DNA from: Spirochaetota bacterium
Lineage (GTDB): Bacteria; Spirochaetota; Spirochaetia; Treponematales; Rectinemataceae
Direction: 5' to 3'
Length of the DNA stretch: 64,000 nt
Assembly: GCA_029265615.1 (NCBI GenBank)
Contig: JAJUIB010000004.1
Location: 62,001-126,000, forward strand
The first letter of the stretch is position 1. Each line of letters starts with the position of its first letter. Positions 1 through 64,000 of this stretch are shown here, one piece after another. Under the pieces are notes generated by a model that was not told the origin of the DNA, searched no databases, and was given only the letters and a program-made list of their open reading frames with translations. The position numbers and the translations under genes were made by a program.

Positions 1-1157
1 TCCCGAAGGGCGTCATGCTCTCGCACCGCAACTTCGTCGCGGATTGCTACCTTGCCCAGGGCAATATGAACATCTACCACACGGACGTGTTCTACGCTCT
101 TCTCCCCATCCACCACTCCTACACGATGCTCGCGGTATTTATCGAGGCCATCTCCGTCGGCGCGGAACTCGTCTTTGGTAAGCGCATGGTTATCAAGCAG
201 GTCTTCAAGGACCTCAAAGAGGCCAAGGTCACGATGTTCCTCGGGGTGCCGATGCTCTTTAACAAGGTGCTCGCGGGCATCGAAAAAGGGGTGAGGGAAA
301 AGGGCCCGCTCGTGCATGCGCTCATTGCGGCGATGATGGCGATTTCCGGGTTCGTGAAAAAAGTGTTCGGCGTCAATCCCGGCAAAAAGATGTTCCACGC
401 TCTTCTCGACAAGGCAAGCCTTGCTACGAACCGCATCTGCATCTCAGGCGGCGGCCCCCTTGCCCCATCCGTATTCAAAAAGTACAACGAGCTCGGCATC
501 GACTTTGTGCAGGGCTATGGCCTTACGGAAACCGCCCCGATCCTCACGCTCAATCCGATTTACCACTACAAGGAAACGAGCGTCGGTAAGGTGCTGCCTC
601 GCGTCGAAATGCGCATCCTCAATCCGGACGCCGAAGGGCGCGGCGAGATCGCGGTGAAAGGGCCGATGGTGATGCTCGGCTATTACAAAATGCCCGAGGA
701 GACCAAGGCGGTCTTCACCGAGGACGGCTGGTTTAAAACGGGCGATGTCGGCTACCTCGACGCCGAGAACTATCTCTACCTCACGGGACGCGCTAAAAAC
801 ATGATCGTCACCGAGGGTGGCAAGAACGTCTATCCCGAAGAGATAGAGAATGCGTTCCAGCTTTATGACGAGGTCGAGCAGGTGCTCGTCCGTGGCTACG
901 AGCTCGATCGCGAGCGGCGGAGCGAAGGCATCGAAGCCTGCCTCTACCCGAACAAGGAGCTCTTTCTTGCGGGCGAAGCGGGTGGGGTGCGGGCCGAGGC
1001 CGGGTGGGCAGCCGCCGAGGCGCGCATGCACGAGATCGTCGACGAGGTCAACCAGGGGCTTTTGCCTTACCAGCGCATCTCGCGGGTGATTGTGCTCAAA
1101 GAGCCGCTCGAGATGACGACCACGAAGAAGATCAAGCGGATCGCAGCGGCAAAGTAG
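1..1157 (+). CDS. Long-chain acyl-CoA synthetase / AMP-forming ligase, 5'-truncated by window edge
   Basis: The reading frame is already open at base 3 (codons for PKGV precede the first ATG at 15), so this is the C-terminal 385 or so residues of a larger protein. The first visible residues PKGVMLSHRN are the end of the AMP-binding P-loop motif. YGLTETAPI is the A5 motif, GDVGYLDAENYLYLTGR is the A7/A8 region, and TTTKKIKR near the end supplies the A10 lysine. Known family role: a fatty acid is activated to acyl-AMP and then acyl-CoA at the inner face of the membrane. A separate MLSHRN start at 15 would lack the ATP-binding half, so it is not the real start. The gene converges on the histidine kinase with a 2-bp gap. 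The substrate chain length cannot be read from this fragment. Confidence 0.9.
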   Translation, partial: PKGVMLSHRNFVADCYLAQGNMNIYHTDVFYALLPIHHSYTMLAVFIEAISVGAELVFGKRMVIKQVFKDLKEAKVTMFLGVPMLFNKVLAGIEKGVREKGPLVHALIAAMMAISGFVKKVFGVNPGKKMFHALLDKASLATNRICISGGGPLAPSVFKKYNELGIDFVQGYGLTETAPILTLNPIYHYKETSVGKVLPRVEMRILNPDAEGRGEIAVKGPMVMLGYYKMPEETKAVFTEDGWFKTGDVGYLDAENYLYLTGRAKNMIVTEGGKNVYPEEIENAFQLYDEVEQVLVRGYELDRERRSEGIEACLYPNKELFLAGEAGGVRAEAGWAAAEARMHEIVDEVNQGLLPYQRISRVIVLKEPLEMTTTKKIKRIAAAK

Positions 1158-1159
1158 CG

Positions 1160-2833
1160 CTATCCCTGATCATTGGCCGCTTTGCGCCGCTTGGCCGGCA
1201 CGATGAGCTCGTAGCGGGTCGGTCCCGAAGCATCGATGTTGAGTGTGGCGCCGAGTTGATGCGCGAGCGATTCAATGAGGACAAGACCGAGGCGGCCGCT
1301 TGCACGGGCGGCCGCAAGGTCGAAGCCGGGACCGTCATCGGTTATGCTAAGCCGATAGCCGCCTTCGAGCGGCTCGAGGATGAGCTCGACCTTGGGCGGC
1401 CGGCCCCCGCGGCCGGCGTATTTGAGGGCGTTTGAGAGTATCTCGTTGACGATGAGGCCGACGGGGATGGCGCCCTCGATGTCGACCCGCAGCCCTGCCG
1501 CCTCGCCCGCCGTCCATCCTGCGGGGCAGGCTGCGCCGAGGACGTTCGCGTAGATGTCGCCAAGATACTCCCCGAGGTCGACGGTGGCGAAATCCGAGGA
1601 TCGATAGAGCTTTTCGTGGACGAGCGCAAGGGTGCGGACCCGCTCTGAACTTTCGCTGAGCGCCGCCTCCGCCTCGGGCGAGAGGTCCCGTCCGCGCTGG
1701 AGCGAGAGCAGGCTCGCGACGATCTGCAGGTTGTTTTTTACCCGGTGGTGGAGCTCCCGCAAGAGCACCTCGCGTTGGGCGAGCGCCGCTTCGAGCGCGG
1801 CCTCGTGTTCGGTGACGCGCGCGCGCATGTGGGAAAAATTCTCCGCGAGCTCGATGAGTTCGAGCGCGGCGGGTTTGTTGCGGGGGATGCGGGGCGCCTC
1901 GAGGGAGCGTGTCGCGGCGAGGAGGGCCGCAACGGGCCGCGTGACGCGTTCGGACAGGGTGCGCGCAAGGGCGAGTGAGGCGACAAGCCCCAGAAGGGAT
2001 GCGAGCGCGAGCGCAAGGCGTTCAAAGTTGAGCGTTGCGGCGATGGAGGCCTCGGGATAGGAGGCGATGACCTTCCACGGTGTGCACGGCACCTCGGAGA
2101 GGAAGCAGCGGAGCGCATCTGCACCGAAGCCGTAGACATAGCCTTCGTTGGCCTGCGCCGGGTCAGGAGCCGCAAGCGCAAGCGGGCGCAGATTGAGCTG
2201 CATGGCGACCTCGCGCGGATCGTCGCTTGCGATCACCGTACCGAGGCCGTCGAGGAGCCGCACGCGCGAGGCAGGATCGGCGGGAACCACCGCCGCGGAA
2301 AGCCCAGAGAGCCTGAATGCGCCCGCGATCCTAAAGCCCGAGGCGCTTTTTACCGCGATGAAGGCCGAACTTTTGCCCGAAAAGGGCGACACGAAAGCGT
2401 TGCCGTAAAAGACCCTCGTCGTGGCATCAGGTGCCAGAAAGAGGGGGAGGTCCGAAAGGTCGAGCCCCACGTACTCCGATCCCGCCGTTCCGGTGAGATC
2501 GACGCGCCCTGTGGGATCAAGGATGAGGATGGCTTCAAAGGAGGGGAAAGCACTCACCTTGGCATCGATGGCGCGGGAGAGACTTTTTCGGTCCGTCCCC
2601 GCCTCGACGAGAAAGGCGAGCTCCTCAAGCGAGGAGCGCGCCAGTGTGAGCGCGTATTCCGCGGTGTTCGCTGCACCGCGCGCAAGGCTCGCGGCGCGCG
2701 CCGCAAAGTCGCGTTCAAGGCGCGGCTGTACGACGAAGTCGTTTGCAGCAAGGAGGAGGACGGGGGGCAGAAAGGCGACCAGGACAAAGGCCCTGAAGAG
2801 GGCGAATTTGAGGCGGACGGGCTTTTTGTTCAT
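1160..2833 (-). CDS. Membrane sensor histidine kinase (HisKA_2/HWE type) with extracytoplasmic sensor domain
   Basis: 557 residues. TM1 lies near residues 10-30. An extracytoplasmic region of about 240 residues with the layout of a Cache sensor follows, then TM2 near 275-297 and a HAMP-like/coiled linker with heptads (TEHEAALEAALAQREVLL). The phosphoacceptor helix ELHHRVKNNLQIVASLL (His near 360) is the HisKA_2 signature, and the ATPase has N-box NEILSNALKYA and G1 DDGPGFD. Known role: autophosphorylates and passes phosphate to a response regulator; kinases of this type often act on unusual or stand-alone regulators. No regulator gene is adjacent. Its start overlaps the stop of the upstream binding lipoprotein gene as ATGA (2830-2833), so the two are translationally coupled and the lipoprotein may present the ligand to this sensor. 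Confidence 0.9.
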   Translation of the reverse strand: MNKKPVRLKFALFRAFVLVAFLPPVLLLAANDFVVQPRLERDFAARAASLARGAANTAEYALTLARSSLEELAFLVEAGTDRKSLSRAIDAKVSAFPSFEAILILDPTGRVDLTGTAGSEYVGLDLSDLPLFLAPDATTRVFYGNAFVSPFSGKSSAFIAVKSASGFRIAGAFRLSGLSAAVVPADPASRVRLLDGLGTVIASDDPREVAMQLNLRPLALAAPDPAQANEGYVYGFGADALRCFLSEVPCTPWKVIASYPEASIAATLNFERLALALASLLGLVASLALARTLSERVTRPVAALLAATRSLEAPRIPRNKPAALELIELAENFSHMRARVTEHEAALEAALAQREVLLRELHHRVKNNLQIVASLLSLQRGRDLSPEAEAALSESSERVRTLALVHEKLYRSSDFATVDLGEYLGDIYANVLGAACPAGWTAGEAAGLRVDIEGAIPVGLIVNEILSNALKYAGRGGRPPKVELILEPLEGGYRLSITDDGPGFDLAAARASGRLGLVLIESLAHQLGATLNIDASGPTRYELIVPAKRRKAANDQG

Positions 2834-3939
2834 AGTTGCATGGCCCGATCCCCCTCGAAGCGATAGACGCGGGCGGGGCGCAGTGCATCGCCGTAGGCAT
2901 CGAGCGACCAGGGCTCCTGGAGTCCCGCGCGCTCGCTTCCGTCAAGGGCCGCGGCCTTGAGCCGCTCGATGGGGGCGTCCGGACCGGCCTTTTTGAGCAT
3001 GTCGATGGCAAGGCTCGCGGCTTCGTAGCCGTAGGCCGCACTGAAGCTCGGCGGACGGCCGAAGCGCCGCTCGTAGGCGGCCGCGAAGGCCGTATAGCGG
3101 GGGGCTTTGGAATTGTAATAGTACTGGTGGGCGAAGTAGACCCCGTTACAGGCCTCGCCGCCCTGTGTGGCGAAGTCCGAGGTTATCGTCCAGCCTGAAG
3201 CGATGCGCGCGCCCCTGTAGCCGAGGCGCGAAAGCTGTCTAAAGAGCATCGCTGCGTCGGGACCCGCCGCGATGACGAGGAGGGCGTCGCATGCGCTCTC
3301 CATAATGCGCTGGGCGAGTTCGAGAAAGGAACTTCCGCTGAATCCCTGGGCAGAGATGCGGATCGTTTCTGTGCCTCCCGCGGCGAGGAATGCTTCGCGG
3401 AAGAGCGCCTCGTAGTCGTCGGCGTAGGCCGCGTTCGACTCGTCGCGGAGTATGGCGACGCGCCGGGCGGCCAAGCCCTGCGCTGCGTACTGTGCGATAG
3501 CGCGCGCCGCAGTGGCGTTCGAGGCCATAAGGCGAAGGAGGGGGTCGTCGCGCCCGGCGAAACGATTGGCGCTCACGGTCGGCGAGATGAAGAGGACGGG
3601 CTCCTGCGAGGCCGCAGCAAAATCGCCCGTGGCGCTCAGGAAGGGCCCTATGATGAGACGTGCGCCGCGCGATCTGAGGGTGGCGACGGCCTGGTTGAAA
3701 CCTTGGGTGCCCTTCCCCTCGTCTTCTGCTTCGAGGAGTATCTTTCGGCCGCGGATGTCTCCGCGCGCATTTTCCTCCTCTATGCGGAGTTCGGCGCCGT
3801 TTCTGCCTGCAATTGCAAGCTCCGATTGGCGCCCGGTGAGGATGCCGACGACACCGATGACGACGGGTTCCCGACTACAGGCGCCAGCTACCGCAGAGAG
3901 GGCGAGGGCGCATGCAAGGCGTGAAATGGTTCGTTGCAT
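2830..3939 (-). CDS. Periplasmic binding lipoprotein, branched-chain amino acid (LivJ/Peripla_BP_6) family
   Basis: 369 residues with a lipoprotein signal (hydrophobic ALALSAVAG followed by Cys), so probably anchored in the inner membrane facing the periplasm. The body reads as a type I periplasmic binding protein: VVIGVVGILTGR at the start, RGARLIIGPFLSA and VAILRDESNAAYADDYE in the first lobe, and YGYEAASLAIDMLKKAG near the C-terminus, all typical of LivJ-like proteins. No permease or ATPase gene accompanies it. The only partner is a histidine kinase gene whose ATG overlaps its stop by 4 bp. That context argues for ligand sensing rather than import, which is inference. The ligand is unknown. 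Confidence 0.88.
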   Translation of the reverse strand: MQRTISRLACALALSAVAGACSREPVVIGVVGILTGRQSELAIAGRNGAELRIEEENARGDIRGRKILLEAEDEGKGTQGFNQAVATLRSRGARLIIGPFLSATGDFAAASQEPVLFISPTVSANRFAGRDDPLLRLMASNATAARAIAQYAAQGLAARRVAILRDESNAAYADDYEALFREAFLAAGGTETIRISAQGFSGSSFLELAQRIMESACDALLVIAAGPDAAMLFRQLSRLGYRGARIASGWTITSDFATQGGEACNGVYFAHQYYYNSKAPRYTAFAAAYERRFGRPPSFSAAYGYEAASLAIDMLKKAGPDAPIERLKAAALDGSERAGLQEPWSLDAYGDALRPARVYRFEGDRAMQL

Positions 3940-3999
3940 GCCTTCATGCTAATACACGCCTTCGCGTAAGGCAAAGGCGCACAAGGGGCGCGTCCCCGG

Positions 4000-5259
4000 T
4001 TATTTGATTCCGTACACCGGCACCGGCTGGGTGCTGTTCCTGAGAAGGACCTCGCCGATGCGGAGGAGCTTCGCCTGGCTTTCAAGCCCGAGTTGGCGGA
4101 ACACCGGCTGAGAGAGAAGGAGGTCCTGCTTGAACTCGCGACAGAGCGAATCGAGCCGCGACGCGACGGAAATTGCATCGCCGAAGACGCCGAGGCGGCG
4201 CTGACCCGGGAGCCCAAGATCTCCTGCGATGATGGGACCCGCATGGATGCCGATGCTTACCGCATCGAAGGCGGGAAGCGAGGCGGCGGCGAGGTCGGCG
4301 CGGAGGCCCGGTAGCTCCGCCTGAAAGCCGAGCGCGCAGGCGAGCGCCCGCTCCGCCGCATCCTTCTCGCCCATGAGGCCGAACACGATGAGCACCGAGT
4401 CGCCTGAGATGCCCGCGATCCGCCCGCGGTGCCGCTCGGCCATGACAGCCCACAGCGAGTAGTAGCGGTTGAGAATGTCCACCGCCCTCCCTGGCGGCAC
4501 CCGCTCGGCGAGCGAGGAGAAGTTGAGAACATCCGCCGACACGACGGTGACGTTTGCTTCCGCGGCCTGGGCGTATTCGGTATCGGGTACGGGGCCCTGG
4601 AGCCTCTGTTCGCCGAAAAGGGCGGCGATGCGCGCGCGCAAGGAGATGGCGCCGACCTTGTTTGCAAGGAGCATGAAGCCGAAGGTCGCCGCGCCGAAGG
4701 CGAAGAATGCATGCTGAGGCGATTCGATGAAGCGCGTGAAAGCGGGCGCAAAACGCCGCACATCGAGCGCGGCCTTGTATGTCTCAAGTTCAATCGCGCC
4801 GCGTTCAAGTTCCCGCGCGAGCATGAGCCGCAGATCGAGATAGAAATAGAAGAACACGAAGACGAGGACGGCGCCGAGGGCGAGGAGCGTCTCTGCGAGC
4901 CGTTTCGCCCAACGTCCCCGCGCCGCGATGGCGATCGCCTGGAAGAGTCCGACATAGAGCGCAGCTGCCCAGAGAAACACGTTCGCCATGTCGTAGGGCT
5001 CGAAGACGCCGCCAAGGACGCGGACCAATGCGTAGCCTGCGGGCGTGATAAACGAAAAGAGGAAGCGCAGGATGGGCCGGTGCCCCTGCCCAACGAGGAG
5101 GAGGATTTGGATGAGGAGGAGGCCTGTTACGATGAGGATTGCGGTAAGACCGAGCTCGTCTGCTCCTGGGGACAGAAAGAGCATGAGGATGAAAAAAACG
5201 ACGAATTGGCTTGAATAGAGGAAAAACTCCTCAAGAAATCTCTTTGTGTAGAAACGCAT
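4000..5259 (-). CDS. Membrane-bound class III adenylate/guanylate cyclase
   Basis: 419 residues. The first 150 or so contain about four or five hydrophobic segments, and another hydrophobic stretch lies near 185-200 (FFAFGAATFGFMLLANKV). The cyclase domain starts at about 235. It has the first metal Asp in VVSADVLNFSSLAER and the second in GISGDSVLIVFG, and ends at about 395. Known role: converts ATP (or GTP) to the cyclic nucleotide. In GDAISVASRLD the position normally held by the transition-state Asn (GDxVNxAxR) is Ser, although the Arg is kept. The preceding nucleotide-selecting position (T/D in TVIGD-like motifs) reads G in LGVFGD. Activity and base specificity are therefore uncertain. 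The gene stands alone on the minus strand, divergent from the transport operon. Confidence 0.87.
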   Translation of the reverse strand: MRFYTKRFLEEFFLYSSQFVVFFILMLFLSPGADELGLTAILIVTGLLLIQILLLVGQGHRPILRFLFSFITPAGYALVRVLGGVFEPYDMANVFLWAAALYVGLFQAIAIAARGRWAKRLAETLLALGAVLVFVFFYFYLDLRLMLARELERGAIELETYKAALDVRRFAPAFTRFIESPQHAFFAFGAATFGFMLLANKVGAISLRARIAALFGEQRLQGPVPDTEYAQAAEANVTVVSADVLNFSSLAERVPPGRAVDILNRYYSLWAVMAERHRGRIAGISGDSVLIVFGLMGEKDAAERALACALGFQAELPGLRADLAAASLPAFDAVSIGIHAGPIIAGDLGLPGQRRLGVFGDAISVASRLDSLCREFKQDLLLSQPVFRQLGLESQAKLLRIGEVLLRNSTQPVPVYGIK

Positions 5260-5357
5260 GGCGGCTCCGATGGGGCGGCTATGCGCTAATAATAGTCGGG
5301 AACCTTGTCTCTGGAAAGACCGGGGGTGATTGAAGCGGTTTTTCCCTCATTTTCCGC

Positions 5358-5385
5358 TTGACCGCCTGAGGCCTCAGGCTACAAT
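5358..5385 (+). promoter_or_regulatory. Promoter of the DUF3798 transport operon with a palindromic operator in the spacer
   Basis: TTGACC (5358-5363) and TACAAT (5380-5385) are separated by exactly 16 bp, and all 16 (5364-5379) form the perfect palindrome GCCTGAGGCCTCAGGC. A regulator bound there would sit between the -35 and -10 boxes, which is a classical repressor or MerR-like activator position. The ATG of the operon follows at 5424 behind a strong AAGGAGG. Confidence 0.6.
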
Positions 5386-5423
5386 GGTCGCAAAGCTTCA
5401 TTCATGCCATTTAAGGAGGCACC

Positions 5424-6635
5424 ATGAAGAAGATTCTCAGGGTTGCGGCGATCCTCGCCATCCTCGCCCTCGTGGCGGGCGGTAACGTCTTTGCCCAGGC
5501 CAAAGCAAAGTTCCACATCGGCGTGGTGACCGGAACGGTCTCCCAGTCCGAGGACGATCTCCGCGGCGCCGAGGCCCTCATCAAGGCCTATGGTGACGTC
5601 AAATCCGGCGGGATGATCCAGCACATCACCTATCCCGACGACTTTATGTCCCAGCAGGAGACCTACATCTCCTCCGTCGTCTCCCTTGCCGATGACCCGC
5701 TTATGAAGGCCATCGTTGTCAACCAGGCGATCCCCGGCACCACCGAGGCGTTTAAGCGCGTGAAGGCAAAGCGCCCCGACATCCTCCTCCTCGCCGGCGA
5801 GCCGCATGAGGATCCGCTCGTTATCCAGAGCGCCGCTGACCTTGCGATGAGCGCCGACTTCGTGTCCCGTGGCTACACCATCATCTGGGCCGCCAAACAG
5901 CTGGGTGCGAAGACCTTCGTCCACATCTCCTTCCCGCGCCACATGAGCTATGAGTCCCTCGGCCGCCGCCGTGCCATCATGGAAGAGGCCTGCAAGGACC
6001 TGGGTATTAAGTTCGTGTTCGAGACCGCCCCCGACCCGACCTCCGACGTCGGCATGGCGGGCGCCCAGCAGTTCATCATGGAGAAGACCCCGCAGTGGAT
6101 CCAGAAATACGGCAAGGACACCGCCTTCTTCTGCACCAATGACGGCCACACCGAGCCGCTTCTCCGCCAGCTCCTCGCCTACGGCGGCATCTTCGTCGAG
6201 GCCGATCTTCCCTCTCCCCTCATGGGCTATCCGGGAGCGCTCGGCATCGATCTTTCCAAGGAGGCTGGTAACTTCCCCGCCATCCTCAAAAAGGTCGAGG
6301 AGGCGGTCGTCGCCAAGGGCGGCGCTGGGCGTTTTGGCACCTGGGCCTTCTCCTATGGCTACACTGTGACCGCCGGTCTTGGCGAGTTCGCCAAGATGGT
6401 GATCGAGGGCAAGGCGAAGAAGGATAGTCTTAAAGACCTCTACACCGCGCTCGGCAAGTACACCCCCGGCGCGAAGTGGAACGGCGCCTACTACACGGAC
6501 ATGAACACGGGCGTCCGCGCCAAGAACCAGGTCCTCGTGTACATGGACACCTACATCATGGGCAAGCCCGGCCGCTTCCTCCCGACCACCCAGCAGAAGG
6601 TCCCGGAGAAGTACTTCACGATCAAGAAGCAGTAA
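5424..6635 (+). CDS. DUF3798-family periplasmic substrate-binding protein of an ABC transporter
   Basis: 403 residues with a Sec signal peptide (ILRVAAILAILALVAGG, cleavage after NVFA). The start is fixed by AAGGAGG 5 bp upstream. The fold reads as a type I periplasmic binding protein. KFHIGVVTGTVSQSEDD opens the first lobe, LLLAGEPHEDPLVIQSAADL is a strongly conserved segment, and YTPGAKWNGAYYTD lies near the C-terminus. I recognise it as DUF3798 (a spirochaete and clostridial family), from memory. It is the first gene of an operon with a two-domain ATPase, two permeases and a small membrane protein, so it probably delivers the solute to them. The ligand is not known. A diverged paralogue is encoded at 11146-12375. 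Confidence 0.85.
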   Translation: MKKILRVAAILAILALVAGGNVFAQAKAKFHIGVVTGTVSQSEDDLRGAEALIKAYGDVKSGGMIQHITYPDDFMSQQETYISSVVSLADDPLMKAIVVNQAIPGTTEAFKRVKAKRPDILLLAGEPHEDPLVIQSAADLAMSADFVSRGYTIIWAAKQLGAKTFVHISFPRHMSYESLGRRRAIMEEACKDLGIKFVFETAPDPTSDVGMAGAQQFIMEKTPQWIQKYGKDTAFFCTNDGHTEPLLRQLLAYGGIFVEADLPSPLMGYPGALGIDLSKEAGNFPAILKKVEEAVVAKGGAGRFGTWAFSYGYTVTAGLGEFAKMVIEGKAKKDSLKDLYTALGKYTPGAKWNGAYYTDMNTGVRAKNQVLVYMDTYIMGKPGRFLPTTQQKVPEKYFTIKKQ

Positions 6636-6702
6636 TCCTGCGTCTATGGGCGGCCGCCATGCGCACGCCGCCCTCTGGCGCCTTGCTCTCGGCGAGGCGC
6701 CG

Positions 6703-6735
6703 CGCAGACGGCCCGCGACGAGCGGGCCGTCTGCG
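6703..6735 (+). promoter_or_regulatory. Intercistronic hairpin between binding-protein and ATPase genes
   Basis: A perfect 14-bp inverted repeat, CGCAGACGGCCCGC (6703-6716) and its complement (6722-6735), is separated by the 5-base loop GACGA. It lies 22 bases before the ATPase start and has no T-run, so it is not a standard terminator. Stable stems after a binding-protein gene commonly protect the upstream mRNA from 3' decay and raise the binding protein over the membrane components. That function is inferred here. Confidence 0.6.
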
Positions 6736-6757
6736 ATACCTGCCCCGCGAGGAATTT

Positions 6758-8371
6758 ATGGGACAAGACAGTCCGCTACTCTCCATCGAGCATGTCTCGA
6801 AGGAATTTTACGGCAACGTTGTGCTCCACGACGTCAGCTTCGATCTGAAGGCCGGCGAGATTCTCGGCCTGGTCGGCGAAAATGGCGCCGGCAAGACGAC
6901 GCTCATGCGCATCCTGTTCGGCATGCCCGTCATTGCGGAGACCGGCGGCTACAAGGGCCGCGTGCTCATTGACGGCGCCGAGGTCCGTTTTTCGAGCCCC
7001 TTTGATGCCCTCGACGCGGGCATCGGCATGGTGCACCAGGAATTCAGTCTGATCCCCGGCTTCAGCACTACGGAGAACATCGTCCTCAACCGCGAGTCAA
7101 TGCGCCCCACCTTTCTCAATGAGGTCTTCGGCGACAGGATGAGCGTCCTTGATCGGCCGGACATGCGCCGCCGCGCGGAGGGCGCGATTGCAAAACTTGG
7201 CGTGAAGCTCGATCCTGACATGCTCGTCTCCGAGATGCCAGTCGGTCACAAGCAGTTCACCGAAATCGCCCGCGAGATCAACCGTGAAAAGACCCGCGTC
7301 CTCGTCCTCGACGAGCCGACCGCGGTGCTTACCGAGAGCGAGGCCGAGGTCCTCCTTGTCGCTCTTCGGAACCTTGCCAAGCAGGGGATTGCGATCATCT
7401 TTATTTCGCATCGCCTGCACGAGGTGGTCGCGGTCGCTGACCGTATCGTCGTCCTCCGCGACGGTGTTGCGGTAAAGGACACGCCCGCCTCCGGAGTATC
7501 CGTCCGCGACATTGCCTCGTGGATGGTCGGGCGTTCCGTGCAGACGGATCGCGTTACCGAGGGCGAGGAGCGAAGCTTCGGCGAGGAATTTCTCATAGTG
7601 GAGCACCTTTGGGTGGATATGCCCGGCGAGACGGTGCGCGACGTCAATCTTTCGGTTCGGAAGGGTGAAATATTCGGTATCGGCGGTCTTGCGGGGCAGG
7701 GCAAGCTCGGTATTCCAAACGGCATCATGGGCTTGTTCCCCGCGGGCGGTTCGGTGAGCTTCCATGGGAAGGAGGCGCCTCTCAACGACCCTCGGCGCGT
7801 CCTCGAGATGGGCATGGCTTTTGTGTCCGAGGATCGCCGCGGCGTCGGCCTCCTTCTCGACGAGAGCCTTGAATGGAACATCGCCTTCACCGCGATGCAG
7901 ATCCAGGGCGGCTACCTCAAGCCCCTCTTGGGCGGGCTTTTGAAGCTCCGCGACGAGGCGGGGATGCGCAAACTCACCGAGGAATACGTCGCGACGCTTG
8001 ACATCAAGTGCACAAGCCCCGCGCAAAAGGCGAAGGAGTTATCAGGCGGCAACCAGCAGAAGGTCTGCCTTGCCAAGGCCTTCGCGCTCAAGCCGGACTT
8101 GCTTTTTGTCTCCGAGCCGACGCGCGGCATCGACGTGGGCGCCAAGAAGCTCGTGCTCGACACGCTCCACAAGTATAACCGCGATTACGGGACCACCATT
8201 GTCATGGTTTCGAGCGAGCTCGAGGAGCTCCGTTCCATCTGCGACCGCATCGCCATCGTCGACGAGGGCCGCATTGCCGGTATCCTCCCCCCGTCCGCGG
8301 AGCTCGCCGAATTCGGCCTCCTCATGTCGGGCGAAAAGGCGGAAGAGGCGAAGGAGGCCGGACGTGCGTAA
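6758..8371 (+). CDS. Two-domain ABC transporter ATPase, CUT2/sugar-nucleoside type
   Basis: 537 residues from ATG 6758 (GAGG 5 bp upstream; the frame is open further upstream but through the hairpin region). First ABC domain: Walker A GENGAGKTT, a signature region degraded to VGHKQFTEIAREI, and Walker B VLVLDEPTAVL. Second domain: a degenerate Walker A GLAGQGKLGIPNGIMG, an intact signature LSGGNQQKVCLAKA, and a Walker B reading LLFVSEPTRGIDVG with Ser in place of Asp. The pattern leaves one complete composite site (Walker A1 with signature 2) and one degenerate site, as is usual for RbsA-like ATPases. It energises import by the permeases encoded next; its stop overlaps the first permease start by 8 bp. 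Confidence 0.93.
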   Translation: MGQDSPLLSIEHVSKEFYGNVVLHDVSFDLKAGEILGLVGENGAGKTTLMRILFGMPVIAETGGYKGRVLIDGAEVRFSSPFDALDAGIGMVHQEFSLIPGFSTTENIVLNRESMRPTFLNEVFGDRMSVLDRPDMRRRAEGAIAKLGVKLDPDMLVSEMPVGHKQFTEIAREINREKTRVLVLDEPTAVLTESEAEVLLVALRNLAKQGIAIIFISHRLHEVVAVADRIVVLRDGVAVKDTPASGVSVRDIASWMVGRSVQTDRVTEGEERSFGEEFLIVEHLWVDMPGETVRDVNLSVRKGEIFGIGGLAGQGKLGIPNGIMGLFPAGGSVSFHGKEAPLNDPRRVLEMGMAFVSEDRRGVGLLLDESLEWNIAFTAMQIQGGYLKPLLGGLLKLRDEAGMRKLTEEYVATLDIKCTSPAQKAKELSGGNQQKVCLAKAFALKPDLLFVSEPTRGIDVGAKKLVLDTLHKYNRDYGTTIVMVSSELEELRSICDRIAIVDEGRIAGILPPSAELAEFGLLMSGEKAEEAKEAGRA

Positions 8372-9407
8372 TTTGAAGCAATTCATCACCGATTTCGGGT
8401 GGCCGCGGATCATCATTTTCATTTTCCTTGTGGCGCTTTTTCTGGCGGCACCGCTTGTCAACGTGCGCCTTGATTCCTCGCTGTCGGACGTGATCAACCG
8501 CTTCGGTCAGAATGCGGTGTTCGTCCTCGCAATGGTGCCCATGATCCAGTCAGGCTGCGGCCTTAATTTTGGCCTCTCGATCGGCATAATCGCCGGACTT
8601 CTTGGCGCAACGATCTCCGTGCAGCTCGGGCTTACGGGTTTTTTGGGTTTTTTCGGTGCACTTGTCATCGCGACCCCCTTCGCGGTGCTCTTCGGCTGGC
8701 TCTACGGCAAGCTTCTCAACAAGGTGAAGGGCGAGGAGATGACGATCGCCATGTACGTCGGCTTTGCCGGCGTCATGTTCATGTGCATCATGTGGCTCGT
8801 TCTGCCGTACACCGCGCCGACCATGATTTGGGGCTATGCGGGCAAGGGGCTTCGTACGACGATCACGGTCGAGGGCTTCTACCGCCGCGTGCTCAATGAC
8901 TTCCTCGCTGTGCGGATCGGTGAGAACTTTGTTTTCCCAACGGGCGAGATACTGTTCGTTGCGGCTGCAGCCTTCTTGCTCTGGGTGTTCATGCGGACGA
9001 AAACAGGCACCGCGATCACCGCCGTCGGTTCAAACCCCGATTACGCGCGGGCTTCCGGCATCAGCGTCGACCGGATGCGAACCATCTCGGTCATCATCTC
9101 GACGATACTCGGTGCCGCGGGTATCCTCGTCTACCAGCAGAGTTTTGGCTTTATCCAGCTCTACACGGCGCCGCTTTCCATGCCCTTTGCAGCGGTGGCT
9201 GCTATCCTCATTGGCGGCGCCTCGGTCAACAAGGCTTCCATGGTGAACGTGATCGTGGGAGCCTTCCTTTTTCAGGGCCTCCTTACGATGACGCCCTCCG
9301 TCATCAACTCGGCTCTGCAGACGGACATGTCCGAGGTGGTGCGCATCATCGTCTCGAACGGCATCATTATCTACGCGCTTACGCGGAAAACGAAGGTGGC
9401 AAAATGA
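8364..9407 (+). CDS. ABC transporter permease 1 (BPD_transp_2 family)
   Basis: 347 residues. The GTG start at 8364 is preceded by AAGGAGG with a 6-base gap and overlaps the ATPase stop; the frame is open far upstream but only inside the ATPase gene. There are about eight to ten hydrophobic spans. The cytoplasmic motif AVGSNPDYARASGISVDRMR is the RbsC-like coupling (EAA-type) region, and AAVAAILIGGASVNKASM is typical of the family. It forms the membrane channel with permease 2. The C-terminus overlaps the next ATG by 4 bp. Confidence 0.92.
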   Translation: MRNLKQFITDFGWPRIIIFIFLVALFLAAPLVNVRLDSSLSDVINRFGQNAVFVLAMVPMIQSGCGLNFGLSIGIIAGLLGATISVQLGLTGFLGFFGALVIATPFAVLFGWLYGKLLNKVKGEEMTIAMYVGFAGVMFMCIMWLVLPYTAPTMIWGYAGKGLRTTITVEGFYRRVLNDFLAVRIGENFVFPTGEILFVAAAAFLLWVFMRTKTGTAITAVGSNPDYARASGISVDRMRTISVIISTILGAAGILVYQQSFGFIQLYTAPLSMPFAAVAAILIGGASVNKASMVNVIVGAFLFQGLLTMTPSVINSALQTDMSEVVRIIVSNGIIIYALTRKTKVAK

Positions 9408-10498
9408 GCGGCAAGAAAAGCCTCGGCCGCTTCTTCACGGAGAATGCGGTTGTCATCATCTTTCTTCTCATCACCATAGCCGCCATCCCGCCCTCGGGCT
9501 TCTCCATTCAGTACATCGTGCAGGAGATGATTACGCGGCTCGGGCGCAACTCCTTCCTGGTGCTTGCGCTCCTTTTGCCGATCTACGCAGGCATGGGGCT
9601 CAATTTCGGCATGACGCTCGGGGCGATGTCCGGTCAGATTGGTCTCATCCTCGCGATCAACTTCAACGTGACTGGGGTTGAGGGGCTTGTCTTTGCGGCC
9701 CTCGTCGGCACGCCGATTTCGGTGCTCATGGGCTATGTCTGCGGCGCCGTGCTCAACAAGGCCAAGGGCCGCGAAATGGTGACGGGTTACATCCTTGCCT
9801 TCTTCATCAATGGTATCTACCAATTCCTCGTGCTCTACATGATGGGCTCGGTAATCCCCATTCGCTCGCCCGCCATCCTCCTGTCGCGCGGCTACGGCAT
9901 TCGCAATACGCTCAACCTCGAGGGCGTGAGGCAGTCGCTCGACAACGCGCTCCTCCTCAGGCTCGGGCCGTTCACGGTGCCGATAGCCACGGCGCTCGTC
10001 ATCGTGGCGCTCTGTGTTTTTGTCGTCTGGTTCAAGAAAACCAAGCTCGGCCAGGATATGCGGGCGGTCGGGCACGACATGGCGGTTGCCGAGGCCGCGG
10101 GCGTCCCCGTGGACCGCACCCGCATCATTGCGATCATCATTTCCACGGTGCTTGCCTGCTACGGCCAGATTATCTTTCTCCAGAACATGGGCAACATGGC
10201 GACGTATAACGCGCACGACCAGACGAGCTTTTTCGCGGTGGCGGCCATCCTTGTGGGCGGCGCCTCGGTCAAGAAGGCGACGATCCCCAACGTCTTTATC
10301 GGCGTCATCCTTCTTCACGTCCTCTTCGTCGTCACGCCCCGGGCCGGCCAGAACCTCTTCGGCTCGGCGATGATCGGCGAGTACTTCCGCCAGTTCATCG
10401 GCTACGGCGTCATCGCCCTCTCGCTCGTGCTCTACGCATGGCGCGCCCGTAAGGACGCCGCGAGAGCGCGCGAGGGACTTCGCGGCGCCGCCGCCTAA
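9404..10498 (+). CDS. ABC transporter permease 2 (BPD_transp_2 family)
   Basis: 364 residues, starting in a 4-bp ATGA overlap with permease 1. It is a related but distinct polytopic protein. AVGHDMAVAEAAGVPVDRTR is the coupling motif, and FAVAAILVGGASVKKATIPN matches the corresponding segment of permease 1, so the two are paralogues forming a heterodimer. It ends in a basic cytoplasmic tail (ARKDAARAREGLRG). It should act at the inner membrane with the preceding ATPase and the DUF3798 binding protein. Confidence 0.92.
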   Translation: MSGKKSLGRFFTENAVVIIFLLITIAAIPPSGFSIQYIVQEMITRLGRNSFLVLALLLPIYAGMGLNFGMTLGAMSGQIGLILAINFNVTGVEGLVFAALVGTPISVLMGYVCGAVLNKAKGREMVTGYILAFFINGIYQFLVLYMMGSVIPIRSPAILLSRGYGIRNTLNLEGVRQSLDNALLLRLGPFTVPIATALVIVALCVFVVWFKKTKLGQDMRAVGHDMAVAEAAGVPVDRTRIIAIIISTVLACYGQIIFLQNMGNMATYNAHDQTSFFAVAAILVGGASVKKATIPNVFIGVILLHVLFVVTPRAGQNLFGSAMIGEYFRQFIGYGVIALSLVLYAWRARKDAARAREGLRGAAA

Positions 10499-10510
10499 GG
10501 GAGCATCCAA

Positions 10511-11005
10511 GTGAACGGCACGAAAACGATCGATCCGAAGGTACGGGCGCGGCGTCTTGGCATCAGGCTTGCACTCCTTGTCGTATATGCGGTGGCCCTT
10601 GTCCTCTGCTTTTACGGCGGAAAGGGGCACGCGATTCTCGTCGACAACAAAGACGCGGAAGGCGCGCCCGCCCTTGAGGGTATCATGGTGTCTGTGGACG
10701 GGCGCGAGGCGCTCGAGCTGTATGCAGGCGACCGCGATCGCGTCAACGTGAAGTCGCAGCGGCACAAGGTGCGTGTCGAGGATTTTAACGGCACAATCCT
10801 CGCTGAGCGGAGCTTCACGGTGGATGTCGACCACGACATGGTATTGCTTTCCGTTCCGAAACTCGTTGCGGGCCTTGAGCCCTTTATCGAGAAGTTCAAG
10901 CCGCTCGACCAGGCTCTTCCCCCCGAAGAGCCCAGCACGGGCGAAGCCTTCACCTCGCCCGAGGCCGGAGCGGAGACGCCGTCTGCGCCGCCCGCGGCGC
11001 CGTAA
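10511..11005 (+). CDS. Small membrane-anchored protein of the transport operon (DUF6672-like)
   Basis: 164 residues from GTG 10511, with AGGGAG overlapping the stop of permease 2. One N-terminal membrane span (LALLVVYAVALVLCFYGG) is followed by an extracytoplasmic domain of about 100 residues rich in beta-type sequence (GIMVSVDGREALELYAGDRD). A Pro/Glu/Ala-rich tail ends the protein. It resembles the family I know as DUF6672, found beside this kind of transporter in spirochaetes. The name is from memory and the function is unknown. Its position as last gene before the terminator suggests an accessory component facing the binding protein. Confidence 0.75.
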   Translation: MNGTKTIDPKVRARRLGIRLALLVVYAVALVLCFYGGKGHAILVDNKDAEGAPALEGIMVSVDGREALELYAGDRDRVNVKSQRHKVRVEDFNGTILAERSFTVDVDHDMVLLSVPKLVAGLEPFIEKFKPLDQALPPEEPSTGEAFTSPEAGAETPSAPPAAP

Positions 11006-11057
11006 GCCCGCGGTGCCGTAAGCGGCACCGCTTTGCAAAACGCTCTGCGCCTTGTCT

Positions 11058-11088
11058 GCCGCCCGGACTTCCCGGGCGGCTTTTTTTT
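11058..11088 (+). terminator. Rho-independent terminator of the transport operon
   Basis: The stem GCCGCCCGG (11058-11066) pairs perfectly with 11072-11080 across a 5-base loop and is followed by eight T (11081-11088). It lies 52 bases after the last operon gene and before the separate lipoprotein gene. Confidence 0.9.
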
Positions 11089-11145
11089 CGCTATCGTGCC
11101 CGAGCGGCCCGTCCGGGAAAGGCGGCCGCCTTGCGGAGGTGAGGT

Positions 11146-12375
11146 ATGGAACGCTGGCGCAAAGCGGCGATATGCGGTATGGCGGCGGCTCTTGTGCTCG
11201 GAGCCTGTTCCGGCCGCGGACACGACACGGCTAGCGAAAGTTCGCAGGACGTCGCTACGGCAGAATCTCGCCGTTCCGATCCGCCTTTCCATGTCCTCAT
11301 TCTCGACCCGCGTGTTCCGGATGCCGCTTTAGCCCTCCCCCGCTCCGGGCCGCTCACCGATCCGGTCTTCCTCTGGCGCGGCCTTTCGGAGGGCAAGGCG
11401 CCGCGCGGAGAGCGGCTTGCCGCGCTGCTTGCCGAAGCGGCCGCTGATCCGCGCATCAGGGCGGTCGTTGTATGCCCCGCCGTATCCGGGACGGCGGAGG
11501 CATTTCGGAAAGCTAAGGCGGCCCGGCCCGACCTCGTGCTCCTTGCGGGCGAGCCTGAGGAGGAAGCGCTTTCGATCCAGGCCTCATCCGACCTCGTCCT
11601 TGGGACGGGCGGACGTCTCGAGGCTTGGCTCGGCGCGATGACTGCTAACCGGCTTGGAGCCACGGCCCTGGTGCGGATCGGCGAGGCGGTGACTCCGGAC
11701 TCCCGTGCGGGACGGCGACATGCGGCCGAAAAGGACTTCGCCCTGGAACTTGGCCTCGACTATGAACTCATTGTTATTCCGGCCGACGCACTCTCGCGCG
11801 GCGCCGGGGCGCCAAGCCGACCTGATCGGGCCCGCACCTTTGTGGAGACGGCGGTCGCCACGGCGCTCGCCGTGCGGGGGCAGCGGGTCGCGTTTGTCCT
11901 CGACGACGAAAGTCTTGCCGCGTCCCTTGTTACGTTGCTCTCAGGGCGGGGCGGGTTATATGTAGGCGGTCCGGCTTCGGCGCCGGGGCGCGCCTTCCCC
12001 GAGGTCTTCGGGCTTGCTGCATCTCCCGCCCCCTCGCTTGGCGCCATTGAAGGCGCGATCGCGAAAGCGGGCTGCGCCGGCCGTTTCGCCGCATGGTTTC
12101 AGCCCGCCCACGAGTCGTTTCAGGCGGGGCTCGCCCTGCTTGCGCGGCGCACGCTCGAAGAAAGCGCAAAACTCGAGCGGCTTGCGGACCTTAAGGCTGC
12201 GCTCGGGGCTGTGGCGCCGGGCGCCTATTGGCGGGTCGAGTACCTGGTCGATGCGGCAAGCGGCGTGCGTGCGGGAAACTATATCCTCGCCTACCCCGAC
12301 GCCTATGTCTTCGGTCGCGGCTATTTGTCGCTCAATAAACTCGAGCCGCCTGCGCGCGCTCTTTCAGGCGAATAG
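11146..12375 (+). CDS. Lipoprotein paralogue of the DUF3798 binding protein
   Basis: 409 residues; GGAGG lies just upstream of ATG 11146. The signal ALVLGAC is a lipobox, so the mature protein is lipid-anchored, unlike the soluble paralogue at 5424. Homology is clear by eye. LLAGEPEEEALSIQASSDL here matches LLAGEPHEDPLVIQSAADL there, and SGTAEAFRKAKAARPD matches PGTTEAFKRVKAKRPD. The segment APGAYWRVEYLVDAASGVR also has its counterpart. The fold should be a type I periplasmic binding protein. It lies after the transporter terminator, so it is expressed separately. It may offer an alternative ligand range to the same permeases or act as a sensor; neither can be decided from sequence. Confidence 0.8.
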   Translation: MERWRKAAICGMAAALVLGACSGRGHDTASESSQDVATAESRRSDPPFHVLILDPRVPDAALALPRSGPLTDPVFLWRGLSEGKAPRGERLAALLAEAAADPRIRAVVVCPAVSGTAEAFRKAKAARPDLVLLAGEPEEEALSIQASSDLVLGTGGRLEAWLGAMTANRLGATALVRIGEAVTPDSRAGRRHAAEKDFALELGLDYELIVIPADALSRGAGAPSRPDRARTFVETAVATALAVRGQRVAFVLDDESLAASLVTLLSGRGGLYVGGPASAPGRAFPEVFGLAASPAPSLGAIEGAIAKAGCAGRFAAWFQPAHESFQAGLALLARRTLEESAKLERLADLKAALGAVAPGAYWRVEYLVDAASGVRAGNYILAYPDAYVFGRGYLSLNKLEPPARALSGE

Positions 12376-12550
12376 TCGCGGGGCATCCCGCAGCTCCAGA
12401 GGGGATATTTCTCTTTTGCATTGACACACCCCTGCGGCAAGCTTGCATTCGCGCGCGCTCGCGGTATATCATTCCGCGAAACCGTGGCCAAAAGTTCCGG
12501 CTGCGGAGCGTCGCGCGGGACTCGTCGCCCGCGCCCCGAGGGAGCAGCAT

Positions 12551-14980
12551 ATGGCGAAGTATCCGTTCACCGAAATCGAGAAAAAGTGGCAGGCCCGCTG
12601 GGAAGAGCGGAAGACCTTCCGCGTTGTCGAGGATCCAAACGTCCCCAAGGAGAAGCGCCGCTACGTCCTCGATATGTTCCCCTATCCCTCTGGCGCAGGC
12701 CTGCACGTCGGTCATCCCGAGGGCTACACCGCGACGGACATCTATTGCCGCTATCTTAGGATGAATGGCTACAACGTCCTTCACCCCATGGGCTTCGATG
12801 CCTTTGGCCTTCCTGCGGAGAATTATGCCATCCAGACGGGCACCCATCCCGCCGTGACGACGAAGAAGAACATCGACCGCTTTCGCGAGCAGATCAAGGC
12901 CCTCGGCTTTTCCTACGACTGGGACCGCGAAGTTTCGACCTGCGATCCAGACTACTTCAAGTGGACGCAGTGGATATTCCTCCAGCTCTACAAGCGCGGA
13001 CTGGCCTACGAGGCGGAGATGCCGATCAACTGGTGCCCCTCCTGTCAGACTGGCCTTGCGAACGAGGAAGTCAAGGACGGCGAATGCGACCGCTGTCATA
13101 CGAAGGTCGTTCGCAAACGCATCCGCCAATGGGTGCTTAAGATCACCGCCTACGCCGACCGCCTTCTTGAGGACCTCGAAGGCCTCGATTGGCCCGAGGC
13201 TGTTAAGCTCATGCAGCGGAACTGGATCGGACGCTCCGAGGGCGCCTCCGTGCTCTTCGAGATCGAGGGGCTTGGCGAAAAGCTCGAGGTGTTCACGACC
13301 CGGCCCGACACGCTCTTTGGCGCAACCTACATGGTCATCGCGCCCGAGCACCCCTTTGTGGGGCGAATAACGACGGCCGCGCAGAAGGCCGCCGTCGACG
13401 CCTACGTCGATGCAGCCGCGCGGAAAAGCGATCTTGAGCGCACCGATCTTGCCAAAGACAAAACGGGCGTCTTCACGGGCGCCTACGCGATCAACCCTGT
13501 GAATGGGCGACGCATCCCCATCTGGATATCTGACTATGTGCTCGCATCCTACGGTACGGGCGCTATCATGGCGGTTCCCGCGCATGATTCCCGCGACTGG
13601 GCCTTTGCCAAAAAATTCGGCCTTCCTATCGTCCAGGTCGTCGCCGCCCCGGGCGCGGCGGCTACTGCGGAGGAGCCTGCGGAATACTTTGAGTCGGAGG
13701 GTGTCGCGGTTAATTCGGGCCCCTGGAACGGCATGACGACTGCTGAATGCAAGAAGGCTATCACTGCCTGGCTTGCGGAGCGGGGGCTCGGCAGGCTCGC
13801 GGTCAACTACAAACTCCGTGATTGGCTTTTCAGCCGCCAGCGTTATTGGGGCGAACCCATGCCCCTCGTCCACTGCGCAAAATGCGGCGTCGTCCCCCTG
13901 CCCGAAAGCGAGCTCCCCCTGCGGCTCCCCGAGGTCAAGAGTTATGCGCCATCGGGAAGCGGCGAATCGCCGCTTGCGAACATCCCTGAATGGGTAAACA
14001 CGCGCTGCCCCTCCTGCGGAGGACCCGCACGGCGCGAGACAAACACCATGCCGCAGTGGGCGGGATCCTGCTGGTACTACCTGCGTTACCTCGATCCGAA
14101 AAACGCCACCGCGCTCGCCGCGCGGGACAAGATCGAATACTGGATGCCTGTTGACCTCTATGTGGGCGGCGCCGAGCATGCCGTGCTCCATCTCCTGTAC
14201 GCGCGGTTCTGGCACAAGGTGCTTTACGACCTTGGCGTCGTGAACACCAAGGAGCCCTTCCTCAGGCTTGTGAACCAGGGCATGATCCTCGGCGAGGACA
14301 ACCAGAAGATGTCGAAGAGCCGCGGCAATGTCGTCAATCCCGACGATATCATTCGCGACTACGGCGCGGACGCTATGCGCGTCTACGAAATGTTCATGGG
14401 GCCGCTCGAAGTTTCCAAGCCCTGGGCGACCGCAGGCCTTGTCGGCGTCTCGCGTTTTCTGGAAAAGCTCTGGGCGCTCGGCGAGAAACCTCTTATCGAG
14501 GCGGAGCCCGAGCGGGGCGAACTCAAGCTTCTTCATAAGACAATCAAGAAAGTCTCTATGGATACGGCATCGCTCAACTTCAACACGGCGATTTCGCAGA
14601 TGATGATCTACGCGAACGAGCTCGCTCACCTTGAGCGCCTGCCTCGGCGTCTTTTCGAGCCCCTCGTTCTCCTCTTTGCGCCGTATGCGCCCCACCTCGC
14701 CGAGGAGCTCTGGGAAAGGCTTGGCCATGTCGAGGAGCTCTCCCGTACAGCCTGGCCCGTCTGGGATGAGTCGCTTGCCGCCGACGAGGAGAAGGAGATC
14801 GTCGTCCAGGTGAACGGTAAGATCCGCGAGCGCTTTGCGACGGCCGCAGGCACCGCCGAGGCGGAACTCGAAATGCGCGCTCGCTTGCTCCCCAAGGTCC
14901 AGGAATGGATCGCGGGCAAGGAGCTTGCGAAGGTCATCGTGGTCAAGGACAAGCTCGTCAACTTCGTCGTGAAGGGCTAG
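12551..14980 (+). CDS. leuS: Leucyl-tRNA synthetase
   Basis: 809 residues from ATG 12551 (GGAG 8 bases upstream; an in-frame ATG at 12443 would add a basic, non-conserved extension). The class I motif HVGH follows PYPSGAGL near residue 50, and KMSKS is in [13 protein letters not shown]. The editing (CP1) domain lies between, with [18 protein letters not shown]. Two zinc-type Cys pairs are visible: [13 protein letters not shown] with CDRC, and CAKC with CPSC. Cytoplasmic enzyme charging tRNA-Leu; length is normal for the bacterial enzyme. A TTGACA at 12421 could be part of its promoter, but no convincing -10 is correctly spaced. Confidence 0.97.
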
Positions 14981-14984
14981 TGGC

Positions 14985-16804
14985 ATGACCGCGAAACGCC
15001 CCCCTGTGAAGCGGCGGCGCATGAGCATTCTCGGCCGATTCTTTCTCCTTGCCGCATGTTCATTCCTCGCATTTGGCGCCATGTACAGCGTGCTCTCCGG
15101 CTCGATTGCCTCGCTGTCGGCCGAGCTTTCGCGGGTTCAGAACATCTTCGGCGTACTTTCGCGCGCGAGCGCGACGCTCGCGCGCGACGCCTATGCGATC
15201 GAGCTTTCGCTTTTCCGCGGCGTGGGGCAGCTCGGTCTGGGGGAGACGCTGCGGTGGCGCGTGTAGCATTCAACGAGGCCGAGTCGCGCCTCGGCTCCAG
15301 CAAGGGCACCATCGGCGAGCTCCTGCTCATTGAAACCGGCGACAGGGCGACCGCCGACGCCGTTCTCGAGGTCTCCAAGGCCTTTGAGGACTATGCCGCC
15401 TCCGCCCGAAGGCTCGTCGAGGCTTCCGCGTCTTCCCGCGAGGTGCCGCCGATCCTTGCCGAAACGGAGACGGCTTTTGCCGCGCTTGTGTTCCGCCTCG
15501 CGGCGCTCGACCGGGTCGTTCTCGAGGCGGGGGACGCCGCCTACGAGCGTGCGACCGCGACGCGGGATGCGGCGCGGACTGCGGTGTCGGTCGTTGCGGC
15601 TGCTGCTGCGCTCGTTATCGGCGGTATGATCCTCCTCACCACCCGTGCGATCAGGCGGCCAATCCGAAGCCTTGCAGCGTTCATTGAAACGATGGGATCG
15701 GGCGATTTCTCTGGCCGTTACAATGAGGCGCTTGGCGCCGAGCTCGGGAGCATCGCTGCGAGCGTTATGCGCCTTACCGACGACCTCCGCTCTCTCGTTG
15801 GCACGGTGAAAGACCGCGTCGCTTCACTCGAACTTCGGGGCGAGGAGCTTGCGGCTAAGATGGCCGAAACAGAGGCGAACGCCGATCGGGTCGCCCGCGA
15901 TGTTGAGGCGGCGACGCGCGGTCTTCAAGATCAATCGGTGGCCGTTGGCGAGGCCTCCGCGACGATCAGGAGCCACGCGCGCGGCGTCGAGGAGCTTTCT
16001 CGTCTCATCGGCGGTCATGGAGAGGTGCTTGCCGAATCGGCCGCCGCCGTCGAGGAGATGATTGCCCAGGTCGACGCTGTCGCCTCAGGCGCCGCCGAGG
16101 CGGCCAAGGCGAGCTCCCGTCTCAAGGCCGAGGGACTTGCCGGCAAGGAGCGCGTCGACGAAACACGAGAGGCGGTCGCCTCGATCGTCCGCTCGCAGGA
16201 GAACCTTGCGGAGGCGATTGGCCTCATCGAGGAGATCGCCGATCGGACTAACCTTCTTGCGATGAACGCCGCCATCGAGGCGGCGCACGCGGGTGAAGCC
16301 GGCAAGGGCTTCGCTGTTGTTGCGGACGAGATACGCAAGCTCGCCGAGCAGTCCACCCAGCGCGCGCGGGATATCGGTGTCGACCTCGGACGCGTCGCCG
16401 AGGCGATCGGCGCGGTGCGACGTTCCTCCGAGGCAGTTGTCGCTGCGTTCGGTGTCATCGTCGAGCGAGCGGGCGCCGTTGATGAGGAGGTGGGGCGCAT
16501 TTCGCTCGCGATGGAGGAGCAGCGCAAGGGCGGCAAAGATGTGCTCGAGGGCCTCGACCGGCTCAAGGGAATCGCTATGGAGATTGCGAAGGGCTCGGCG
16601 GAACTCGATTCGGGGAACCGCGCCGTGCTCGACGAAGTCGAGCGGCTTAAGGCGGCGAACCGCAGCGTCGTCCGGAGCAACGAGGACATCGCACGTGGGG
16701 CCGCCGAGATACGCGCCGCCGTCGTCGCCGCGGCGGATCTGTCGACGCGGAACGCCGCGCTTATCGCTGAAGTCGGCGAGGCCATTGACCGCTTCAAGCT
16801 ATAG
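14985..16804 (+). pseudogene. Methyl-accepting chemotaxis protein broken by a single-base frameshift
   Basis: The coding information is split. Frame one runs from ATG 14985 (4 bases after leuS) to a stop at 15264-15266. It holds TM1 ([19 protein letters not shown]) and the first part of the periplasmic domain. The rest is in the frame shifted by one base: [16 protein letters not shown] onward, TM2 ([16 protein letters not shown]), HAMP, and the MCP signalling hairpin with [18 protein letters not shown]. Adding one G to the five-G run at 15239-15243 joins both parts into an intact protein of about 606 residues. This is either a real inactivating or slippery mutation, or a sequencing error. If intact, it would be a transmembrane chemoreceptor for the CheA system at 49712. 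Confidence 0.82.
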
Positions 16805-16848
16805 CGCCGCCGCCTAAATGGGGGCGCCTAAACAGCGGCGCCGGCGCA

Positions 16849-18969
16849 TCAGTCGGTTTTGAACGCCGCCATGTCCATCGCGAGGGCGCGGACGCTCTCC
16901 GCGGCATGGCTTGAAAGTTCGTTGGTCTGTGCCGCCGCCGTTCTGATTTGTTCGGCGCCTGAAGCCATCTCGTTCATGCCCGCATCGAGTTCCGAGGTGA
17001 TGCGGAGGAGCTCCTTGGTTTCCGTGAGTATGGCGGCGCTTCCCTCTTTCATCGCCTCGGCCTCGGCGCGCACGTCGCGGGTGATGCCGTTCATCTCCGA
17101 GAGTGCTTCGAGTATCTGCGCGGAGCCCGCGCTCTGCTCCTGCATCGCGAACTTCACCTCCTCCTCGAGGTGTGAGAGATTCTCGATCTGTTCGTAGATT
17201 TCACCGAAGCCCCGCTCCGCCTCGACCGACGAACCCACGACGTCGCTGATGCCGCGCCGGATGTCTGCAAGGTCGCGCGCGACCTTTTTCGATTGCGCGG
17301 CGGCGTTTTCCGCGAGCTTGCGTATCTCATCGGCGACGACGGCGAACCCGCGCCCCGCCTCGCCCGCGTGCGCCGCCTCGATGGCGGCGTTCATCGCAAG
17401 CAGGTTGGTCTGCGCGGCGATGCCCGCGATGAGCGCATTCGCCTCCTGGAGGGACTCGGAGCGGCTGTCGATGTCCTTGGCTCGCGCTGCGACCTTGGCG
17501 ATCGAGTCGCGGCCAGTGCCGCTCTTCGCGAGGAGTCGCGTGTAGTACTCGCCCATCCGCTCGATATTGGCGGTGACGGATTGCACATTGGCGACCATCT
17601 CCTCGATGGACGAACTTGAGACGGCAAGGCCCTCGGCCTGGCGCTCGATTGCGCGGAACAACGTGTCGACGCGGCCCGCCATCTCCTCGACGGTCGAGGA
17701 GGTTTCGGTCACGCCTGCGCTCTGGGTGAGGGCGCGTTGCCTGATCGAGTCGATGGTCGCGGCGATCTCCACGACGGCGCTCGCCGTCTGGCTCATGTTC
17801 GCGGCGAGGCTTTCAAGATCGCCACGGAGCGAGGCCGCCTGAGCCTTCGCGCGCGCGACGGTGCCGCAAAGTGATGCGGCAAAGGCGTTGTAGTCCCGCG
17901 CGAGGGCGCCGAGCTCATCCGCATCGCCCTCATTGACCTGGCGCGTGAGGTCGCCCTCGCCGCGTGCGATGAGGGCGAACGCGGCGCCGAGCGCGGTAAG
18001 CCGACGGTTGAAGCGCCTGAGCACGACGACGGCGACGCCGAGAACGATCAGGATGACGGCGAGTGAGCCGATTCCCGTTACGAGTATGCCGCGGAAGGCC
18101 GCGGCGCGTTCGGCCGGAAGGGCCTCGCGTGCTCTTGTAAGCTCGCGCTCGATCGAGGACCTCAAGCCTCCCATCACCGCGCTTGCGTCGTCGAAGACAC
18201 GCTGCGGATCAAGGCCGTAGCCGCCGAAGCTCGCCATATCGACTATACGGAGTATCGAGGCGCCAAGGTCGGTGAATTCCTCGCTTGCGAGAATTTGGCC
18301 GAGTTCGGCCGCACTCGTTTCAGAGATGCGGAGCGCTTTCGAATCGAGCGCGGCCCTAAGTTCGCCGAGGCTCGACACGGTTTCAAGGAGCCGTTCCCTG
18401 CTTATCGGCATGTCAGAGGCCGCGGCGCCCGCGGTGAAGGCGCGGAGGCGGCCCGCTGCCTCGCCCGCTTCCTCGAGGCGCACAATGGCGCCAAGGCCAT
18501 CGGCGCTCACGCTGGATACCCGCCGCGCCGCACTGCTTTCGTAGATAAGTAGGGCGCTGATGGCGCGGCTATAGTCGACGAAAACCGGATCCGCGCCCGC
18601 CTCCTTGCCCGGCACAAGGCCGCGAGTCGAGGCTAGGGTGGCCATAGCTTCCTTTATTGCCGCTTCGCCCTCAAGCCGTGCCAGGGGCGCGGTCTTGGCC
18701 CATTCTGTGAAGGCTTGCGTTGTCTCCGCGCCAAGGCGGCCAAAGTCATCGGGCGCCGTGCCGCCTGAGAGGATGACGTAGGCGGCGCCCCGCTCGCGCT
18801 GCACGGCGGCGATGAGGCGGCTCGATGCTTCGATCGCATCGAGGACCGCCGCGCTTCGGTCGAGCGCGGTCAGGCGCTGCGAGAGGCTTAAAAGAAAGAG
18901 GAGGTTGAAGACATTCGCGAAGACAAGGGGTATCGCGACGAGGAGCGTTATTTTTGTCCGCAGTTTCAT
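16849..18969 (-). CDS. Methyl-accepting chemotaxis protein with NIT-type sensor domain
   Basis: 706 residues. TM1 lies near residues 8-30. The periplasmic region opens with [20 protein letters not shown], which matches the NIT (nitrate/nitrite-sensing) domain signature. TM2 is near 300-325, followed by HAMP and a cytoplasmic signalling domain with [20 protein letters not shown]. Known role: a ligand signal is passed to CheA/CheW. The NIT domain suggests nitrate, nitrite or related small-molecule sensing, but no binding residue can be confirmed by eye. The gene converges on the broken receptor at 14985-16804. The 44 bases between contain GC-rich inverted repeats that could terminate both, without a T-run. 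Confidence 0.93.
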
Positions 18970-18973
18970 GGTC

Positions 18974-19633
18974 CTACCTCGCTGTCATGCCAAGCACAAG
19001 GGCTCCGTACGCCGCCACCACCGCAAGTCCCGCGATGACAAAGCCGCAAACGCCACGGCGCTGCCGCGCTTCAGGGCCGCTTGCTACCGCGGCGCCTGCT
19101 TCCTCCCATATGGCGAGCATGAACGAGTCCGCGTCTTCAAAAAGGGTGGCGGGGCGCAGCTTGCCCCGGTATTCAACGATCCGGTCATAGTACATAAAGG
19201 CCCGTGCGACAATGGAGCCGAAGCGTCCAGGGAGTCGCAAGCCCGGCCTGATTGTTGCTTTGGAAATGTAGACGAGCCCTTCGAAGGTGAGGGCCTTGTC
19301 GATGCCCTCGCGGAGAGCTCCTTCTGTGATGATGAGGGGCCCCGCGCGCCACAGGACGCGCCCCAGGGGGACAAGGAGGTTGGCGGCCAGGATGCCGAGC
19401 GTCACGAAGAGCGTGGTTGCAAGCGAGACGCGCTTTCCCGAAGCGAGGGCCGCGGTGAGGAAGACGCACAGGAGCGCCGCCTTTACAGATAAAAGGGGCT
19501 GAAATAGAAAGGCGAGCGAAAGGAGGATGCCCGTGGCGGCAAGCATCCAAGGGGCGAAGAGCGCATCGTAGCGCGCGGCCCGAGCCTGGCGCCGCGCCCC
19601 CGCGCGCCCCCGCGCGGCATCGGTGTCACGCAT
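18974..19633 (-). CDS. Integral membrane protein resembling an ECF transporter T component (EcfT/CbiQ)
   Basis: 219 residues from ATG 19633, overlapping the stop of the preceding gene by 8 bp; upstream codons in this frame lie inside that gene. It has four or five hydrophobic segments. The stretch [18 protein letters not shown] resembles the EcfT/CbiQ segment that precedes the coupling helices. A C-terminal hydrophobic span follows ([19 protein letters not shown]). It is the last gene of an operon with a Gx-type (S-component-like) membrane protein and a NusG-II protein, which supports the ECF reading. No ECF ATPase gene is nearby, and the characteristic Ala-Arg-Gly motifs of EcfT are not obvious. 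The call is tentative. Confidence 0.6.
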
Positions 19634-20198
19634 CGGGCCTCCCTGCGGCGCGGGCGTACCAGCGCGAGGATGCGGCAAAGCGCTCGGCAAAGAGACCGAG
19701 GACTGCTCCGGTGACAAGCCCCATACCCAGAAAAAGGGGGGCGATGAGCCGCGCCGCATCGCCGAAAACCACGTATTTTGCAAGGAGCACCTGGGCGGCG
19801 TTGGAGGCGACCGCACCGAGAATGGAGACACCGACCGATGAGATGAATCTTCCACCTATCCGCTTTGCCGACCACATGACGAGCGCGGCGACGAGGGTGC
19901 CCATGAGCGAAAAAAGCGCGATGTACGAGAAGAGCGAACCGGAGATCACGCTCATGCCCACCACTTTTACGAGGGCGAGCACGAGGAACCACGGCAGAGG
20001 GAGGAGCTCGGTCGCGAGAAGGAGGGGGAGGTTCGCGATGCCGAGGCGCATGAAGGGGAGCGGTTTCGGGATCATGTATTCGATGGCGGAAAGAAAAAAG
20101 CAGAAGGCACCGAGGAGGGCGGTGAGGTCGGCCCGATCCGGTCTTACAAGGGGTGCATGATTTTCGTGCTCAGTAGGCGCCGGCGTCGATGGTGTCAT
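19626..20198 (-). CDS. Gx transporter / heptaprenyl diphosphate synthase component I family membrane protein
   Basis: 190 residues from the ATG at 20198, chosen because GGAAGGG lies 10 bases upstream; ATGs at 20207 and 20234 are possible. Five or six membrane spans are visible. The segment PLPFMRLGIANLPLLLATEL is the family hallmark: an S-component-like protein misnamed after heptaprenyl diphosphate synthase component I. These proteins are thought to be substrate-specific membrane subunits of ECF-like importers, with unknown substrate. It overlaps the NusG-II gene upstream by 29 bp and the EcfT-like gene downstream by 8 bp, so all three are co-translated. Confidence 0.8.
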   Translation of the reverse strand: MTPSTPAPTEHENHAPLVRPDRADLTALLGAFCFFLSAIEYMIPKPLPFMRLGIANLPLLLATELLPLPWFLVLALVKVVGMSVISGSLFSYIALFSLMGTLVAALVMWSAKRIGGRFISSVGVSILGAVASNAAQVLLAKYVVFGDAARLIAPLFLGMGLVTGAVLGLFAERFAASSRWYARAAGRPDA

Positions 20199-20583
20199 TG
20201 GTGGCATTCCCTTCCACGCGCACAAAGACGGCATTGGGCATACAAGCTATCCACTGCCCCGCCTGCGATATGGCGCCTGCCGCGACGCAGGTCTGGTTGG
20301 GGCAGGGGGAGGAATGGATGTGGACACGGCCGCCTTCGATCGCCACAATCGTTGAGCCGAGGGGACCATCCACCTCGACCTCGCGATCCTTGTCGAGCGG
20401 ATACACCCACTCACCGCCTTCGCCCGAGATGAAGACCGAAAGCTCGCCACCGCCCGGCTTGTACACCGAAAGCGCCGACAGAGCGACAAGGGCGGTGGCG
20501 GTGGCGAGAACCAGCCAGTCAAGGAGACGGAGGCGGGGGAGGCGGCCCGCCTCCCCCGCCGTCCGAGAGCGGGGGCGCGTCAA
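20170..20583 (-). CDS. NusG domain II-containing protein
   Basis: About 137 residues. One membrane span lies near the N-terminus (LLDWLVLATATALVALSAL), with a small beta domain after it: EGGRVHIHSSPCPNQTCVA with two cysteines, then QAGQWIACMPNAVFVRVEG. This matches the NusG_II family, exported or membrane-anchored domains usually next to Gx transporter genes. The two Cys in CPNQTC could bind metal or form a disulphide. TTG at 20583 forms a TTGA overlap with the slyD stop and is my preferred start; GTG 20604 or ATG 20625 would extend it inside slyD. It is not a transcription factor despite the domain name. Confidence 0.78.
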   Translation of the reverse strand: MTRPRSRTAGEAGRLPRLRLLDWLVLATATALVALSALSVYKPGGGELSVFISGEGGEWVYPLDKDREVEVDGPLGSTIVAIEGGRVHIHSSPCPNQTCVAAGAISQAGQWIACMPNAVFVRVEGNATNDTIDAGAY

Positions 20584-21134
20584 TCCCCGCAGCCGCAGCC
20601 ACACCCGCCTTCGCCGCAGCCGCATTCCTCGTCTCCGCAGTCACAGTCCTCGTCATCGCAGCCGCAGGAGCAGCCGCCATGGACGTGACCGTGCGCAAGT
20701 TCCTCGGCCGTGGCCTCTCGCACATCGACGACATTGACGTCGAAGTGGAGTGTCTCGCCCGCGAGGGGGTGGTTTGCGTCGATGGTGACTTCATCGTTTT
20801 CGACAGCGACGACGGTGACGAGCTGGGAACCATGTTCGCTCTGCGCCTCGAACTGCATGCCAGGCTCCACCGTTGCACCCTCGAATTCCGCCTTGCCGAC
20901 TTTGAAAATGAGACTTTCGTCCTTTTCGCCATAGCCTTCGGCCGGTTCGATCACGCAGCTGACACGGTCGCCGGCTTTTTTCCCCTCAAGGCGCTTTTCC
21001 AGGCCGGGAATGATGTTCCCGTTGCCATGGAGGTAAACGAGGGGCTCGGAGCCCTCGGAGGAGTCAATGAGATTGCCTCCATCGTCCTTGAGCGTATAGT
21101 CGATGCTGACCACGCGGTCTTTCTCTACGATCAT
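20580..21134 (-). CDS. slyD: FKBP-type peptidyl-prolyl isomerase, SlyD-like, with metal-binding tail
   Basis: 184 residues. The FKBP core starts with VSIDYTLKDDGGNLIDSS and has EPLVYLHGNGNIIPGLEKRL, with the inserted flap domain (VSCVIEPAEGYGEKDESLI) before ANHPLAGETLHFDVNV. Known role: proline isomerase and chaperone, and a nickel carrier when the tail is present. The last 40 or so residues form a Cys/His/Asp/Glu-rich tail beginning HGHVHGGCSCGCDDEDCDCG, with roughly a dozen Cys. It heads an operon with the NusG-II, Gx and EcfT-like genes. A metal-linked role for the whole group is possible but unproven. Confidence 0.92.
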   Translation of the reverse strand: MIVEKDRVVSIDYTLKDDGGNLIDSSEGSEPLVYLHGNGNIIPGLEKRLEGKKAGDRVSCVIEPAEGYGEKDESLIFKVGKAEFEGATVEPGMQFEAQSEHGSQLVTVVAVENDEVTIDANHPLAGETLHFDVNVVDVREATAEELAHGHVHGGCSCGCDDEDCDCGDEECGCGEGGCGCGCGD

Positions 21135-21208
21135 GCTCGTCCTTTCGAGTGTGAAGCTATCCTAAGATTGTACCTGGGAAAAAGCCAGCTCGGCAAGTAG
21201 AGATTTCT

Positions 21209-21237
21209 TATATAAGTAAAATTGTCGAGAAAGACAA
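21209..21237 (-). promoter_or_regulatory. Candidate promoter of the slyD operon
   Basis: On the minus strand TTGTCT (21232-21237) is 17 bp from TATATA (21209-21214), about 75 bases before the slyD start. The 202-base divergent region between slyD and uppP is otherwise empty. A TATACT at 21311-21316 could be the -10 of uppP but has no good -35. Confidence 0.45.
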
Positions 21238-21336
21238 GGGAGCCTGGCCCTTCCGCGCCCTCGGCATGGCATAGGAGGCGGGCCCCCGAGACGTGCGCCC
21301 TCGCCGTGGGTATACTACGCGGCCGAGGAGTGTTCC

Positions 21337-22134
21337 ATGACCGTGCTGCAAGCCTGTGTTCTCGGCCTCGTCCAGGGGCTCGCCGAATTCCTGCCTGTTT
21401 CTTCAAGCGGGCATCTTGTCCTCTTCAAGGATATCCTCGGTCTTTCCGATGTTCCGCTGCTTTTCGATGTGGTTCTTCACCTTGCCACGCTCGCCGCGGT
21501 ACTCATTGTTTTTAGGCGCCGCGTGTGCGGCATCCTCGCCTCGTTGTGGCGCTGGGTGCGACGACGAAACGGCCGAGAAGACGCGGCGAATCTCGCGATC
21601 GTTGGCCCCCTTCTCGTAGCGACGCTCGTTACCGCCTGCATGGGATTTGCGATTCAGAAGTTTCTTCCGACCGAAGGCCCGCGGCTCGTCTCCATCGAGC
21701 TCCTCATCACCGCAGTGGTGCTTGCCGCTTCTGCTCTGCTAAAACCCGGATCGAAGGGCTACGCCAACATCGGCCTCGGTGAGGGGCTTGTGGTGGGTTT
21801 TGCCCAGGGGCTTGGCGTGTTTTCTGGCATAAGCCGCTCAGGCTTTACGATCACCGCCGCGCTTGCGGCTGGGCTTAAGCGCGAGGAGGCGGGCGAGTTC
21901 TCGTTTCTTCTCGCAATTCCCGCAATACTGGGTGCTTTTCTCCTTGAACTCAAGGATCTTGGGGCGCTCAAGCAGACGGTCGAACCGCTCCCCCTTGCGG
22001 TCGCGACGCTCGTCGCGTTTGTAAGCGGCCTTGCGGCGCTTACGTTCCTGCTCCGCATTGTGCGCAAAGGTAAGCTCGCCTGGTTTGCGGTCTACCTTGT
22101 GCTCGTCGGTCTTGCGGGTCTGTTCCTCCTCTGA
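21337..22134 (+). CDS. uppP: Undecaprenyl-diphosphatase (BacA/UppP family)
   Basis: 265 residues, polytopic. The family signature VQGLAEFLPVSSSGHLVLF lies near the N-terminus, with the catalytic Glu and Ser-rich loop. The second motif GLGVFSGISRSGFTITAAL contains the conserved Arg. Known role: dephosphorylates undecaprenyl diphosphate at the membrane so the lipid carrier re-enters peptidoglycan synthesis; overproduction gives bacitracin resistance. GAGG lies upstream of ATG 21337. It is followed by ftsK after 34 bases, with no terminator seen. Confidence 0.95.
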   Translation: MTVLQACVLGLVQGLAEFLPVSSSGHLVLFKDILGLSDVPLLFDVVLHLATLAAVLIVFRRRVCGILASLWRWVRRRNGREDAANLAIVGPLLVATLVTACMGFAIQKFLPTEGPRLVSIELLITAVVLAASALLKPGSKGYANIGLGEGLVVGFAQGLGVFSGISRSGFTITAALAAGLKREEAGEFSFLLAIPAILGAFLLELKDLGALKQTVEPLPLAVATLVAFVSGLAALTFLLRIVRKGKLAWFAVYLVLVGLAGLFLL

Positions 22135-22168
22135 AAAAACGCCGATAGGGTAGGGGGAGCCTTCCTCG

Positions 22169-24769
22169 ATGAACGATTCGCCGTCTGCGTCCCTCGCCGC
22201 CCGGCTTTTTGGCTGCGCGCTTGCCATTCTCGGTCTGTATTGCGGCCTTGCACTCGCTGCTGTGGCCTTTGCGTCCTCAGGTCCTGCGCTTTTTACCGCA
22301 GTGGGAGAACGCCTTGTGGACGCCTTTTCTTGGGCCGCGGTTTTCGCGCCCTTGTGGCTGTTCGCGGCGGCGTTCATCGCCTTTTTGCCGGGCTTTCGGC
22401 CCGGGCTTGTGTTTGCGCTCGCTGCCTCGCTTGCTCCTTTTGTGCTTGTTGCTGCCTATGCCCGTTTAGCCGCCGACCCAAGCGCGGCCTTTGCGGCTTT
22501 CCCCCTGCTCGAGGCGCTCGGCCTCCCTGCACTCGGCCTGGCGACCGGCCTTCTTACGCTCTTTTGCGCCCTTGCGATCGCGCGCGTCGCCCTGCTTTTC
22601 GATGCGTCGCGCGCGGATGAAGCGGAAAAGCTTACGAGCGCATTCGCGGTGGAAGGAGAGCGGCGCTCTCCCACGCTCCTTCTTGCGCCCGCTGCGCGGG
22701 CTTTCGCCGCGTCCCCGCCTGTCACGCCCTCCCCCTCCGGCGCAGCGGAGCGCGAAGCTCAGCCTGAAGGCTTCGCGTTTCGTGTCCCCGATATTCCCCC
22801 CCCACCGCGGCTTCGCTGCCTTGAGCCTCACTGCGAGGTGGCGGCTGTGCCCCCCGCCACGGAGACGGACGGGGATGGCCTCGTTGCGCCTGTGCCTCCT
22901 CAGGATCCTGCGGAGGTTCCAGAACGAGGTGTGGTGGCAGAGAATGCACCCGCTCAGGTGACCGCCGATGCGGACGAGGCTTCGACCGATGTACGCGCGG
23001 CTGATGCCTCAGCCAGGCCTGTCCCGCTGTTTTTCTCGCGCACCCGCGGTGCCGCGGCCGAAACCGGTGCCGCGGCGCCTGCCGAATCGGCACGGCTCAT
23101 CGAGCTCGGCGGCGGCCGCCCCGTCGAGGTAGTCTCGGTGCCGCCTGCCCCTCCCGCGCACGACGAGTCCGAAAAAGAAGCGGCCATTGCGCGCATTTTT
23201 GCGCGGCGGAAGGATCGTCCCTATGCGGTGCCGGTGGATGAGCTCCTCACCGTCTATCCCGATGGCCAGTACTGGATCGTCGACGAAAAGACAAAGCGCT
23301 CAGCAGAGGTCTTGCGCGACACGCTCGCCGAGTTTGGCATCGAGGCCGAGGTGACGGGCATTCGTAAGGGGCCGGTTATTACAATGTTCGAGATCCTCCC
23401 CGCCCCCGGTGTCAAGCTCTCAAAGATCACGAATCTCGCCGACAACATCGCGCTCCGCCTCGCGGCGTCGAGCGTCCGCATCGTCGCGCCCATCCCCGGC
23501 AAGCACGCTGTCGGCATCGAGGTGCCGAATGAGCGCCGCTCCATCGTCTCTTTGCGCGAAATCGTCGAGAACGAAGCCTTCCGCACCGCAAAGATGGAGG
23601 TCCCCGTCATCCTCGGCAAGGACATCGCGGGCGAGGCGCAATTCATCGACCTCGTCCAGACGCCACACCTGCTCATCGCCGGGGCGACGGGTTCGGGCAA
23701 GTCGGTCTGTGTGAATTCGCTCATCCTTTCCATCCTCTTCCGTCGCTCTCCGGAGGAGGTCAGGCTCGTGCTCATCGACCCGAAGATCGTCGAACTCAAG
23801 CTGTACAACGACATCCCCCACCTCCTCACGCCCGTCATCACGGAGCCCAAGCGCGCGTTCCAGGCGCTTCAGTACTGCATCTGTGAGATGGAGCGGCGTT
23901 ATGCGATGCTTGATCGTGTGGGCGTGCGCGACATCAAGAGTTACAACCGCAAGGTTCGGGAAAAGGGGCTTGCCCAGGAGCGTCTACCCTACATCGTCGT
24001 TGTTATCGACGAATTCGCCGACCTCATGGCGACGACGGGCAAGGAGCTCGAGTCGACACTGGCGCGGCTTGCCGCCATGTCCCGCGCGGTTGGCATCCAT
24101 CTTGTTCTTGCCACCCAGCGCCCCTCCATTGACGTCATCACGGGTCTCATAAAGGCGAATATTCCGAGCCGCATCGCCTTTATGGTCGCTTCGAAATTCG
24201 ACAGCCGCATCATCATCGACATGGTGGGCGCGGAAAAGCTCCTTGGCAAGGGCGACATGCTTTTTGCAAGCGCCTGGGATCCCTTTCCGATCCGCATGCA
24301 GGGCGCCTTCGTTTCGGAAGAGGAGGTGGAGCGCTCGGTGGAGTTCGTGAAGACGCTGGGCGAGCCCGACTATATCGACGAGGAGATTTTCATCGACGAG
24401 GAGGAGGACGAGGCCCCTTCGCTTTTCGATGACGGCGACGGCGATCCTTTGTTTGAACAGGCGCTCGAGATCGTCCTTTCGCAGGGCAAGGCCTCCGCAT
24501 CGTTCATTCAGCGCAAGCTCAAAATCGGCTACAATCGGGCGGCCCGCCTTGTCGAGCTCATGGAGGAGAAGGGTATTGTCGGGCCCGCCCAGGGTTCGAA
24601 GCCGCGCGATCTTGTGCGTAACCCCGAGATTTCTGGACGTGTGCCGAGCCCGCCCGCTGGCCGCGGCGAACGGCAGCCCAGCCTCATTGCTGGACTCGAA
24701 ACCGCGCCCGGCGCGGGCGTTTCGACGAAGGGCGCCGCGGCCTCGGGCGGCGGACTCGCCGAGGACTAA
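22169..24769 (+). CDS. ftsK: DNA translocase FtsK/SpoIIIE
   Basis: 866 residues. The first 150 or so contain about four membrane spans. A Pro/Ala/Glu-rich linker follows to about 330 and includes a C8 tract at 22796-22803. The motor has Walker A GATGSGKS at residues 505-512 and Walker B YIVVVIDEFADLM. The C-terminal winged-helix gamma domain (GKASASFIQRKLKIGYNRAA) reads polar chromosome sequences. Known role: pumps chromosomal DNA at the septum and activates dimer resolution. A further 50 residues of low-complexity tail follow gamma. It converges with the TetR gene, whose stop overlaps by 4 bp. Confidence 0.95.
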   Translation: MNDSPSASLAARLFGCALAILGLYCGLALAAVAFASSGPALFTAVGERLVDAFSWAAVFAPLWLFAAAFIAFLPGFRPGLVFALAASLAPFVLVAAYARLAADPSAAFAAFPLLEALGLPALGLATGLLTLFCALAIARVALLFDASRADEAEKLTSAFAVEGERRSPTLLLAPAARAFAASPPVTPSPSGAAEREAQPEGFAFRVPDIPPPPRLRCLEPHCEVAAVPPATETDGDGLVAPVPPQDPAEVPERGVVAENAPAQVTADADEASTDVRAADASARPVPLFFSRTRGAAAETGAAAPAESARLIELGGGRPVEVVSVPPAPPAHDESEKEAAIARIFARRKDRPYAVPVDELLTVYPDGQYWIVDEKTKRSAEVLRDTLAEFGIEAEVTGIRKGPVITMFEILPAPGVKLSKITNLADNIALRLAASSVRIVAPIPGKHAVGIEVPNERRSIVSLREIVENEAFRTAKMEVPVILGKDIAGEAQFIDLVQTPHLLIAGATGSGKSVCVNSLILSILFRRSPEEVRLVLIDPKIVELKLYNDIPHLLTPVITEPKRAFQALQYCICEMERRYAMLDRVGVRDIKSYNRKVREKGLAQERLPYIVVVIDEFADLMATTGKELESTLARLAAMSRAVGIHLVLATQRPSIDVITGLIKANIPSRIAFMVASKFDSRIIIDMVGAEKLLGKGDMLFASAWDPFPIRMQGAFVSEEEVERSVEFVKTLGEPDYIDEEIFIDEEEDEAPSLFDDGDGDPLFEQALEIVLSQGKASASFIQRKLKIGYNRAARLVELMEEKGIVGPAQGSKPRDLVRNPEISGRVPSPPAGRGERQPSLIAGLETAPGAGVSTKGAAASGGGLAED

Positions 24770-25401
24770 TGGGTAGGCCGCGCGGCTTTTTTCCGACGTG
24801 TGGAGGCGCGCGGGGCTGAATGCGCCGTCAGCCGCTCTGCGAGCCCCTCCCAGTCGGGCTCGGGTAGCCATGCAGGAAAGAGCCGGTCGATCCGTAGCAT
24901 TACAAGTCCGTGGATGTAGCCCCATGCCGCCGCCGCCTCGTTCGCGAAACGCCGCCCTGCCTCGCCATCGGCTCCCAACTTCCAGCCCCCCGCGCGCGCA
25001 AGGCTCTCACCGAGGAGCTGCATTGAGCGCCGCGCTTCCGTAAGCTGCGCAGGGGCTGCATTCGCCAGGAGCTCCGAGTGCATGAGGCGGTAGAGGGCCG
25101 GGTGGGCTGAGGCGAAGGCCATGTACGCCCTGCCCATCGCGGGGACGGCTCCCCCTTCGGCGAGCACTCGTTCAAGTTCCTGCGCAAGAAGGCGGAAACC
25201 CTCATTTGCAAGCGCGACAAGAAAGGCGTCGCGATCGGGAAAGTGACGATAGGGCGCGGTCTTGGATACGCCTGCCTCGGCGGCAAGCGCGCGAAGGCTT
25301 AAAGAGGCTATCCCATCGCGTTCGATCGCCACACGTCCGAGGCGGATGAGCTCTTCTTTAAGTTCTCCGTGATGGTAGCGTTCGAGGCTGCGGTCTTTCA
25401 T
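24766..25401 (-). CDS. TetR-family transcriptional regulator
   Basis: 211 residues. The N-terminal helix-turn-helix reads GIASLSLRALAAEAGVSKTA followed by PYRHFPDRDAFLVAL, a canonical TetR DNA-binding domain. The C-terminal ligand domain includes MGRAYMAFASAHPALYRLM, as in the TetR_C_13/WHG-type group. It is divergent from the lipoprotein gene at 25485, and the 83-base gap carries three copies of the half-site TATGTTGG in inverted order. It most likely represses itself and that lipoprotein, released by an unknown small molecule. Confidence 0.92.
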   Translation of the reverse strand: MKDRSLERYHHGELKEELIRLGRVAIERDGIASLSLRALAAEAGVSKTAPYRHFPDRDAFLVALANEGFRLLAQELERVLAEGGAVPAMGRAYMAFASAHPALYRLMHSELLANAAPAQLTEARRSMQLLGESLARAGGWKLGADGEAGRRFANEAAAAWGYIHGLVMLRIDRLFPAWLPEPDWEGLAERLTAHSAPRASTRRKKAARPTH

Positions 25402-25417
25402 GGAGATAGTCTATCAC

Positions 25418-25458
25418 AATATGTTGACGCTGCCAACATATTGGCGCTATTATGTTGG
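25418..25458. promoter_or_regulatory. TetR operator cluster between divergent genes
   Basis: AATATGTTG (25418-25426) and CAACATATT (25434-25442) form a perfect 9-bp inverted repeat with a 7-bp spacer. A third half-site, TATGTTGG (25451-25458), forms a second inverted pair with CCAACATA (25433-25440) across 10 bp. The AT-rich half-sites stand out from the GC-rich surroundings and lie between the starts of the regulator (25401) and the lipoprotein (25485). Confidence 0.75.
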
Positions 25459-25484
25459 CATTGCTTACATTAAAGGAGCCTATA

Positions 25485-26192
25485 GTGATTCGTTCGTTTC
25501 GTCGGTGCGCAGTTCCGGGGTTGACGGCGCTTGCGCTCGCCATCGCTCTTCTGTCGCTCGGGGCCTGCGGCGCCACCCCCAAGGCGCGCGATACGACGGC
25601 CATGCCGCAGACGGGTTCCCGGCTTGAAGTGCGTCTTGTTCCCGGCCCGCACTACACGGCGCGGCGGGGCTTCGGTCCCTTTGGCTACACGGTGCAACCG
25701 CAGGCCGCCGCTTGGCTTGAGACGGTCGATGGGCGCTACCTCGGTACGCTGTTCGTCACCGAAAAGGCAAAGACGCGGCGCTGGATGGCCGCGCCGGCTA
25801 GAGGGAGGCCCGAGGCCCTCCCTGTATGGGAGGGCCTGCGGAATGCCGAAGCGGAGGTCGTGAGCGCCGCCACGGCCAAAGGCGAAACCCGGATTGCCTC
25901 GTCCCTCGGTTCGGCGCTTCCTCCCGGGCGCTATGTCGTCATGCTCGAGGTGAATCGTTCCTACGATTGGAATGAGACCTATACGAAGAGCAATTCCGGC
26001 GTGAATGGCCAGCCATCTCTGGTCTATCGCGCGGAAGTTCTGACCGGATCCGCAGCGGCCGAGGCGGCGTTCAATCTCGTGGGACAGGGAGCGGTCGATG
26101 GCGCCGATGGAATCATACACCCAGTCGATGCGGGGATCACGACGGCGCTCGCGCTCTACTCCGCGATGACGGTGCGCTGGCTTCCGGAGTGA
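25485..26192 (+). CDS. Lipoprotein, DUF2271-like, under TetR control
   Basis: 235 residues from GTG 25485, preferred because AAAGGAG lies 6 bases upstream; an in-frame ATG at 25452 would sit inside the operator. The signal ALALAIALLSLGAC is a lipobox. The body contains AAWLETVDGRYLGTLFVTEK and ALPPGRYVVMLEVNRSYDWN, which resemble DUF2271 periplasmic proteins, often found with flavin-linked or respiratory genes. This is a resemblance by eye. The function is unknown. The divergent TetR gene and shared operators make it the probable regulated target. Confidence 0.72.
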   Translation: MIRSFRRCAVPGLTALALAIALLSLGACGATPKARDTTAMPQTGSRLEVRLVPGPHYTARRGFGPFGYTVQPQAAAWLETVDGRYLGTLFVTEKAKTRRWMAAPARGRPEALPVWEGLRNAEAEVVSAATAKGETRIASSLGSALPPGRYVVMLEVNRSYDWNETYTKSNSGVNGQPSLVYRAEVLTGSAAAEAAFNLVGQGAVDGADGIIHPVDAGITTALALYSAMTVRWLPE

Positions 26193-26275
26193 GGCCGCGC
26201 GGCCCCGCTCGACGCGCAGGGCCGCGCGAGGCTAGGATGCGCGCTTGAAACGCCGTGACTATGCGGGGGTAAAGC

Positions 26276-27481
26276 GTGCGGAGGATTGGCATCATCGGAG
26301 GCGGCCAGCTCGGCCGCATGGCGATCGAGGAGGCGGGGAAGTACGACGTGGAAGTCGCTGTCCTTTCGCCCGAGGCTGATGCACCGGCCGCCGCGCTTAC
26401 GAAAGGCGCGACCATCGCCTCGCTCATGGATTACGACGCCATTGTCGACTTCGGCCGTGGCCTCGAGGCTGTGTCCTACGAAATCGAACATGTGAACGTC
26501 GCGGCGCTCCGCGAGCTTGAGCGGCAAGGTGTTGCGGTGCTCCCCTCCGCATCGGTCTTGGCCCTCATCCAGGACAAGGGGCGGCAAAAGGAAGTCTGGG
26601 ACGCCGCAGGTATTCCGACGGCGCGCTGGGTGCCGCTTTCCGAGGATGCACAGGCGCGTTCAGGCCCCGCGCTCGAGGCTGCGGCGGCCGCGCTCGGCGG
26701 GTTCCCTGTCGTTCAAAAAACGCGACGCGGTGGCTACGACGGCAAGGGTGTGCTCATCCTCACACAGGCGACGGATGTGCCGCTCCCCGGTCCGTCCCTC
26801 CTCGAAGAGCGGATCGATTTCGAAAAGGAGCTCGCCGTCGTCGTCGTCCGGGGCGAGGACGGAAGTTCGGCCGCCTATCCCTGTGTTGAGATGGTATTCG
26901 ATCCCCGCGCCAATCTCTGTGACTCCGTTCTCGCTCCCGCGCGCGAAAGCCCCGAGCTCCGCGCGCGGGCCGAGGAGCTCGCGCGCGCCTGTGTCGAGGC
27001 GCTCGACCGCGCCTCGCGGAAGGAGGGCGGACGCGGTGCGGTCGGCGTCTTCGGCGTCGAACTCTTTCTGACCCGCTCCGGCGAGATTTTAGTCAACGAG
27101 GTCGCGCCTCGGCCGCATAATTCGGGGCATTTCAGCATCGAGGCCTGTCCCTCGAGCCAGTTCGACCAGTACCTCCGCATCCTCCTGGGCCTTCCCCTCG
27201 GGAGCGTCGACTTACTCAGACCCGCGGCGATGCTCAATCTTGTGGGCGATCCAGGCTGCGGTAGCGGCGCGCCCCGCTACGAGGGGCTTGCCGCGGCTCT
27301 CGCGCAGCCCTGTGTCGCCGTCCATATCTACGGAAAGCGCGAAGTCCGCCCTTTCCGCAAAATGGGTCACCTCACCGCGCTTGGTGTAAGCGCCGAGGAG
27401 GCCCTTGCGCGCGCGGAGGCGGCGCGTTCGCGGATCAGCATCGTCGCGGCGCCGCTTTCTTTTTGCGGCCGTTCCGGCTAG
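26276..27481 (+). CDS. purK: N5-carboxyaminoimidazole ribonucleotide synthase
   Basis: 401 residues from GTG 26276. It is an ATP-grasp enzyme: RRIGIIGGGQLGRMAIEEA at the N-terminus, FPVVQKTRRGGYDGKGVLI in the ATP-binding lobe, and EVAPRPHNSGHFSIEAC with the catalytic region. Known role: AIR + ATP + bicarbonate give N5-CAIR in purine synthesis. The next gene is purE after 9 bases, so the two steps are co-expressed. The order purK-purE is the reverse of the common enterobacterial one. The C-terminus (HIYGKREVRPFRKMGHLTAL) is complete. Confidence 0.95.
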   Translation: MRRIGIIGGGQLGRMAIEEAGKYDVEVAVLSPEADAPAAALTKGATIASLMDYDAIVDFGRGLEAVSYEIEHVNVAALRELERQGVAVLPSASVLALIQDKGRQKEVWDAAGIPTARWVPLSEDAQARSGPALEAAAAALGGFPVVQKTRRGGYDGKGVLILTQATDVPLPGPSLLEERIDFEKELAVVVVRGEDGSSAAYPCVEMVFDPRANLCDSVLAPARESPELRARAEELARACVEALDRASRKEGGRGAVGVFGVELFLTRSGEILVNEVAPRPHNSGHFSIEACPSSQFDQYLRILLGLPLGSVDLLRPAAMLNLVGDPGCGSGAPRYEGLAAALAQPCVAVHIYGKREVRPFRKMGHLTALGVSAEEALARAEAARSRISIVAAPLSFCGRSG

Positions 27482-27490
27482 GATGCAGGC

Positions 27491-28024
27491 ATGGAACAGT
27501 CACAGGCCGGAGGGCCGCTTGTCGGCATCATCATGGGCTCAGACTCCGACCTCCCCGTAATGGCGGAAGCGGCCCGCGTACTCGAGGAACTTGGCGTTGC
27601 CTGTGAGACGACCATCGTGTCTGCCCATCGGACGCCGGCTCGGCTCGTCGACTATGCGCGCGGGGCTGCGAAGCGGCAGCTCGAGGTTGTCATCGCGGGC
27701 GCGGGGGGCGCCGCTCATCTGCCGGGCATGCTTGCGAGCATGACGCGGCTACCGGTGATCGGCGTGCCCGTGCGGAGCAAGACCCTCGACGGGCTTGACA
27801 GCCTTCTCTCCATCGTGCAGATGCCGCCCGGTATCCCCGTCGCGACCGTCGCGGTTGATGGTGCGCGCAACGCCGGCCTCCTTGCGGCACGCATCCTCTC
27901 GCTCGCCCGGCCCGCGCTGGCTGAGCGGCTTGAGGTCTATACTGCGCGGCTCGAAGGCGAGGTGCTTGCGAAGGCCTCGCGTCTCGAAGCGCTCGGCCCC
28001 GAGGCCTACCTCGCAGGGATGTAG
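27491..28024 (+). CDS. purE: N5-carboxyaminoimidazole ribonucleotide mutase
   Basis: 177 residues. [20 protein letters not shown] carries the phosphate-binding GSDSD motif, VSAHRTP contains the catalytic His, and [17 protein letters not shown] is the conserved loop. Known role: mutates N5-CAIR to CAIR. The presence of purK directly upstream fits the class I mutase route. Some treponemes instead use a class II PurE that carboxylates AIR without PurK. Confidence 0.95.
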
Positions 28025-28079
28025 CCGTCGCCGCCCCGTTGCCGCGCGGCGCATTAAGGGGCTATCATCGCCTTCGTCC

Positions 28080-29069
28080 ATGGAAATACTACCGCCCACC
28101 GATTACAACATTCGCCGCGCGGGCGAGGCGCTCGCGCAGGGCCGCCTTGTCGCGATCCCCACGGAGACTGTCTACGGCCTTGGCGCGAACGCCTTCGATC
28201 CCCGCGCGGTCGCGCGGGTCTTTGAAGCGAAGAACCGGCCGAGCTTCGATCCCCTCATCGTCCATGTCCACGAACAGGCGATGGTCGAAGAGGTTGCCTT
28301 TGTCCCCTCGCAGAAGGTGCGCCTTCTTATGGCGCGCCTCTGGCCGGGCCCGCTCACGCTTATCCTTCCAAAGCGTACCGAGCTCCCCGACATTGTGACG
28401 AGCGATCTTCCGAGCGTGGCGGTACGGCTTCCCGCGAACGAGATCGCGCAGGCGGTGATCCGCGCCGCGGGACTACCCATCGCCGCGCCTTCGGCAAATC
28501 CCTTCGGCTACCTTTCGCCGACCCGGGCCGAGCACGTCGCCCGGATGCTCGGCGACCGCGTCGACTTTATTGTGGACGGAGGGCCCTGTCCGATCGGGGT
28601 CGAGTCGACCGTGCTCGACGCGACGCGCGAACCATTTACGGTTTTGCGGCCGGGCGGGATGCCCGTCGAGGCTATTGAGGAGCTCGTGGGAGCGGTTGAG
28701 ATCATCGATCGCCGGGTCGCGAAGCCGACGAGTCCGGGCCAGCTTCCGAGCCACTACGCGCCGCGGACGCCGCTTTATTTATATGCACGAGGCGCTCTTG
28801 CCGGCCTGCGGCCACGGGGCAGGGCAGCTGCCTTGCTCTTCGAGCCTGAATCCCTCGAGGCGCTCGAGGCCTCAGGCTCAGCGGCCGCCTTTGCGGCGAC
28901 GCGGGTCCTTGCGCCAAACGGAACTGCGCTCGAAGCGGCTGCGGCGCTCTTCGCCGTGCTCCATGAGCTCGATGCAGGCGGGTTCGATGCGATTTATGCG
29001 GAGCGCCTGCCCGATGCGGGCCTCGGCCGCGCGGTGAACGATCGCCTCTACAAGGCCTCGGAAAAGTAG
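28080..29069 (+). CDS. tsaC: L-threonylcarbamoyladenylate synthase (TsaC/Sua5 type)
   Basis: 329 residues from ATG 28080; the frame is open upstream only as a shadow of purE. The YrdC fold has VAIPTETVYGLGANAF near the N-terminus, followed by FEAKNRPSFDPLIVHVHE and SANPFGYLSPTRAEHVARML. The region after about residue 215 (SPGQLPSHYAPRTPLYLY onward) is the extra Sua5 domain, so this is the long form. Known role: makes threonylcarbamoyl-AMP for t6A37 of ANN-decoding tRNAs. MtaB at 41325 acts on that product. It probably continues the purKE transcript. Confidence 0.93.
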   Translation: MEILPPTDYNIRRAGEALAQGRLVAIPTETVYGLGANAFDPRAVARVFEAKNRPSFDPLIVHVHEQAMVEEVAFVPSQKVRLLMARLWPGPLTLILPKRTELPDIVTSDLPSVAVRLPANEIAQAVIRAAGLPIAAPSANPFGYLSPTRAEHVARMLGDRVDFIVDGGPCPIGVESTVLDATREPFTVLRPGGMPVEAIEELVGAVEIIDRRVAKPTSPGQLPSHYAPRTPLYLYARGALAGLRPRGRAAALLFEPESLEALEASGSAAAFAATRVLAPNGTALEAAAALFAVLHELDAGGFDAIYAERLPDAGLGRAVNDRLYKASEK

Positions 29070-29122
29070 CGAACGCTAAACTCGGCGGCCCTTCGTTCCG
29101 AAATTCTGGACAGGAGGGTGCC

Positions 29123-29512
29123 ATGACGGCAGCGGTCGCATCGAGCTACGTTCCTCTCTCCTATGCCCACACAGTCGTGTCGGCGAGCGGAAGGATCAAC
29201 TTGCCGGTGCCCGCCTCCCAGGTGCTCTATTCGAGCTTTAGGCATGTCGCGGGCGTGGCTGCCGCCGAAGGAGGCCTTTCCCTCAACGTGGACCGCCTCA
29301 AGTTGCTCGACATCCTCATCGAGCGCCTCTCGAGCGTCAAAACAGAGCCCCTCGCCGCGCGCGAAGCGCCGCGTGACCTCAGCCCCGGCCGCATCGACGC
29401 GCTCATCGAGCAGTACGGCGCGGAGCTTCACGCTCTGGCCGCCGCGCCGGTTCTTCCCTACGCGCCCCGCCCCGCCGTTCCGGCGGGGACGCTCTTCTCC
29501 TTCGCGGCCTAA
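29123..29512 (+). CDS. Small conserved-looking protein of unknown function
   Basis: 129 residues; AGGAGG lies 7 bases before ATG 29123, a strong site. There is no signal peptide or membrane span. The N-terminal half is rich in beta-type sequence (HTVVSASGRINLPVPASQVL), a central helix reads NVDRLKLLDILIERL, and the C-terminus is Ala/Pro-rich. The segment SPGRIDALIEQYGAELHAL is predicted helical. I do not recognise a family. It follows tsaC by 53 bases and converges on the transglycosylase gene, so it is likely the last gene of the pur-tsaC group. Confidence 0.65.
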   Translation: MTAAVASSYVPLSYAHTVVSASGRINLPVPASQVLYSSFRHVAGVAAAEGGLSLNVDRLKLLDILIERLSSVKTEPLAAREAPRDLSPGRIDALIEQYGAELHALAAAPVLPYAPRPAVPAGTLFSFAA

Positions 29513-29538
29513 CCAGGCGCGCTGGCGGCTCTCAAGCC

Positions 29539-32097
29539 TTAGCGCCGGCCCTTCGCTTCGCCACGCATGCCCTCGACCGCATCCCTCGCGCTCATCCCGT
29601 AATAGAGCTCGCCGTAGAAGACGCCCGCCATAAGGATGTTGCGGCCGTACTGGCGTGTTTCTTCAATCGTGAGCGCCTCGAGAAGGAGGTCGTCGGGGAG
29701 TTCGCCCAAGTCCTTGAGCCAGCGCTTGAGCCTTCCGCGGCCCGCATTGTAGGCGAACATCGCCTGCAAGGGATGGCCGCCCGTCTCGTCGAGGAGCTCG
29801 GCGAAATGCGCGGCGCCGAGGCGCATGTTATCGGTCGGCCGCGTAAGATCGTAGCTCGGCATGCTCAGTTTGCGCGCGATCTCCGCCGCGGTCGCCGGCA
29901 TGAGCTGGGCAAGACCAATGGCGCCTGCCCGACTTTCGACCTCGGGCCGGAAAAAGCTCTCCGAGCGGAGAAGTCCATAGAAGATGTACTCGGGAAGCTC
30001 GGGACGCGGCTTTATGGCGCGGTATTCCGAAAGAAAGGGGCGCGGATAGAGGAGTTCGAAATCTGATCGCTGAGGATCCCAGTCGGGGCGTTCCTGGAGA
30101 AGGAGGATCGTCCGCATCGAATCGGCATGGCGGCCTGCTTCCGACAGTCGCTGGGCGAGGCGGCGGAGCGCCTCGCGGTCGAGTTCGCTTGTGCGGGATT
30201 TTGTTTCGGCATAGACGAGGTCTGCAAGCCCGAATTCGAAAAAGCCGTCGAGGAAGACTTCGACCGCGCTGCGCTGTGCGGCCCTTTCTCTCTCCCCGCT
30301 CCGAGCGGGCGGAATGCGCGTACTGTCCTCGCCGAGGCGATGGGAAGCGAGGATGCGATAGTAGAGCGATGCGTCTGTTCGGTCACGCACGAGGCGGTAC
30401 AGATCCTTAGCGCGTTCCGCACTCGCGCGTTCCGCACTCGCGCGTTCCGCACTCGCGCGTTCCGCGCCTGGCGCGCCTTTGCCCGCCGCAGGGACATCCT
30501 GAACAAGGCCGAGTTCGAGGGCGCGCGCGGCGATATAGGCAACACGCGCGCCCAGCGTCGGCGTAAGACGGGATGCAAGACGCTCGGCGAAATCGACGAC
30601 GAGCATCCAGTCGCGGGCCGCGATCGCCTCGCGAAGCGCGCGGTCGGCGAGGTCAGCGAAGATCGACGGATCGTGCCACTGCGCGGCGGCTTCGGCGAGC
30701 GCCGCAAGGCTCTTGCGCCGGAGCTCCGCCTCGCGTTCGCGGGCGGCGATCGTGCGTGTGTTTGAGGGAAGCCGCTCGGCCGCCTTGGCGGCCGCCGCCG
30801 CATCAAGCTCCGCCCTGCGCCGTTTGCAGTCGACGAGGTAGTAGAGCGCGGCATCGCGGTCTTCGGCGCTCGGCGCCCGGGGGGCGAGAGCCTCGAATGC
30901 GACCGCGGCCTCGGACCAGCGTTCGAGCGCACGGAGAAACCGGGCGCGGTAGAAGGCGGCTACCCAGAGGGTTGCGGCGTCAGCACCCTCGCCCGGTGTG
31001 CCAAATGCGCTTTCGAAGCGCGCAAGCCCTTCTTTCGCGCTTGCGGAGTAGAGGTAGGCCTTGCCCGCGTCGGCGACAAGGTGGCTGGGGGTGGAAGGCG
31101 TAAGGATGTAGTCGCGGCAGCGCGCGAGGGCCCGATAGGCGGCGCCATAGTCGCGGACTCGCACCGCCTCGCGGAGCTCCGCCGCAGAAAGCTCTGCGGG
31201 ATTGAAGGCGTGTGAGAAGGCCTCGCTGTTTGCGCGCGCAAGCTTAAGCGCGCGGCCCGTCCAGACCGATGCGCTTCGTTCGAGAAGGAGCGCGCGAAAG
31301 GGAAGGGCCCAGGCGCGGCGGTCGAGGGCGAGGGACGCAAGCCCCTCGTAGTAGCTGAGCGCGTCGGCATCGCGCGCCCCTTCCGCGGGGAAAGCCGCAC
31401 GGAGCTCTTCGACCTCGCGCAAGAGCTCGGCGTGGCGGGCGAGCATGACGAGGGCTTCGAGGCGGGGGCGTTCTACGAGATAGTCGGCGCCGAGCGCCTC
31501 GGTATAGGCCGCGGATGCCGCGAGGAGCTCCTCGCTTCGCGCACGGAGAAGGGCCTCAGGTAGGTCGCTAGCCGCCATCCGCTCGGAAAGCCGCGCGACG
31601 AGGGCGCGGCCAGCTTCGCGTTTTACTGTGCCCGAGGCGTTTTCGAAGGCAAGTCTGAGGAACTCGAGGGCTCGCGCGCGGGGCTCGAGATCCGACCCTG
31701 TGGGCTCGGCGGGCATTCGGGATTCGGACGGCGCGCCAAGCCGCTCAAAGACCGCGGGCTGTCCGCCCTCCCCGCGCGGCTCTTCGGCGAGGAGCGCTTC
31801 GGGTTTGGGGGGCGGTGTCGCGGCGGCGTTCCCCGTAGCCGGGACGGGCGCATGTTCCTCAATCCAGCGTGCGAGGTAGTATAGCGTCTCAGGCGATTCG
31901 CGCGCTGTCGTGCGTATCGCAGAAAGTGGAATTCCCATGAGGGCGGTAAGATCATCCTCGTGGACGATGCGCGCAAGTTCCGCGCGGGTGACGCCCCTTT
32001 CTTCCGCACAGGCGGTGAAGACGAGCAGCGCAAAGGCAAGGATGCAGACAACAAGGGCGCGCGGCAGCGAGGTCCGCGCGGTGTGTACAACGGTCAT
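29539..32097 (-). CDS. Soluble-type lytic murein transglycosylase (Slt family) lipoprotein
   Basis: 852 residues from ATG 32097 (a TTG at 32130 is the alternative). The signal ALVVCILAFALLVFTAC looks like a lipobox. A long helical superhelix of about 650 residues, like the doughnut domain of Slt70, follows. The catalytic domain starts near 700: RSESFFRPEVESRAGAIGLA contains the catalytic Glu, followed by QLMPATAAEIARKL and AAHFAELLDETGGHPLQAMF. Known role: cleaves the MurNAc-GlcNAc bond, leaving 1,6-anhydro ends. A 15-bp tandem repeat at 30412-30456 lengthens a helix with ERASA units. The gene lies 45 bases after the LysM/DnaK-SBD gene on the same strand, so they probably form an operon. Confidence 0.9.
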   Translation of the reverse strand: MTVVHTARTSLPRALVVCILAFALLVFTACAEERGVTRAELARIVHEDDLTALMGIPLSAIRTTARESPETLYYLARWIEEHAPVPATGNAAATPPPKPEALLAEEPRGEGGQPAVFERLGAPSESRMPAEPTGSDLEPRARALEFLRLAFENASGTVKREAGRALVARLSERMAASDLPEALLRARSEELLAASAAYTEALGADYLVERPRLEALVMLARHAELLREVEELRAAFPAEGARDADALSYYEGLASLALDRRAWALPFRALLLERSASVWTGRALKLARANSEAFSHAFNPAELSAAELREAVRVRDYGAAYRALARCRDYILTPSTPSHLVADAGKAYLYSASAKEGLARFESAFGTPGEGADAATLWVAAFYRARFLRALERWSEAAVAFEALAPRAPSAEDRDAALYYLVDCKRRRAELDAAAAAKAAERLPSNTRTIAAREREAELRRKSLAALAEAAAQWHDPSIFADLADRALREAIAARDWMLVVDFAERLASRLTPTLGARVAYIAARALELGLVQDVPAAGKGAPGAERASAERASAERASAERAKDLYRLVRDRTDASLYYRILASHRLGEDSTRIPPARSGERERAAQRSAVEVFLDGFFEFGLADLVYAETKSRTSELDREALRRLAQRLSEAGRHADSMRTILLLQERPDWDPQRSDFELLYPRPFLSEYRAIKPRPELPEYIFYGLLRSESFFRPEVESRAGAIGLAQLMPATAAEIARKLSMPSYDLTRPTDNMRLGAAHFAELLDETGGHPLQAMFAYNAGRGRLKRWLKDLGELPDDLLLEALTIEETRQYGRNILMAGVFYGELYYGMSARDAVEGMRGEAKGRR
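30412..30465. repeat. 15-bp tandem repeat inside the transglycosylase gene
   Basis: Three full copies of GCGTTCCGCACTCGC (30412-30426, 30427-30441, 30442-30456) and a partial fourth are present. On the coding strand each encodes five residues (ERASA register). The unit is a multiple of three, so copy-number change would keep the frame. Confidence 0.9.
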
Positions 32098-32142
32098 TGC
32101 CGCCAGACTAGCATCGAGACGGCCCTGCAATCCAGGGTGGGT

Positions 32143-33297
32143 CTAGCGGGGTGGTATGAAGATCTTTCGTCCTGCGATGATGTGGTCGGGATTTTTGATG
32201 CCGTTCGCCTTGGCGATCTTCGAGAAAAGCCATGGGTTTCGGTAGTAGGCGTAGGCAAGGTCCCAGAGCGTGTCGCCCCAGCGGATCGTGTAGTACACGC
32301 CGGGCTTCCGGGGCGTTTGAGCCTGCGTCGTCGCGGGCGCCGCAGGTGGTGGCGTTGCGGTGGCGGTCGTTTGGGCTGGCGGTGCAGGTGTTGGCGCGGG
32401 CTTTTGCGCCGGCGCCGCGGGCGCTGTGGCGGGCGCCGCGGCAGGAGCCGCGGCAGGAGCCGCAGGAGTTACGGCGGGCGCCGCTACTTCCGCCGGGACG
32501 ACTTCGATGACCGCCGAGGATCTGGGCGCCGCCGCAGTAGGCGCCTCTACCGTTTGCGCAGGCGGTGGATTTGTGTCGAATTCGGCTATCGCCGTACCTT
32601 TGCGCGCCACGGAGAAATAGTAGACAAGATAGGCGAGGCCGAGCGCCACAAGGATCGCCGCAAGCACAACAAGGGCGACAAAAAAGGGTTTTCGGGGGCG
32701 GCGGGGCTCAAGCCCCTCGTCGGCGGCATATGCGCTCGCGCGGGCAAGGAGCCCTTCGGCCTCGTCCGCCGCACCGACTGCAGAGGCCCGCTCCCCTTCC
32801 TCTACGCCGCTTTCGTCCTCGAAGTCGGCGGCAAAGGCCTCGTCGGGGAGCGAATCTGTTGGCACCTCGATGTCTGCTGATACCTCGAACCCGGCGGACT
32901 CTTCGGAGGCGGCAGGCTCTTCGGAAAAGCTAAAGTCGGGAATCTCGTATTTTTCTTCTTCGGCGAGGGAGGTAAGGGAGACTTTAAGACTCTGCCGCTC
33001 GTGGGATGCGGCGTTCTCCGCGGAGGCCGAAAGCGTCCCCTCCGCATCGAGGGCGAGCTCAAGCCTTATGTCCGGCTCCCCCTTGGGGGCGAGCGGGATA
33101 TTTTCAATGACAAGGCTCCCCACATAGGAGGCCTCGAGCGTCGTGGGGCCGTGGCCTCGATACAGGTCGATCTGGACGCTTCGCTGGCCATCTTGAACGG
33201 TTGTGACGACGAGGCGCTTGCGGGAAACGCTCCCCTCTTCGAGAACCGCATAAAACTCGCCGTTTGCGAGCTTAAGGCCGATTTTATTCTTCGTCAT
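32143..33297 (-). CDS. DnaK-like substrate-binding domain / transmembrane / LysM protein
   Basis: 384 residues with no signal peptide. Residues 1-108 align by eye with the Hsp70 substrate-binding beta-sandwich. [20 protein letters not shown] matches DnaK STAEDNQPAVTIHVLQGE, and [20 protein letters not shown] matches [29 protein letters not shown] matches GILHVSAKD. No Hsp70 ATPase domain or helical lid is present. An acidic linker (110-200) leads to a membrane span near 204-228 ([20 protein letters not shown]) after basic PRRPRKP, an inside-positive N-terminus. An Ala/Pro linker crosses the periplasm to a C-terminal LysM (335-383, [18 protein letters not shown]) that binds peptidoglycan. Inference: a cytoplasmic peptide-binding module tied to the cell wall. 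GGAAGG precedes the ATG. Confidence 0.85.
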   Translation of the reverse strand: [384 protein letters not shown]

Positions 33298-33370
33298 GGC
33301 GCCTTCCGATCGGGATGGGGCTCGGGGTCAGCGCCCCTGTGCGGAGCGTCCTTAGGAACCCATGGGCATA

Positions 33371-33398
33371 AGCATATACGCTTGCCGCGAAAAATCAA
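33371..33398 (-). promoter_or_regulatory. Candidate promoter of the LysM/transglycosylase operon
   Basis: On the minus strand TTGATT (33393-33398) is 16 bp from TATGCT (33371-33376), about 74 bases before the LysM gene start. It lies in the 137-base gap after the methyltransferase gene, which contains no other evident signal. Confidence 0.4.
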
Positions 33399-33434
33399 CC
33401 GGCGCGTTGTGCGCGCACGACGGCCCAGGCTGCG

Positions 33435-34175
33435 CTAGGCCGAGGCGAGGGCGACGAGGCTTGCGGCCTTTTCGTCGTAGGGGGCACCATCGAGGCTCCC
33501 GAAGAGCTTGACGGTGGAAAAGCCTGCGCGCAAAAGGGCATCGCGGAGTTCGACGGCCGAGTAGAGACGCTGCACAAAGGAACGGTCGATTCGTTCCGCG
33601 CCGCGGATGAGTACCCAGCGCGTCGCAAGCCCCTCCCAGGCGCCATGGACTGAGAATTCGGTGAGTACCGTCCAGCCGTCGCGCTCGAACCACTCGCCCT
33701 CGATGAAGTCGCGGACGGCGGTCTCCTTGCCGATCGTCTCGAGGACAAGCTGCCCGCCGGGCGCAAGGGATGCGCGGAGATTCGTGAGGGCGGCAAGATC
33801 CTCCGCGGGATCCTCGAAGTAGCCGAAGCTCGTGAAGAGGTTGAGTGCAAGATCGAAGCCGCCGGGGCGCCGGAAGCGGCGTATGTCCTCGCAAAGCAGC
33901 TCGGGGTCGACCCCCTCTGCCCTGGCCGTCTCGCGCGCTGCGTCGAGGAAGGGTCGGGTGAGGTCGATGCCGGTGACGCGATAGCCGCGCTTTGCAAGTT
34001 CGATCGTGTGCCTGCCGGGTCCGCAGCATGCGTCGAGCACCGCGTCGCCCGGTTCAAGCCCCGCAAGGCGCTCAATTGCGTCAATGACATCAGGTGTCTC
34101 CGCCCAGCGCTTTTCATCGAACATAAGCGGCGCATAGGCCGTCCAGAAGGATTCGTCTTCGAACCAGGCGCTCAC
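33435..34175 (-). CDS. Class I SAM-dependent methyltransferase
   Basis: 246 residues from GTG 34175, one base after the upstream stop and with CGGAG 10 bases before it; a TTG at 34202 would overlap the upstream gene. Motif I is AVLDACCGPGRHTIELAKRG, motif II reads GYRVTGIDLTRPF, and FDLALNLFTSFGYFED is the post-motif strand typical of small-molecule methyltransferases. The substrate is unknown. The tight spacing with the small protein encoded upstream indicates an operon. Confidence 0.85.
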   Translation of the reverse strand: MSAWFEDESFWTAYAPLMFDEKRWAETPDVIDAIERLAGLEPGDAVLDACCGPGRHTIELAKRGYRVTGIDLTRPFLDAARETARAEGVDPELLCEDIRRFRRPGGFDLALNLFTSFGYFEDPAEDLAALTNLRASLAPGGQLVLETIGKETAVRDFIEGEWFERDGWTVLTEFSVHGAWEGLATRWVLIRGAERIDRSFVQRLYSAVELRDALLRAGFSTVKLFGSLDGAPYDEKAASLVALASA

Positions 34176-34176
34176 G

Positions 34177-34545
34177 CTAGATGGCTCCGTGGTCGACGAC
34201 AAGCGTCAGCACGTAGGACAGAAGATCGAGGTCTATCTCCCCCTGCTCGAGGGTGATCGCGTCCCGTATCTCCGTCCACTCATCGCGGGAAAAGGGCGTG
34301 CCGTCATAGTCCATGAGAAGGAGACTGCCGACGCCCGATAGCCAGGCGAGCGCGCGCTCCTCGCCTTTCTGCCACTTGCTGAGGAAGGCGGTGAAGAGGT
34401 CGGCGAGCGTCTCCTGGGGGACGGTCCGCGCGAAGGAGCCGTAAAAAAAGGCACGGATCGCCTCAAGGCGCGCTGTTTCCGTGCCTGAGCCCACCCGGGC
34501 GAGCGCAAGATCGAGATCGGAGCGGAACTTTTCGGTAACTTGCAT
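34177..34545 (-). CDS. Small acidic protein of unknown function
   Basis: 122 residues from ATG 34545. It is soluble and mostly helical by composition, with VTEKFRSDLDLALARVGSG at the start, FTAFLSKWQKGEERALAWL in the middle and EQGEIDLDLLSYVLTLVVD at the end. The C-terminal half is strongly acidic. I do not recognise a family. The stop is one base from the start of the methyltransferase gene, so the two products may work together, for example as an enzyme and its partner. That is inference from spacing only. Confidence 0.65.
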   Translation of the reverse strand: MQVTEKFRSDLDLALARVGSGTETARLEAIRAFFYGSFARTVPQETLADLFTAFLSKWQKGEERALAWLSGVGSLLLMDYDGTPFSRDEWTEIRDAITLEQGEIDLDLLSYVLTLVVDHGAI

Positions 34546-34592
34546 GCCCTTGAGTATAGTCCGCGCGGCGCTCACTTGGCCAGGGCCCTGCT

Positions 34593-35309
34593 TTAAGCGC
34601 CCATATAGAGCGCTGCGGTGAGGACGCACAGGTCGTAGAGCGCGTGTCCGAGGGCAATTTCGTGGAAATTCCGCCCCTTTTCCCAGCGATAGGCGAACCA
34701 TGCGCCAAGGAGGCTCGCGCCGAAAAGGCCAGCGAGACCCTGGAGCCCATGCGCGCCGCCGAAGAGGAGCGAAGAGACCGCCAGTGCCCAAGGGGGGGGT
34801 AAGCCTGCCTGCTTGAGCCGCCGCATGAGGTAGACCCGAAAGAACAGCTCTTCGCCGTAGCCCACCGCAAGCGCCGAGAGGGCAAGCGCGACGAGCGCGA
34901 GGGGAAGGGGAAAAGGAGGCCGCGCAAGCGAGGACAAAAGGGGGTTATGCATCGGCGCGCCCGCAAGGCTCCCTGCGAGGCTCATAAGCGCGATGATGCC
35001 GATTCCCGCCGCTGCGGTCAAAAGAGCGCGCATCGCGTCGTGGGCGCGAAGCCGCCCGATGCCGAAGGCCGAAAGCCCCTCGGCGCGGTCCATGATGTAG
35101 GCAAGGAGAAGCGCGCGCGGCACGAGCTCGAGGAGGAGGGTGAGGGTGTAGCGCGGGTCGCCGAATTCCGCTAGGGGCGAAGTGCTTGCCGCGGGGAGAT
35201 ATGCGGGAAGCCAAAATGCCGCGAACACGAGGCAGGCCTCGCGCAAAGGATACGCCTGAGCGTTTTTTGCGGAAGGAGCGGGGTCGAGCCCCGGGCAGAC
35301 ATCACTCAT
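34593..35309 (-). CDS. CPBP-family intramembrane metalloprotease
   Basis: 238 residues from ATG 35309, chosen because GAAAGGA lies 6 bases upstream (an ATG at 35366 is less likely). Six or more hydrophobic segments are visible. Motif 1, GYGEELFFRVYLMRRL, has the EExxxR signature, motif 2 is SLLFGGAHGLQGLAG with the conserved His, and motif 3 lies in GHALYDL. Known families range from CAAX prenyl endopeptidases to bacteriocin-immunity and envelope proteases. The target here is unknown. The gene contains an uninterrupted eight-base homopolymer at 34792-34799 and is intact. It is divergent from the PilZ gene. Confidence 0.88.
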   Translation of the reverse strand: MSDVCPGLDPAPSAKNAQAYPLREACLVFAAFWLPAYLPAASTSPLAEFGDPRYTLTLLLELVPRALLLAYIMDRAEGLSAFGIGRLRAHDAMRALLTAAAGIGIIALMSLAGSLAGAPMHNPLLSSLARPPFPLPLALVALALSALAVGYGEELFFRVYLMRRLKQAGLPPPWALAVSSLLFGGAHGLQGLAGLFGASLLGAWFAYRWEKGRNFHEIALGHALYDLCVLTAALYMGA

Positions 35310-35419
35310 CGTCGTTCCTTTCTCGGGTTTTGCACACCCTTGCGTTTTGACGCTCCCGCGTTTCATTGTATAATGAAGTCCACGCCGCTGTGCGACGCAA
35401 CTTTCACGACGGAGCGCCC

Positions 35420-36469
35420 ATGCCGATCCTGCTCGCGGCCATCGTCTTTGTCCTCGCCCTCGTTTCGCTTTCCCTGCTTGCGAAGGGCGGCAAGCGCTAT
35501 TCCTGGTTCGAGTTTTTCCTCAAGGCCCGGGACGCAGGCTTCACTCTAGCCGAGACGCGGTTTTTCCGCGAGACCGCCCTCGAGCTCCGCCTCGCCGATC
35601 CGACAAACGTGTTCTGGTCGCCCCGCGACCTCGACCGCGCGATCGCGCGTCTCGTCGAGCGCCTTGCCGCCGATGGGCGCGAAAGGACGCGCGAGGGCAT
35701 CGCCTTCATGGACAAGGTGTACGCGCTAAGACGCAGGATCGAGTTCGATCAGCCGCGCTACACCCATGGCATACGTTCCTCGCGTCAGATCTCGCACGGT
35801 CAACGGCTCCGCCTCCTCGTGCACGGGCTCGGGGTATTCGGCTCCACGGTGATCGACAACAACGGTCGGTTTCTCGTCCTCTCCTATCCCTCGGGCGCGC
35901 GGGTACCCAAGGATTTCATCTGGAAGGGCAAAAAAATCTCGGTGTATTTCTGGCGCCGCGACGACGCAGGCTATGTGTTCGACACCTATGTGATCGATGA
36001 TCTCCGCATCCGCAATGTGCCCGTTCTGCACGCCGCGCATTCGGAATCCCTCCTTCGCACGCAGAAGCGGAAGTCGGTGCGCAGCCGGACGAGCATCCCC
36101 GCCTATCTCTATCTCCTTAAGCGCATCGAGGGGGCCTTTGAAAAGCCCGAGCGTGAGCCGGGCCTCCGGAGCCGCGTGGACGACTTGTCCGAGGACGGCT
36201 TTGCGGTGACCATCGGGGGCAGAGCCAAGCCGGGCCTCCAGGTTAAGGTGCAGTTTTCGCTCGAGGGGCGACAGATCGTGATGAGCGGCATCGTGCGGAA
36301 CGTCGATTACGATGTCGAAAAAAACCGCTCGACGCTCCATGTCGAGGCGGTTCAGCCGAGTCCGCGCACGCGCAACGCGATACGTTCTTATGTATATAGG
36401 ATCCGTGCCGAAAATGGCAGTTCCGCCCTTGCGTCTCAATCAGGCGGGGCGGAGGGGGGCGTCATATGA
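35420..36469 (+). CDS. PilZ-domain protein with N-terminal membrane anchor
   Basis: 349 residues from ATG 35420 (CGGAG 6 bases upstream; the in-frame ATG at 35366 would overlap the divergent gene's leader). An N-terminal hydrophobic segment (ILLAAIVFVLALVSLSLL) is followed by a cytoplasmic region of about 200 residues. The C-terminal PilZ domain has the arginine-rich RKSVRSRTSIPAYLYLL and the DLSEDGFAV part of the RxxxR...D/NxSxxG c-di-GMP-binding motif. Known role: c-di-GMP receptor, in spirochaetes tied to motility and virulence. Its stop overlaps the HEAT-like gene start in ATGA, so they are translationally coupled. Confidence 0.85.
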   Translation: MPILLAAIVFVLALVSLSLLAKGGKRYSWFEFFLKARDAGFTLAETRFFRETALELRLADPTNVFWSPRDLDRAIARLVERLAADGRERTREGIAFMDKVYALRRRIEFDQPRYTHGIRSSRQISHGQRLRLLVHGLGVFGSTVIDNNGRFLVLSYPSGARVPKDFIWKGKKISVYFWRRDDAGYVFDTYVIDDLRIRNVPVLHAAHSESLLRTQKRKSVRSRTSIPAYLYLLKRIEGAFEKPEREPGLRSRVDDLSEDGFAVTIGGRAKPGLQVKVQFSLEGRQIVMSGIVRNVDYDVEKNRSTLHVEAVQPSPRTRNAIRSYVYRIRAENGSSALASQSGGAEGGVI

Positions 36470-37677
36470 AGGGGGTCGGTTTGAATCGTCGTCTGTGTGC
36501 GCTTGGTGCGTGCTTCGCCTTCGCCTCCGTTCTCGCGCTCTCGGCCCAGGATAGAGGCTCGGTGCTCCTCACCTACCAGCGGAATTTTGTGCGTTCGAGC
36601 CTCGGCGCCAAGCTCGAGCTCCTTAAGGAGGCGGGTGCCCGCCCCGCCGTCGAGCTCGGTCCGCTCTATGACACGGCGCTCCGCTTCGCCGCGGAAAACG
36701 CGCCCCTCCTTGGGGTCGCGGACAGCCAGCTTCGCGAACTTGCGCTCGTTGCGGTGCTCAAGGCCGGCGAGGCGGCTTATTCTGAGTCGGCGGACAAGCT
36801 CTGGCGGCTCTTCGAGCTCTACGAGGGCGATGTCGAGCTTCGCGCGGCGGCGATCGGGGCCATCGGCGCCACGGGAGCGGGCAACGCGCCCATTATCGCG
36901 CGGGTCGGCGAATATCTTGCGGGGCAGAATGCCCTGTTTCGGGCGGGGAGCCAGCCCGAGTATCCGACGCTCGAGGCGGCGGTGGATGCGCTTGGCCGCA
37001 TCGGCGATGGGGCCTCCTTCCCGGTGCTCTTTTCGACCTATGTCGCCGGCTACAACCCCCGGGTGACGGCAAAGGCCTCGGCAGCGCTCGGCCGCATCAA
37101 GGGTGACTATGCGGGCTACCTCGCCAAGGTGCTTGCGATGAGCTCGCCGCTTGAAAAGGCCGCGGCCCTCAAGGCCGGCCTTGAGAACCCCGCCTTCGGT
37201 CCCGAGGAGCGGGGAGGGCTTGCGGAGGCGGCTCTTGCCGCCGGTTTAAGTTGGCCGGGGGGGCCCGCGTACGAGGCGCAGGCGATCCGCGAACTCAATC
37301 TCAGAGCGGTGCGCACGATCCGCGAACTCGCCTGGCAGCGCGCATCTCCCCTCGTGCTGCGCTACTTCCGTGCGCTTCTTGCGGAGTATGCGCGCGGCGC
37401 CGCGCCGCGGTCCGATCTTGTGGAGACAATCGCGTGCCTTGGCGCCATGGGTTCCGCGGAAGCCGCGCAGGCGCTCGCGATTCAGCTACAACTCATCAAT
37501 GCACAGACCGAGCTCGGCGGTTCTTTCGATGAGGAGATTATCCTTGCGACCATCGAGGCGCTCGGCGCGCTCGGCGACAAGGTCGCCTTCGACTATCTTT
37601 TGTATGTGGGCTACCTCCGCTATCCGGACAACGTGAAACGCGCCGCAAAGGAGGCGCTCCAGCGGCTTAAGTGGTAA
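36466..37677 (+). CDS. Exported HEAT-repeat-like protein
   Basis: 403 residues with a signal peptide (ALGACFAFASVLALSAQD; a Cys in the hydrophobic core is not at a good lipobox position). The mature part is a run of helical pairs with HEAT/Armadillo character: ELRAAAIGAIGATGAGNAPI, TLEAAVDALGRIGDGASFPV, and ATIEALGALGDKVAFDYLLY. The last unit is VKRAAKEALQRLKW. Such solenoids act as protein-binding scaffolds in the periplasm. It is coupled to the PilZ gene by a 4-bp overlap and followed after 74 bases by comEC. The partner is unknown. Confidence 0.8.
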   Translation: MKGVGLNRRLCALGACFAFASVLALSAQDRGSVLLTYQRNFVRSSLGAKLELLKEAGARPAVELGPLYDTALRFAAENAPLLGVADSQLRELALVAVLKAGEAAYSESADKLWRLFELYEGDVELRAAAIGAIGATGAGNAPIIARVGEYLAGQNALFRAGSQPEYPTLEAAVDALGRIGDGASFPVLFSTYVAGYNPRVTAKASAALGRIKGDYAGYLAKVLAMSSPLEKAAALKAGLENPAFGPEERGGLAEAALAAGLSWPGGPAYEAQAIRELNLRAVRTIRELAWQRASPLVLRYFRALLAEYARGAAPRSDLVETIACLGAMGSAEAAQALAIQLQLINAQTELGGSFDEEIILATIEALGALGDKVAFDYLLYVGYLRYPDNVKRAAKEALQRLKW

Positions 37678-37751
37678 GCCGCCTTCCTTGCGCAGGCCTT
37701 GCGCGCTCGAAGCCTTTAGCGCGGTCTTCCGACCCCCAAGGGAGGCCATGT

Positions 37752-39371
37752 ATGCAACATCCTATCCCTGCACCTGAGCGGTTTTCGCCGCCCTGGGCAT
37801 TCGCGCTCGGCCTTGCTGCGGGGTTTTATCCGCGCTTCCTTCCCCTCTGGTTCGTCCTCCTCGGCGCCGTCTTTGTGGCCGCATTCGCGGCCACACTGCG
37901 CGGCCTTTCTGGGCGGGGCGCAGGGCTTAAGGCCTGGCTTGCCGTGGCGCTCGCCTGCGGCCTTGCCCTTGGCGCGGGGCTGCGGCGCGACGAGGCGGGT
38001 AAGGCCGTGGCGCCGCTTCCCCGCGGCGATCTTGCTGTGACCGGCCTTTGGGGAAGGCTCCATGCGGATGCCGCACGTGGCGCTGGCGGCCTCTGGCGCT
38101 ACCCGCTTGCACTCGAAGGGCTTAAGCTTGCCGCGCCGGGGCTCCGGGGGAGCGTGTCGGCCCGCGGCCGGGTGACGCTGCTCGTGCGGCCGTCCGCGGG
38201 GGAAAGCGTTCGCCGTGTAGGCGAGCGCCTCCAAGGCGAGCGCCTTGCATGCGATGCTCAGCCTGCGCGGCCGCGCAAGGAGGAGGCCGCGCCGCAAGGG
38301 GCCGCGCCGCAAGGGGCCGCGCCTCCTGAGACGTCGCCGCACACGACACTGTTTTTCGCCGATGAGGCTAAGCTCGTCCGGCTTGACGATGAGGGCCGGG
38401 GACTCGCCCAAGGGCGCGCCCATGTGCGCGCCCTTGGACAGTGGAGGGCACGCCTGCGGACGGCTTTTCGAGATGCGCTTTCGCACGTGGGCGGGGACGA
38501 AGCGACCGCCGGCCTTCTTGTCGCCCTCCTCCTCGGCGACCGTACGGGGCTCGAACGCGACGAGGCGGCAGTCTGGAAACGCGCCGGCTGCGCCCACGTG
38601 CTTGCGCTTTCCGGCCAGCACCTTGCCCTCCTTGCCACTCTTGCCGCCGCGCTCTGCCGACCGCTCTGCGGACCGCGACGCGCCCGCGGCCTTGCGCTCC
38701 TCTGTGCCGCCGCCTTTGTCTTTGTTGCGGGCTTAAGCCCCTCCCTTCTCCGTTCGCTCCTCATGTATGGCATTGGTGTCTGTGCGTTTTTCGCCGATCG
38801 GCCCGTCGAGGGGCGCACCACGCTTGCCCTGGCCTTTGCCATAGCCCTCCCCCTCGACCCGGAGGCGGCGCGCGGGCTTTCGTTCTGCCTTTCCTATCTC
38901 GCCCTCGCAGGCCTTGTTGTCTTTGCCCCGCGCATCGAGTTCGCCCTGCGGCCTTGGCTGCCGCCTGCACTTGCCACGGCGCTTGCGGCGAGCCTTGGCG
39001 CCCAGCTTGCGACCGGCGCGCTCCTCGCTCTGGTCTTTGGCGCTCTGCAGCCCATCGGCATTGTCGCCTCGATTGCCACGGCACCGCTGGTCGCGGCCTT
39101 TCTCTGGTGGGGGCTGTGTGCAGGGCTATCGGTCGGCCTCGTCCCCCGACTTGCGCCGCTTGTCGTGGGTGTATCGCGCTTCATCTATCGTCTGCTCGCG
39201 GGCGCTGTCAGCCTGTTTGCGGCAGCGCCGCCGCTTGTGCTTCCAGGAAGGAGTGCCGCGTTTGCGGCGGCGGTCGTTGTCCTTGTCGCCTGCCTCGTGT
39301 ATGCTCTGCCCCATGTCCGATACCGGCTCTGGCTTCGTTCCCGGCAGTGTGGGGACGAGACCCGCCTATGA
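37752..39371 (+). CDS. comEC: ComEC/Rec2-type membrane protein, short form
   Basis: 539 residues from ATG 37752 (GGGAGG nearby upstream). An N-terminal set of spans is followed by a DUF4131-like region and then the competence domain. CAHVLALSGQHLALLATLAA matches the ComEC core motif HLLAISGLHVGL-like, GLSPSLLRSLLMYGIGVCAF follows, and RGLSFCLSYLALAGLVVF is the next conserved span. Known role: channel for single-stranded DNA uptake. The usual C-terminal metallo-beta-lactamase domain is absent because the protein ends soon after the last spans, overlapping rsmA. An Ala/Pro/Gln repeat (QGAAPQGAAP) comes from a short tandem DNA repeat near 38290. Confidence 0.85.
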   Translation: MQHPIPAPERFSPPWAFALGLAAGFYPRFLPLWFVLLGAVFVAAFAATLRGLSGRGAGLKAWLAVALACGLALGAGLRRDEAGKAVAPLPRGDLAVTGLWGRLHADAARGAGGLWRYPLALEGLKLAAPGLRGSVSARGRVTLLVRPSAGESVRRVGERLQGERLACDAQPARPRKEEAAPQGAAPQGAAPPETSPHTTLFFADEAKLVRLDDEGRGLAQGRAHVRALGQWRARLRTAFRDALSHVGGDEATAGLLVALLLGDRTGLERDEAAVWKRAGCAHVLALSGQHLALLATLAAALCRPLCGPRRARGLALLCAAAFVFVAGLSPSLLRSLLMYGIGVCAFFADRPVEGRTTLALAFAIALPLDPEAARGLSFCLSYLALAGLVVFAPRIEFALRPWLPPALATALAASLGAQLATGALLALVFGALQPIGIVASIATAPLVAAFLWWGLCAGLSVGLVPRLAPLVVGVSRFIYRLLAGAVSLFAAAPPLVLPGRSAAFAAAVVVLVACLVYALPHVRYRLWLRSRQCGDETRL

Positions 39372-40242
39372 TTCGCCCGCAGCGCTCCGCGCCCTCCTCG
39401 AGGCGGAAGGGCTTGCCATGTCCAAGCGGCTTGGGCAGAACTTCCTGGTGAGTCCGCGCGCCCGGGAGCGCGTTTTTGCGGCCCTTCGCGACCTTGTGCC
39501 CGAACTGGGGCCTCGGGCGCGGCTCTGGGAAATCGGACCCGGCATCGGGGCGATGACCGCGATGGCCCTCGATGCGGGCTTCGAGGTCGTCGCATTCGAG
39601 CTTGACCACGGGTTTTCGCGGTTACTTGGGCGCGTGTTCGCTGGCGAGGCAGGCTTTCGCCTTGTTGAAGGCGATTTTCTTAAGACCTGGAGCGGGGAGC
39701 TCGTAGTGAACGGCCCTCCCCTCGCGGTCTTCGGCAACCTTCCCTACAACGTGGCCAACGCGATGGTGGCCGCGCTTATCGAGCGCTATCCTGAGGCCGC
39801 CGGGCGGGCGGGACCGCCCCCCATGGCTTTCACCGTGCAAAAAGAGGCCGCCCACCGTATCTGCGCGCGACCGGGATCGAAGGACTACTCGGCCTTTTCG
39901 GTGCTCTGCGCCTCCGCCTCTAGGCCGCGTCTTGCATTCGATCTTGCAGGTGCTTCGTTTTGGCCCGTGCCCAACGTGACAAGTTCGGTGGTGCTCCTTG
40001 CTCCGCGTGCCGACCCCCTCGTCGCGGACGACCGACTTGGGTTTTCCGCCTTCGTGCGGGCGGCCTTCGCATCGCGGCGCAAAACGCTCAAGAACAACCT
40101 CAAGGCGGCGGGTTGTGATGAGGCGGCAGTCGAGGCCGCCCTTGCTGCCCTCGGGCATGCGCCTGCGGTCAGGGCCGAAGCGCTCAGCCCCGAGGAACTT
40201 GCGGCCCTCTACGAACGGCTTGCCGAAAGGCGGAAGGCCTGA
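39313..40242 (+). CDS. rsmA: 16S rRNA dimethyladenosine transferase (KsgA/RsmA)
   Basis: 309 residues from ATG 39313, overlapping comEC by 59 bp; GTG 39349 or ATG 39418 are alternative starts. The longer start keeps the pre-motif helix (SPAALRALLEAEGLAMSKRL) seen in Gram-positive-type enzymes. KRLGQNFLV is the family signature, LWEIGPGIGAMTAMALDAG is the SAM motif, and FGNLPYNVANAMVAALI has the catalytic NLPY. Known role: dimethylates two adjacent adenines at the 3' end of 16S rRNA during 30S maturation; loss gives kasugamycin resistance. Confidence 0.93.
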   Translation: MSDTGSGFVPGSVGTRPAYDSPAALRALLEAEGLAMSKRLGQNFLVSPRARERVFAALRDLVPELGPRARLWEIGPGIGAMTAMALDAGFEVVAFELDHGFSRLLGRVFAGEAGFRLVEGDFLKTWSGELVVNGPPLAVFGNLPYNVANAMVAALIERYPEAAGRAGPPPMAFTVQKEAAHRICARPGSKDYSAFSVLCASASRPRLAFDLAGASFWPVPNVTSSVVLLAPRADPLVADDRLGFSAFVRAAFASRRKTLKNNLKAAGCDEAAVEAALAALGHAPAVRAEALSPEELAALYERLAERRKA

Positions 40243-40250
40243 AGCCTCGC

Positions 40251-40289
40251 GCGCGTCCTATGCGCGTGTCCTATGCGCGTAGGACGCGC
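40251..40289 (+). promoter_or_regulatory. Long stem-loop between rsmA and bactofilin gene
   Basis: GCGCGTCCTATGCGC (40251-40265) pairs with GCGCGTAGGACGCGC (40275-40289), giving 15 bp with one G-U pair and a 9-base loop. The loop and stem also hold a direct repeat, GTCCTATGCGCGT, at 40255-40267 and 40268-40280. There is no T-run, so it may terminate rsmA weakly, protect the mRNA, or sequester the following leader. Confidence 0.6.
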
Positions 40290-40332
40290 ATGCACTTGCC
40301 AACCCCCGGCGCCTCGCCCTATTATCAGGGCC

Positions 40333-40701
40333 ATGACCGACGTGCAGATTAGCGCGGTCGACGAGGAGCAGCTCGACACCATCCTCGCCGCCGATGTTGA
40401 GTTTTCCGGCTCGATGAGCCTCAAAAAGCCGTTCATGATCCGGGGCAGGGTGAACGGGGTGATCCGCTCCGAGAGCGAGCTCTATATCGATGAAAAGGCG
40501 GTGGTTGAGGCCGACATCAGGGCCGCCGTCGTTTCGGTGAAGGGGCGAGTGAAGGGCGACATTGCGGCGCGCGAGCGGGTCGAACTCTTTTCGACGGCTG
40601 CGGTCGACGGCGATGTCGTTGCGCCGCAGGTGACGATGGAGACGGGCTGTCGCTTCAACGGCGCCTGCCGGATGAGCGCCCCTGATCCCGATGGCCGCTA
40701 A
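40333..40701 (+). CDS. Bactofilin (polymer-forming cytoskeletal protein)
   Basis: 122 residues from ATG 40333. The core is a right-handed beta-helix of short repeats: FMIRGRVNGVIRSESELYID, then EADIRAAVVSVKGRVKGDIA, then AVDGDVVAPQVTMETGCRFN. This matches the bactofilin (DUF583) family by pattern. Known role: polymerises without nucleotide and localises cell-wall enzymes; in spirochaetes and Helicobacter relatives it affects shape. The stop overlaps the TPR gene by 11 bp. Confidence 0.92.
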   Translation: MTDVQISAVDEEQLDTILAADVEFSGSMSLKKPFMIRGRVNGVIRSESELYIDEKAVVEADIRAAVVSVKGRVKGDIAARERVELFSTAAVDGDVVAPQVTMETGCRFNGACRMSAPDPDGR

Positions 40702-41323
40702 GGCGGCGTCCGCCCCGCGCAGGTTTGTCCTCGTCTGCGTGCTTCTTTTCGCGGCGGAGGGCTTGGCCGCCGAGCCTGAGGGGCTTTCGCTCTACCTTGC
40801 GGGGCGCTACGAGGATGCCCGTGCCGCAGCGCTCGAGGTGACGCGCGTGGAGCCTTCCAACACCGAGGCCTACCTCGTCTTGTGTTGGAGCCTCCTCGGC
40901 CTTGAACGCTGGGCGGATGCGGAGAACTACGCATCCAAGGCTTACGCCATCCGCCGCGACCCGCGCTTTCTCGAGGTGCTCGGCGAGACCGCCTACCGCC
41001 TTGGCCGCAACGAGGCGGCGCTCAAGCACTTCCAGGCCTATGTGAGTGCGATTCCCGAGGGGACGCGCGCCGGAACGGCCTACTATTACATGGGGGAGAT
41101 TTACCTGCGCCTGGCGCGCTACGCGCACGCCGACATGGCCTTTACGGCGGCTCTCGGCTTTATTCCGGACAATCCTCGGTGGTGGGCACGCCTCGGCTAT
41201 GCCCGCGAGCGGGCGGGCGAACTATCGTCCGCCCTGTCCGCCTACACGGAGGCGCTTCGCCTGGATCCCCGCCTCGAGGACGCCCGCCTCGGCAAAGAGC
41301 GTATTGCCTCCCGGGTGCGCTAA
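40691..41323 (+). CDS. Exported tetratricopeptide-repeat protein
   Basis: 210 residues with a signal peptide (RRFVLVCVLLFAAEGLAAE). Four or five TPR units follow: LYLAGRYEDARAAALEVTRV, then EAYLVLCWSLLGLERWADAE, then AYYYMGEIYLRLARYAHADM, then ARLGYARERAGELSSALSAY. Known role: periplasmic protein-protein scaffold. It is translationally linked to the bactofilin gene upstream and mtaB follows after 1 base. The functional link to bactofilin is likely through envelope organisation, but this is inference. Confidence 0.87.
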   Translation: MAAKAASAPRRFVLVCVLLFAAEGLAAEPEGLSLYLAGRYEDARAAALEVTRVEPSNTEAYLVLCWSLLGLERWADAENYASKAYAIRRDPRFLEVLGETAYRLGRNEAALKHFQAYVSAIPEGTRAGTAYYYMGEIYLRLARYAHADMAFTAALGFIPDNPRWWARLGYARERAGELSSALSAYTEALRLDPRLEDARLGKERIASRVR

Positions 41324-41324
41324 C

Positions 41325-42740
41325 GTGGAACTCCGCGTCGCCGTCCACACCCTGGGCTGCAAGCTCAACCAGCTTGAATCCGAGTCGCTTGCCGACGCCT
41401 TTAGGCGCGCAGGCGCACGCCTTGTGCCCTTTGCGGCGGATGCCGAGCTCTACCTCGTCAACACCTGCACCGTGACGAGCAAGGCGGAACAAAAGGCGCG
41501 CCGCCAGATCCGCGCCGCGCTTGCCGCGCATCCCGGCGCGGTCGTCCTTGCGACGGGCTGTTACGCGCAGCTCGAGCCTGAGGCCCTCGAGGCCCTGAGC
41601 GAGCGCGTGTTTGTCCTGCCCGGCGAGGAGAAGTCCGCCCTTCTTGCGCTTGCAGGCTATCTTGCCGAGGAATGGCAGGGGCACGGCGACCTTGCCGAAG
41701 CCTTGCGCGAGTGGCGGCAGAGGCGCGCAGAAGGCGGGGCGACCCTCGACCCCTTCGCTTTTACGCCTGAGCTTTTCAGCTTCCATTCGCGGCCCGCGCT
41801 CAAGGTCCAGGACGGTTGCAACAACCGCTGTAGCTATTGCCGCGTCTGCATCGCGCGCGGCCCCGCGCAGAGCCTTTCTGCGGACGAGGCGCTTGCGCGG
41901 CTTTGCACCCTCGAGGCCTCTGGCGCGCGCGAGGTGGTCCTTGCGGGGGTGAACCTCTCGCAGTACCGCGACGGCGAACGGGACTTTCCCGGCCTGGTGC
42001 GCCACCTCCTTGCAGGCTCGCGCCGCGTCGCGCTCCGCATTTCCTCCTACGAGCCTGATAAGGTGGATGCGGCCTTTGTCGAGCTCTTTGCCGATCATCG
42101 GGTCAGGCCGCACGTCCACCTCGCGGTCCAATCGGGCTCCGACGCCGTTCTTGCCCGCATGGGGCGGGGCTACCGGCGCGCGGCGGTGCTTGCGGCCGCA
42201 AAGGCGCTACGCCGCGTGCGCCCCGAGATCTTTCTCGCCGCTGACCTCATCGTCGGCTTTCCCGGCGAGACCGAGGCGGATTTTGCTGCAAGCGCTGCGC
42301 TCTTCCACGAGGCGGGCCTTGCCTGGGTGCACGCCTTTCCCTTTTCGCCCCGCCCCGGAACCGCCGCCTTTGCCCTTACCCCGCGCGTGCCCGAACGCGT
42401 GGCGGGTAAGCGGGCCGCCGTCCTTGGCGGCCTTGCGCGGCGCGCAAAGGCCGCCTATGCGGAGCGCTTTTGGGGCGCCGAGCTTGAGGCCGTGCTTGAA
42501 CGTGGCGCCGCGCTTTCAGGCGGGCAGGACGAGGAGGACGCGGAGGAGGAGCGTAGCTCCAATGTCCTCGGCTCAGGAGAGCAACTTGCGACCGCCGAGA
42601 ACTACCTGAAGCTCGCCGTGTACGGCCTTCCCGCCGGGGCAGCGTCCAAGGCCCGGCCCGGGACGGCCATCCGCGTGAGGCTCGAGGGCCCCGGCTCAGG
42701 CGGCACCGACGCGCGAGCGTGCTTTCGTGCCTTCCTCTAG
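41325..42740 (+). CDS. mtaB: tRNA threonylcarbamoyladenosine methylthiotransferase MtaB
   Basis: 471 residues from GTG 41325, one base after the TPR stop. The N-terminal UPF0004 domain has HTLGCKLNQLESESLADAF, VNTCTVTSKAEQKARRQIR and ATGCYAQLEPEALEAL, giving three Cys for the auxiliary cluster. The radical SAM motif CNNRCSYC follows near residue 165, and GFPGETEADF is also present. Known role: adds a methylthio group to t6A37, making ms2t6A in ANN-decoding tRNAs. An acidic insertion GGQDEEDAEEERSS near 405 is unusual, and the TRAM-like tail is short. The t6A precursor enzyme TsaC is encoded at 28080. Confidence 0.93.
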   Translation: MELRVAVHTLGCKLNQLESESLADAFRRAGARLVPFAADAELYLVNTCTVTSKAEQKARRQIRAALAAHPGAVVLATGCYAQLEPEALEALSERVFVLPGEEKSALLALAGYLAEEWQGHGDLAEALREWRQRRAEGGATLDPFAFTPELFSFHSRPALKVQDGCNNRCSYCRVCIARGPAQSLSADEALARLCTLEASGAREVVLAGVNLSQYRDGERDFPGLVRHLLAGSRRVALRISSYEPDKVDAAFVELFADHRVRPHVHLAVQSGSDAVLARMGRGYRRAAVLAAAKALRRVRPEIFLAADLIVGFPGETEADFAASAALFHEAGLAWVHAFPFSPRPGTAAFALTPRVPERVAGKRAAVLGGLARRAKAAYAERFWGAELEAVLERGAALSGGQDEEDAEEERSSNVLGSGEQLATAENYLKLAVYGLPAGAASKARPGTAIRVRLEGPGSGGTDARACFRAFL

Positions 42741-42759
42741 CCTGCCTGTAGGACTGGCC

Positions 42760-42787
42760 TTGATAAAGCGCCACAATGCGATACATT
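42760..42787 (+). promoter_or_regulatory. Candidate promoter of the lipoprotein/barrel cluster
   Basis: TTGATA (42760-42765) and TACATT (42782-42787) are 16 bp apart. They lie 63 bases before the first lipoprotein start and just after mtaB, in a 110-base gap with no terminator. Confidence 0.4.
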
Positions 42788-42850
42788 CATAGGTACGGTT
42801 AAAGACGAGTAACCTGGATGGGGATTCTTTTCGATCGGTAAGGAGGCGGT

Positions 42851-43687
42851 ATGAAACCGAACCTGCGCACGACCCGCACGACCCGCACGCCCTCGGCGTC
42901 GAAAGTCTTTGCGCTTGTGCTCTGCGCGGCCCTTGTGCTTTCGTCCTGCGAGGGTTTTTTCTCGACCAACCTGTTTACAAAGCTCCTCCCGCCTAAGGAC
43001 TACACAAGCCTTTCGAGCGCGGAGCTTAGGGGCGAGGCCTACACCTCGGAGGGCCAGCTTGCGGCAACCTTTATCGCGGAGCTTAAGGCAGATCCTTCTG
43101 CGCGAACTGCTGTTCTTACCACGCTGGAGTACACGATGTCTTCTTCTTCTTCTTCTTCTTCTTCAGCAGCAGAAAAGCAGGAGGCCCTTGCCCTCTATGT
43201 CGACATCCAGCTTGCGACGACCGATGCCGGCACGGTGGTCAACAACGTGGTAGCCGCCATCACTGCGGGGCTTCCTGATTTTGCGAACAGCTCAGACCCA
43301 GCCGAAGATGCCGTTGCTTTTGTCAAATCCCTCCTCCCCGCGGCCCTCCTTACGGACGAAACGGCCTTTAAGAGCATGATTACGGCACTCACGACGGTTG
43401 ATAAGAAGGTTAATGCTGTGGTGGAGTCGAGCGTCGAAGGGACCTACAACGTCGGAAACCTTGCCCAGGCCGCCCTGGTCGCCGCCCTGGTCGCGGGGGT
43501 GCAGCCTAGTAACAGCTCCACAGGGGAGACCGCTATTGCCGACGCCCTCTGGGATGCCATCAATGACACTACGGGTGCCATTTCGGGCATCACCCCGCCT
43601 GTTTTTGACGATACTTTCGACACGTCGCTTGAGTTGCTCCTCGCAGCCGCCGGCATCGATACGAGCGCGCTCAACAGCAATTCCTAA
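42851..43687 (+). CDS. Lipoprotein A of the tandem lipoprotein/beta-barrel cassettes
   Basis: 278 residues with GTAAGGAGG upstream of ATG 42851. The lipobox is ALVLSSC after a hydrophobic stretch. The mature start EGFFSTNLFTKLLPPKDYTS resembles lipoprotein B at 44955 (QQLFTTSLGSWAAREAPPLP). The rest is helical, Ala/Thr/Asp-rich, with a run of nine Ser coded by a TCT microsatellite. Domain family unknown. The next gene encodes an outer-membrane-type barrel 10 bases downstream, and the pair is repeated at 44955-46816. It is likely an inner-leaflet or periplasmic partner of the barrel, by inference. Confidence 0.8.
   Translation: MKPNLRTTRTTRTPSASKVFALVLCAALVLSSCEGFFSTNLFTKLLPPKDYTSLSSAELRGEAYTSEGQLAATFIAELKADPSARTAVLTTLEYTMSSSSSSSSSAAEKQEALALYVDIQLATTDAGTVVNNVVAAITAGLPDFANSSDPAEDAVAFVKSLLPAALLTDETAFKSMITALTTVDKKVNAVVESSVEGTYNVGNLAQAALVAALVAGVQPSNSSTGETAIADALWDAINDTTGAISGITPPVFDDTFDTSLELLLAAAGIDTSALNSNS
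43139..43162. repeat. (TCT)8 microsatellite in lipoprotein A gene
   Basis: Eight perfect TCT codons in frame encode eight Ser, followed by TCA (Ser). Changes in copy number would alter the Ser run without shifting the frame. Confidence 0.95.
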
Positions 43688-43697
43688 GGAGACGGCC

Positions 43698-44858
43698 ATG
43701 AAACGCATAGGTGGCATTGTCATCATCGCCCTTGTCGCCGCCTCGCTTGCGGCGGCAGAGCCCCTTTCAACGCTCTCGGCGAAAGATCCGCGGAGCATGG
43801 CGCTCGGCGGGAGCTTTATCTCCCTTGGGACGGGCTACGAGGCCCTTGCGGGCAATCCCGCGGCCTTTGCCCGCGACCGGGGCGAGCTCAGTATCGCGGA
43901 CCTCTCCGCCTGGACCTACATAAAGCCGACTGAAGAAAATATTGCAAAGCTCGCCGAGCTTTCGGGTAGCGAGGAGGAGGTCGCCGCGACGCTGAACGAC
44001 TTTATCACCGACAACGGCTTTGGCGGCGGTCTTGCCCTCGGCATCGGCTACACGGGCCGCGGCCTTGGCATAGGAACCTACCTTGTCGCCGACTCCGCGA
44101 TCGCAGGCACTACGCTCATGGGCGCACAGATGCGGAGCGCCGCCGCCTTCAATGCGGTGCTGGGCCTTGCCGCGCCGATCAGGCTTGGCGCGCTCAAGCT
44201 CTCGCTCGGCGGCGATGTCCGCCCCTTCTTTCGCGCAGATTCTGACGGGCCTTGGGCCTTTTCAGAGATTTTCGGCGCCCTTATGGGTGAGGGCGCCGAG
44301 CCTGTCTCAGTCCTCGAGGGCCAGAAGGTGGTCTCGGGCTTTGGGCTTGCGATGGACTTTGGCGCGCGTCTTGAGCTTGGAAAGAGCCTGAGCATCGGCC
44401 TTGCCCTGCGCGATCTAGCGCCAAGCTATCTCCTTACGGCGGGTACGCTCAGTGACCTCCTTGATGCGCTCTCCGCGGGGACGATCCCTGAGCCTGATTC
44501 TACGGATTCGGAGCGGCGCGCCGAGCTTACGCCCTTTCTTACGGCGGGGATCGCGCTCACGCCGCGCCTCATCCCCTATGTGCTTGAGCCTGCGCTCTAT
44601 GTCGAGCTTCAGGACCCGATCGCGGTTATCAAGGACAACGCCTCCTTCTGGACCATGCTCCATGCGGGTGCCGAGCTTAAGCTTTTGAGCCTTATCTCGC
44701 TCCGCGCGGGACTTAACCGCGGCTGGCCTTCCGCGGGTGTTGGCCTTGACCTCCTCTTTGTGCACATCAGTGCCTCCGTCTTCACGGAGGAGCTGGGGCG
44801 CCGGCCGGGCGACGCCCCCCGCTCGGGCGCCTCGCTTGGCGTCGCGATTCGCTTCTAG
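43698..44858 (+). CDS. Outer-membrane beta-barrel protein A (PorV/FadL-like)
   Basis: 386 residues from ATG 43698 with AAGGAGACGGCC upstream. The signal peptide is IVIIALVAASLAAAE. The conserved opening DPRSMALGGSFISLGTGYEA, followed by NPAAF, is typical of the PorV/TraF/UPF0164-type barrels. The remainder alternates polar and hydrophobic residues and ends in Phe (GVAIRF), as outer-membrane barrels do for BAM recognition. It forms a cassette with lipoprotein A, and the paralogous barrel B is at 45674. Cargo or pore function is unknown. Confidence 0.82.
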   Translation: MKRIGGIVIIALVAASLAAAEPLSTLSAKDPRSMALGGSFISLGTGYEALAGNPAAFARDRGELSIADLSAWTYIKPTEENIAKLAELSGSEEEVAATLNDFITDNGFGGGLALGIGYTGRGLGIGTYLVADSAIAGTTLMGAQMRSAAAFNAVLGLAAPIRLGALKLSLGGDVRPFFRADSDGPWAFSEIFGALMGEGAEPVSVLEGQKVVSGFGLAMDFGARLELGKSLSIGLALRDLAPSYLLTAGTLSDLLDALSAGTIPEPDSTDSERRAELTPFLTAGIALTPRLIPYVLEPALYVELQDPIAVIKDNASFWTMLHAGAELKLLSLISLRAGLNRGWPSAGVGLDLLFVHISASVFTEELGRRPGDAPRSGASLGVAIRF

Positions 44859-44954
44859 GCCTCGAGCAACCCCTCGGCTCGGCCGATAATGCGTAAAGGG
44901 TGGCGCCGCCCCGCCTGCGGGGCGGCGCCTGTGTCGAGGCCCAGGAGGTACGCC

Positions 44955-45662
44955 ATGCGGCGCCCCGCGTTCTGTCCGCTCTTTGTCGCCTGCGCCGTCC
45001 TTGCGACGGGCTGTCAGCAGCTTTTTACCACCTCGCTCGGAAGCTGGGCGGCACGGGAGGCGCCGCCCCTCCCTGCAAGCCTTACACAGGCCGATGCCAC
45101 CCGGTACGCCGAGCTTGCGCTTACAAACCGGGACACTAAGCTCGCCGCCGCCCTCATGCCCGCGCTTAATGCCCTTGTTGCGGAAAATTCCGGCGACCCA
45201 CAGCTCCTTGCCGCCGCGGCGGCGACGGCGGGCGTCGCTACGGGCCTCGACGACGCCTTGGCGACGGCGCTTAATGTGGTGGGACTTCAGGCATTGACGA
45301 GCAGCGACGGGCTTACGTCCGAGCAAACTGATGCGCTCGCCGCCGCCCTTGCCAGCGTGTCGGTAAGCGAGGATGCTGCGTCTATTTTCGGCGCGCTTGC
45401 CACGGCGAACGCGAGCGACCTTGCGGCGGCCGGCGCGACGGCAGGCACCTTTGTCGTCGCCGCCGCGGCGCTGCTCATCGATGCGGCAGGCGGCCAGGAG
45501 GGGATCAAAAAACTTCTCGATGCCGCCACAGATAATGACCCCTCCATCGACCAAAACGTACAGTCGCAGGTTAAGCGCCTTCGTGATGCGGCGAGCGGCC
45601 AGTGGCCGGGGGATCCGCTCGTTCAGGCGCTCACGGGCCTCCTTCCGGCCCTCAGTTCATGA
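44955..45662 (+). CDS. Lipoprotein B of the tandem lipoprotein/beta-barrel cassettes
   Basis: 235 residues from ATG 44955, set by the strong AGGAGG 7 bases upstream. The lipobox is ACAVLATGC. The mature protein is almost entirely Ala/Leu/Asp helix (ALAAALASVSVSEDAASIFG), parallel in layout to lipoprotein A, with the paralogous motif LTQADATRYAELALTNRDTK. No family name is available to me. The barrel B gene starts 11 bases after its stop. Confidence 0.78.
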   Translation: MRRPAFCPLFVACAVLATGCQQLFTTSLGSWAAREAPPLPASLTQADATRYAELALTNRDTKLAAALMPALNALVAENSGDPQLLAAAAATAGVATGLDDALATALNVVGLQALTSSDGLTSEQTDALAAALASVSVSEDAASIFGALATANASDLAAAGATAGTFVVAAAALLIDAAGGQEGIKKLLDAATDNDPSIDQNVQSQVKRLRDAASGQWPGDPLVQALTGLLPALSS

Positions 45663-45673
45663 GGGGGCCGGTG

Positions 45674-46816
45674 ATGCACCGAGGGCGTATACTTGTGGCC
45701 TGTGCCTTCCTCCTCCTTGTATCGGGGGCGGCCTGGGGCGAGGAGCTTGAAGCATTCAGTTTTCGCGATGCCCGCGAGATCGCCCTTGGGGGGCGGCATG
45801 CGGCGCTTTCTGGCGGCGCCGAAGCCTTTCTTGCCAATCCCGCAAGCCTTGGCGCGGCGCGGCCTGAGTTTTCGGCGGCACGGCTCGGCCTTGTCGCCTC
45901 GGGGCCGGTGTTCGACCTTGCAAATCTCGCGCTTGGAGCCGAAGGCGACATTGTTGCGGCGCTTTCCTCCCTCCTTGCAAAATACGACTACAAGCTCTAC
46001 GCCGGATTTGAACTTTCTGGTCCACTTGCCTTCGGGTATGTCGGCGAAGGGCTCGGCTTCGGTCTCTACAATCGGACGAGCCTTAAGGTCAATGCGGCGA
46101 GTATAGCGAGCGTGACGCTCCGCGCGCGCGAGGATGTCCTTATCGCGGGGGGCTACGCCTATCGCCAAGCGCTCGGCGGCGGCCATGCCCTCGATCTTGG
46201 GCTCCTGGCCAAGGGCTTTGTCCGGGCGGAACTTGGAATCACGACGACACTCCCCGGTCTCGAGGCGATCCTTGCAAACCCCCTCGCGCTCCTCGGCGAG
46301 CCCGTTGATCTTACGACCGGCATCGGCCTTGATGCGGGACTCCGCTGGAATTGGAACGAGGTTTTGGCCGCGGGCCTCGTCTGCCGCGACGTCTACAGCC
46401 CCGCCCTTGTTGCCACCTTTGCTTGTCTGGACACGATCGGCGGGACGGCGAGTGCAACGAGATCGGCGCGCATCGCCCCCGACCTTGCCTTCGGTCTTGC
46501 CTGGTCGCCTCCCCTTAGGCGGCTCGGACGCTACCTCGACGGCATAAGCCTTGCCCTCGACTATGGGGATATGCTCGATCTTGCACGGCCCGTCCCGCGC
46601 AACGCCCTCCTCAACCTCGGTATCGGGCTTGAAGTTCGCGCGCTTGACATCCTCGCCTTCCGCATTGGCCTCTCCGAGGCCCTCCTCGCCGCGGGGCTGT
46701 CCTTTGATCTTGGCGCGCTCAGGCTGTGCGCTGCGGCCTGGGGCGACGAACTCGGCATCGAGCCGGGTGACCGGCCGGTCTACAATCTTCTTGTGAGCTT
46801 TGATTTTGTGTACTAA
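45674..46816 (+). CDS. Outer-membrane beta-barrel protein B (paralogue of barrel A)
   Basis: 380 residues from ATG 45674, behind GAGGGGG; an ATG at 45659 overlapping the previous stop is the alternative. The signal peptide is ILVACAFLLLVSGAAWG. The opening RDAREIALGGRHAALSGGAE, followed by NPASL, matches barrel A. The C-terminus LLVSFDFVY ends in an aromatic residue, as for outer-membrane barrels. It completes the second lipoprotein/barrel cassette. tRNA-Lys follows, with its own promoter. Confidence 0.82.
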   Translation: MHRGRILVACAFLLLVSGAAWGEELEAFSFRDAREIALGGRHAALSGGAEAFLANPASLGAARPEFSAARLGLVASGPVFDLANLALGAEGDIVAALSSLLAKYDYKLYAGFELSGPLAFGYVGEGLGFGLYNRTSLKVNAASIASVTLRAREDVLIAGGYAYRQALGGGHALDLGLLAKGFVRAELGITTTLPGLEAILANPLALLGEPVDLTTGIGLDAGLRWNWNEVLAAGLVCRDVYSPALVATFACLDTIGGTASATRSARIAPDLAFGLAWSPPLRRLGRYLDGISLALDYGDMLDLARPVPRNALLNLGIGLEVRALDILAFRIGLSEALLAAGLSFDLGALRLCAAAWGDELGIEPGDRPVYNLLVSFDFVY

Positions 46817-46834
46817 AAAGCGTGCGGGGTGCGG

Positions 46835-46864
46835 TTGACAGAGAGGCCGCCCTCCCGCTACTGT
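46835..46864 (+). promoter_or_regulatory. Promoter of tRNA-Lys
   Basis: A perfect TTGACA (46835-46840) is 18 bp from TACTGT (46859-46864), and the tRNA begins 11 bases later. Confidence 0.65.
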
Positions 46865-46875
46865 ACAGCTTATCC

Positions 46876-46948
46876 GGGCCGCTAGCTCAGTAGGTAGAGC
46901 AACGCCCTTTTAAGGCGTGGGTCACTGGTTCGAACCCAGTGCGGCTCA
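46876..46948 (+). tRNA. tRNA-Lys (anticodon TTT)
   Basis: 73 nt. The acceptor GGGCCGC pairs with GCGGCTC (one G-U), and the D stem is GCTC/GAGC. The anticodon stem-loop is ACGCC-CTTTTAA-GGCGT with anticodon TTT, and the T arm is ACTGG-TTCGAAC-CCAGT. The discriminator is A, and the 3' CCA is not encoded. Confidence 0.96.
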
Positions 46949-46949
46949 A

Positions 46950-47186
46950 AGGGTTTCTTTGTTGTATATGTGCGTACGCTATGAGCCTTCCGTAAACATA
47001 GCCGTGCTCCTCTTTCTCGCACGTTCGAAGTAGCGGTCGGCGATTCTTGAGCTCGGCCTCAAGGCGTGCAATCGGTGTGACGGCTTCTACCCCGTCGCGC
47101 GTGTTTACGGCAATGCGATGAACTGTGCTGCTTGTGGCAAAACGGCGGGCGACCGATTGAACTCCGCCTCGTCGAAAGCCGTGTAA
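46950..47186 (-). pseudogene. Possible remnant of a helix-turn-helix (transposase-like) gene next to tRNA-Lys
   Basis: The 260 bases between tRNA-Lys and 47209 hold no full gene. The minus strand has an open frame without a start, reading GGVQSVARRFATSSTVHRIA and then VTPIARLEAELKNRRPLLRT. This resembles a transposase or regulator helix-turn-helix followed by a helical linker. It is bounded by a stop at 47187-47189. The base composition is less GC-rich than its neighbours. It may be a decayed mobile-element fragment at the tRNA 3' side, or chance. Confidence 0.3.
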
Positions 47187-47208
47187 TTAGTAACAATAAG
47201 CCGCTCGA

Positions 47209-48231
47209 TCATTTTCCCGGCTCCGTGACCGTCCCGGAAGCCGCTCCCGCTGCCGGCTCGGCGGGCGCCGTTCCGGCGGGCGCCGGCGCAGGCGCCTTGC
47301 CTGCCGCCGCTTTTGCCTGCGCGCGCAAAAGCGCGGTGTCGAGCACAATGCCGAGGCTTGCGTCGAAGATAAAGGCGTCGGTCGCAGGCCCGCGGCCGGA
47401 AAGCGCCTCAAGGCCGAAGACGAAAAAGCCGCTATGAAGCTTTCCGCGCAGAGTAACGCCATCCGCTACGCGAACGTTCGTTTCTATGCCGAGAATGAGG
47501 CTCCCGAGCGCGTCGGTTGTGTCCGCGGCCTCGTAGTACTTGGAGCGGAGTTCATAGCCCGCCAGGGCAAGCAGGTTATAGGGGACGTTCTTTTTGAACA
47601 CATCGACCGCGAGGCAGTAGCGCGACAGAGCGTCGACGATGCGTTTGCCCGAACTATCGGTTTCACTGAAGCGTTTTGCGGTCAGCCGTGCAAAGACGAT
47701 GGCGTTCGGCACGTAAAAGCCCGCCTCGAGCTCGGCAAGGGCTTGCGGTTCTTCGGCGAGTGAGTCGGCGAGGACGCCGACGGCAAGGCCGCCGTCGGAG
47801 CGCACGGCGGCGAAGGCGATGCCGGGGAGCTGGAAGCGCACCTGGGTCGAAAGCCCCGCGCTTAAGGGGGTGAGGGGTGAGTTGAAGGCGCCCACAAAGG
47901 GGCCGACGGAAATGCGTGCGGGGCCCCGTTCGAACTGAATCTGCGCGTCGACGCGGTGGCGGAGCACGGGGTCGGTTTCATAGCTCACGCGGAAGGCCGC
48001 CTCGTCGCCGAGGGGGGCGCTGAGCCAGGCCGAGCCGCCGCCGAAGTAGTTGGTCGCCGGAAAGTCACCCGTGATCTGCGTTTGCGCCGACCAGGGAAAG
48101 TGAAGGTTGCCCGCGCGCCCCTCGATGCCGATTTCGAGCGCGTGGAGGGCGGGAACCGTCGTCATGACCGCGAAAAGCGAAAGAATGACGCTCCGGCCGG
48201 GCTTCCTAATTTGCTGGGATTCGTGCCGCAT
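47209..48231 (-). CDS. Outer-membrane-like protein, beta-rich, unknown function
   Basis: 340 residues from ATG 48231, with AAAGGAG 7 bases upstream. The signal peptide is SVILSLFAVMTTVPALHA. The mature protein is made of beta-strand-like segments (AWLSAPLGDEAAFRVSYETD, VDAQIQFERGPARISVGPFV) that suggest a barrel. It ends in a Pro/Ala-rich tail (PAPAPAGTAPAEPAAG) rather than an aromatic residue, so the barrel call is moderate. It is the second gene of a two-gene minus operon with 48259-49473. Confidence 0.72.
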   Translation of the reverse strand: MRHESQQIRKPGRSVILSLFAVMTTVPALHALEIGIEGRAGNLHFPWSAQTQITGDFPATNYFGGGSAWLSAPLGDEAAFRVSYETDPVLRHRVDAQIQFERGPARISVGPFVGAFNSPLTPLSAGLSTQVRFQLPGIAFAAVRSDGGLAVGVLADSLAEEPQALAELEAGFYVPNAIVFARLTAKRFSETDSSGKRIVDALSRYCLAVDVFKKNVPYNLLALAGYELRSKYYEAADTTDALGSLILGIETNVRVADGVTLRGKLHSGFFVFGLEALSGRGPATDAFIFDASLGIVLDTALLRAQAKAAAGKAPAPAPAGTAPAEPAAGAASGTVTEPGK

Positions 48232-48258
48232 CGCGCGCTCCTTTTGTGCGTCCCGAGC

Positions 48259-49473
48259 CTAAAACGAGGTTTTGGCCCCGATGAAGGGCCGGAACATGCC
48301 GTACCAGGTTGCGGGAAAGGGGAAAACCCGGAGATCGAGCTTGAAATTCCACTCAAGGCCCGAGGCGATGGCGGAGAAGTAGGGCGCTATGTCGACGGCG
48401 AGCGTGGTGTCGCTTGTGCTGGCGGTGGGGCGAAAGGCGAGGATGCTCTCGATGCCAAACTGCCGCGCCGATTCGAACATGTTGCCAAAGCGGAGGTTGA
48501 AGCCAAGGTCAAGGGCGCCCGTTTCCTGGGTGGGTTTTTGCCGGTAGACGGAGGGGTGGTAGAACACCGTGATGGCGAATAAGCCTGCGCCGAAATTCAC
48601 GCGCGGTTCGAAAAGGAAGTAGAAGTTCTCGGCGGAGAGGCCTGCTTCAGGGTCGATGCGGGGTGCGCCCACCTGAGCATAGAACTCGCCTACCGATCCC
48701 GGGGCGTAGTAGAAGAGGAGGCCACCGCGGTAATAGCCGTACAGCGAACTTGTTGCATAGCTTGCACCCGCGAAGAGTTCGAGCTTGAGGCGGCCTGAGT
48801 CGAGCATGCCGCGGAGGTCCGCCGACCATTGGCCGGGGCCGAGATCGGCATCCTGGTACACGTAGAGGTAGCTTGCGGCGCGTGGCGCAACAAGGCCGAT
48901 GCGGAATCCCGTGCCGTAGATCCCGTGGATGCCGTCATAGTAGACGCCGGGATTGCCCAGAATGCCTGAGGGGTAGACCATGGGCCCGCGCATCGCCGTC
49001 GTGAAGGGGGCGGCGCCGAAGAGTTCGATAAAGTCATCGCCGGCGCAGAGCGTGCCGAAATTGCCGATAAAGTAGCTTGCCTCGAGACCTGAAATGCCGA
49101 AAAGCCGCCGTGCGGTCAGGGCGACCGTGCGGAGGCGGAGGCCGGGGGCGTAGATGCGGTCGAGGAGGGCCGTCTTTTTTTCGTCGGAGTCAGGCCAGTC
49201 CGGTTTGACGCCCGAGAGCGTCGCAAGATCCTCTTCGACCTTGCTTGACAAAAAGTCGAGCTTAAGGAGGCCTGCGAACTTGTCGCCGCCCTTAATCGAG
49301 AGACCGAAATAGAGGCGGGAATCGACCGCATAAAGCCCCGTTCCCTCGTCGAGGCTCCCGTGGCTCAAGAGTTCAAGCTGGTCGACGCTGAGGCTTGCGG
49401 CATGGGCCGCAGGCGCAGCGGCCGCCGCAAGGGCAAAAAGGACGAGCTGGCGAAGGTGGGCTTTTCCGCGCAT
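48259..49473 (-). CDS. Outer-membrane beta-barrel-like protein, unknown function
   Basis: 404 residues from ATG 49473, with GAGGAGG 10 bases upstream; an upstream ATG at 49512 in the same frame is less likely. The signal peptide is LVLFALAAAAAPAAHA. The body has repeated beta hairpin patterns with aromatic girdles (SYLYVYQDADLGPGQWSADL, YYRGGLLFYYAPGSVGEFYA) and ends FRPFIGAKTSF, with a terminal Phe fitting an outer-membrane barrel. It is followed after 27 bases by the second beta-rich protein. I see no named family. Confidence 0.77.
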   Translation of the reverse strand: MRGKAHLRQLVLFALAAAAAPAAHAASLSVDQLELLSHGSLDEGTGLYAVDSRLYFGLSIKGGDKFAGLLKLDFLSSKVEEDLATLSGVKPDWPDSDEKKTALLDRIYAPGLRLRTVALTARRLFGISGLEASYFIGNFGTLCAGDDFIELFGAAPFTTAMRGPMVYPSGILGNPGVYYDGIHGIYGTGFRIGLVAPRAASYLYVYQDADLGPGQWSADLRGMLDSGRLKLELFAGASYATSSLYGYYRGGLLFYYAPGSVGEFYAQVGAPRIDPEAGLSAENFYFLFEPRVNFGAGLFAITVFYHPSVYRQKPTQETGALDLGFNLRFGNMFESARQFGIESILAFRPTASTSDTTLAVDIAPYFSAIASGLEWNFKLDLRVFPFPATWYGMFRPFIGAKTSF

Positions 49474-49711
49474 GGCCTTGGGGCCTCCTCTGTGGTGCGT
49501 GGCGCGCTGCATACCTAGGAATTTTAGCGCTCCGGCAGGCGAAATGCACAGCCTCCGAGGCGGGATGCAAAAGCCGCCTTTTCATTATCGGCCATCGGCG
49601 CGCGGGGTGAAACGCGAAAGCGCACATATCCTCCCCTCATGCGGCGGCGTTTTCGGAAGGGGCATTCGCGGCCTTGACGGAACGCCGCAACTATATAATG
49701 CTGGAGGAACG

Positions 49712-52240
49712 ATGAGCGACTATCTCGACCCCAACAACGAGGAGCTCCTTAAGGACTTTTTCGCCGAGGCGACAAGCCAGGTGGAGACGCTTGAGCAGAG
49801 CGTCCTCGTGCTCGAGAACGACCCGGGCAACCGTGACGCCGTCGACGAGATATTCCGCGCGGCGCACACGCTGAAAGGCGGCGCGGGCACCGTCGAAATG
49901 ACGGAGCTTGCGCATTTCACCCACCTCGTCGAGGATGTCCTTGACGGAATCCGGTCGGGGAAGGCGGCGGTCGGCGAAGCGCTCATCGACGCCCTGCTCG
50001 CCTCGATCGATGTGATCAAGGCCATGCTCGATGCGCGCGCCAAGGGCGAGACCTACCACGAGGATGTCTCGGCGCTTCAGGCGAAGCTCGCGTCCTTTTT
50101 GCCCGAAGGCGCTTCGTCTAAGGCTGCGGCGAAGATCGCCGCTTCGGCGAACGCCGCTTCGGCGAAGAGTACCGCCCCGGCGTCGAACGTCGAGACAGTG
50201 CAACAGGCGGCTCCTGCCGCCTCCGCTCCGCCTGTGTCCACGACCGGGGAGCTTTCCGAGTACGAAATGCTCGAGCTTCGCGCTGCCGCAGGTGAGGGGA
50301 GGTCGGTCTACAAGCTTTCCCTTGCCTTTAACCCTGACAATGTGATGAACACCGTCTCGGCGATCCATGCCTTCGCGGCGCTGCGCGATGCGGGTTCGAT
50401 TCTCAAGACGGTACCCGATTTCGAAAAGCTCTACGAGGATGCATTTTACCCCAGGGTCGAGTATTTTATCGCCACAGAGCTCGGCCCCGACGCCCTCCGC
50501 AAAAAGGCGCTCATTCCCGATGTCGTGAGCGCGGTCGAGATCGAGGAGCTTAAGCTCGGCGGCGAAGTGCAAAAGCCGCGCAAGCCCATCGACATCAGCG
50601 CCGAAGAGCTTGAGGCCGCCCTCCACGCCTCCTCCAAGGCGGGGTCGGGGCCTGCGCCTGCAGCGCCTTCGCCCGCGGCGAAGCCCGCTACGGTGGAGCG
50701 GCACACTGCGGCGCCGCAAGCTACGTCACAAGAGGCGCAGGTGACTCCTCCGTCTTCCGCTCAGGCGGCCTCCGCCTCTGCCGAGCTCGCCGCCCCGCGC
50801 GAGGACGAAGCGCATCCCAAAGAGGCCGAGGCGAAAAAGGGGCAGGTTCAGCAGGGCTCGGTGCTCCGTGTCGACTCGCGCCGGATCGACAACCTCCTCA
50901 ACCTCGTGTCCGAAACGGTCATCAACAAGGCGACCTTCAACCAGATTTCCACCCGATTCGGCGATCTCATGGGCCAGCTTGGCCAGGCGCAAACCCGCTT
51001 CCGCGAGGGGCTCAAGGATCTTTTCGACGAGCTTCCCGAGCTCCTTGCGGCGATTCAGGCCGGCCGCTCGGCAAAGGAGATCAAAAAAGAGATCGCCGAC
51101 AAGTACGGCTACCTCTATCAGATTTTTGACGGCTTCGAGGCCGACCTCAAAAACGATGTCGCCAAGTTCCGCTCCACTGCACAGAACCTCGGTCGTATCA
51201 CGGGAGAGCTCCAGGAAGGCGTGATGCGCATCCGCATGGTGCCCATCAGCCAGATTTTCAGCCGCTTCCCGCGCCTTGTCCGCGATCTTTCGAAGACGCT
51301 CGACAAAAAGGTGAACCTTGTCATCGAAGGCGAGGACACCGAGCTCGACAAGTCGGTCATCGAAGACCTGCTCGACCCCCTCATGCACTCGGTGCGCAAC
51401 GCACTCGACCATGGCATTGAGAGTCCTGCCGAACGGCGCGTCGCAGGCAAGAGTGAAGAGGGCACCGTCCTCCTCAAGGCCTCGAACGAGGGCAACATGA
51501 TCATCATCGAGATCGCCGACGACGGGAAGGGCATCGACGTCGAGGCGGTCCGCGCAAAGGCGGTCGAGAAGGGGCTCATCCACCCGAACAAGATCCTCAC
51601 CGAGGTCGAGGCCTTCAATCTCATCTTCGATCCGGGCTTTTCCACGGCGAAGGCTGTGACGAACATTTCCGGCCGAGGCGTCGGCCTCGACGTGGTGAAA
51701 CGGCAAATCGAAAAGCTCAACGGAACTGTCACCGTGGCAAGCCAGCGCGGCAAGGGCTCGCGCTTCACGATCAAGTTGCCGCTCACGCTTGCGATCATTC
51801 AGGGGCTTCTTGTGCGGGTGGGCAAGGAGATCTACTCGATCCCGATCACGAGCGTCATCGAGAGTCACCGTATCAAGCCCTCCGACATCCGGATGATCGA
51901 CAACTACGAGGTATTCAACATCCGCAACGATGTCGTCGCCCTCCTCAGGCTGAATCGACTTTTCCGCATCCAGGTTGACGAGCAACGCGAGCACTGCTTC
52001 GTGGTCATCGTCGGTACGGCGGACAAACGGGTCGGGCTCATGGTGGATTCGCTCATCGGCGAGGAAGATGTGGTCATCAAACCCCTGCGCGACCAGTTTA
52101 CGGTCTCGCCGGGCATTGCGGGTGCCTCGATTCTGGGTGACGGTTCCGTGTGCCTCATTATCGACGTAAGCCAGCTCCTTGAGCTCGGCCTTAAGCGCGA
52201 ACTCGAGGAGCGCAGGCGCCTCGAGGCGACAATCCGCTGA
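49712..52240 (+). CDS. cheA: Chemotaxis histidine kinase CheA
   Basis: 842 residues from ATG 49712 (GGAGG 5 bases upstream). P1 has the phosphoacceptor His in IFRAAHTLKGGAGTVEM. A Pro/Ala linker separates a possible P2-like region (GEGRSVYKLSLAFNPDNVMN). P3 dimerisation follows LRVDSRRIDNLLNLVSETVI. The ATP-binding P4 has HSVRNALDHGIE, ADDGKGID and GRGVGLDVV. The CheW-like P5 ends the protein. Known role: couples receptors to the CheY pool. P3 carries an unusually long insert (QTRFREGLKDLFDELPELLA onward), as in some spirochaete CheA. It is the first gene of the chemotaxis operon. Confidence 0.96.
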   Translation: MSDYLDPNNEELLKDFFAEATSQVETLEQSVLVLENDPGNRDAVDEIFRAAHTLKGGAGTVEMTELAHFTHLVEDVLDGIRSGKAAVGEALIDALLASIDVIKAMLDARAKGETYHEDVSALQAKLASFLPEGASSKAAAKIAASANAASAKSTAPASNVETVQQAAPAASAPPVSTTGELSEYEMLELRAAAGEGRSVYKLSLAFNPDNVMNTVSAIHAFAALRDAGSILKTVPDFEKLYEDAFYPRVEYFIATELGPDALRKKALIPDVVSAVEIEELKLGGEVQKPRKPIDISAEELEAALHASSKAGSGPAPAAPSPAAKPATVERHTAAPQATSQEAQVTPPSSAQAASASAELAAPREDEAHPKEAEAKKGQVQQGSVLRVDSRRIDNLLNLVSETVINKATFNQISTRFGDLMGQLGQAQTRFREGLKDLFDELPELLAAIQAGRSAKEIKKEIADKYGYLYQIFDGFEADLKNDVAKFRSTAQNLGRITGELQEGVMRIRMVPISQIFSRFPRLVRDLSKTLDKKVNLVIEGEDTELDKSVIEDLLDPLMHSVRNALDHGIESPAERRVAGKSEEGTVLLKASNEGNMIIIEIADDGKGIDVEAVRAKAVEKGLIHPNKILTEVEAFNLIFDPGFSTAKAVTNISGRGVGLDVVKRQIEKLNGTVTVASQRGKGSRFTIKLPLTLAIIQGLLVRVGKEIYSIPITSVIESHRIKPSDIRMIDNYEVFNIRNDVVALLRLNRLFRIQVDEQREHCFVVIVGTADKRVGLMVDSLIGEEDVVIKPLRDQFTVSPGIAGASILGDGSVCLIIDVSQLLELGLKRELEERRRLEATIR

Positions 52241-52262
52241 CCCTAGGCGAAGGAAGTTGAGC

Positions 52263-53606
52263 ATGGCAGCGCTAACGAGCGAACAGAAAACCGAAGCCGC
52301 CGAGGTCAAAAAGGAAAGGGTCGACAAGGTCGACTTCAAGATGGTCACCTTTTCTCTCGCGGGCAAGGAATACGGTATCGACATCATGAGCGTGAAGGAG
52401 ATCGCCAAGGCGGGTCGCTTCACCTATGTGCCGAACGCTGCCCCCTTTGTCCGGGGCGTGTACAACCTCCGCGGCGAGATCATCTCGGTCATCGATCTGC
52501 GCACCTTTTTTCATCTGCCCGCCGAGCGCAAGGATGACGAGGCGCTCGAGAGTCTCCTCATCCTGCGAGTGGGGGATCACGTCTTCGGCGTCATCGTTGA
52601 CCTCATCGACAAGGTCGTCGGCATCTCGAGCGCCGCGATTCAGCCTCCTCATCCGATATTCGGTGACATCAACGTTAAATACATCAAAGGCATCGTGGAA
52701 AACGGCGGCAAGCTCTACATCATTCTCGATGTTGAGCGCATTTTCGCTCCCGAGCGCGAGGAGGAGCGCGCTGCCGAGGAGGCCGCCCCGGCCGATATGG
52801 CAGCGCCGCGCGCCCCCGTGGCGGCGCCCGCCTCTTCGTCGCTTGCCACCGCCGAGGCGGCCTCTGGCGGGGCCATCGACGTGGCCGCCGATTTCATTCG
52901 CGAGACGCTTGGCGCCCTGCGCGGCTTCCATGTGACCGGTCTCAACGAGGAGTGGTTCCGTGCGCGCTACGAGGTCTGGAAGGGCGAGCGAAAAGGCGGC
53001 GATGTGCAGCTCCGCGAGCTTGCCGATGCCGAGGCCTTTCTCGAGGGCTTTCTGTCGCCTTGCTCGGGGCGGCTTTGGGATGAGGACTACGCCGACGCTT
53101 TTATCGCGGCGCTTCCCGAAATCACGACGAAGAACATCAACGTCTGGAACCCCGGCTGCGGAAAAGGCTACGAGAGCTGGTCGCTCGCCTGCGCGCTTAA
53201 GCGGCGCTACGCGGATGCGCGCGTGAAGGTGTGGGCGAACGATTCCGACCTCCTTGCGATCTCCATGGCGCCCAACATGATCTTCCCCGAAAATGGCGTT
53301 CCCGCCTGGATGGAAGGCTTTATGACCAAGGGGCGGAACGGGCTCAGCTTCTCCCAGGTTATCCGCGATTCGGTGTTTTTCGAGTTCCACGATGTGCTCA
53401 ATTCGAGCCCCCTCCCGCCCCTCGACGTGGTGGTTGCGCGGGATCTTCTCTCCTTCCTCGCGCCGACGGACCAGGTGCGTCTGTTGGGCGATTTTGCCGA
53501 AAAGCTTAAGCCTGCGGGCATCCTCGTCCTTGGCGCGAACGAGCGTCCGGGCAAGGGCTGGTCCGCGGTGTCATCGGGGGCCGTGACGGCCTACCGCAAG
53601 GAATAG
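52263..53606 (+). CDS. cheW: CheW fused to a CheR-like methyltransferase domain
   Basis: 447 residues from ATG 52263. Residues about 20-170 are CheW: VTFSLAGKEYGIDIMSVKEI, APFVRGVYNLRGEIISVIDL and IKGIVENGGKLYIILDVERI. An Ala/Glu linker leads to a C-terminal domain with a CheR-type Rossmann fold, NVWNPGCGKGYESWSLACAL and VWANDSDLLAI. The CheR arginine motif normally FFR-x4-F reads GRLWDEDYADAF, and the usual FCRNV strand reads VARDLLSFL. Methyltransferase activity is therefore doubtful. Known role of CheW: receptor-to-CheA scaffold. Treponemes are reported to have such fusions in their arrays, stated from memory. Confidence 0.9.
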   Translation: MAALTSEQKTEAAEVKKERVDKVDFKMVTFSLAGKEYGIDIMSVKEIAKAGRFTYVPNAAPFVRGVYNLRGEIISVIDLRTFFHLPAERKDDEALESLLILRVGDHVFGVIVDLIDKVVGISSAAIQPPHPIFGDINVKYIKGIVENGGKLYIILDVERIFAPEREEERAAEEAAPADMAAPRAPVAAPASSSLATAEAASGGAIDVAADFIRETLGALRGFHVTGLNEEWFRARYEVWKGERKGGDVQLRELADAEAFLEGFLSPCSGRLWDEDYADAFIAALPEITTKNINVWNPGCGKGYESWSLACALKRRYADARVKVWANDSDLLAISMAPNMIFPENGVPAWMEGFMTKGRNGLSFSQVIRDSVFFEFHDVLNSSPLPPLDVVVARDLLSFLAPTDQVRLLGDFAEKLKPAGILVLGANERPGKGWSAVSSGAVTAYRKE

Positions 53607-53641
53607 CGGGCCCGCGAGGCTCGGGGATCGAGGAGTGCGCC

Positions 53642-54106
53642 ATGAGAGTCGAGTACATTAACCCCTTTGTTGAGGCTGCCTTCAACGTCCTTCGCGAAGT
53701 CCTTCAGTCGGATGTGCGCCGCGGCGAGCTGTACCTCAAGTCCACTTCGATGCCGGTCATGGGCGTCGCGGCGATCGTCGGTCTTGCGGGCGACGTCGAG
53801 GGGCGCGTGCTGTTCGATATGGACAAGCCGACGGCGCTTAAGATCGCAAGTTCGATGAACGGCGAGGAGCTCTCCGTGATGGACGACCTCGTGAAGGCGA
53901 CCATCACCGAACTCGCCAATATGATTACCGCCCAGGCGGTGACCAAGCTCCACGACCTCGGTTTTCGCTTTGACCTTACGCCGCCTGCGATTTTTACCGG
54001 CGAAAACATGGAAGTTTCCGACGCCGATGTGGAGGCGCTTATCGTGCCCATGGAGACCGTTCAGGGTAAGATAGAGATCAATGTCGCCATTCGGGAGCGC
54101 GCATAG
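53642..54106 (+). CDS. cheX: CheY-P phosphatase CheX
   Basis: 154 residues. VEYINPFVEAAFNVLREVLQ opens the protein, SMNGEELSVMDDLVKATITE holds the CheX/CheC-type Glu (with Asn in ANMITAQAVTKL) that lines the phosphatase site, and LTPPAIFTGENMEVSDADVE follows. Known role: dephosphorylates CheY-P in spirochaetes, terminating the signal. In the usual treponeme order a cheY gene follows, but here a short hairpin (GGCCGC, 54134-54150) and tRNA-Val come next. The CheY partner must be encoded elsewhere. Confidence 0.93.
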   Translation: MRVEYINPFVEAAFNVLREVLQSDVRRGELYLKSTSMPVMGVAAIVGLAGDVEGRVLFDMDKPTALKIASSMNGEELSVMDDLVKATITELANMITAQAVTKLHDLGFRFDLTPPAIFTGENMEVSDADVEALIVPMETVQGKIEINVAIRERA

Positions 54107-54150
54107 CGCGCGGATGAGAAGAATAACGCAAAGGGCCGCGTAAAGCGGCC

Positions 54151-54180
54151 TTGACATGCACGGAGAGTCTTTGCTATAAG
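54151..54180 (+). promoter_or_regulatory. Promoter of tRNA-Val
   Basis: A perfect TTGACA (54151-54156) and TATAAG (54175-54180) are 18 bp apart (17 if CTATAA is used). It is preceded directly by a GC-rich hairpin that may end the chemotaxis transcript. The tRNA starts 83 bases after the -10, so a leader is processed off. Confidence 0.7.
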
Positions 54181-54263
54181 TATGTCCACGCGCAGGGGGT
54201 GCTGCCTTGCGCGTCCTGCGGGTTTTAGCTCGCGCTCGGGTTTTTGCCCGTGGTAAGGGAAGG

Positions 54264-54337
54264 GGGCGGTTAGCTCAGTTGGCTAGAGCATCAGTATGAC
54301 ACGCTGAGGGTCGCAGGTTCGACTCCTGCACCGCCCA
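54264..54337 (+). tRNA. tRNA-Val (anticodon GAC)
   Basis: 74 nt. The acceptor GGGCGGT pairs with ACCGCCC, and the D arm is GCTC/GAGC. The anticodon stem-loop is TCAGT-ATGACAC-GCTGA with anticodon GAC, and the T arm is GCAGG-TTCGACT-CCTGC. The discriminator is A, and CCA is not encoded. Confidence 0.96.
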
Positions 54338-54338
54338 C

Positions 54339-54372
54339 AAGAAACACCCATCCGAAAGGATGGGTGTTTCTT
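54339..54372 (+). terminator. Rho-independent terminator after tRNA-Val
   Basis: A perfect 15-bp stem AAGAAACACCCATCC (54339-54353) and 54358-54372 with a GAAA tetraloop ends in a T-rich tail (TTTCTTTCT). Confidence 0.9.
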
Positions 54373-54431
54373 TCTAAACGATATGGTGCCGCCCATCTAT
54401 CCTATGCGGCGCCGGCCCTGGAACGTAAGGC

Positions 54432-56732
54432 TTAGGGGATGACAAGCCCCGCGTTTCTTATCTCCGCGAAGGTGGGACCTGCGGGATCGAGGCGCGCCTT
54501 CGCGATAAACTCGCCGATCGCTTCGCCCTCCGGGCCGCTTGCCGCTTCGATGGCTGCATGGAGGCTGCGGGCTTCTTCCGTCCGTAGCGTGCGGCGTACA
54601 AGCTCGCCGCGGTAGGCCCACCGCAATTCCGCATGCTCCCCGCGAACGTCGATGCGGGGGCGGCCTGCGATCCAGTAGGCCCGTGCCGCCTCCGCGCGCG
54701 GGGGACGGCGGCGCGCCGCGTCGAGTTCGGATTCGGCTTTGGCAATGAGGCTTTCGATGAGCCCCTGCGCCACGGATGAAGGGGGCATGCCGAGCGATCG
54801 GGCGGCTGGGCGCTCAAGGCTTTTGCCTTCGAGCCAGCGCGTGAGTAGTGCTTCGAGTGGCCCTGAAAAGGCGTCAAAGACCGATTCCCCTGCGAACTCA
54901 AGGTCATTCGTCGCAAAACTGCCGCCGCGGTCGATCGGCCTGAGCATGGGGCGCTTACCCGCGCGCCATTCGGCCATGAGTCGCGAGCGGCGGGTGAGGA
55001 CAAAACGATGCCAAAACGCCGAATCGATGAGGCCCGCCGTGACAAGCTGGCGCAGCGTTTCGGCGGAATCGACGATGTCTCTGGCACTTTGGCCGGGAAA
55101 GCCGTAGATGAGGTAGGCATGGACGAGGAGGCCGTGCCGCTTCATCGCGACAAGGCGCGTGACAAGGCCGGCAAGATCGAAGCCCTTGCCCGTGAGCGCA
55201 AGTCCCCACTCCGTCGCGATTTCAATGCCCCCCGATACGGCGACGAGTCCCGCCGCCGCAAGGTACTCGCAACGATCTTCCGTCCAGGATGCGTCGAATC
55301 GCGCGTTGCCCCAGAAGGAAAAGGGCCGCTCGCCCCTCAGGGAGCGTTCGCGGTTGGCGCGAGCGAATGCGAGGAGGGTCCTCATCGGCATTGCTTCGTC
55401 GACAAAGTGGATGCCATAGAGGCCGAGCCTGCGGCTCGCCGTATCGGCCGCGCGGGCAAGCGCTTGTACGTCTACGGGGCAATATCGTGCCACATAGTCG
55501 AGTTCGACGTCGCAGAATGAGCACTTTTTCCAGTAGCAGCCGTGAGCAAGGTGGTATTTGAGCCAGGGGGATTCCGACCACAGGCGGTGCATCGGGTTTG
55601 TCGAATCGAGCACGCGGAGGTAGCGGCCTGATTCGACTTCGCAATAGTCGGGGAAACAGGAGCTGAGCGCCTCGGTTTCGAGATCGGTAAAGCGCCTAAG
55701 ATCGGCTTCGCCGATCGTGCGTGACAGAATGCATGGTTTGTCCGGGCCTTCCGGGAAGCCCACCGCGACGACGCTTCCTGATTCGCGGAGCATGGTGCGA
55801 TAGAGGGGCGCCGCGTCGCCCCGCGGCGCCGTCTGCGGCTTAGGTGGCGGCGCTTCTTCGAGCCCCTCCGCCTCGAGGATCGAGGCGAGGCTTCCATAAC
55901 CCGCATCGAAGGAGAGATAGTCGCAGAATTCGAAAAGGCGGGCGTCGACGAGGCTGCGAAGTTCGGTGGAAACGTAACCGCCGCCGAAGATGACGCGGAG
56001 TTCCGGGCCGAAAGCGGCGCGTGCAGCCTGCGCGGCGGCAAGGGCGCCAAGCAGGCAGCCCGGGAAGGGGATTGTGATGAGGAGCACCTGAGGGGCGCTG
56101 CCCCAGGCCGCTTCGAGCGCGGGGAGGCGCTCATCAAGATAGGGGCGATAGAATGCGGTGATGAGATACGAATTGCGGAGCCCTGAGAGCACCGTATCGA
56201 ACGAAGCATGACTCTGGGCAAGGCGTTCGCCGTAACGCACGGTGCCGAATTCGGGGTCGAGGGTGAAGCGGATGAAGTCGGCGAGATCCTCGAGGATGGC
56301 CGTGGCAAGCCCGCGCGCCTCGTCGGGGCCGGGGCGGCCGTCCCGCACTTCGAGATAGGCTGTCGCGCGCAAACCGCGGGGGAGCTCGGCCGCACTCGAA
56401 AGGCGGTGCGCGAAGGCGGGATCGCCGCCTGAAAGAAAGTCGACGAGTCCCTCGATCCACGCATAGTAGAAAGGCTCATAGGAGAAATAGCGCTCGATCT
56501 CGGCGGCTTCACTTTTTCGCAGGTGAGGGGCCTTTGATGCAAGTCGCACTCGTGCGTCGTCGAAAAGGCGCATAAGCCCCGCCCGCGAAAAGACTCGGCG
56601 GTAGAGCTCGATTGAGTGGTCGAGCGCCCGCGTGTCGTGGCCGCGCCCGCGGAGAAACGCCGCAAGGTAGTGGATGGCGGGGTAGGGGGCGTTGAGCTGG
56701 ACGAATGGCGGCTGAATGAGAAGGGCGCGCAT
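54432..56732 (-). CDS. B12-binding-domain-type radical SAM protein
   Basis: 766 residues from ATG 56732; an upstream TTG at 56756 is possible. The N-terminal region (ALLIQPPFVQLNAPYPAIHY, LAAFLRGRGHDTRALD) and QVLLITIPFPGCLLGALAAA have the look of a B12-binding Rossmann domain. The radical SAM cluster motif, near residue 405, is CYWKKCSFC, a CX4CX2C spacing instead of the standard CX3CX2C. Later motifs include AAAGLVAVSGGIEIATEWGL and LLVHAYLIYGFPGQSARDIV. The substrate is unknown. A short GC hairpin (GGGGGG...CCCCCC) just upstream could affect translation. Confidence 0.85.
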   Translation of the reverse strand: MRALLIQPPFVQLNAPYPAIHYLAAFLRGRGHDTRALDHSIELYRRVFSRAGLMRLFDDARVRLASKAPHLRKSEAAEIERYFSYEPFYYAWIEGLVDFLSGGDPAFAHRLSSAAELPRGLRATAYLEVRDGRPGPDEARGLATAILEDLADFIRFTLDPEFGTVRYGERLAQSHASFDTVLSGLRNSYLITAFYRPYLDERLPALEAAWGSAPQVLLITIPFPGCLLGALAAAQAARAAFGPELRVIFGGGYVSTELRSLVDARLFEFCDYLSFDAGYGSLASILEAEGLEEAPPPKPQTAPRGDAAPLYRTMLRESGSVVAVGFPEGPDKPCILSRTIGEADLRRFTDLETEALSSCFPDYCEVESGRYLRVLDSTNPMHRLWSESPWLKYHLAHGCYWKKCSFCDVELDYVARYCPVDVQALARAADTASRRLGLYGIHFVDEAMPMRTLLAFARANRERSLRGERPFSFWGNARFDASWTEDRCEYLAAAGLVAVSGGIEIATEWGLALTGKGFDLAGLVTRLVAMKRHGLLVHAYLIYGFPGQSARDIVDSAETLRQLVTAGLIDSAFWHRFVLTRRSRLMAEWRAGKRPMLRPIDRGGSFATNDLEFAGESVFDAFSGPLEALLTRWLEGKSLERPAARSLGMPPSSVAQGLIESLIAKAESELDAARRRPPRAEAARAYWIAGRPRIDVRGEHAELRWAYRGELVRRTLRTEEARSLHAAIEAASGPEGEAIGEFIAKARLDPAGPTFAEIRNAGLVIP

Positions 56733-56783
56733 GGGGGGAGTATAGCCCCCCCGCAAGACGGGCGGAAAGCCTCGTTTCGCCTC

Positions 56784-56812
56784 TTGACTGTTTTGCGGGC
56801 TTCCAGTATAAA
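56784..56812 (+). promoter_or_regulatory. Promoter of tRNA-Phe
   Basis: TTGACT (56784-56789) and TATAAA (56807-56812) have an ideal 17-bp spacer, and the tRNA starts 15 bases later. Confidence 0.85.
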
Positions 56813-56826
56813 ACTCTACGTCGCAT

Positions 56827-56899
56827 GCCGCTGTAGCTCAGTTGGTAGAGCAGTGGACTGAAAATCCACGTGTCGTCAGTTCAATTCTGACCGGTGGCA
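56827..56899 (+). tRNA. tRNA-Phe (anticodon GAA)
   Basis: 73 nt. The acceptor GCCGCTG pairs with CGGTGGC including G-U pairs, and the D arm is GCTC/GAGC. The anticodon stem-loop is GTGGA-CTGAAAA-TCCAC with anticodon GAA, and the T arm is GTCAG-TTCAATT-CTGAC. The discriminator is A, and CCA is not encoded. Confidence 0.96.
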
Positions 56900-56906
56900 G
56901 GCTGTG

Positions 56907-56940
56907 AAGCCGATCCCTTTTCGGGATCGGCTTTCTTTTT
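56907..56940 (+). terminator. Rho-independent terminator after tRNA-Phe
   Basis: AAGCCGATCCC (56907-56917) and its complement at 56923-56933 with loop TTTTC are followed by TTCTTTTT. Confidence 0.9.
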
Positions 56941-57017
56941 ATGCGCGATCCGTTAGAATCGATCGCGCAGGCCCGTCGGCATCGGCGTGAATGGACCTGC
57001 ATTCGAGGAGGCCTTCG

Positions 57018-57410
57018 GTGACTGTCGAACTTTTCGCGCTCTGCGATTTTGCCCAGGAGGAAGGTGGCAAGCTGACCGTTCTCGGGCTCTTCGACACGCT
57101 CTGCGCGCGCGAATTCCCGGCGGTCCATCCCCTTTTTTGCGTCGCGGCGCGGCTACGCTTCCCCGTCTACGAACTTGGGCGTCACGCGGTTCGCTTTTCC
57201 ATCGAGAATGCCGAGGGGCAGGAACTCATCCCGGCTTTCGAGGGGGGCATCGCGGTCGAAGGCATCGGCATCGACTCGGCGAGTTCGAATATCGCGCTCA
57301 GGCTGTCCAATGTGCCGCTCCCCGGCGAGGGAATATGGCGCGCGAGTCTTTCTGTTGACGGTACCGAGGTTGCACAGGCGCCGCTCTACATCCGCATCCA
57401 GCGCTCCTAG
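57018..57410 (+). CDS. DUF6941-like small protein
   Basis: 130 residues from GTG 57018, supported by GAGGAGG 6 bases upstream; the in-frame ATG at 56991 lacks such a site. The sequence VELFALCDFAQEEGGKLTVL, then GLFDTLCAREFPAVHPLFCV, matches the pattern of the family I know as DUF6941. These are small beta proteins with no known activity, and the name is from memory. No signal peptide or membrane span is present. It stands between tRNA-Phe and galE. Confidence 0.78.
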   Translation: MTVELFALCDFAQEEGGKLTVLGLFDTLCAREFPAVHPLFCVAARLRFPVYELGRHAVRFSIENAEGQELIPAFEGGIAVEGIGIDSASSNIALRLSNVPLPGEGIWRASLSVDGTEVAQAPLYIRIQRS

Positions 57411-57533
57411 GGCCGCTGCGCGGCGGTTTTACGGCGCGGGTGGCGCGACAGCGCGGCGCATTCGCGCTATACTGGGCCTTCCACGGGTTCGCCCCTCGCG
57501 CGGCGAAAGACCCGGCAAAGGAAGGAGTCCAGC

Positions 57534-58511
57534 ATGAAAATCCTTGTCATCGGCGGCGCGGGCTACATCGGGAGCCATGTCACGCGCGAATTCCTCGACG
57601 CGGGTCACGCCGTCACCGTTTTTGACAACCTCTCTTCCGGTGTCCGCGAGAACCTCTTCCCCGAGGCGGAGTTCGTACACGGTGATATCCTCGATTATCC
57701 CAGCCTGCTGCGCGCAATGCGCGGAGGCTTTGACGCCCTCATCCATCTTGCCGCCTTCAAGGCCGCGGGCGAATCGATGCTCAAGCCCGAAAAATACTCG
57801 CTCAACAACCTTTCGGGCACGGTCAACATTCTCAATGCCGCGCTTGAAGCCGGTGTTATGAAGCTTGTGTTCTCCTCGTCCGCCGCGACCTACGGTGAGC
57901 CGCAGTACCTGCCCATCGACGAAAAGCATCCGACTGTGCCTGAGAATTACTATGGCTTCACCAAGCTCGAGATCGAGCGCATTCTCTCCTGGTACGACAA
58001 GCTCAAGGGGCTCCGCTTTGCCGCGCTTCGCTATTTCAATGCCGCCGGTTACGACGTTGCGGGCCGCATCCAGGGGCTTGAGCGCAATCCCGCGAACCTC
58101 ATCCCCGTCGTGATGGAGGCCGCCTGCGGCATTCGGCCCGAGGTGCAGGTTTTCGGGAACGACTATCCGACGAAGGATGGGACGGGTGTGCGCGATTATG
58201 TCCACGTGAGCGACCTTGCGCGCGGCCATGTCGCCGCGCTCGAGTGGATCGAACGGCACGACGCGAGCCTCGTCGTCAACCTCGGTTCCGAGGAAGGGCT
58301 TTCGGTGCTCGAAATCATCGAGGCGGCGCGGCGGGTGACCGGTCGGACGATTCCGGCCAAAATCGTCGGCAGGCGACCGGGCGACCCTGCCAAGCTGGTC
58401 GCTTCCTCGGCTCTCGCGAAGGCGACGCTCGGCTGGGAGGCCCGGTATTCGGACGTGGAAACGCTCGTGCGCACGAGTTGGGAAGCCTACCGCCGCGCGG
58501 GAAAGGCCTAA
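57534..58511 (+). CDS. galE: UDP-glucose 4-epimerase
   Basis: 325 residues with AAGGAAGGAG upstream. The Rossmann NAD motif is GGAGYIGSH near the N-terminus, followed by FDNLSSGVRENLF, SSSAATYGEPQYLPIDEKHP, and the catalytic YYGFTKLE (YxxxK). ALRYFNAAGYDVAGRIQGLE and GTGVRDYVHVSDLARGHVAA are classical GalE segments. Known role: UDP-glucose/UDP-galactose interconversion for surface glycans. The short extended-SDR form is complete. Confidence 0.94.
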   Translation: MKILVIGGAGYIGSHVTREFLDAGHAVTVFDNLSSGVRENLFPEAEFVHGDILDYPSLLRAMRGGFDALIHLAAFKAAGESMLKPEKYSLNNLSGTVNILNAALEAGVMKLVFSSSAATYGEPQYLPIDEKHPTVPENYYGFTKLEIERILSWYDKLKGLRFAALRYFNAAGYDVAGRIQGLERNPANLIPVVMEAACGIRPEVQVFGNDYPTKDGTGVRDYVHVSDLARGHVAALEWIERHDASLVVNLGSEEGLSVLEIIEAARRVTGRTIPAKIVGRRPGDPAKLVASSALAKATLGWEARYSDVETLVRTSWEAYRRAGKA

Positions 58512-58587
58512 GGACGCTATTGATTGGCGCCGGGGGCCAGGCGGCGCCATGAGAGCCCCCACGCGCTGTAAAAAGGAGCAAAAGGAC

Positions 58588-59820
58588 ATGACGAACAAGG
58601 AACGGGCTTTCGCCTACCTCGACGGGGCAACGAGCGGCATCGTCGAACTTGAATCCCTTCTCACCGCGATACCCGCCCTCGCGCCCGAGTCGGGCGGTCA
58701 GGGTGAGCTTGAAAAGGCCGAGGCGCTCGAAGCCTGGCTTGCGCGGCGCGGCATCACGAAAATCGAACGCTTTGATGCGAAGGACCCGCGGGTCGCTTCG
58801 GGCCTGCGGCCGAATATCGTCGCGACCATCCCGGGCGCCCGTGACGATATTGGGCGGGTGTGGATTATGACCCACACCGATGTCGTGCCCGAGGGCGACC
58901 GTGCGATGTGGAAAACCGATCCCTACAAGGTTGAATACCGCGATGGACGCGTCTACGGTCGCGGCGTCGAGGACAATCAGCAGGGCCTTGTCGCCTCGGT
59001 CTTCGCCGCGCTTTCCCTTGTCGAGCAGGGCATCGTCCCTCCGCGTACGGTTAAGCTGCTTTTTGTCGCGGATGAGGAGGTGGGCTCCGAGTTCGGGATC
59101 AAGCACCTCCTTGCGACCACCAAACTTTTCCGCAAAGACGACCTCATTCTCGTCCCCGACGGCGGTTCCGCCGACGGTTCCGAGATCGAGGTCGCCGAAA
59201 AGAACATCGCCTGGATCAAGGTGGTGACCAAGGGCAAGCAGACGCACGCCTCGATGCCCGACCAGGGTGCGAACGCTTTTCTTGCCGCGAGCGATCTTGC
59301 GCTCAGGATCCATGCCCTCGAGCGCGAGGTCTTCACCGCGCGCGATCCATTGTTCCATCCCGACCGTTCGACGATCCACCCGACGAAAAAAGAGCCCAAC
59401 GTGCCGAACATCAACACCATTCCGGGCGATGATGTCTTCTATTTTGACTGCCGCATTCTGCCACAGTACCCCATCGACATGCTCCTTGCGGAGTTCGACA
59501 AGCGCGCGCGTGCGGTAGAGCGGGACTACGGGGTGCAGATATCCTATGAGCTCGTGCAGCGCACCGAGTCCAAGGCGACGAGCCCCGAGGCGCCGATCGT
59601 GAAGTTACTCGCCAAGGCCGTGAAAGAGGTCTATGGCGTCGAAGGGAAGGCCATAGGTATTGGCGGCGGGTCCGTCGCGGCCTATCTCCGGAACGAGGGG
59701 CTTGATGCCGTCGTCTGGTCTAAGATGATGGAAACAGCCCACCAGCCGAACGAGAGCGCGGAGATTGCCAACATCATCGGCGACGCGAAGGTGTTTGCGA
59801 GCGTGATGCTCGAGGAATGA
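58588..59820 (+). CDS. M20-family metallopeptidase
   Basis: 410 residues from ATG 58588 (AAAAGGAG upstream). Zinc motifs are MTHTDVVPEGD, GRGVEDNQQGLVASVFAA and FVADEEVGSEFGIK. A later KQTHASMPDQGANAFLAASD contains the conserved dimerisation-domain His, and GIGGGSVAAYLRNEGLDAVV lies near the C-terminus. Known role: dizinc aminoacylase or dipeptidase, cytoplasmic. The exact substrate is not clear; dipeptides or N-acyl amino acids are most likely. Confidence 0.92.
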   Translation: MTNKERAFAYLDGATSGIVELESLLTAIPALAPESGGQGELEKAEALEAWLARRGITKIERFDAKDPRVASGLRPNIVATIPGARDDIGRVWIMTHTDVVPEGDRAMWKTDPYKVEYRDGRVYGRGVEDNQQGLVASVFAALSLVEQGIVPPRTVKLLFVADEEVGSEFGIKHLLATTKLFRKDDLILVPDGGSADGSEIEVAEKNIAWIKVVTKGKQTHASMPDQGANAFLAASDLALRIHALEREVFTARDPLFHPDRSTIHPTKKEPNVPNINTIPGDDVFYFDCRILPQYPIDMLLAEFDKRARAVERDYGVQISYELVQRTESKATSPEAPIVKLLAKAVKEVYGVEGKAIGIGGGSVAAYLRNEGLDAVVWSKMMETAHQPNESAEIANIIGDAKVFASVMLEE

Positions 59821-59842
59821 GCGGGGGGACGCGGGAGCGCGG

Positions 59843-60718
59843 CTAGCGCTTCCGCGTCTCCTGCGTCGCATCGAGCACGACGAGCACCCGGCCCTGGGCG
59901 ATGAGGGCACGGTTCGCCGCATTGCCGAGGATCTTGAGCGCATCGTCGCGGGCGATGATGAGATCGGTCCGCTCCGTGCCGAAGATCCCGGCGGCGACGA
60001 TCTTGAGCGGCTCGTCGCCGACGCGCGTCTCTGCCGCCCCGTCGAGGGCTTCCGTGTATCCGAGTTCCCCCCAGCGCCTCAGTGCCTCGGGCGAAACTGC
60101 GTTGCGCTCGAGGAGGAGGGTCATCTCTTCGTCGAATATCCGTGGGAACAGGCAGGGGCGGAGCCGTTCTTCCCCCGCTTCGCCGTGGAGGGGGAGCGGC
60201 CCCTTTGCGTAGATGACGATGCCCGTATAAGGCTTGGTCGGGCGGAAGCTCATCGCCGAGGAAAGCGGTGTCGGGCTCGAGTGGCGCACATACAGCCGGG
60301 CCGCCGCGAGGAGCGGTAGCTCGTAGGTGGCGCGGAAGGTCGCAAGATCGCGCGAAAAAACCGCATCGCGTCGCAATGCGGCATCGGCGAGGCTGAGAAG
60401 CTCCTCGATGTCGATGCTGCCGTCTTCGACGGTATCGCCGAGCCTGCGCTGGGAATCCACCGCAAGATCGATGAGCGCGTCTTTGAGGATGCCGGGGAGA
60501 TCGTGCTCGATCATGCGCTCGGCATCGAGCCTTCCAGCCGGGAGCCTGAGTCCCTCCGCGCCGATGTCAAGTTCAATTGTGAGGGTGAGCCGTCGTGCGG
60601 CCCAGTCGGTGGTCGAGGTTATGCGGTAGCGCTCAGGCGCCTTTTGGACCTCCGCGCCTGCGGTGAAAGCGAGCATTGTCAGGGCGAGGGCGAGCCCTTT
60701 ACGTCGGACATAGTTCAT
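59843..60718 (-). CDS. Exported protein of unknown function, last gene of the mltD operon
   Basis: 291 residues with a signal peptide (GLALALTMLAFTAGAE). The body begins RYRITSTTDWAARRLTLTIE and contains STPTPLSSAMSFRP-like polar stretches and a conserved-looking ARLYVRHSSPTPLSSAMSFR. The C-terminus ends in IAQGRVLVVLDATQETRKR. No family is recognised. It starts one base after the mltD stop, so it should serve the same envelope process. Confidence 0.75.
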   Translation of the reverse strand: MNYVRRKGLALALTMLAFTAGAEVQKAPERYRITSTTDWAARRLTLTIELDIGAEGLRLPAGRLDAERMIEHDLPGILKDALIDLAVDSQRRLGDTVEDGSIDIEELLSLADAALRRDAVFSRDLATFRATYELPLLAAARLYVRHSSPTPLSSAMSFRPTKPYTGIVIYAKGPLPLHGEAGEERLRPCLFPRIFDEEMTLLLERNAVSPEALRRWGELGYTEALDGAAETRVGDEPLKIVAAGIFGTERTDLIIARDDALKILGNAANRALIAQGRVLVVLDATQETRKR

Positions 60719-60719
60719 C

Positions 60720-62105
60720 TTACTCGAGTATCGGCACGCGGAGGCTCATACCTTCGCGGATCACGCTGTCGAGCCCAAGCCCGTTTATTTCTGCAAGAAC
60801 TTCGGGCTGCACCTCGTGGCGGAGGGCAATGCTCCAGAGTGTGTCGCCTTTTTTGACCACATAGGTCCCGTTGAAGGAAAGTCCAGCGCTCTCGGGTTTT
60901 GGAGGCGAAGGCGGGGGGCCTATGTCCTTGAGGGCGGGTATGACGATGACCTGGCCGATTTTGAGGAGGTCGGGACGCAGGCCGGGATTGGCCTGGGTGA
61001 TCAGCGCTAGCGGTGTGCCGTAGTGGCGCGCAAGGGCGGAAAGCGTGTCGCCCGAACGGACCTTGTGGAGATAGTAGCGGACGAGTTTTCGGGCCGGGTC
61101 GTCGAGGAGCGCGCGCGTTGCGGCGGCCTGGTCTGCCGGTACCTTGAGCTTGTAGCCCGCATAGGGCGGCGTCACCGTGTAGCGGAGCTCGGCGTTTGCG
61201 GTTTTGAGGAGCTCGAGCGGGATACCGGTCTCTTGCGCGAGAAGGACAAGGTCGACGGGGCGGGCGGTTTCGAGTGCTGCCCACTCGGTCGGCGACGGCC
61301 AGGCGATCGAAAGGCCGTGTCGTGCGGGGTAGCGCAGAATCGAGGCTGCGGCGAGAAACTTGGGCACATAGTTCGAAGTCTCTTTGCTTAAGAGGCCTCG
61401 CTCCCTGAGAAGCCAGTAATCGACGGAGCCGCCGCCCGCCTTTTTTATGGCGCGGGAGATAGCGCCGAGGCCGGCGTTGTAAGCGGCGAGCGCGAGGTGC
61501 CAGTCCCCAAAATAGGCGTAGTTGTCGGCGAGCTTCCTGAGCGCGGCATCGGTGCTTTTCATAAAGTCGCGGCGCTCATCGACCCAGTCATCGATGTGGA
61601 TGTTGTATCCGCCTATGGAGTTCTTCATGAACTGCCAGAGACCGGTGGCGCCGCTCCGTGAGACAGCCTTGGGCGAAAATTCGGATTCGATAACGGGAAG
61701 AAAAGCGAGTTCCTCGGGGAGGTTGTAGAAGCGGATACGCTCCATAATGTAGGGGAGAAAGGCCTCGGCGCGCTTCCTGATGGCCTCGAGCCAGGAACGA
61801 CCGCCTTCGGAGAGGTAGGCGGCGCGAAAGGACTCGAAGCGCGGCTCGCCCCAGGGCATGGCGATGCCATAGCGCGCCTCTTCAGCGTGGCCCTGGAGCG
61901 CGAGGGAGGCAGGCGGGGTGATCTGCCGCGAACGGACGAAGAGCTCTGCCGGCATTTCGCTCTGATCCTGCGTTTGTGCGACTGCGCTGACCGGGATTGC
62001 GGCGATGCCGCGCGATGATAGTGGCTCTGCCGCGACGCGGGGGACGAGGGCGGAGAGAAGAGCCGTCGCTCCAAGCGCTGGAACAAGGCTGCGGCTATGG
62101 CTCAT
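60720..62105 (-). CDS. mltD: Membrane-bound lytic transglycosylase D-like, with two LysM domains
   Basis: 461 residues. The signal is ALGATALLSALVPRVAA. The transglycosylase domain has VIESEFSPKAVSRSGATGLW with the catalytic Glu, then QFMKNSIGGYNIHIDDWVDE and LALAAYNAGLGAISRAIKK. Two LysM repeats end the protein: VRSGDTLSALARHYGTPLAL near 345-390 and VVKKGDTLWSIALRHEVQPE near 412-458. Known role: cleaves peptidoglycan glycan strands, anchored by LysM. It starts in a 4-bp ATGA overlap with the upstream lipoprotein gene. Confidence 0.93.
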   Translation of the reverse strand: MSHSRSLVPALGATALLSALVPRVAAEPLSSRGIAAIPVSAVAQTQDQSEMPAELFVRSRQITPPASLALQGHAEEARYGIAMPWGEPRFESFRAAYLSEGGRSWLEAIRKRAEAFLPYIMERIRFYNLPEELAFLPVIESEFSPKAVSRSGATGLWQFMKNSIGGYNIHIDDWVDERRDFMKSTDAALRKLADNYAYFGDWHLALAAYNAGLGAISRAIKKAGGGSVDYWLLRERGLLSKETSNYVPKFLAAASILRYPARHGLSIAWPSPTEWAALETARPVDLVLLAQETGIPLELLKTANAELRYTVTPPYAGYKLKVPADQAAATRALLDDPARKLVRYYLHKVRSGDTLSALARHYGTPLALITQANPGLRPDLLKIGQVIVIPALKDIGPPPSPPKPESAGLSFNGTYVVKKGDTLWSIALRHEVQPEVLAEINGLGLDSVIREGMSLRVPILE

Positions 62106-63178
62106 TGCATCTTGTCTCCGAAGTAGATGCCGGCCCACTCCCAGCGTCCGTGGATTTCGGGGTCGGCCGGAAAGTTGATCTTCCGGAAATAGAGGTACCA
62201 GGTGGACAGGCGCTCCGACCAGCCCCAGGTTTTGAGGTAGGCTTCCTTGGGGCCTGAACTCGCATCGAGCGTTTCCGCCGCGTAGACTCGGCCACCCGAC
62301 ATGAATTCGGCAAAGTCGAAAAGCACCTGGCTGTTCACATCGGTCTCGTCCTGGTGCCAGGACATCGCGAAAAAATTCACCTTGGCGCGGTAGCGCCTGA
62401 GCTTGTAGGGGTCTCCGGCCTGGAGCGCTGCCTTGATGTTGCCCACCAGGGTTTGGAGGTCCTCGTAGGCCCAGTCTTTGGGACTGTTGTAGAACTCGAT
62501 GACGTTGCGCGCGTACTGAAATGCGTCGGGGTAGCCGGGTATTGTCGCGCCGAAATAGGGGAGGAATTTTGCGTAACTCTTGACGGCGAGGTCCCATTCG
62601 CCGACGCGTTCGTATTCCTTTCCGAGCAGGAAGAGAATGCGTCCCGTGTCGACGCGGTCGGGGAAGCGCGTAAGAAGGTCACGGTAGTATTCGATACGGC
62701 GCTCAGGCGCCCGTTCCGTCTCGATGAGGCGGAGGAGGCTCTGATAGTGGACCGATTTGCCGTCCACCTCGAGGTCGGGGTAATTTTTCACGACGCGATC
62801 GTAGTACAGCGCCGCAATGGGCGCGGAATCCGCAAGGTCATAGACGTAGGCGGCCGCAAAAAGGTACCACGCGGCATAGGGATCGGCGGGCCGTTCCGCC
62901 GCGATATCCGTGAGGAGCGCGGCAAGACGCGCATATTCCCGTTCGCGGATGAGTATGGTCGAAATTTGCCGTACGGCGGCAAAACGCTCGACGGGGTCGG
63001 TGGCGTCGGCGTCCAAAAAGCCGAAGAGTTCCTTGAGCTCGGCTCGCCGCGCCGCATCGCCGACAAGGTAGTGGGAACGAGGAGAAGAGCACCCCGCGAG
63101 GCCCGCGGCCGCGAGGGCGAGGGTCGCAAAGGCCGCGAGGAACGCGCGCTTCGGCGCCCCTGAGCGCAGTCCCGCCAT
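62102..63178 (-). CDS. TPR-like lipoprotein, first gene of the mltD operon
   Basis: 358 residues from ATG 63178; ATG 63208 is an alternative, and neither has a strong ribosome site. The lipobox is LALAAAGLAGC. Helical-repeat segments follow: FAAVRQISTILIREREYARL, then RRIEYYRDLLTRFPDRVDTG, then LFLLGKEYERVGEWDLAVKS, which is TPR-like. The C-terminus GRWEWAGIYFGDKMQ overlaps the mltD start. It may hold the transglycosylase in the outer or inner membrane, which is inference. Confidence 0.82.
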   Translation of the reverse strand: MAGLRSGAPKRAFLAAFATLALAAAGLAGCSSPRSHYLVGDAARRAELKELFGFLDADATDPVERFAAVRQISTILIREREYARLAALLTDIAAERPADPYAAWYLFAAAYVYDLADSAPIAALYYDRVVKNYPDLEVDGKSVHYQSLLRLIETERAPERRIEYYRDLLTRFPDRVDTGRILFLLGKEYERVGEWDLAVKSYAKFLPYFGATIPGYPDAFQYARNVIEFYNSPKDWAYEDLQTLVGNIKAALQAGDPYKLRRYRAKVNFFAMSWHQDETDVNSQVLFDFAEFMSGGRVYAAETLDASSGPKEAYLKTWGWSERLSTWYLYFRKINFPADPEIHGRWEWAGIYFGDKMQ

Positions 63179-63248
63179 GGTGGATGAGCATAGCATGCGC
63201 TCTTTCATGTTGGCAAGATCGGCCGCTTCGGCTAGAATCGTAAGCCTG

Positions 63249-63803
63249 ATGAGTCCGAAGCGCTCCCACAGCGACGATTTTCTCTTCATTGGTGCGCTTG
63301 CCGCCGTCCTTGTGGGCATCGCACTCTTGTTCAAGACGACGGGACTTGCGCCCGGCATGCTCCGTTTTTGGCCGCTCTTTGTTCTGGCGACAGGCGGAGT
63401 GCTCCTCTATCTTACAATTGTCCGCGGCTTTGCCTCTCCCTTCTTTTTTGGCGGACTCTGTTTTTGCCTGTTCGGTCTTCTGCGCATTCTGGGCTATCTG
63501 TGGGGCTGGACCTTTGCGCGCGCCTGGCCGCTTCTCATGGTGGCCGCGGGAATTTCCTGGTTTGCCGCAGGGCTTCGTCACCGTCGTGCTATTAAAGCGG
63601 GCTACGCGGTCCCCGCGCTTGGGTTTGTCGCCCTAGGCGGTCTTTTTTCGGTGTTTTCGTTCGACCTGGTCGGTGTTTCGTTTGCACGCTTTGTGACCAT
63701 GTGGTGGCCGAGCCTGTTTATTGCTGGCGGCGTCGCACTCTTTATCGCCTACGGTGTAAGCTCGCATCGGCGCGGCCACCGTCGCCGCCCAGGACGTTCA
63801 TGA
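63249..63803 (+). CDS. Small membrane protein, LiaF/DUF5668-like
   Basis: 184 residues from ATG 63249; an upstream in-frame ATG at 63177 is inside the divergent gene start. There are about six hydrophobic segments: FIGALAAVLVGIALLFKTTG, WPLFVLATGGVLLYLTIV, WPLLMVAAGISWFAAGL and WPSLFIAGGVALFIAYGV. The recurring WPLxxxxxG pattern is that of the DUF5668/LiaI-LiaF-like membrane region, involved in envelope-stress systems. It overlaps the next gene in ATGA. Confidence 0.78.
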   Translation: MSPKRSHSDDFLFIGALAAVLVGIALLFKTTGLAPGMLRFWPLFVLATGGVLLYLTIVRGFASPFFFGGLCFCLFGLLRILGYLWGWTFARAWPLLMVAAGISWFAAGLRHRRAIKAGYAVPALGFVALGGLFSVFSFDLVGVSFARFVTMWWPSLFIAGGVALFIAYGVSSHRRGHRRRPGRS

Positions 63804-64000
63804 CGCGGCACTGGCGGGACGATGCGCGTTCCGCCCCATTATGTTGTGTACCGTTCGTCACACGCTTGCTCGTGGCGGGCTTGTGTATCGCCTGCGCCGG
63901 CGCTCCTGCGCCGAGCGCTCCTGCGCCGAGCGCTCCTGCGCCGAGCGCTCCTGCGCAGGCGCAGGGAGAACCGCTTGCGGACAAAACGAGGGGCGCCGCC
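63800..64000 (+). CDS. Lipoprotein, N-terminus only (runs off the window)
   Basis: The gene starts in the ATGA overlap of the preceding membrane protein gene. Only 67 residues are visible: a basic N-terminus, then the signal LLVAGLCIAC with a lipobox Cys, then a Pro/Ala/Ser spacer made of a 15-bp tandem repeat (APAPS units) before QAQGEPLADKTRGAA. Most of the protein lies beyond the window and cannot be described. It probably forms an operon with the membrane protein. Confidence 0.75.
   Translation, partial: MTRHWRDDARSAPLCCVPFVTRLLVAGLCIACAGAPAPSAPAPSAPAPSAPAQAQGEPLADKTRGAA
63902..63956. repeat. 15-bp tandem repeat in the truncated lipoprotein gene
   Basis: Three full copies of GCTCCTGCGCCGAGC (63902-63916, 63917-63931, 63932-63946) and a partial fourth are present. 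In frame they encode APAPS repeats just after the lipidated Cys. Confidence 0.9.

Follow-up and report, generated by a model that had tools for sequence, protein, structure and literature searches.

A candidate EetB-type flavin exporter with a divergent T-like partner in spirochaetes

Introduction

Bacteria that carry ApbE together with Rnf or Nqr need FAD outside the cytosol. The closest described export system is that of Listeria. According to the part of PMC9973259 drawn on here, the Listeria PF07456 protein EetB resembles S components and binds FAD. Flavinylation of PplA by FmnB requires EetB, the T subunit FmnA and the EcfA/EcfA′ of the importer (PMC9973259). FmnA is described as homologous to ECF-T and can take the place of EcfT in import (PMC9973259). 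The same source places the greatest abundance of PF07456 in Firmicutes, with further occurrences in other phyla, reports fusions of EetB with ECF-T or ECF-A domains and calls the mechanism of ECF-type export little known.

Periplasmic flavinylation has been described in Treponema pallidum, with no FAD exporter named in the sections of these papers used here (PMC4767422, PMC7512555). The main text of PMC8238504 makes no mention of Treponema, NusG or PF07456, and our literature searches, which covered mostly open papers without their supplements, returned no description in spirochaetes of the gene cluster reported below.

Here, we analyze a locus in a 64,000 nt stretch of a Spirochaetota genome (hereafter the window). 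A first-pass annotation, made from the letters of the window, had noticed three overlapping genes next to slyD. They encode a NusG_II protein, an S-like protein (Gx) and a 219-aa membrane protein, together called the trio in the following.

Results

Organization of the locus

The slyD, NusG_II, Gx and 219-aa genes form a closely spaced run, all on the minus strand (Table 1). The Gx stop and the start of the 219-aa gene overlap by 8 nt (ATGCGTGA). In the relative L038, the NusG_II open reading frame starts about 23 residues later than the first ATG in the window. The true NusG_II start may thus lie further in than this ATG, which makes the overlap of the NusG_II gene with slyD uncertain. Promoter-like sites of the same quality as the one upstream of slyD were found three times in the region, vs. 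0.4 expected from shuffled sequences. A leuS-like gene (12443–14980) and the trio are separated by two chemoreceptor-like genes: 15056–16804 (+), judged by eye, and 16849–18969 (−), in which MCPsignal and HAMP domains were recognized.

Table 1. Features of the slyD-trio locus, in window positions.
Feature	Position	Strand	Remarks
Divergent T-like membrane protein, 219 aa	18974..19633	−	ATG start; EcfT fold predicted; one basic coupling position kept, second arginine motif absent
Gx / EetB-type S component, PF07456	19626..20234	−	First ATG at 20234; alternative in-frame ATG at 20198
NusG_II protein, PF07009, one predicted N-terminal membrane anchor, EetA-like	20170..20625	−	Coordinates from first ATG
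C-P-N-Q-T-C codons within the NusG_II gene	20287..20304	−	Read from the sequence; SPC.N..C kept in 35-row alignment
slyD, FKBP-type isomerase, Cys/His-rich tail	20580..21134	−	FKBP_C match; conserved neighbor of the trio
Promoter-like site upstream of slyD	21167..21196	−	Consensus match only, 9/12

Gx is a PF07456 protein with an S-component fold

The Gx protein matches PF07456 with an E-value of 5.9e-32 and 111.1 bits, the cut-off being 30. We modelled a relative in which Gx and the T-like protein are fused as a single chain (pLDDT 88.8, pTM 0.85). Foldseek searches with this model returned nothing below E 0.001 and many unrelated transporters, and the two folds were separated by VIA alone, after Foldseek had failed. 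The Gx half of the model has an S-component fold (TmRibU, Z 13.6, rmsd 2.7 over 163 residues), in agreement with the S-like call of the first-pass annotation. As ThiT and other S components lie within 1 Z of TmRibU, the fold is uninformative about flavin. The T half, model residues 222–433, has an EcfT fold (7nnt_D, Z 12.1 over 205 residues). We dropped the fusion itself as a novelty, since EetB–ECF-T fusions are already mentioned in PMC9973259.

The 219-aa protein is predicted to have an EcfT/CbiQ fold

At the sequence level, the 219-aa protein had no Pfam or NCBIfam match at E ≤ 1. An hhalign comparison of 41 homologues with 17 EcfT/CbiQ proteins gave a probability of 1.1%, and a search of PDB sequences with the 41-row profile did not recover an EcfT identity. 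When Pfam was run on each of the 41 homologues, PF02361 (EcfT/CbiQ) was seen in two (best E 0.17) and T2SSF in four (best E 0.0084). Sub-threshold PF02361 matches were found in relatives from G071 (E 9.3e-4), G037 (E 9.4e-3) and L191 (E 0.0096).

The AlphaFold model built from the 41-row alignment (pLDDT 91, pTM 0.80) gave a different picture. PDB ranks 1–10 in Foldseek were all ECF T chains, one of them below E 0.001 (best E 2.9e-4). VIA aligned the model with 8bms_C over 202 residues (Z 14.1, rmsd 3.3). Eleven EcfT/CbiQ rows scored Z 8.8–14.1 and the first unrelated chain Z 5.0, most of the EcfT/CbiQ rows being below Z ∼13, the warning level of the tool for helical proteins. On the basis of the model, the 219-aa protein is T-like, with a predicted EcfT/CbiQ fold. 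The earlier EcfT/CbiQ-like assignment is thus upheld by the predicted fold, but not by any profile match. A missing profile match to EcfT was the outcome named in the first-pass annotation as refuting its reading, and at the level of sequence it did occur. We keep the T-like reading because of this fold and the sub-threshold PF02361 matches of some homologues. As the fold comes without sequence-level similarity, the protein is at most a distant relative of EcfT.

NusG_II protein and SlyD

The NusG_II protein matches PF07009 (E 7.4e-21, 74.8 bits, cut-off 29.6). The patterns SPC.N..C and W.ACLPN are kept across 35 relatives, which supports a NusG_II protein with conserved cysteines, as seen in the CPNQTC motif singled out in the first-pass annotation. 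Given the anchor and the preceding basic residues, the domain is probably periplasmic and possibly redox-active. SlyD was recognized by its FKBP_C domain (E 1.9e-12). Its tail varies among relatives, several of the compared tails being incomplete.

Distribution of the trio

Using the single 219-aa protein as query, we found homologues in 125 of 146 genomes sampled from the order. A search with the 41 homologues detected the T-like protein in 79 of 296 genomes sampled from the phylum, and all but two of the 79 belong to the same class. A locus scan with the single Gx protein yielded 19 loci, with the titles Spirochaetaceae, Spirochaetes/Spirochaetota, Spirochaetales, Treponema or Brevinematales.

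Gene neighborhoods were compared in 41 distinct genomes, a set made up of the best-scoring loci and chosen regions rather than drawn at random from the 125 positives. In 41/41 of these genomes, the T-like gene has Gx as its immediate neighbor on the same strand, and in 21 the two constitute one open frame. The clustering of Gx with the T-like gene is beyond chance. NusG_II is present in 35/41; the six genomes without it are all from one family, in which other genomes (L190, L191) have it. The association of slyD with the trio, noted earlier for the window, recurs as adjacency in 35/41 genomes from several families.

Link to flavinylation

Among the 146 genomes of the order, PF07456 was found in 129 and ApbE in 139. 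Co-occurrence with ApbE, among the checks that the first-pass annotation had suggested for the trio, was seen for PF07456: ApbE is present in 128 of the 129 genomes with PF07456, the exception being G080 (79% complete), and missing from 6 of the 17 without (Fisher p 6.7e-6, in a test that ignores the relatedness of the genomes). When only the 115 good-quality genomes were considered, ApbE was missing from 0/105 with vs. 5/10 without PF07456 (p 1.6e-6). The six double absences are spread over five genera and three families, and G044 and G142, which belong to two of these genera, keep both genes. FMN_bind (PF04205) was detected in 137/146 genomes and is missing from 5/17 without vs. 4/129 with PF07456. 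As ApbE is present in 11 of the 17 genomes that lack PF07456, the exporter proposed below is not indispensable. Good-quality genomes with ApbE and without PF07456 are G020, G067, G122, G133 and G145.

In most genomes, including that of the window, ApbE is not located beside the trio. In at least 12 of the 129 genomes, from three genera, it is no more than 2 kb away from a copy of Gx (G009, G016, G039, G054, G071, G075, G086, G097, G111, G112, G125, G137). The gene is convergent to the trio in these 12 and hence not part of one operon with it. In genus g20 (L185–L189), the trio-adjacent ApbE gene is followed by anti-sigma-factor-like and extracytoplasmic-sigma-factor-like genes, as judged by eye. 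The neighborhood of L045 contains a FAD_binding_2 protein whose start resembles that of a lipoprotein (by eye), together with a pyridine-nucleotide oxidoreductase, a polyprenyl synthetase, a FAD synthetase, DUF362 and ArsP_1.

The genome of the window has a single ApbE. It also contains an rnfCDGEA operon, with C, D, E and A above and G below the NCBIfam cut-offs, and an Nqr-like set that is below the NCBIfam cut-off throughout, with the B and C subunits above the Pfam cut-offs. The FMN_bind subunits of these two operons would be the targets of ApbE.

ECF ATPases and coupling motifs

We searched for ECF ATPases with a model built from 19 ATPases that lie beside EcfT genes. TIGR04521 was dropped as a marker; it matched in 146/146 genomes, with none over the cut-off. 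The model scores the dedicated single ECF ATPases of the order at 254–324 bits and those of other ECF units at 174–225 bits. In the window, the models built here recognized neither ECF ATPase nor EcfT genes. The only open reading frame found by the ATPase model encodes a 645-aa ABC protein with two ABC_tran (PF00005) stretches (6434–8368, +), more than 10 kb away; its 161 bits are the level of an ordinary ABC protein. The cluster therefore has no ATPase of its own, as the first-pass annotation had stated.

Elsewhere in the genome of the window, ECF-type ATPases were found at three places: contigs C22 (298 bits), C20 (226 and 209 bits) and C39 (188 bits), each with an adjoining EcfT/CbiQ-type protein. 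By eye, we take these units to be of the biotin, vitamin and cobalt/nickel types. Their ATPases could be shared with the trio, as in Listeria. The EcfA–EcfT pair on C22 (L173) is conserved, with L174–L179, among distant members of the order, and has a BioY-like neighbor (by eye) in several of them. A PF02361 match is present in 137/146 genomes of the order.

The 17 EcfT/CbiQ proteins of the order carry two arginines that are both 94% conserved and 34–53 residues apart. Of the T-like proteins, 38/41 carry R or K at the first basic coupling position; from sequence and the order of the helices, we infer that this position corresponds to the first EcfT motif. No later position is R/K at ≥75% among the 41, five of which have fewer than 40 residues after the first position. 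In the window protein, the second cytosolic helix has a net charge of −5 with an Asp that is invariant in the alignment. The T partner thus seems to have one of the two ATPase-gripping arginine motifs and to have lost part of the docking site. In subgroup II systems, replacing either Arg inactivates the transporter, according to the part of PMC3246461 drawn on here.

We considered the idea that genomes with the trio lack ECF ATPases, and tested the five T-like-positive genomes without an initial PF02361 match (G029, G069, G099, G109, G111). This reading was rejected: G029 and G111 have EcfA proteins of 306 and 254 bits, and G099 has a PF02361 match. In G109 (99% complete) and G069 (93% complete, 510 contigs), Gx and the T-like protein are kept and no EcfT or ECF-type ATPase was recognized. 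The T-like open reading frame of G109 is only 153 aa. Its best ATPase matches reach 168 bits, close to the weakest of the true ECF ATPases (174), but those inspected have LSGGQKQR instead of LSGG-E-KR.

Discussion

The spirochaete cluster resembles Listeria EetB–FmnA in its PF07456 S component, in a T-type partner without an adjacent ATPase gene of its own and in its link to ApbE-type flavinylation. The neighboring NusG_II gene is comparable to eetA, whose product we take to be a NusG_II protein. Unlike FmnA, the spirochaete partner goes unseen by PF02361 and hhalign and has no second arginine motif; the cluster is also widespread in one spirochaete class and usually located away from apbE. 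Compared with EcfT/CbiQ proteins (PF02361), the 219-aa protein shares the predicted fold and a basic position close to where a cytosolic helix ends, but it has no profile similarity and carries an acidic helix in place of the second arginine motif. Solitary S components such as some BioY and BtuM proteins (described in the part of PMC11109136 drawn on here) are likewise S-fold carriers that may be independent of an ECF ATPase. They are importers, however, whereas Gx always has an EcfT-fold partner, beside it or fused to it, in the 41 genomes examined. A T partner that is too divergent for profiles and keeps one of the two arginine motifs looks new.

The protein families, predicted folds, gene fusion, synteny, co-occurrence with ApbE and absent second arginine motif lead us to favor, with moderate confidence, the trio as a spirochaete form of an EetB-type flavin exporter. 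Gx would be the S-type carrier, picking up a flavin, in all likelihood FAD, in the cytosol and releasing it outside. The 219-aa protein would be the EcfT-fold partner dedicated to Gx, and the two are often fused. NusG_II, as a membrane-anchored, cysteine-bearing and probably periplasmic domain, may act at the outer face; deletion of eetA in Listeria gave no phenotype, as far as the part of PMC9973259 drawn on here reports. The exported flavin would be used by ApbE for flavinylation of Rnf and Nqr subunits. Either ECF ATPases of other systems would be borrowed to supply the power, or there would be no ATPase and the consumption of FAD by ApbE outside would pull the flow.

The first-pass annotation had left these same two options, ATPases shared from elsewhere or unnecessary, and the ECF-type ATPases at three places in the genome supply candidates for the first. 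An exporter driven by ATPases of another system of the cell overlaps our preferred explanation, and we regard it as a reasonable possibility that falls short of likely. It is favored by these ATPases, the wide occurrence of PF02361 in the order, the basic residue at the first coupling position and the sharing of EcfA/EcfA′ in Listeria (PMC9973259). The absence of the second R/K speaks against it, given that either Arg is essential in subgroup II (PMC3246461, as above), and so do G109 and G069, which keep Gx and the T-like protein with no ECF ATPase or EcfT recognized. The other option is more tentative still. It would be a motorless S–T exporter in which FAD moves outward without ATP, pulled by periplasmic ApbE that consumes it. 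Its T part would have shed one of two ATPase anchors, with S and T often a single polypeptide, and the type would occur across much of one spirochaete class, a reduced genome of 1.1 Mb among them; we hold this motorless reading to be possible but less likely than not.

A genuine S–T transporter might instead carry a non-flavin substrate, another cofactor or nutrient, and possibly be an importer. S-component folds of differing substrates score alike and ApbE is kept in most genomes without PF07456, but the EetB data for this family (PMC9973259), the co-occurrence and neighborhood of ApbE and the more frequent absence of FMN_bind where PF07456 is missing make this unlikely. Metal handling by the trio jointly with the metal-tailed SlyD, a possibility raised in the first-pass annotation, was not supported. 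Despite the conserved neighborhood of slyD and the conserved NusG_II cysteines, SlyD tails differ among relatives, the neighborhoods inspected contain no link to a metal enzyme or metal transporter, and both the co-occurrence with ApbE and published work on PF07456 (PMC9973259) point to flavin; we consider a metal role very improbable. It is harder yet to credit a role in prenyl-diphosphate metabolism, suggested by the Pfam name of PF07456, “heptaprenyl diphosphate synthase component I,” and by the polyprenyl synthetase that L045 carries ∼4 kb away from its trio, in the face of the S-component fold of Gx and the EetB data (PMC9973259).

As an EetB-type flavin exporter, the cluster would be a specific candidate for the FAD exporter in the class that includes the treponemes. 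A T-type partner that seems to be missing one ATPase anchor and is nevertheless kept with its S component would offer a natural way to test if ECF-type export depends on an ATPase.
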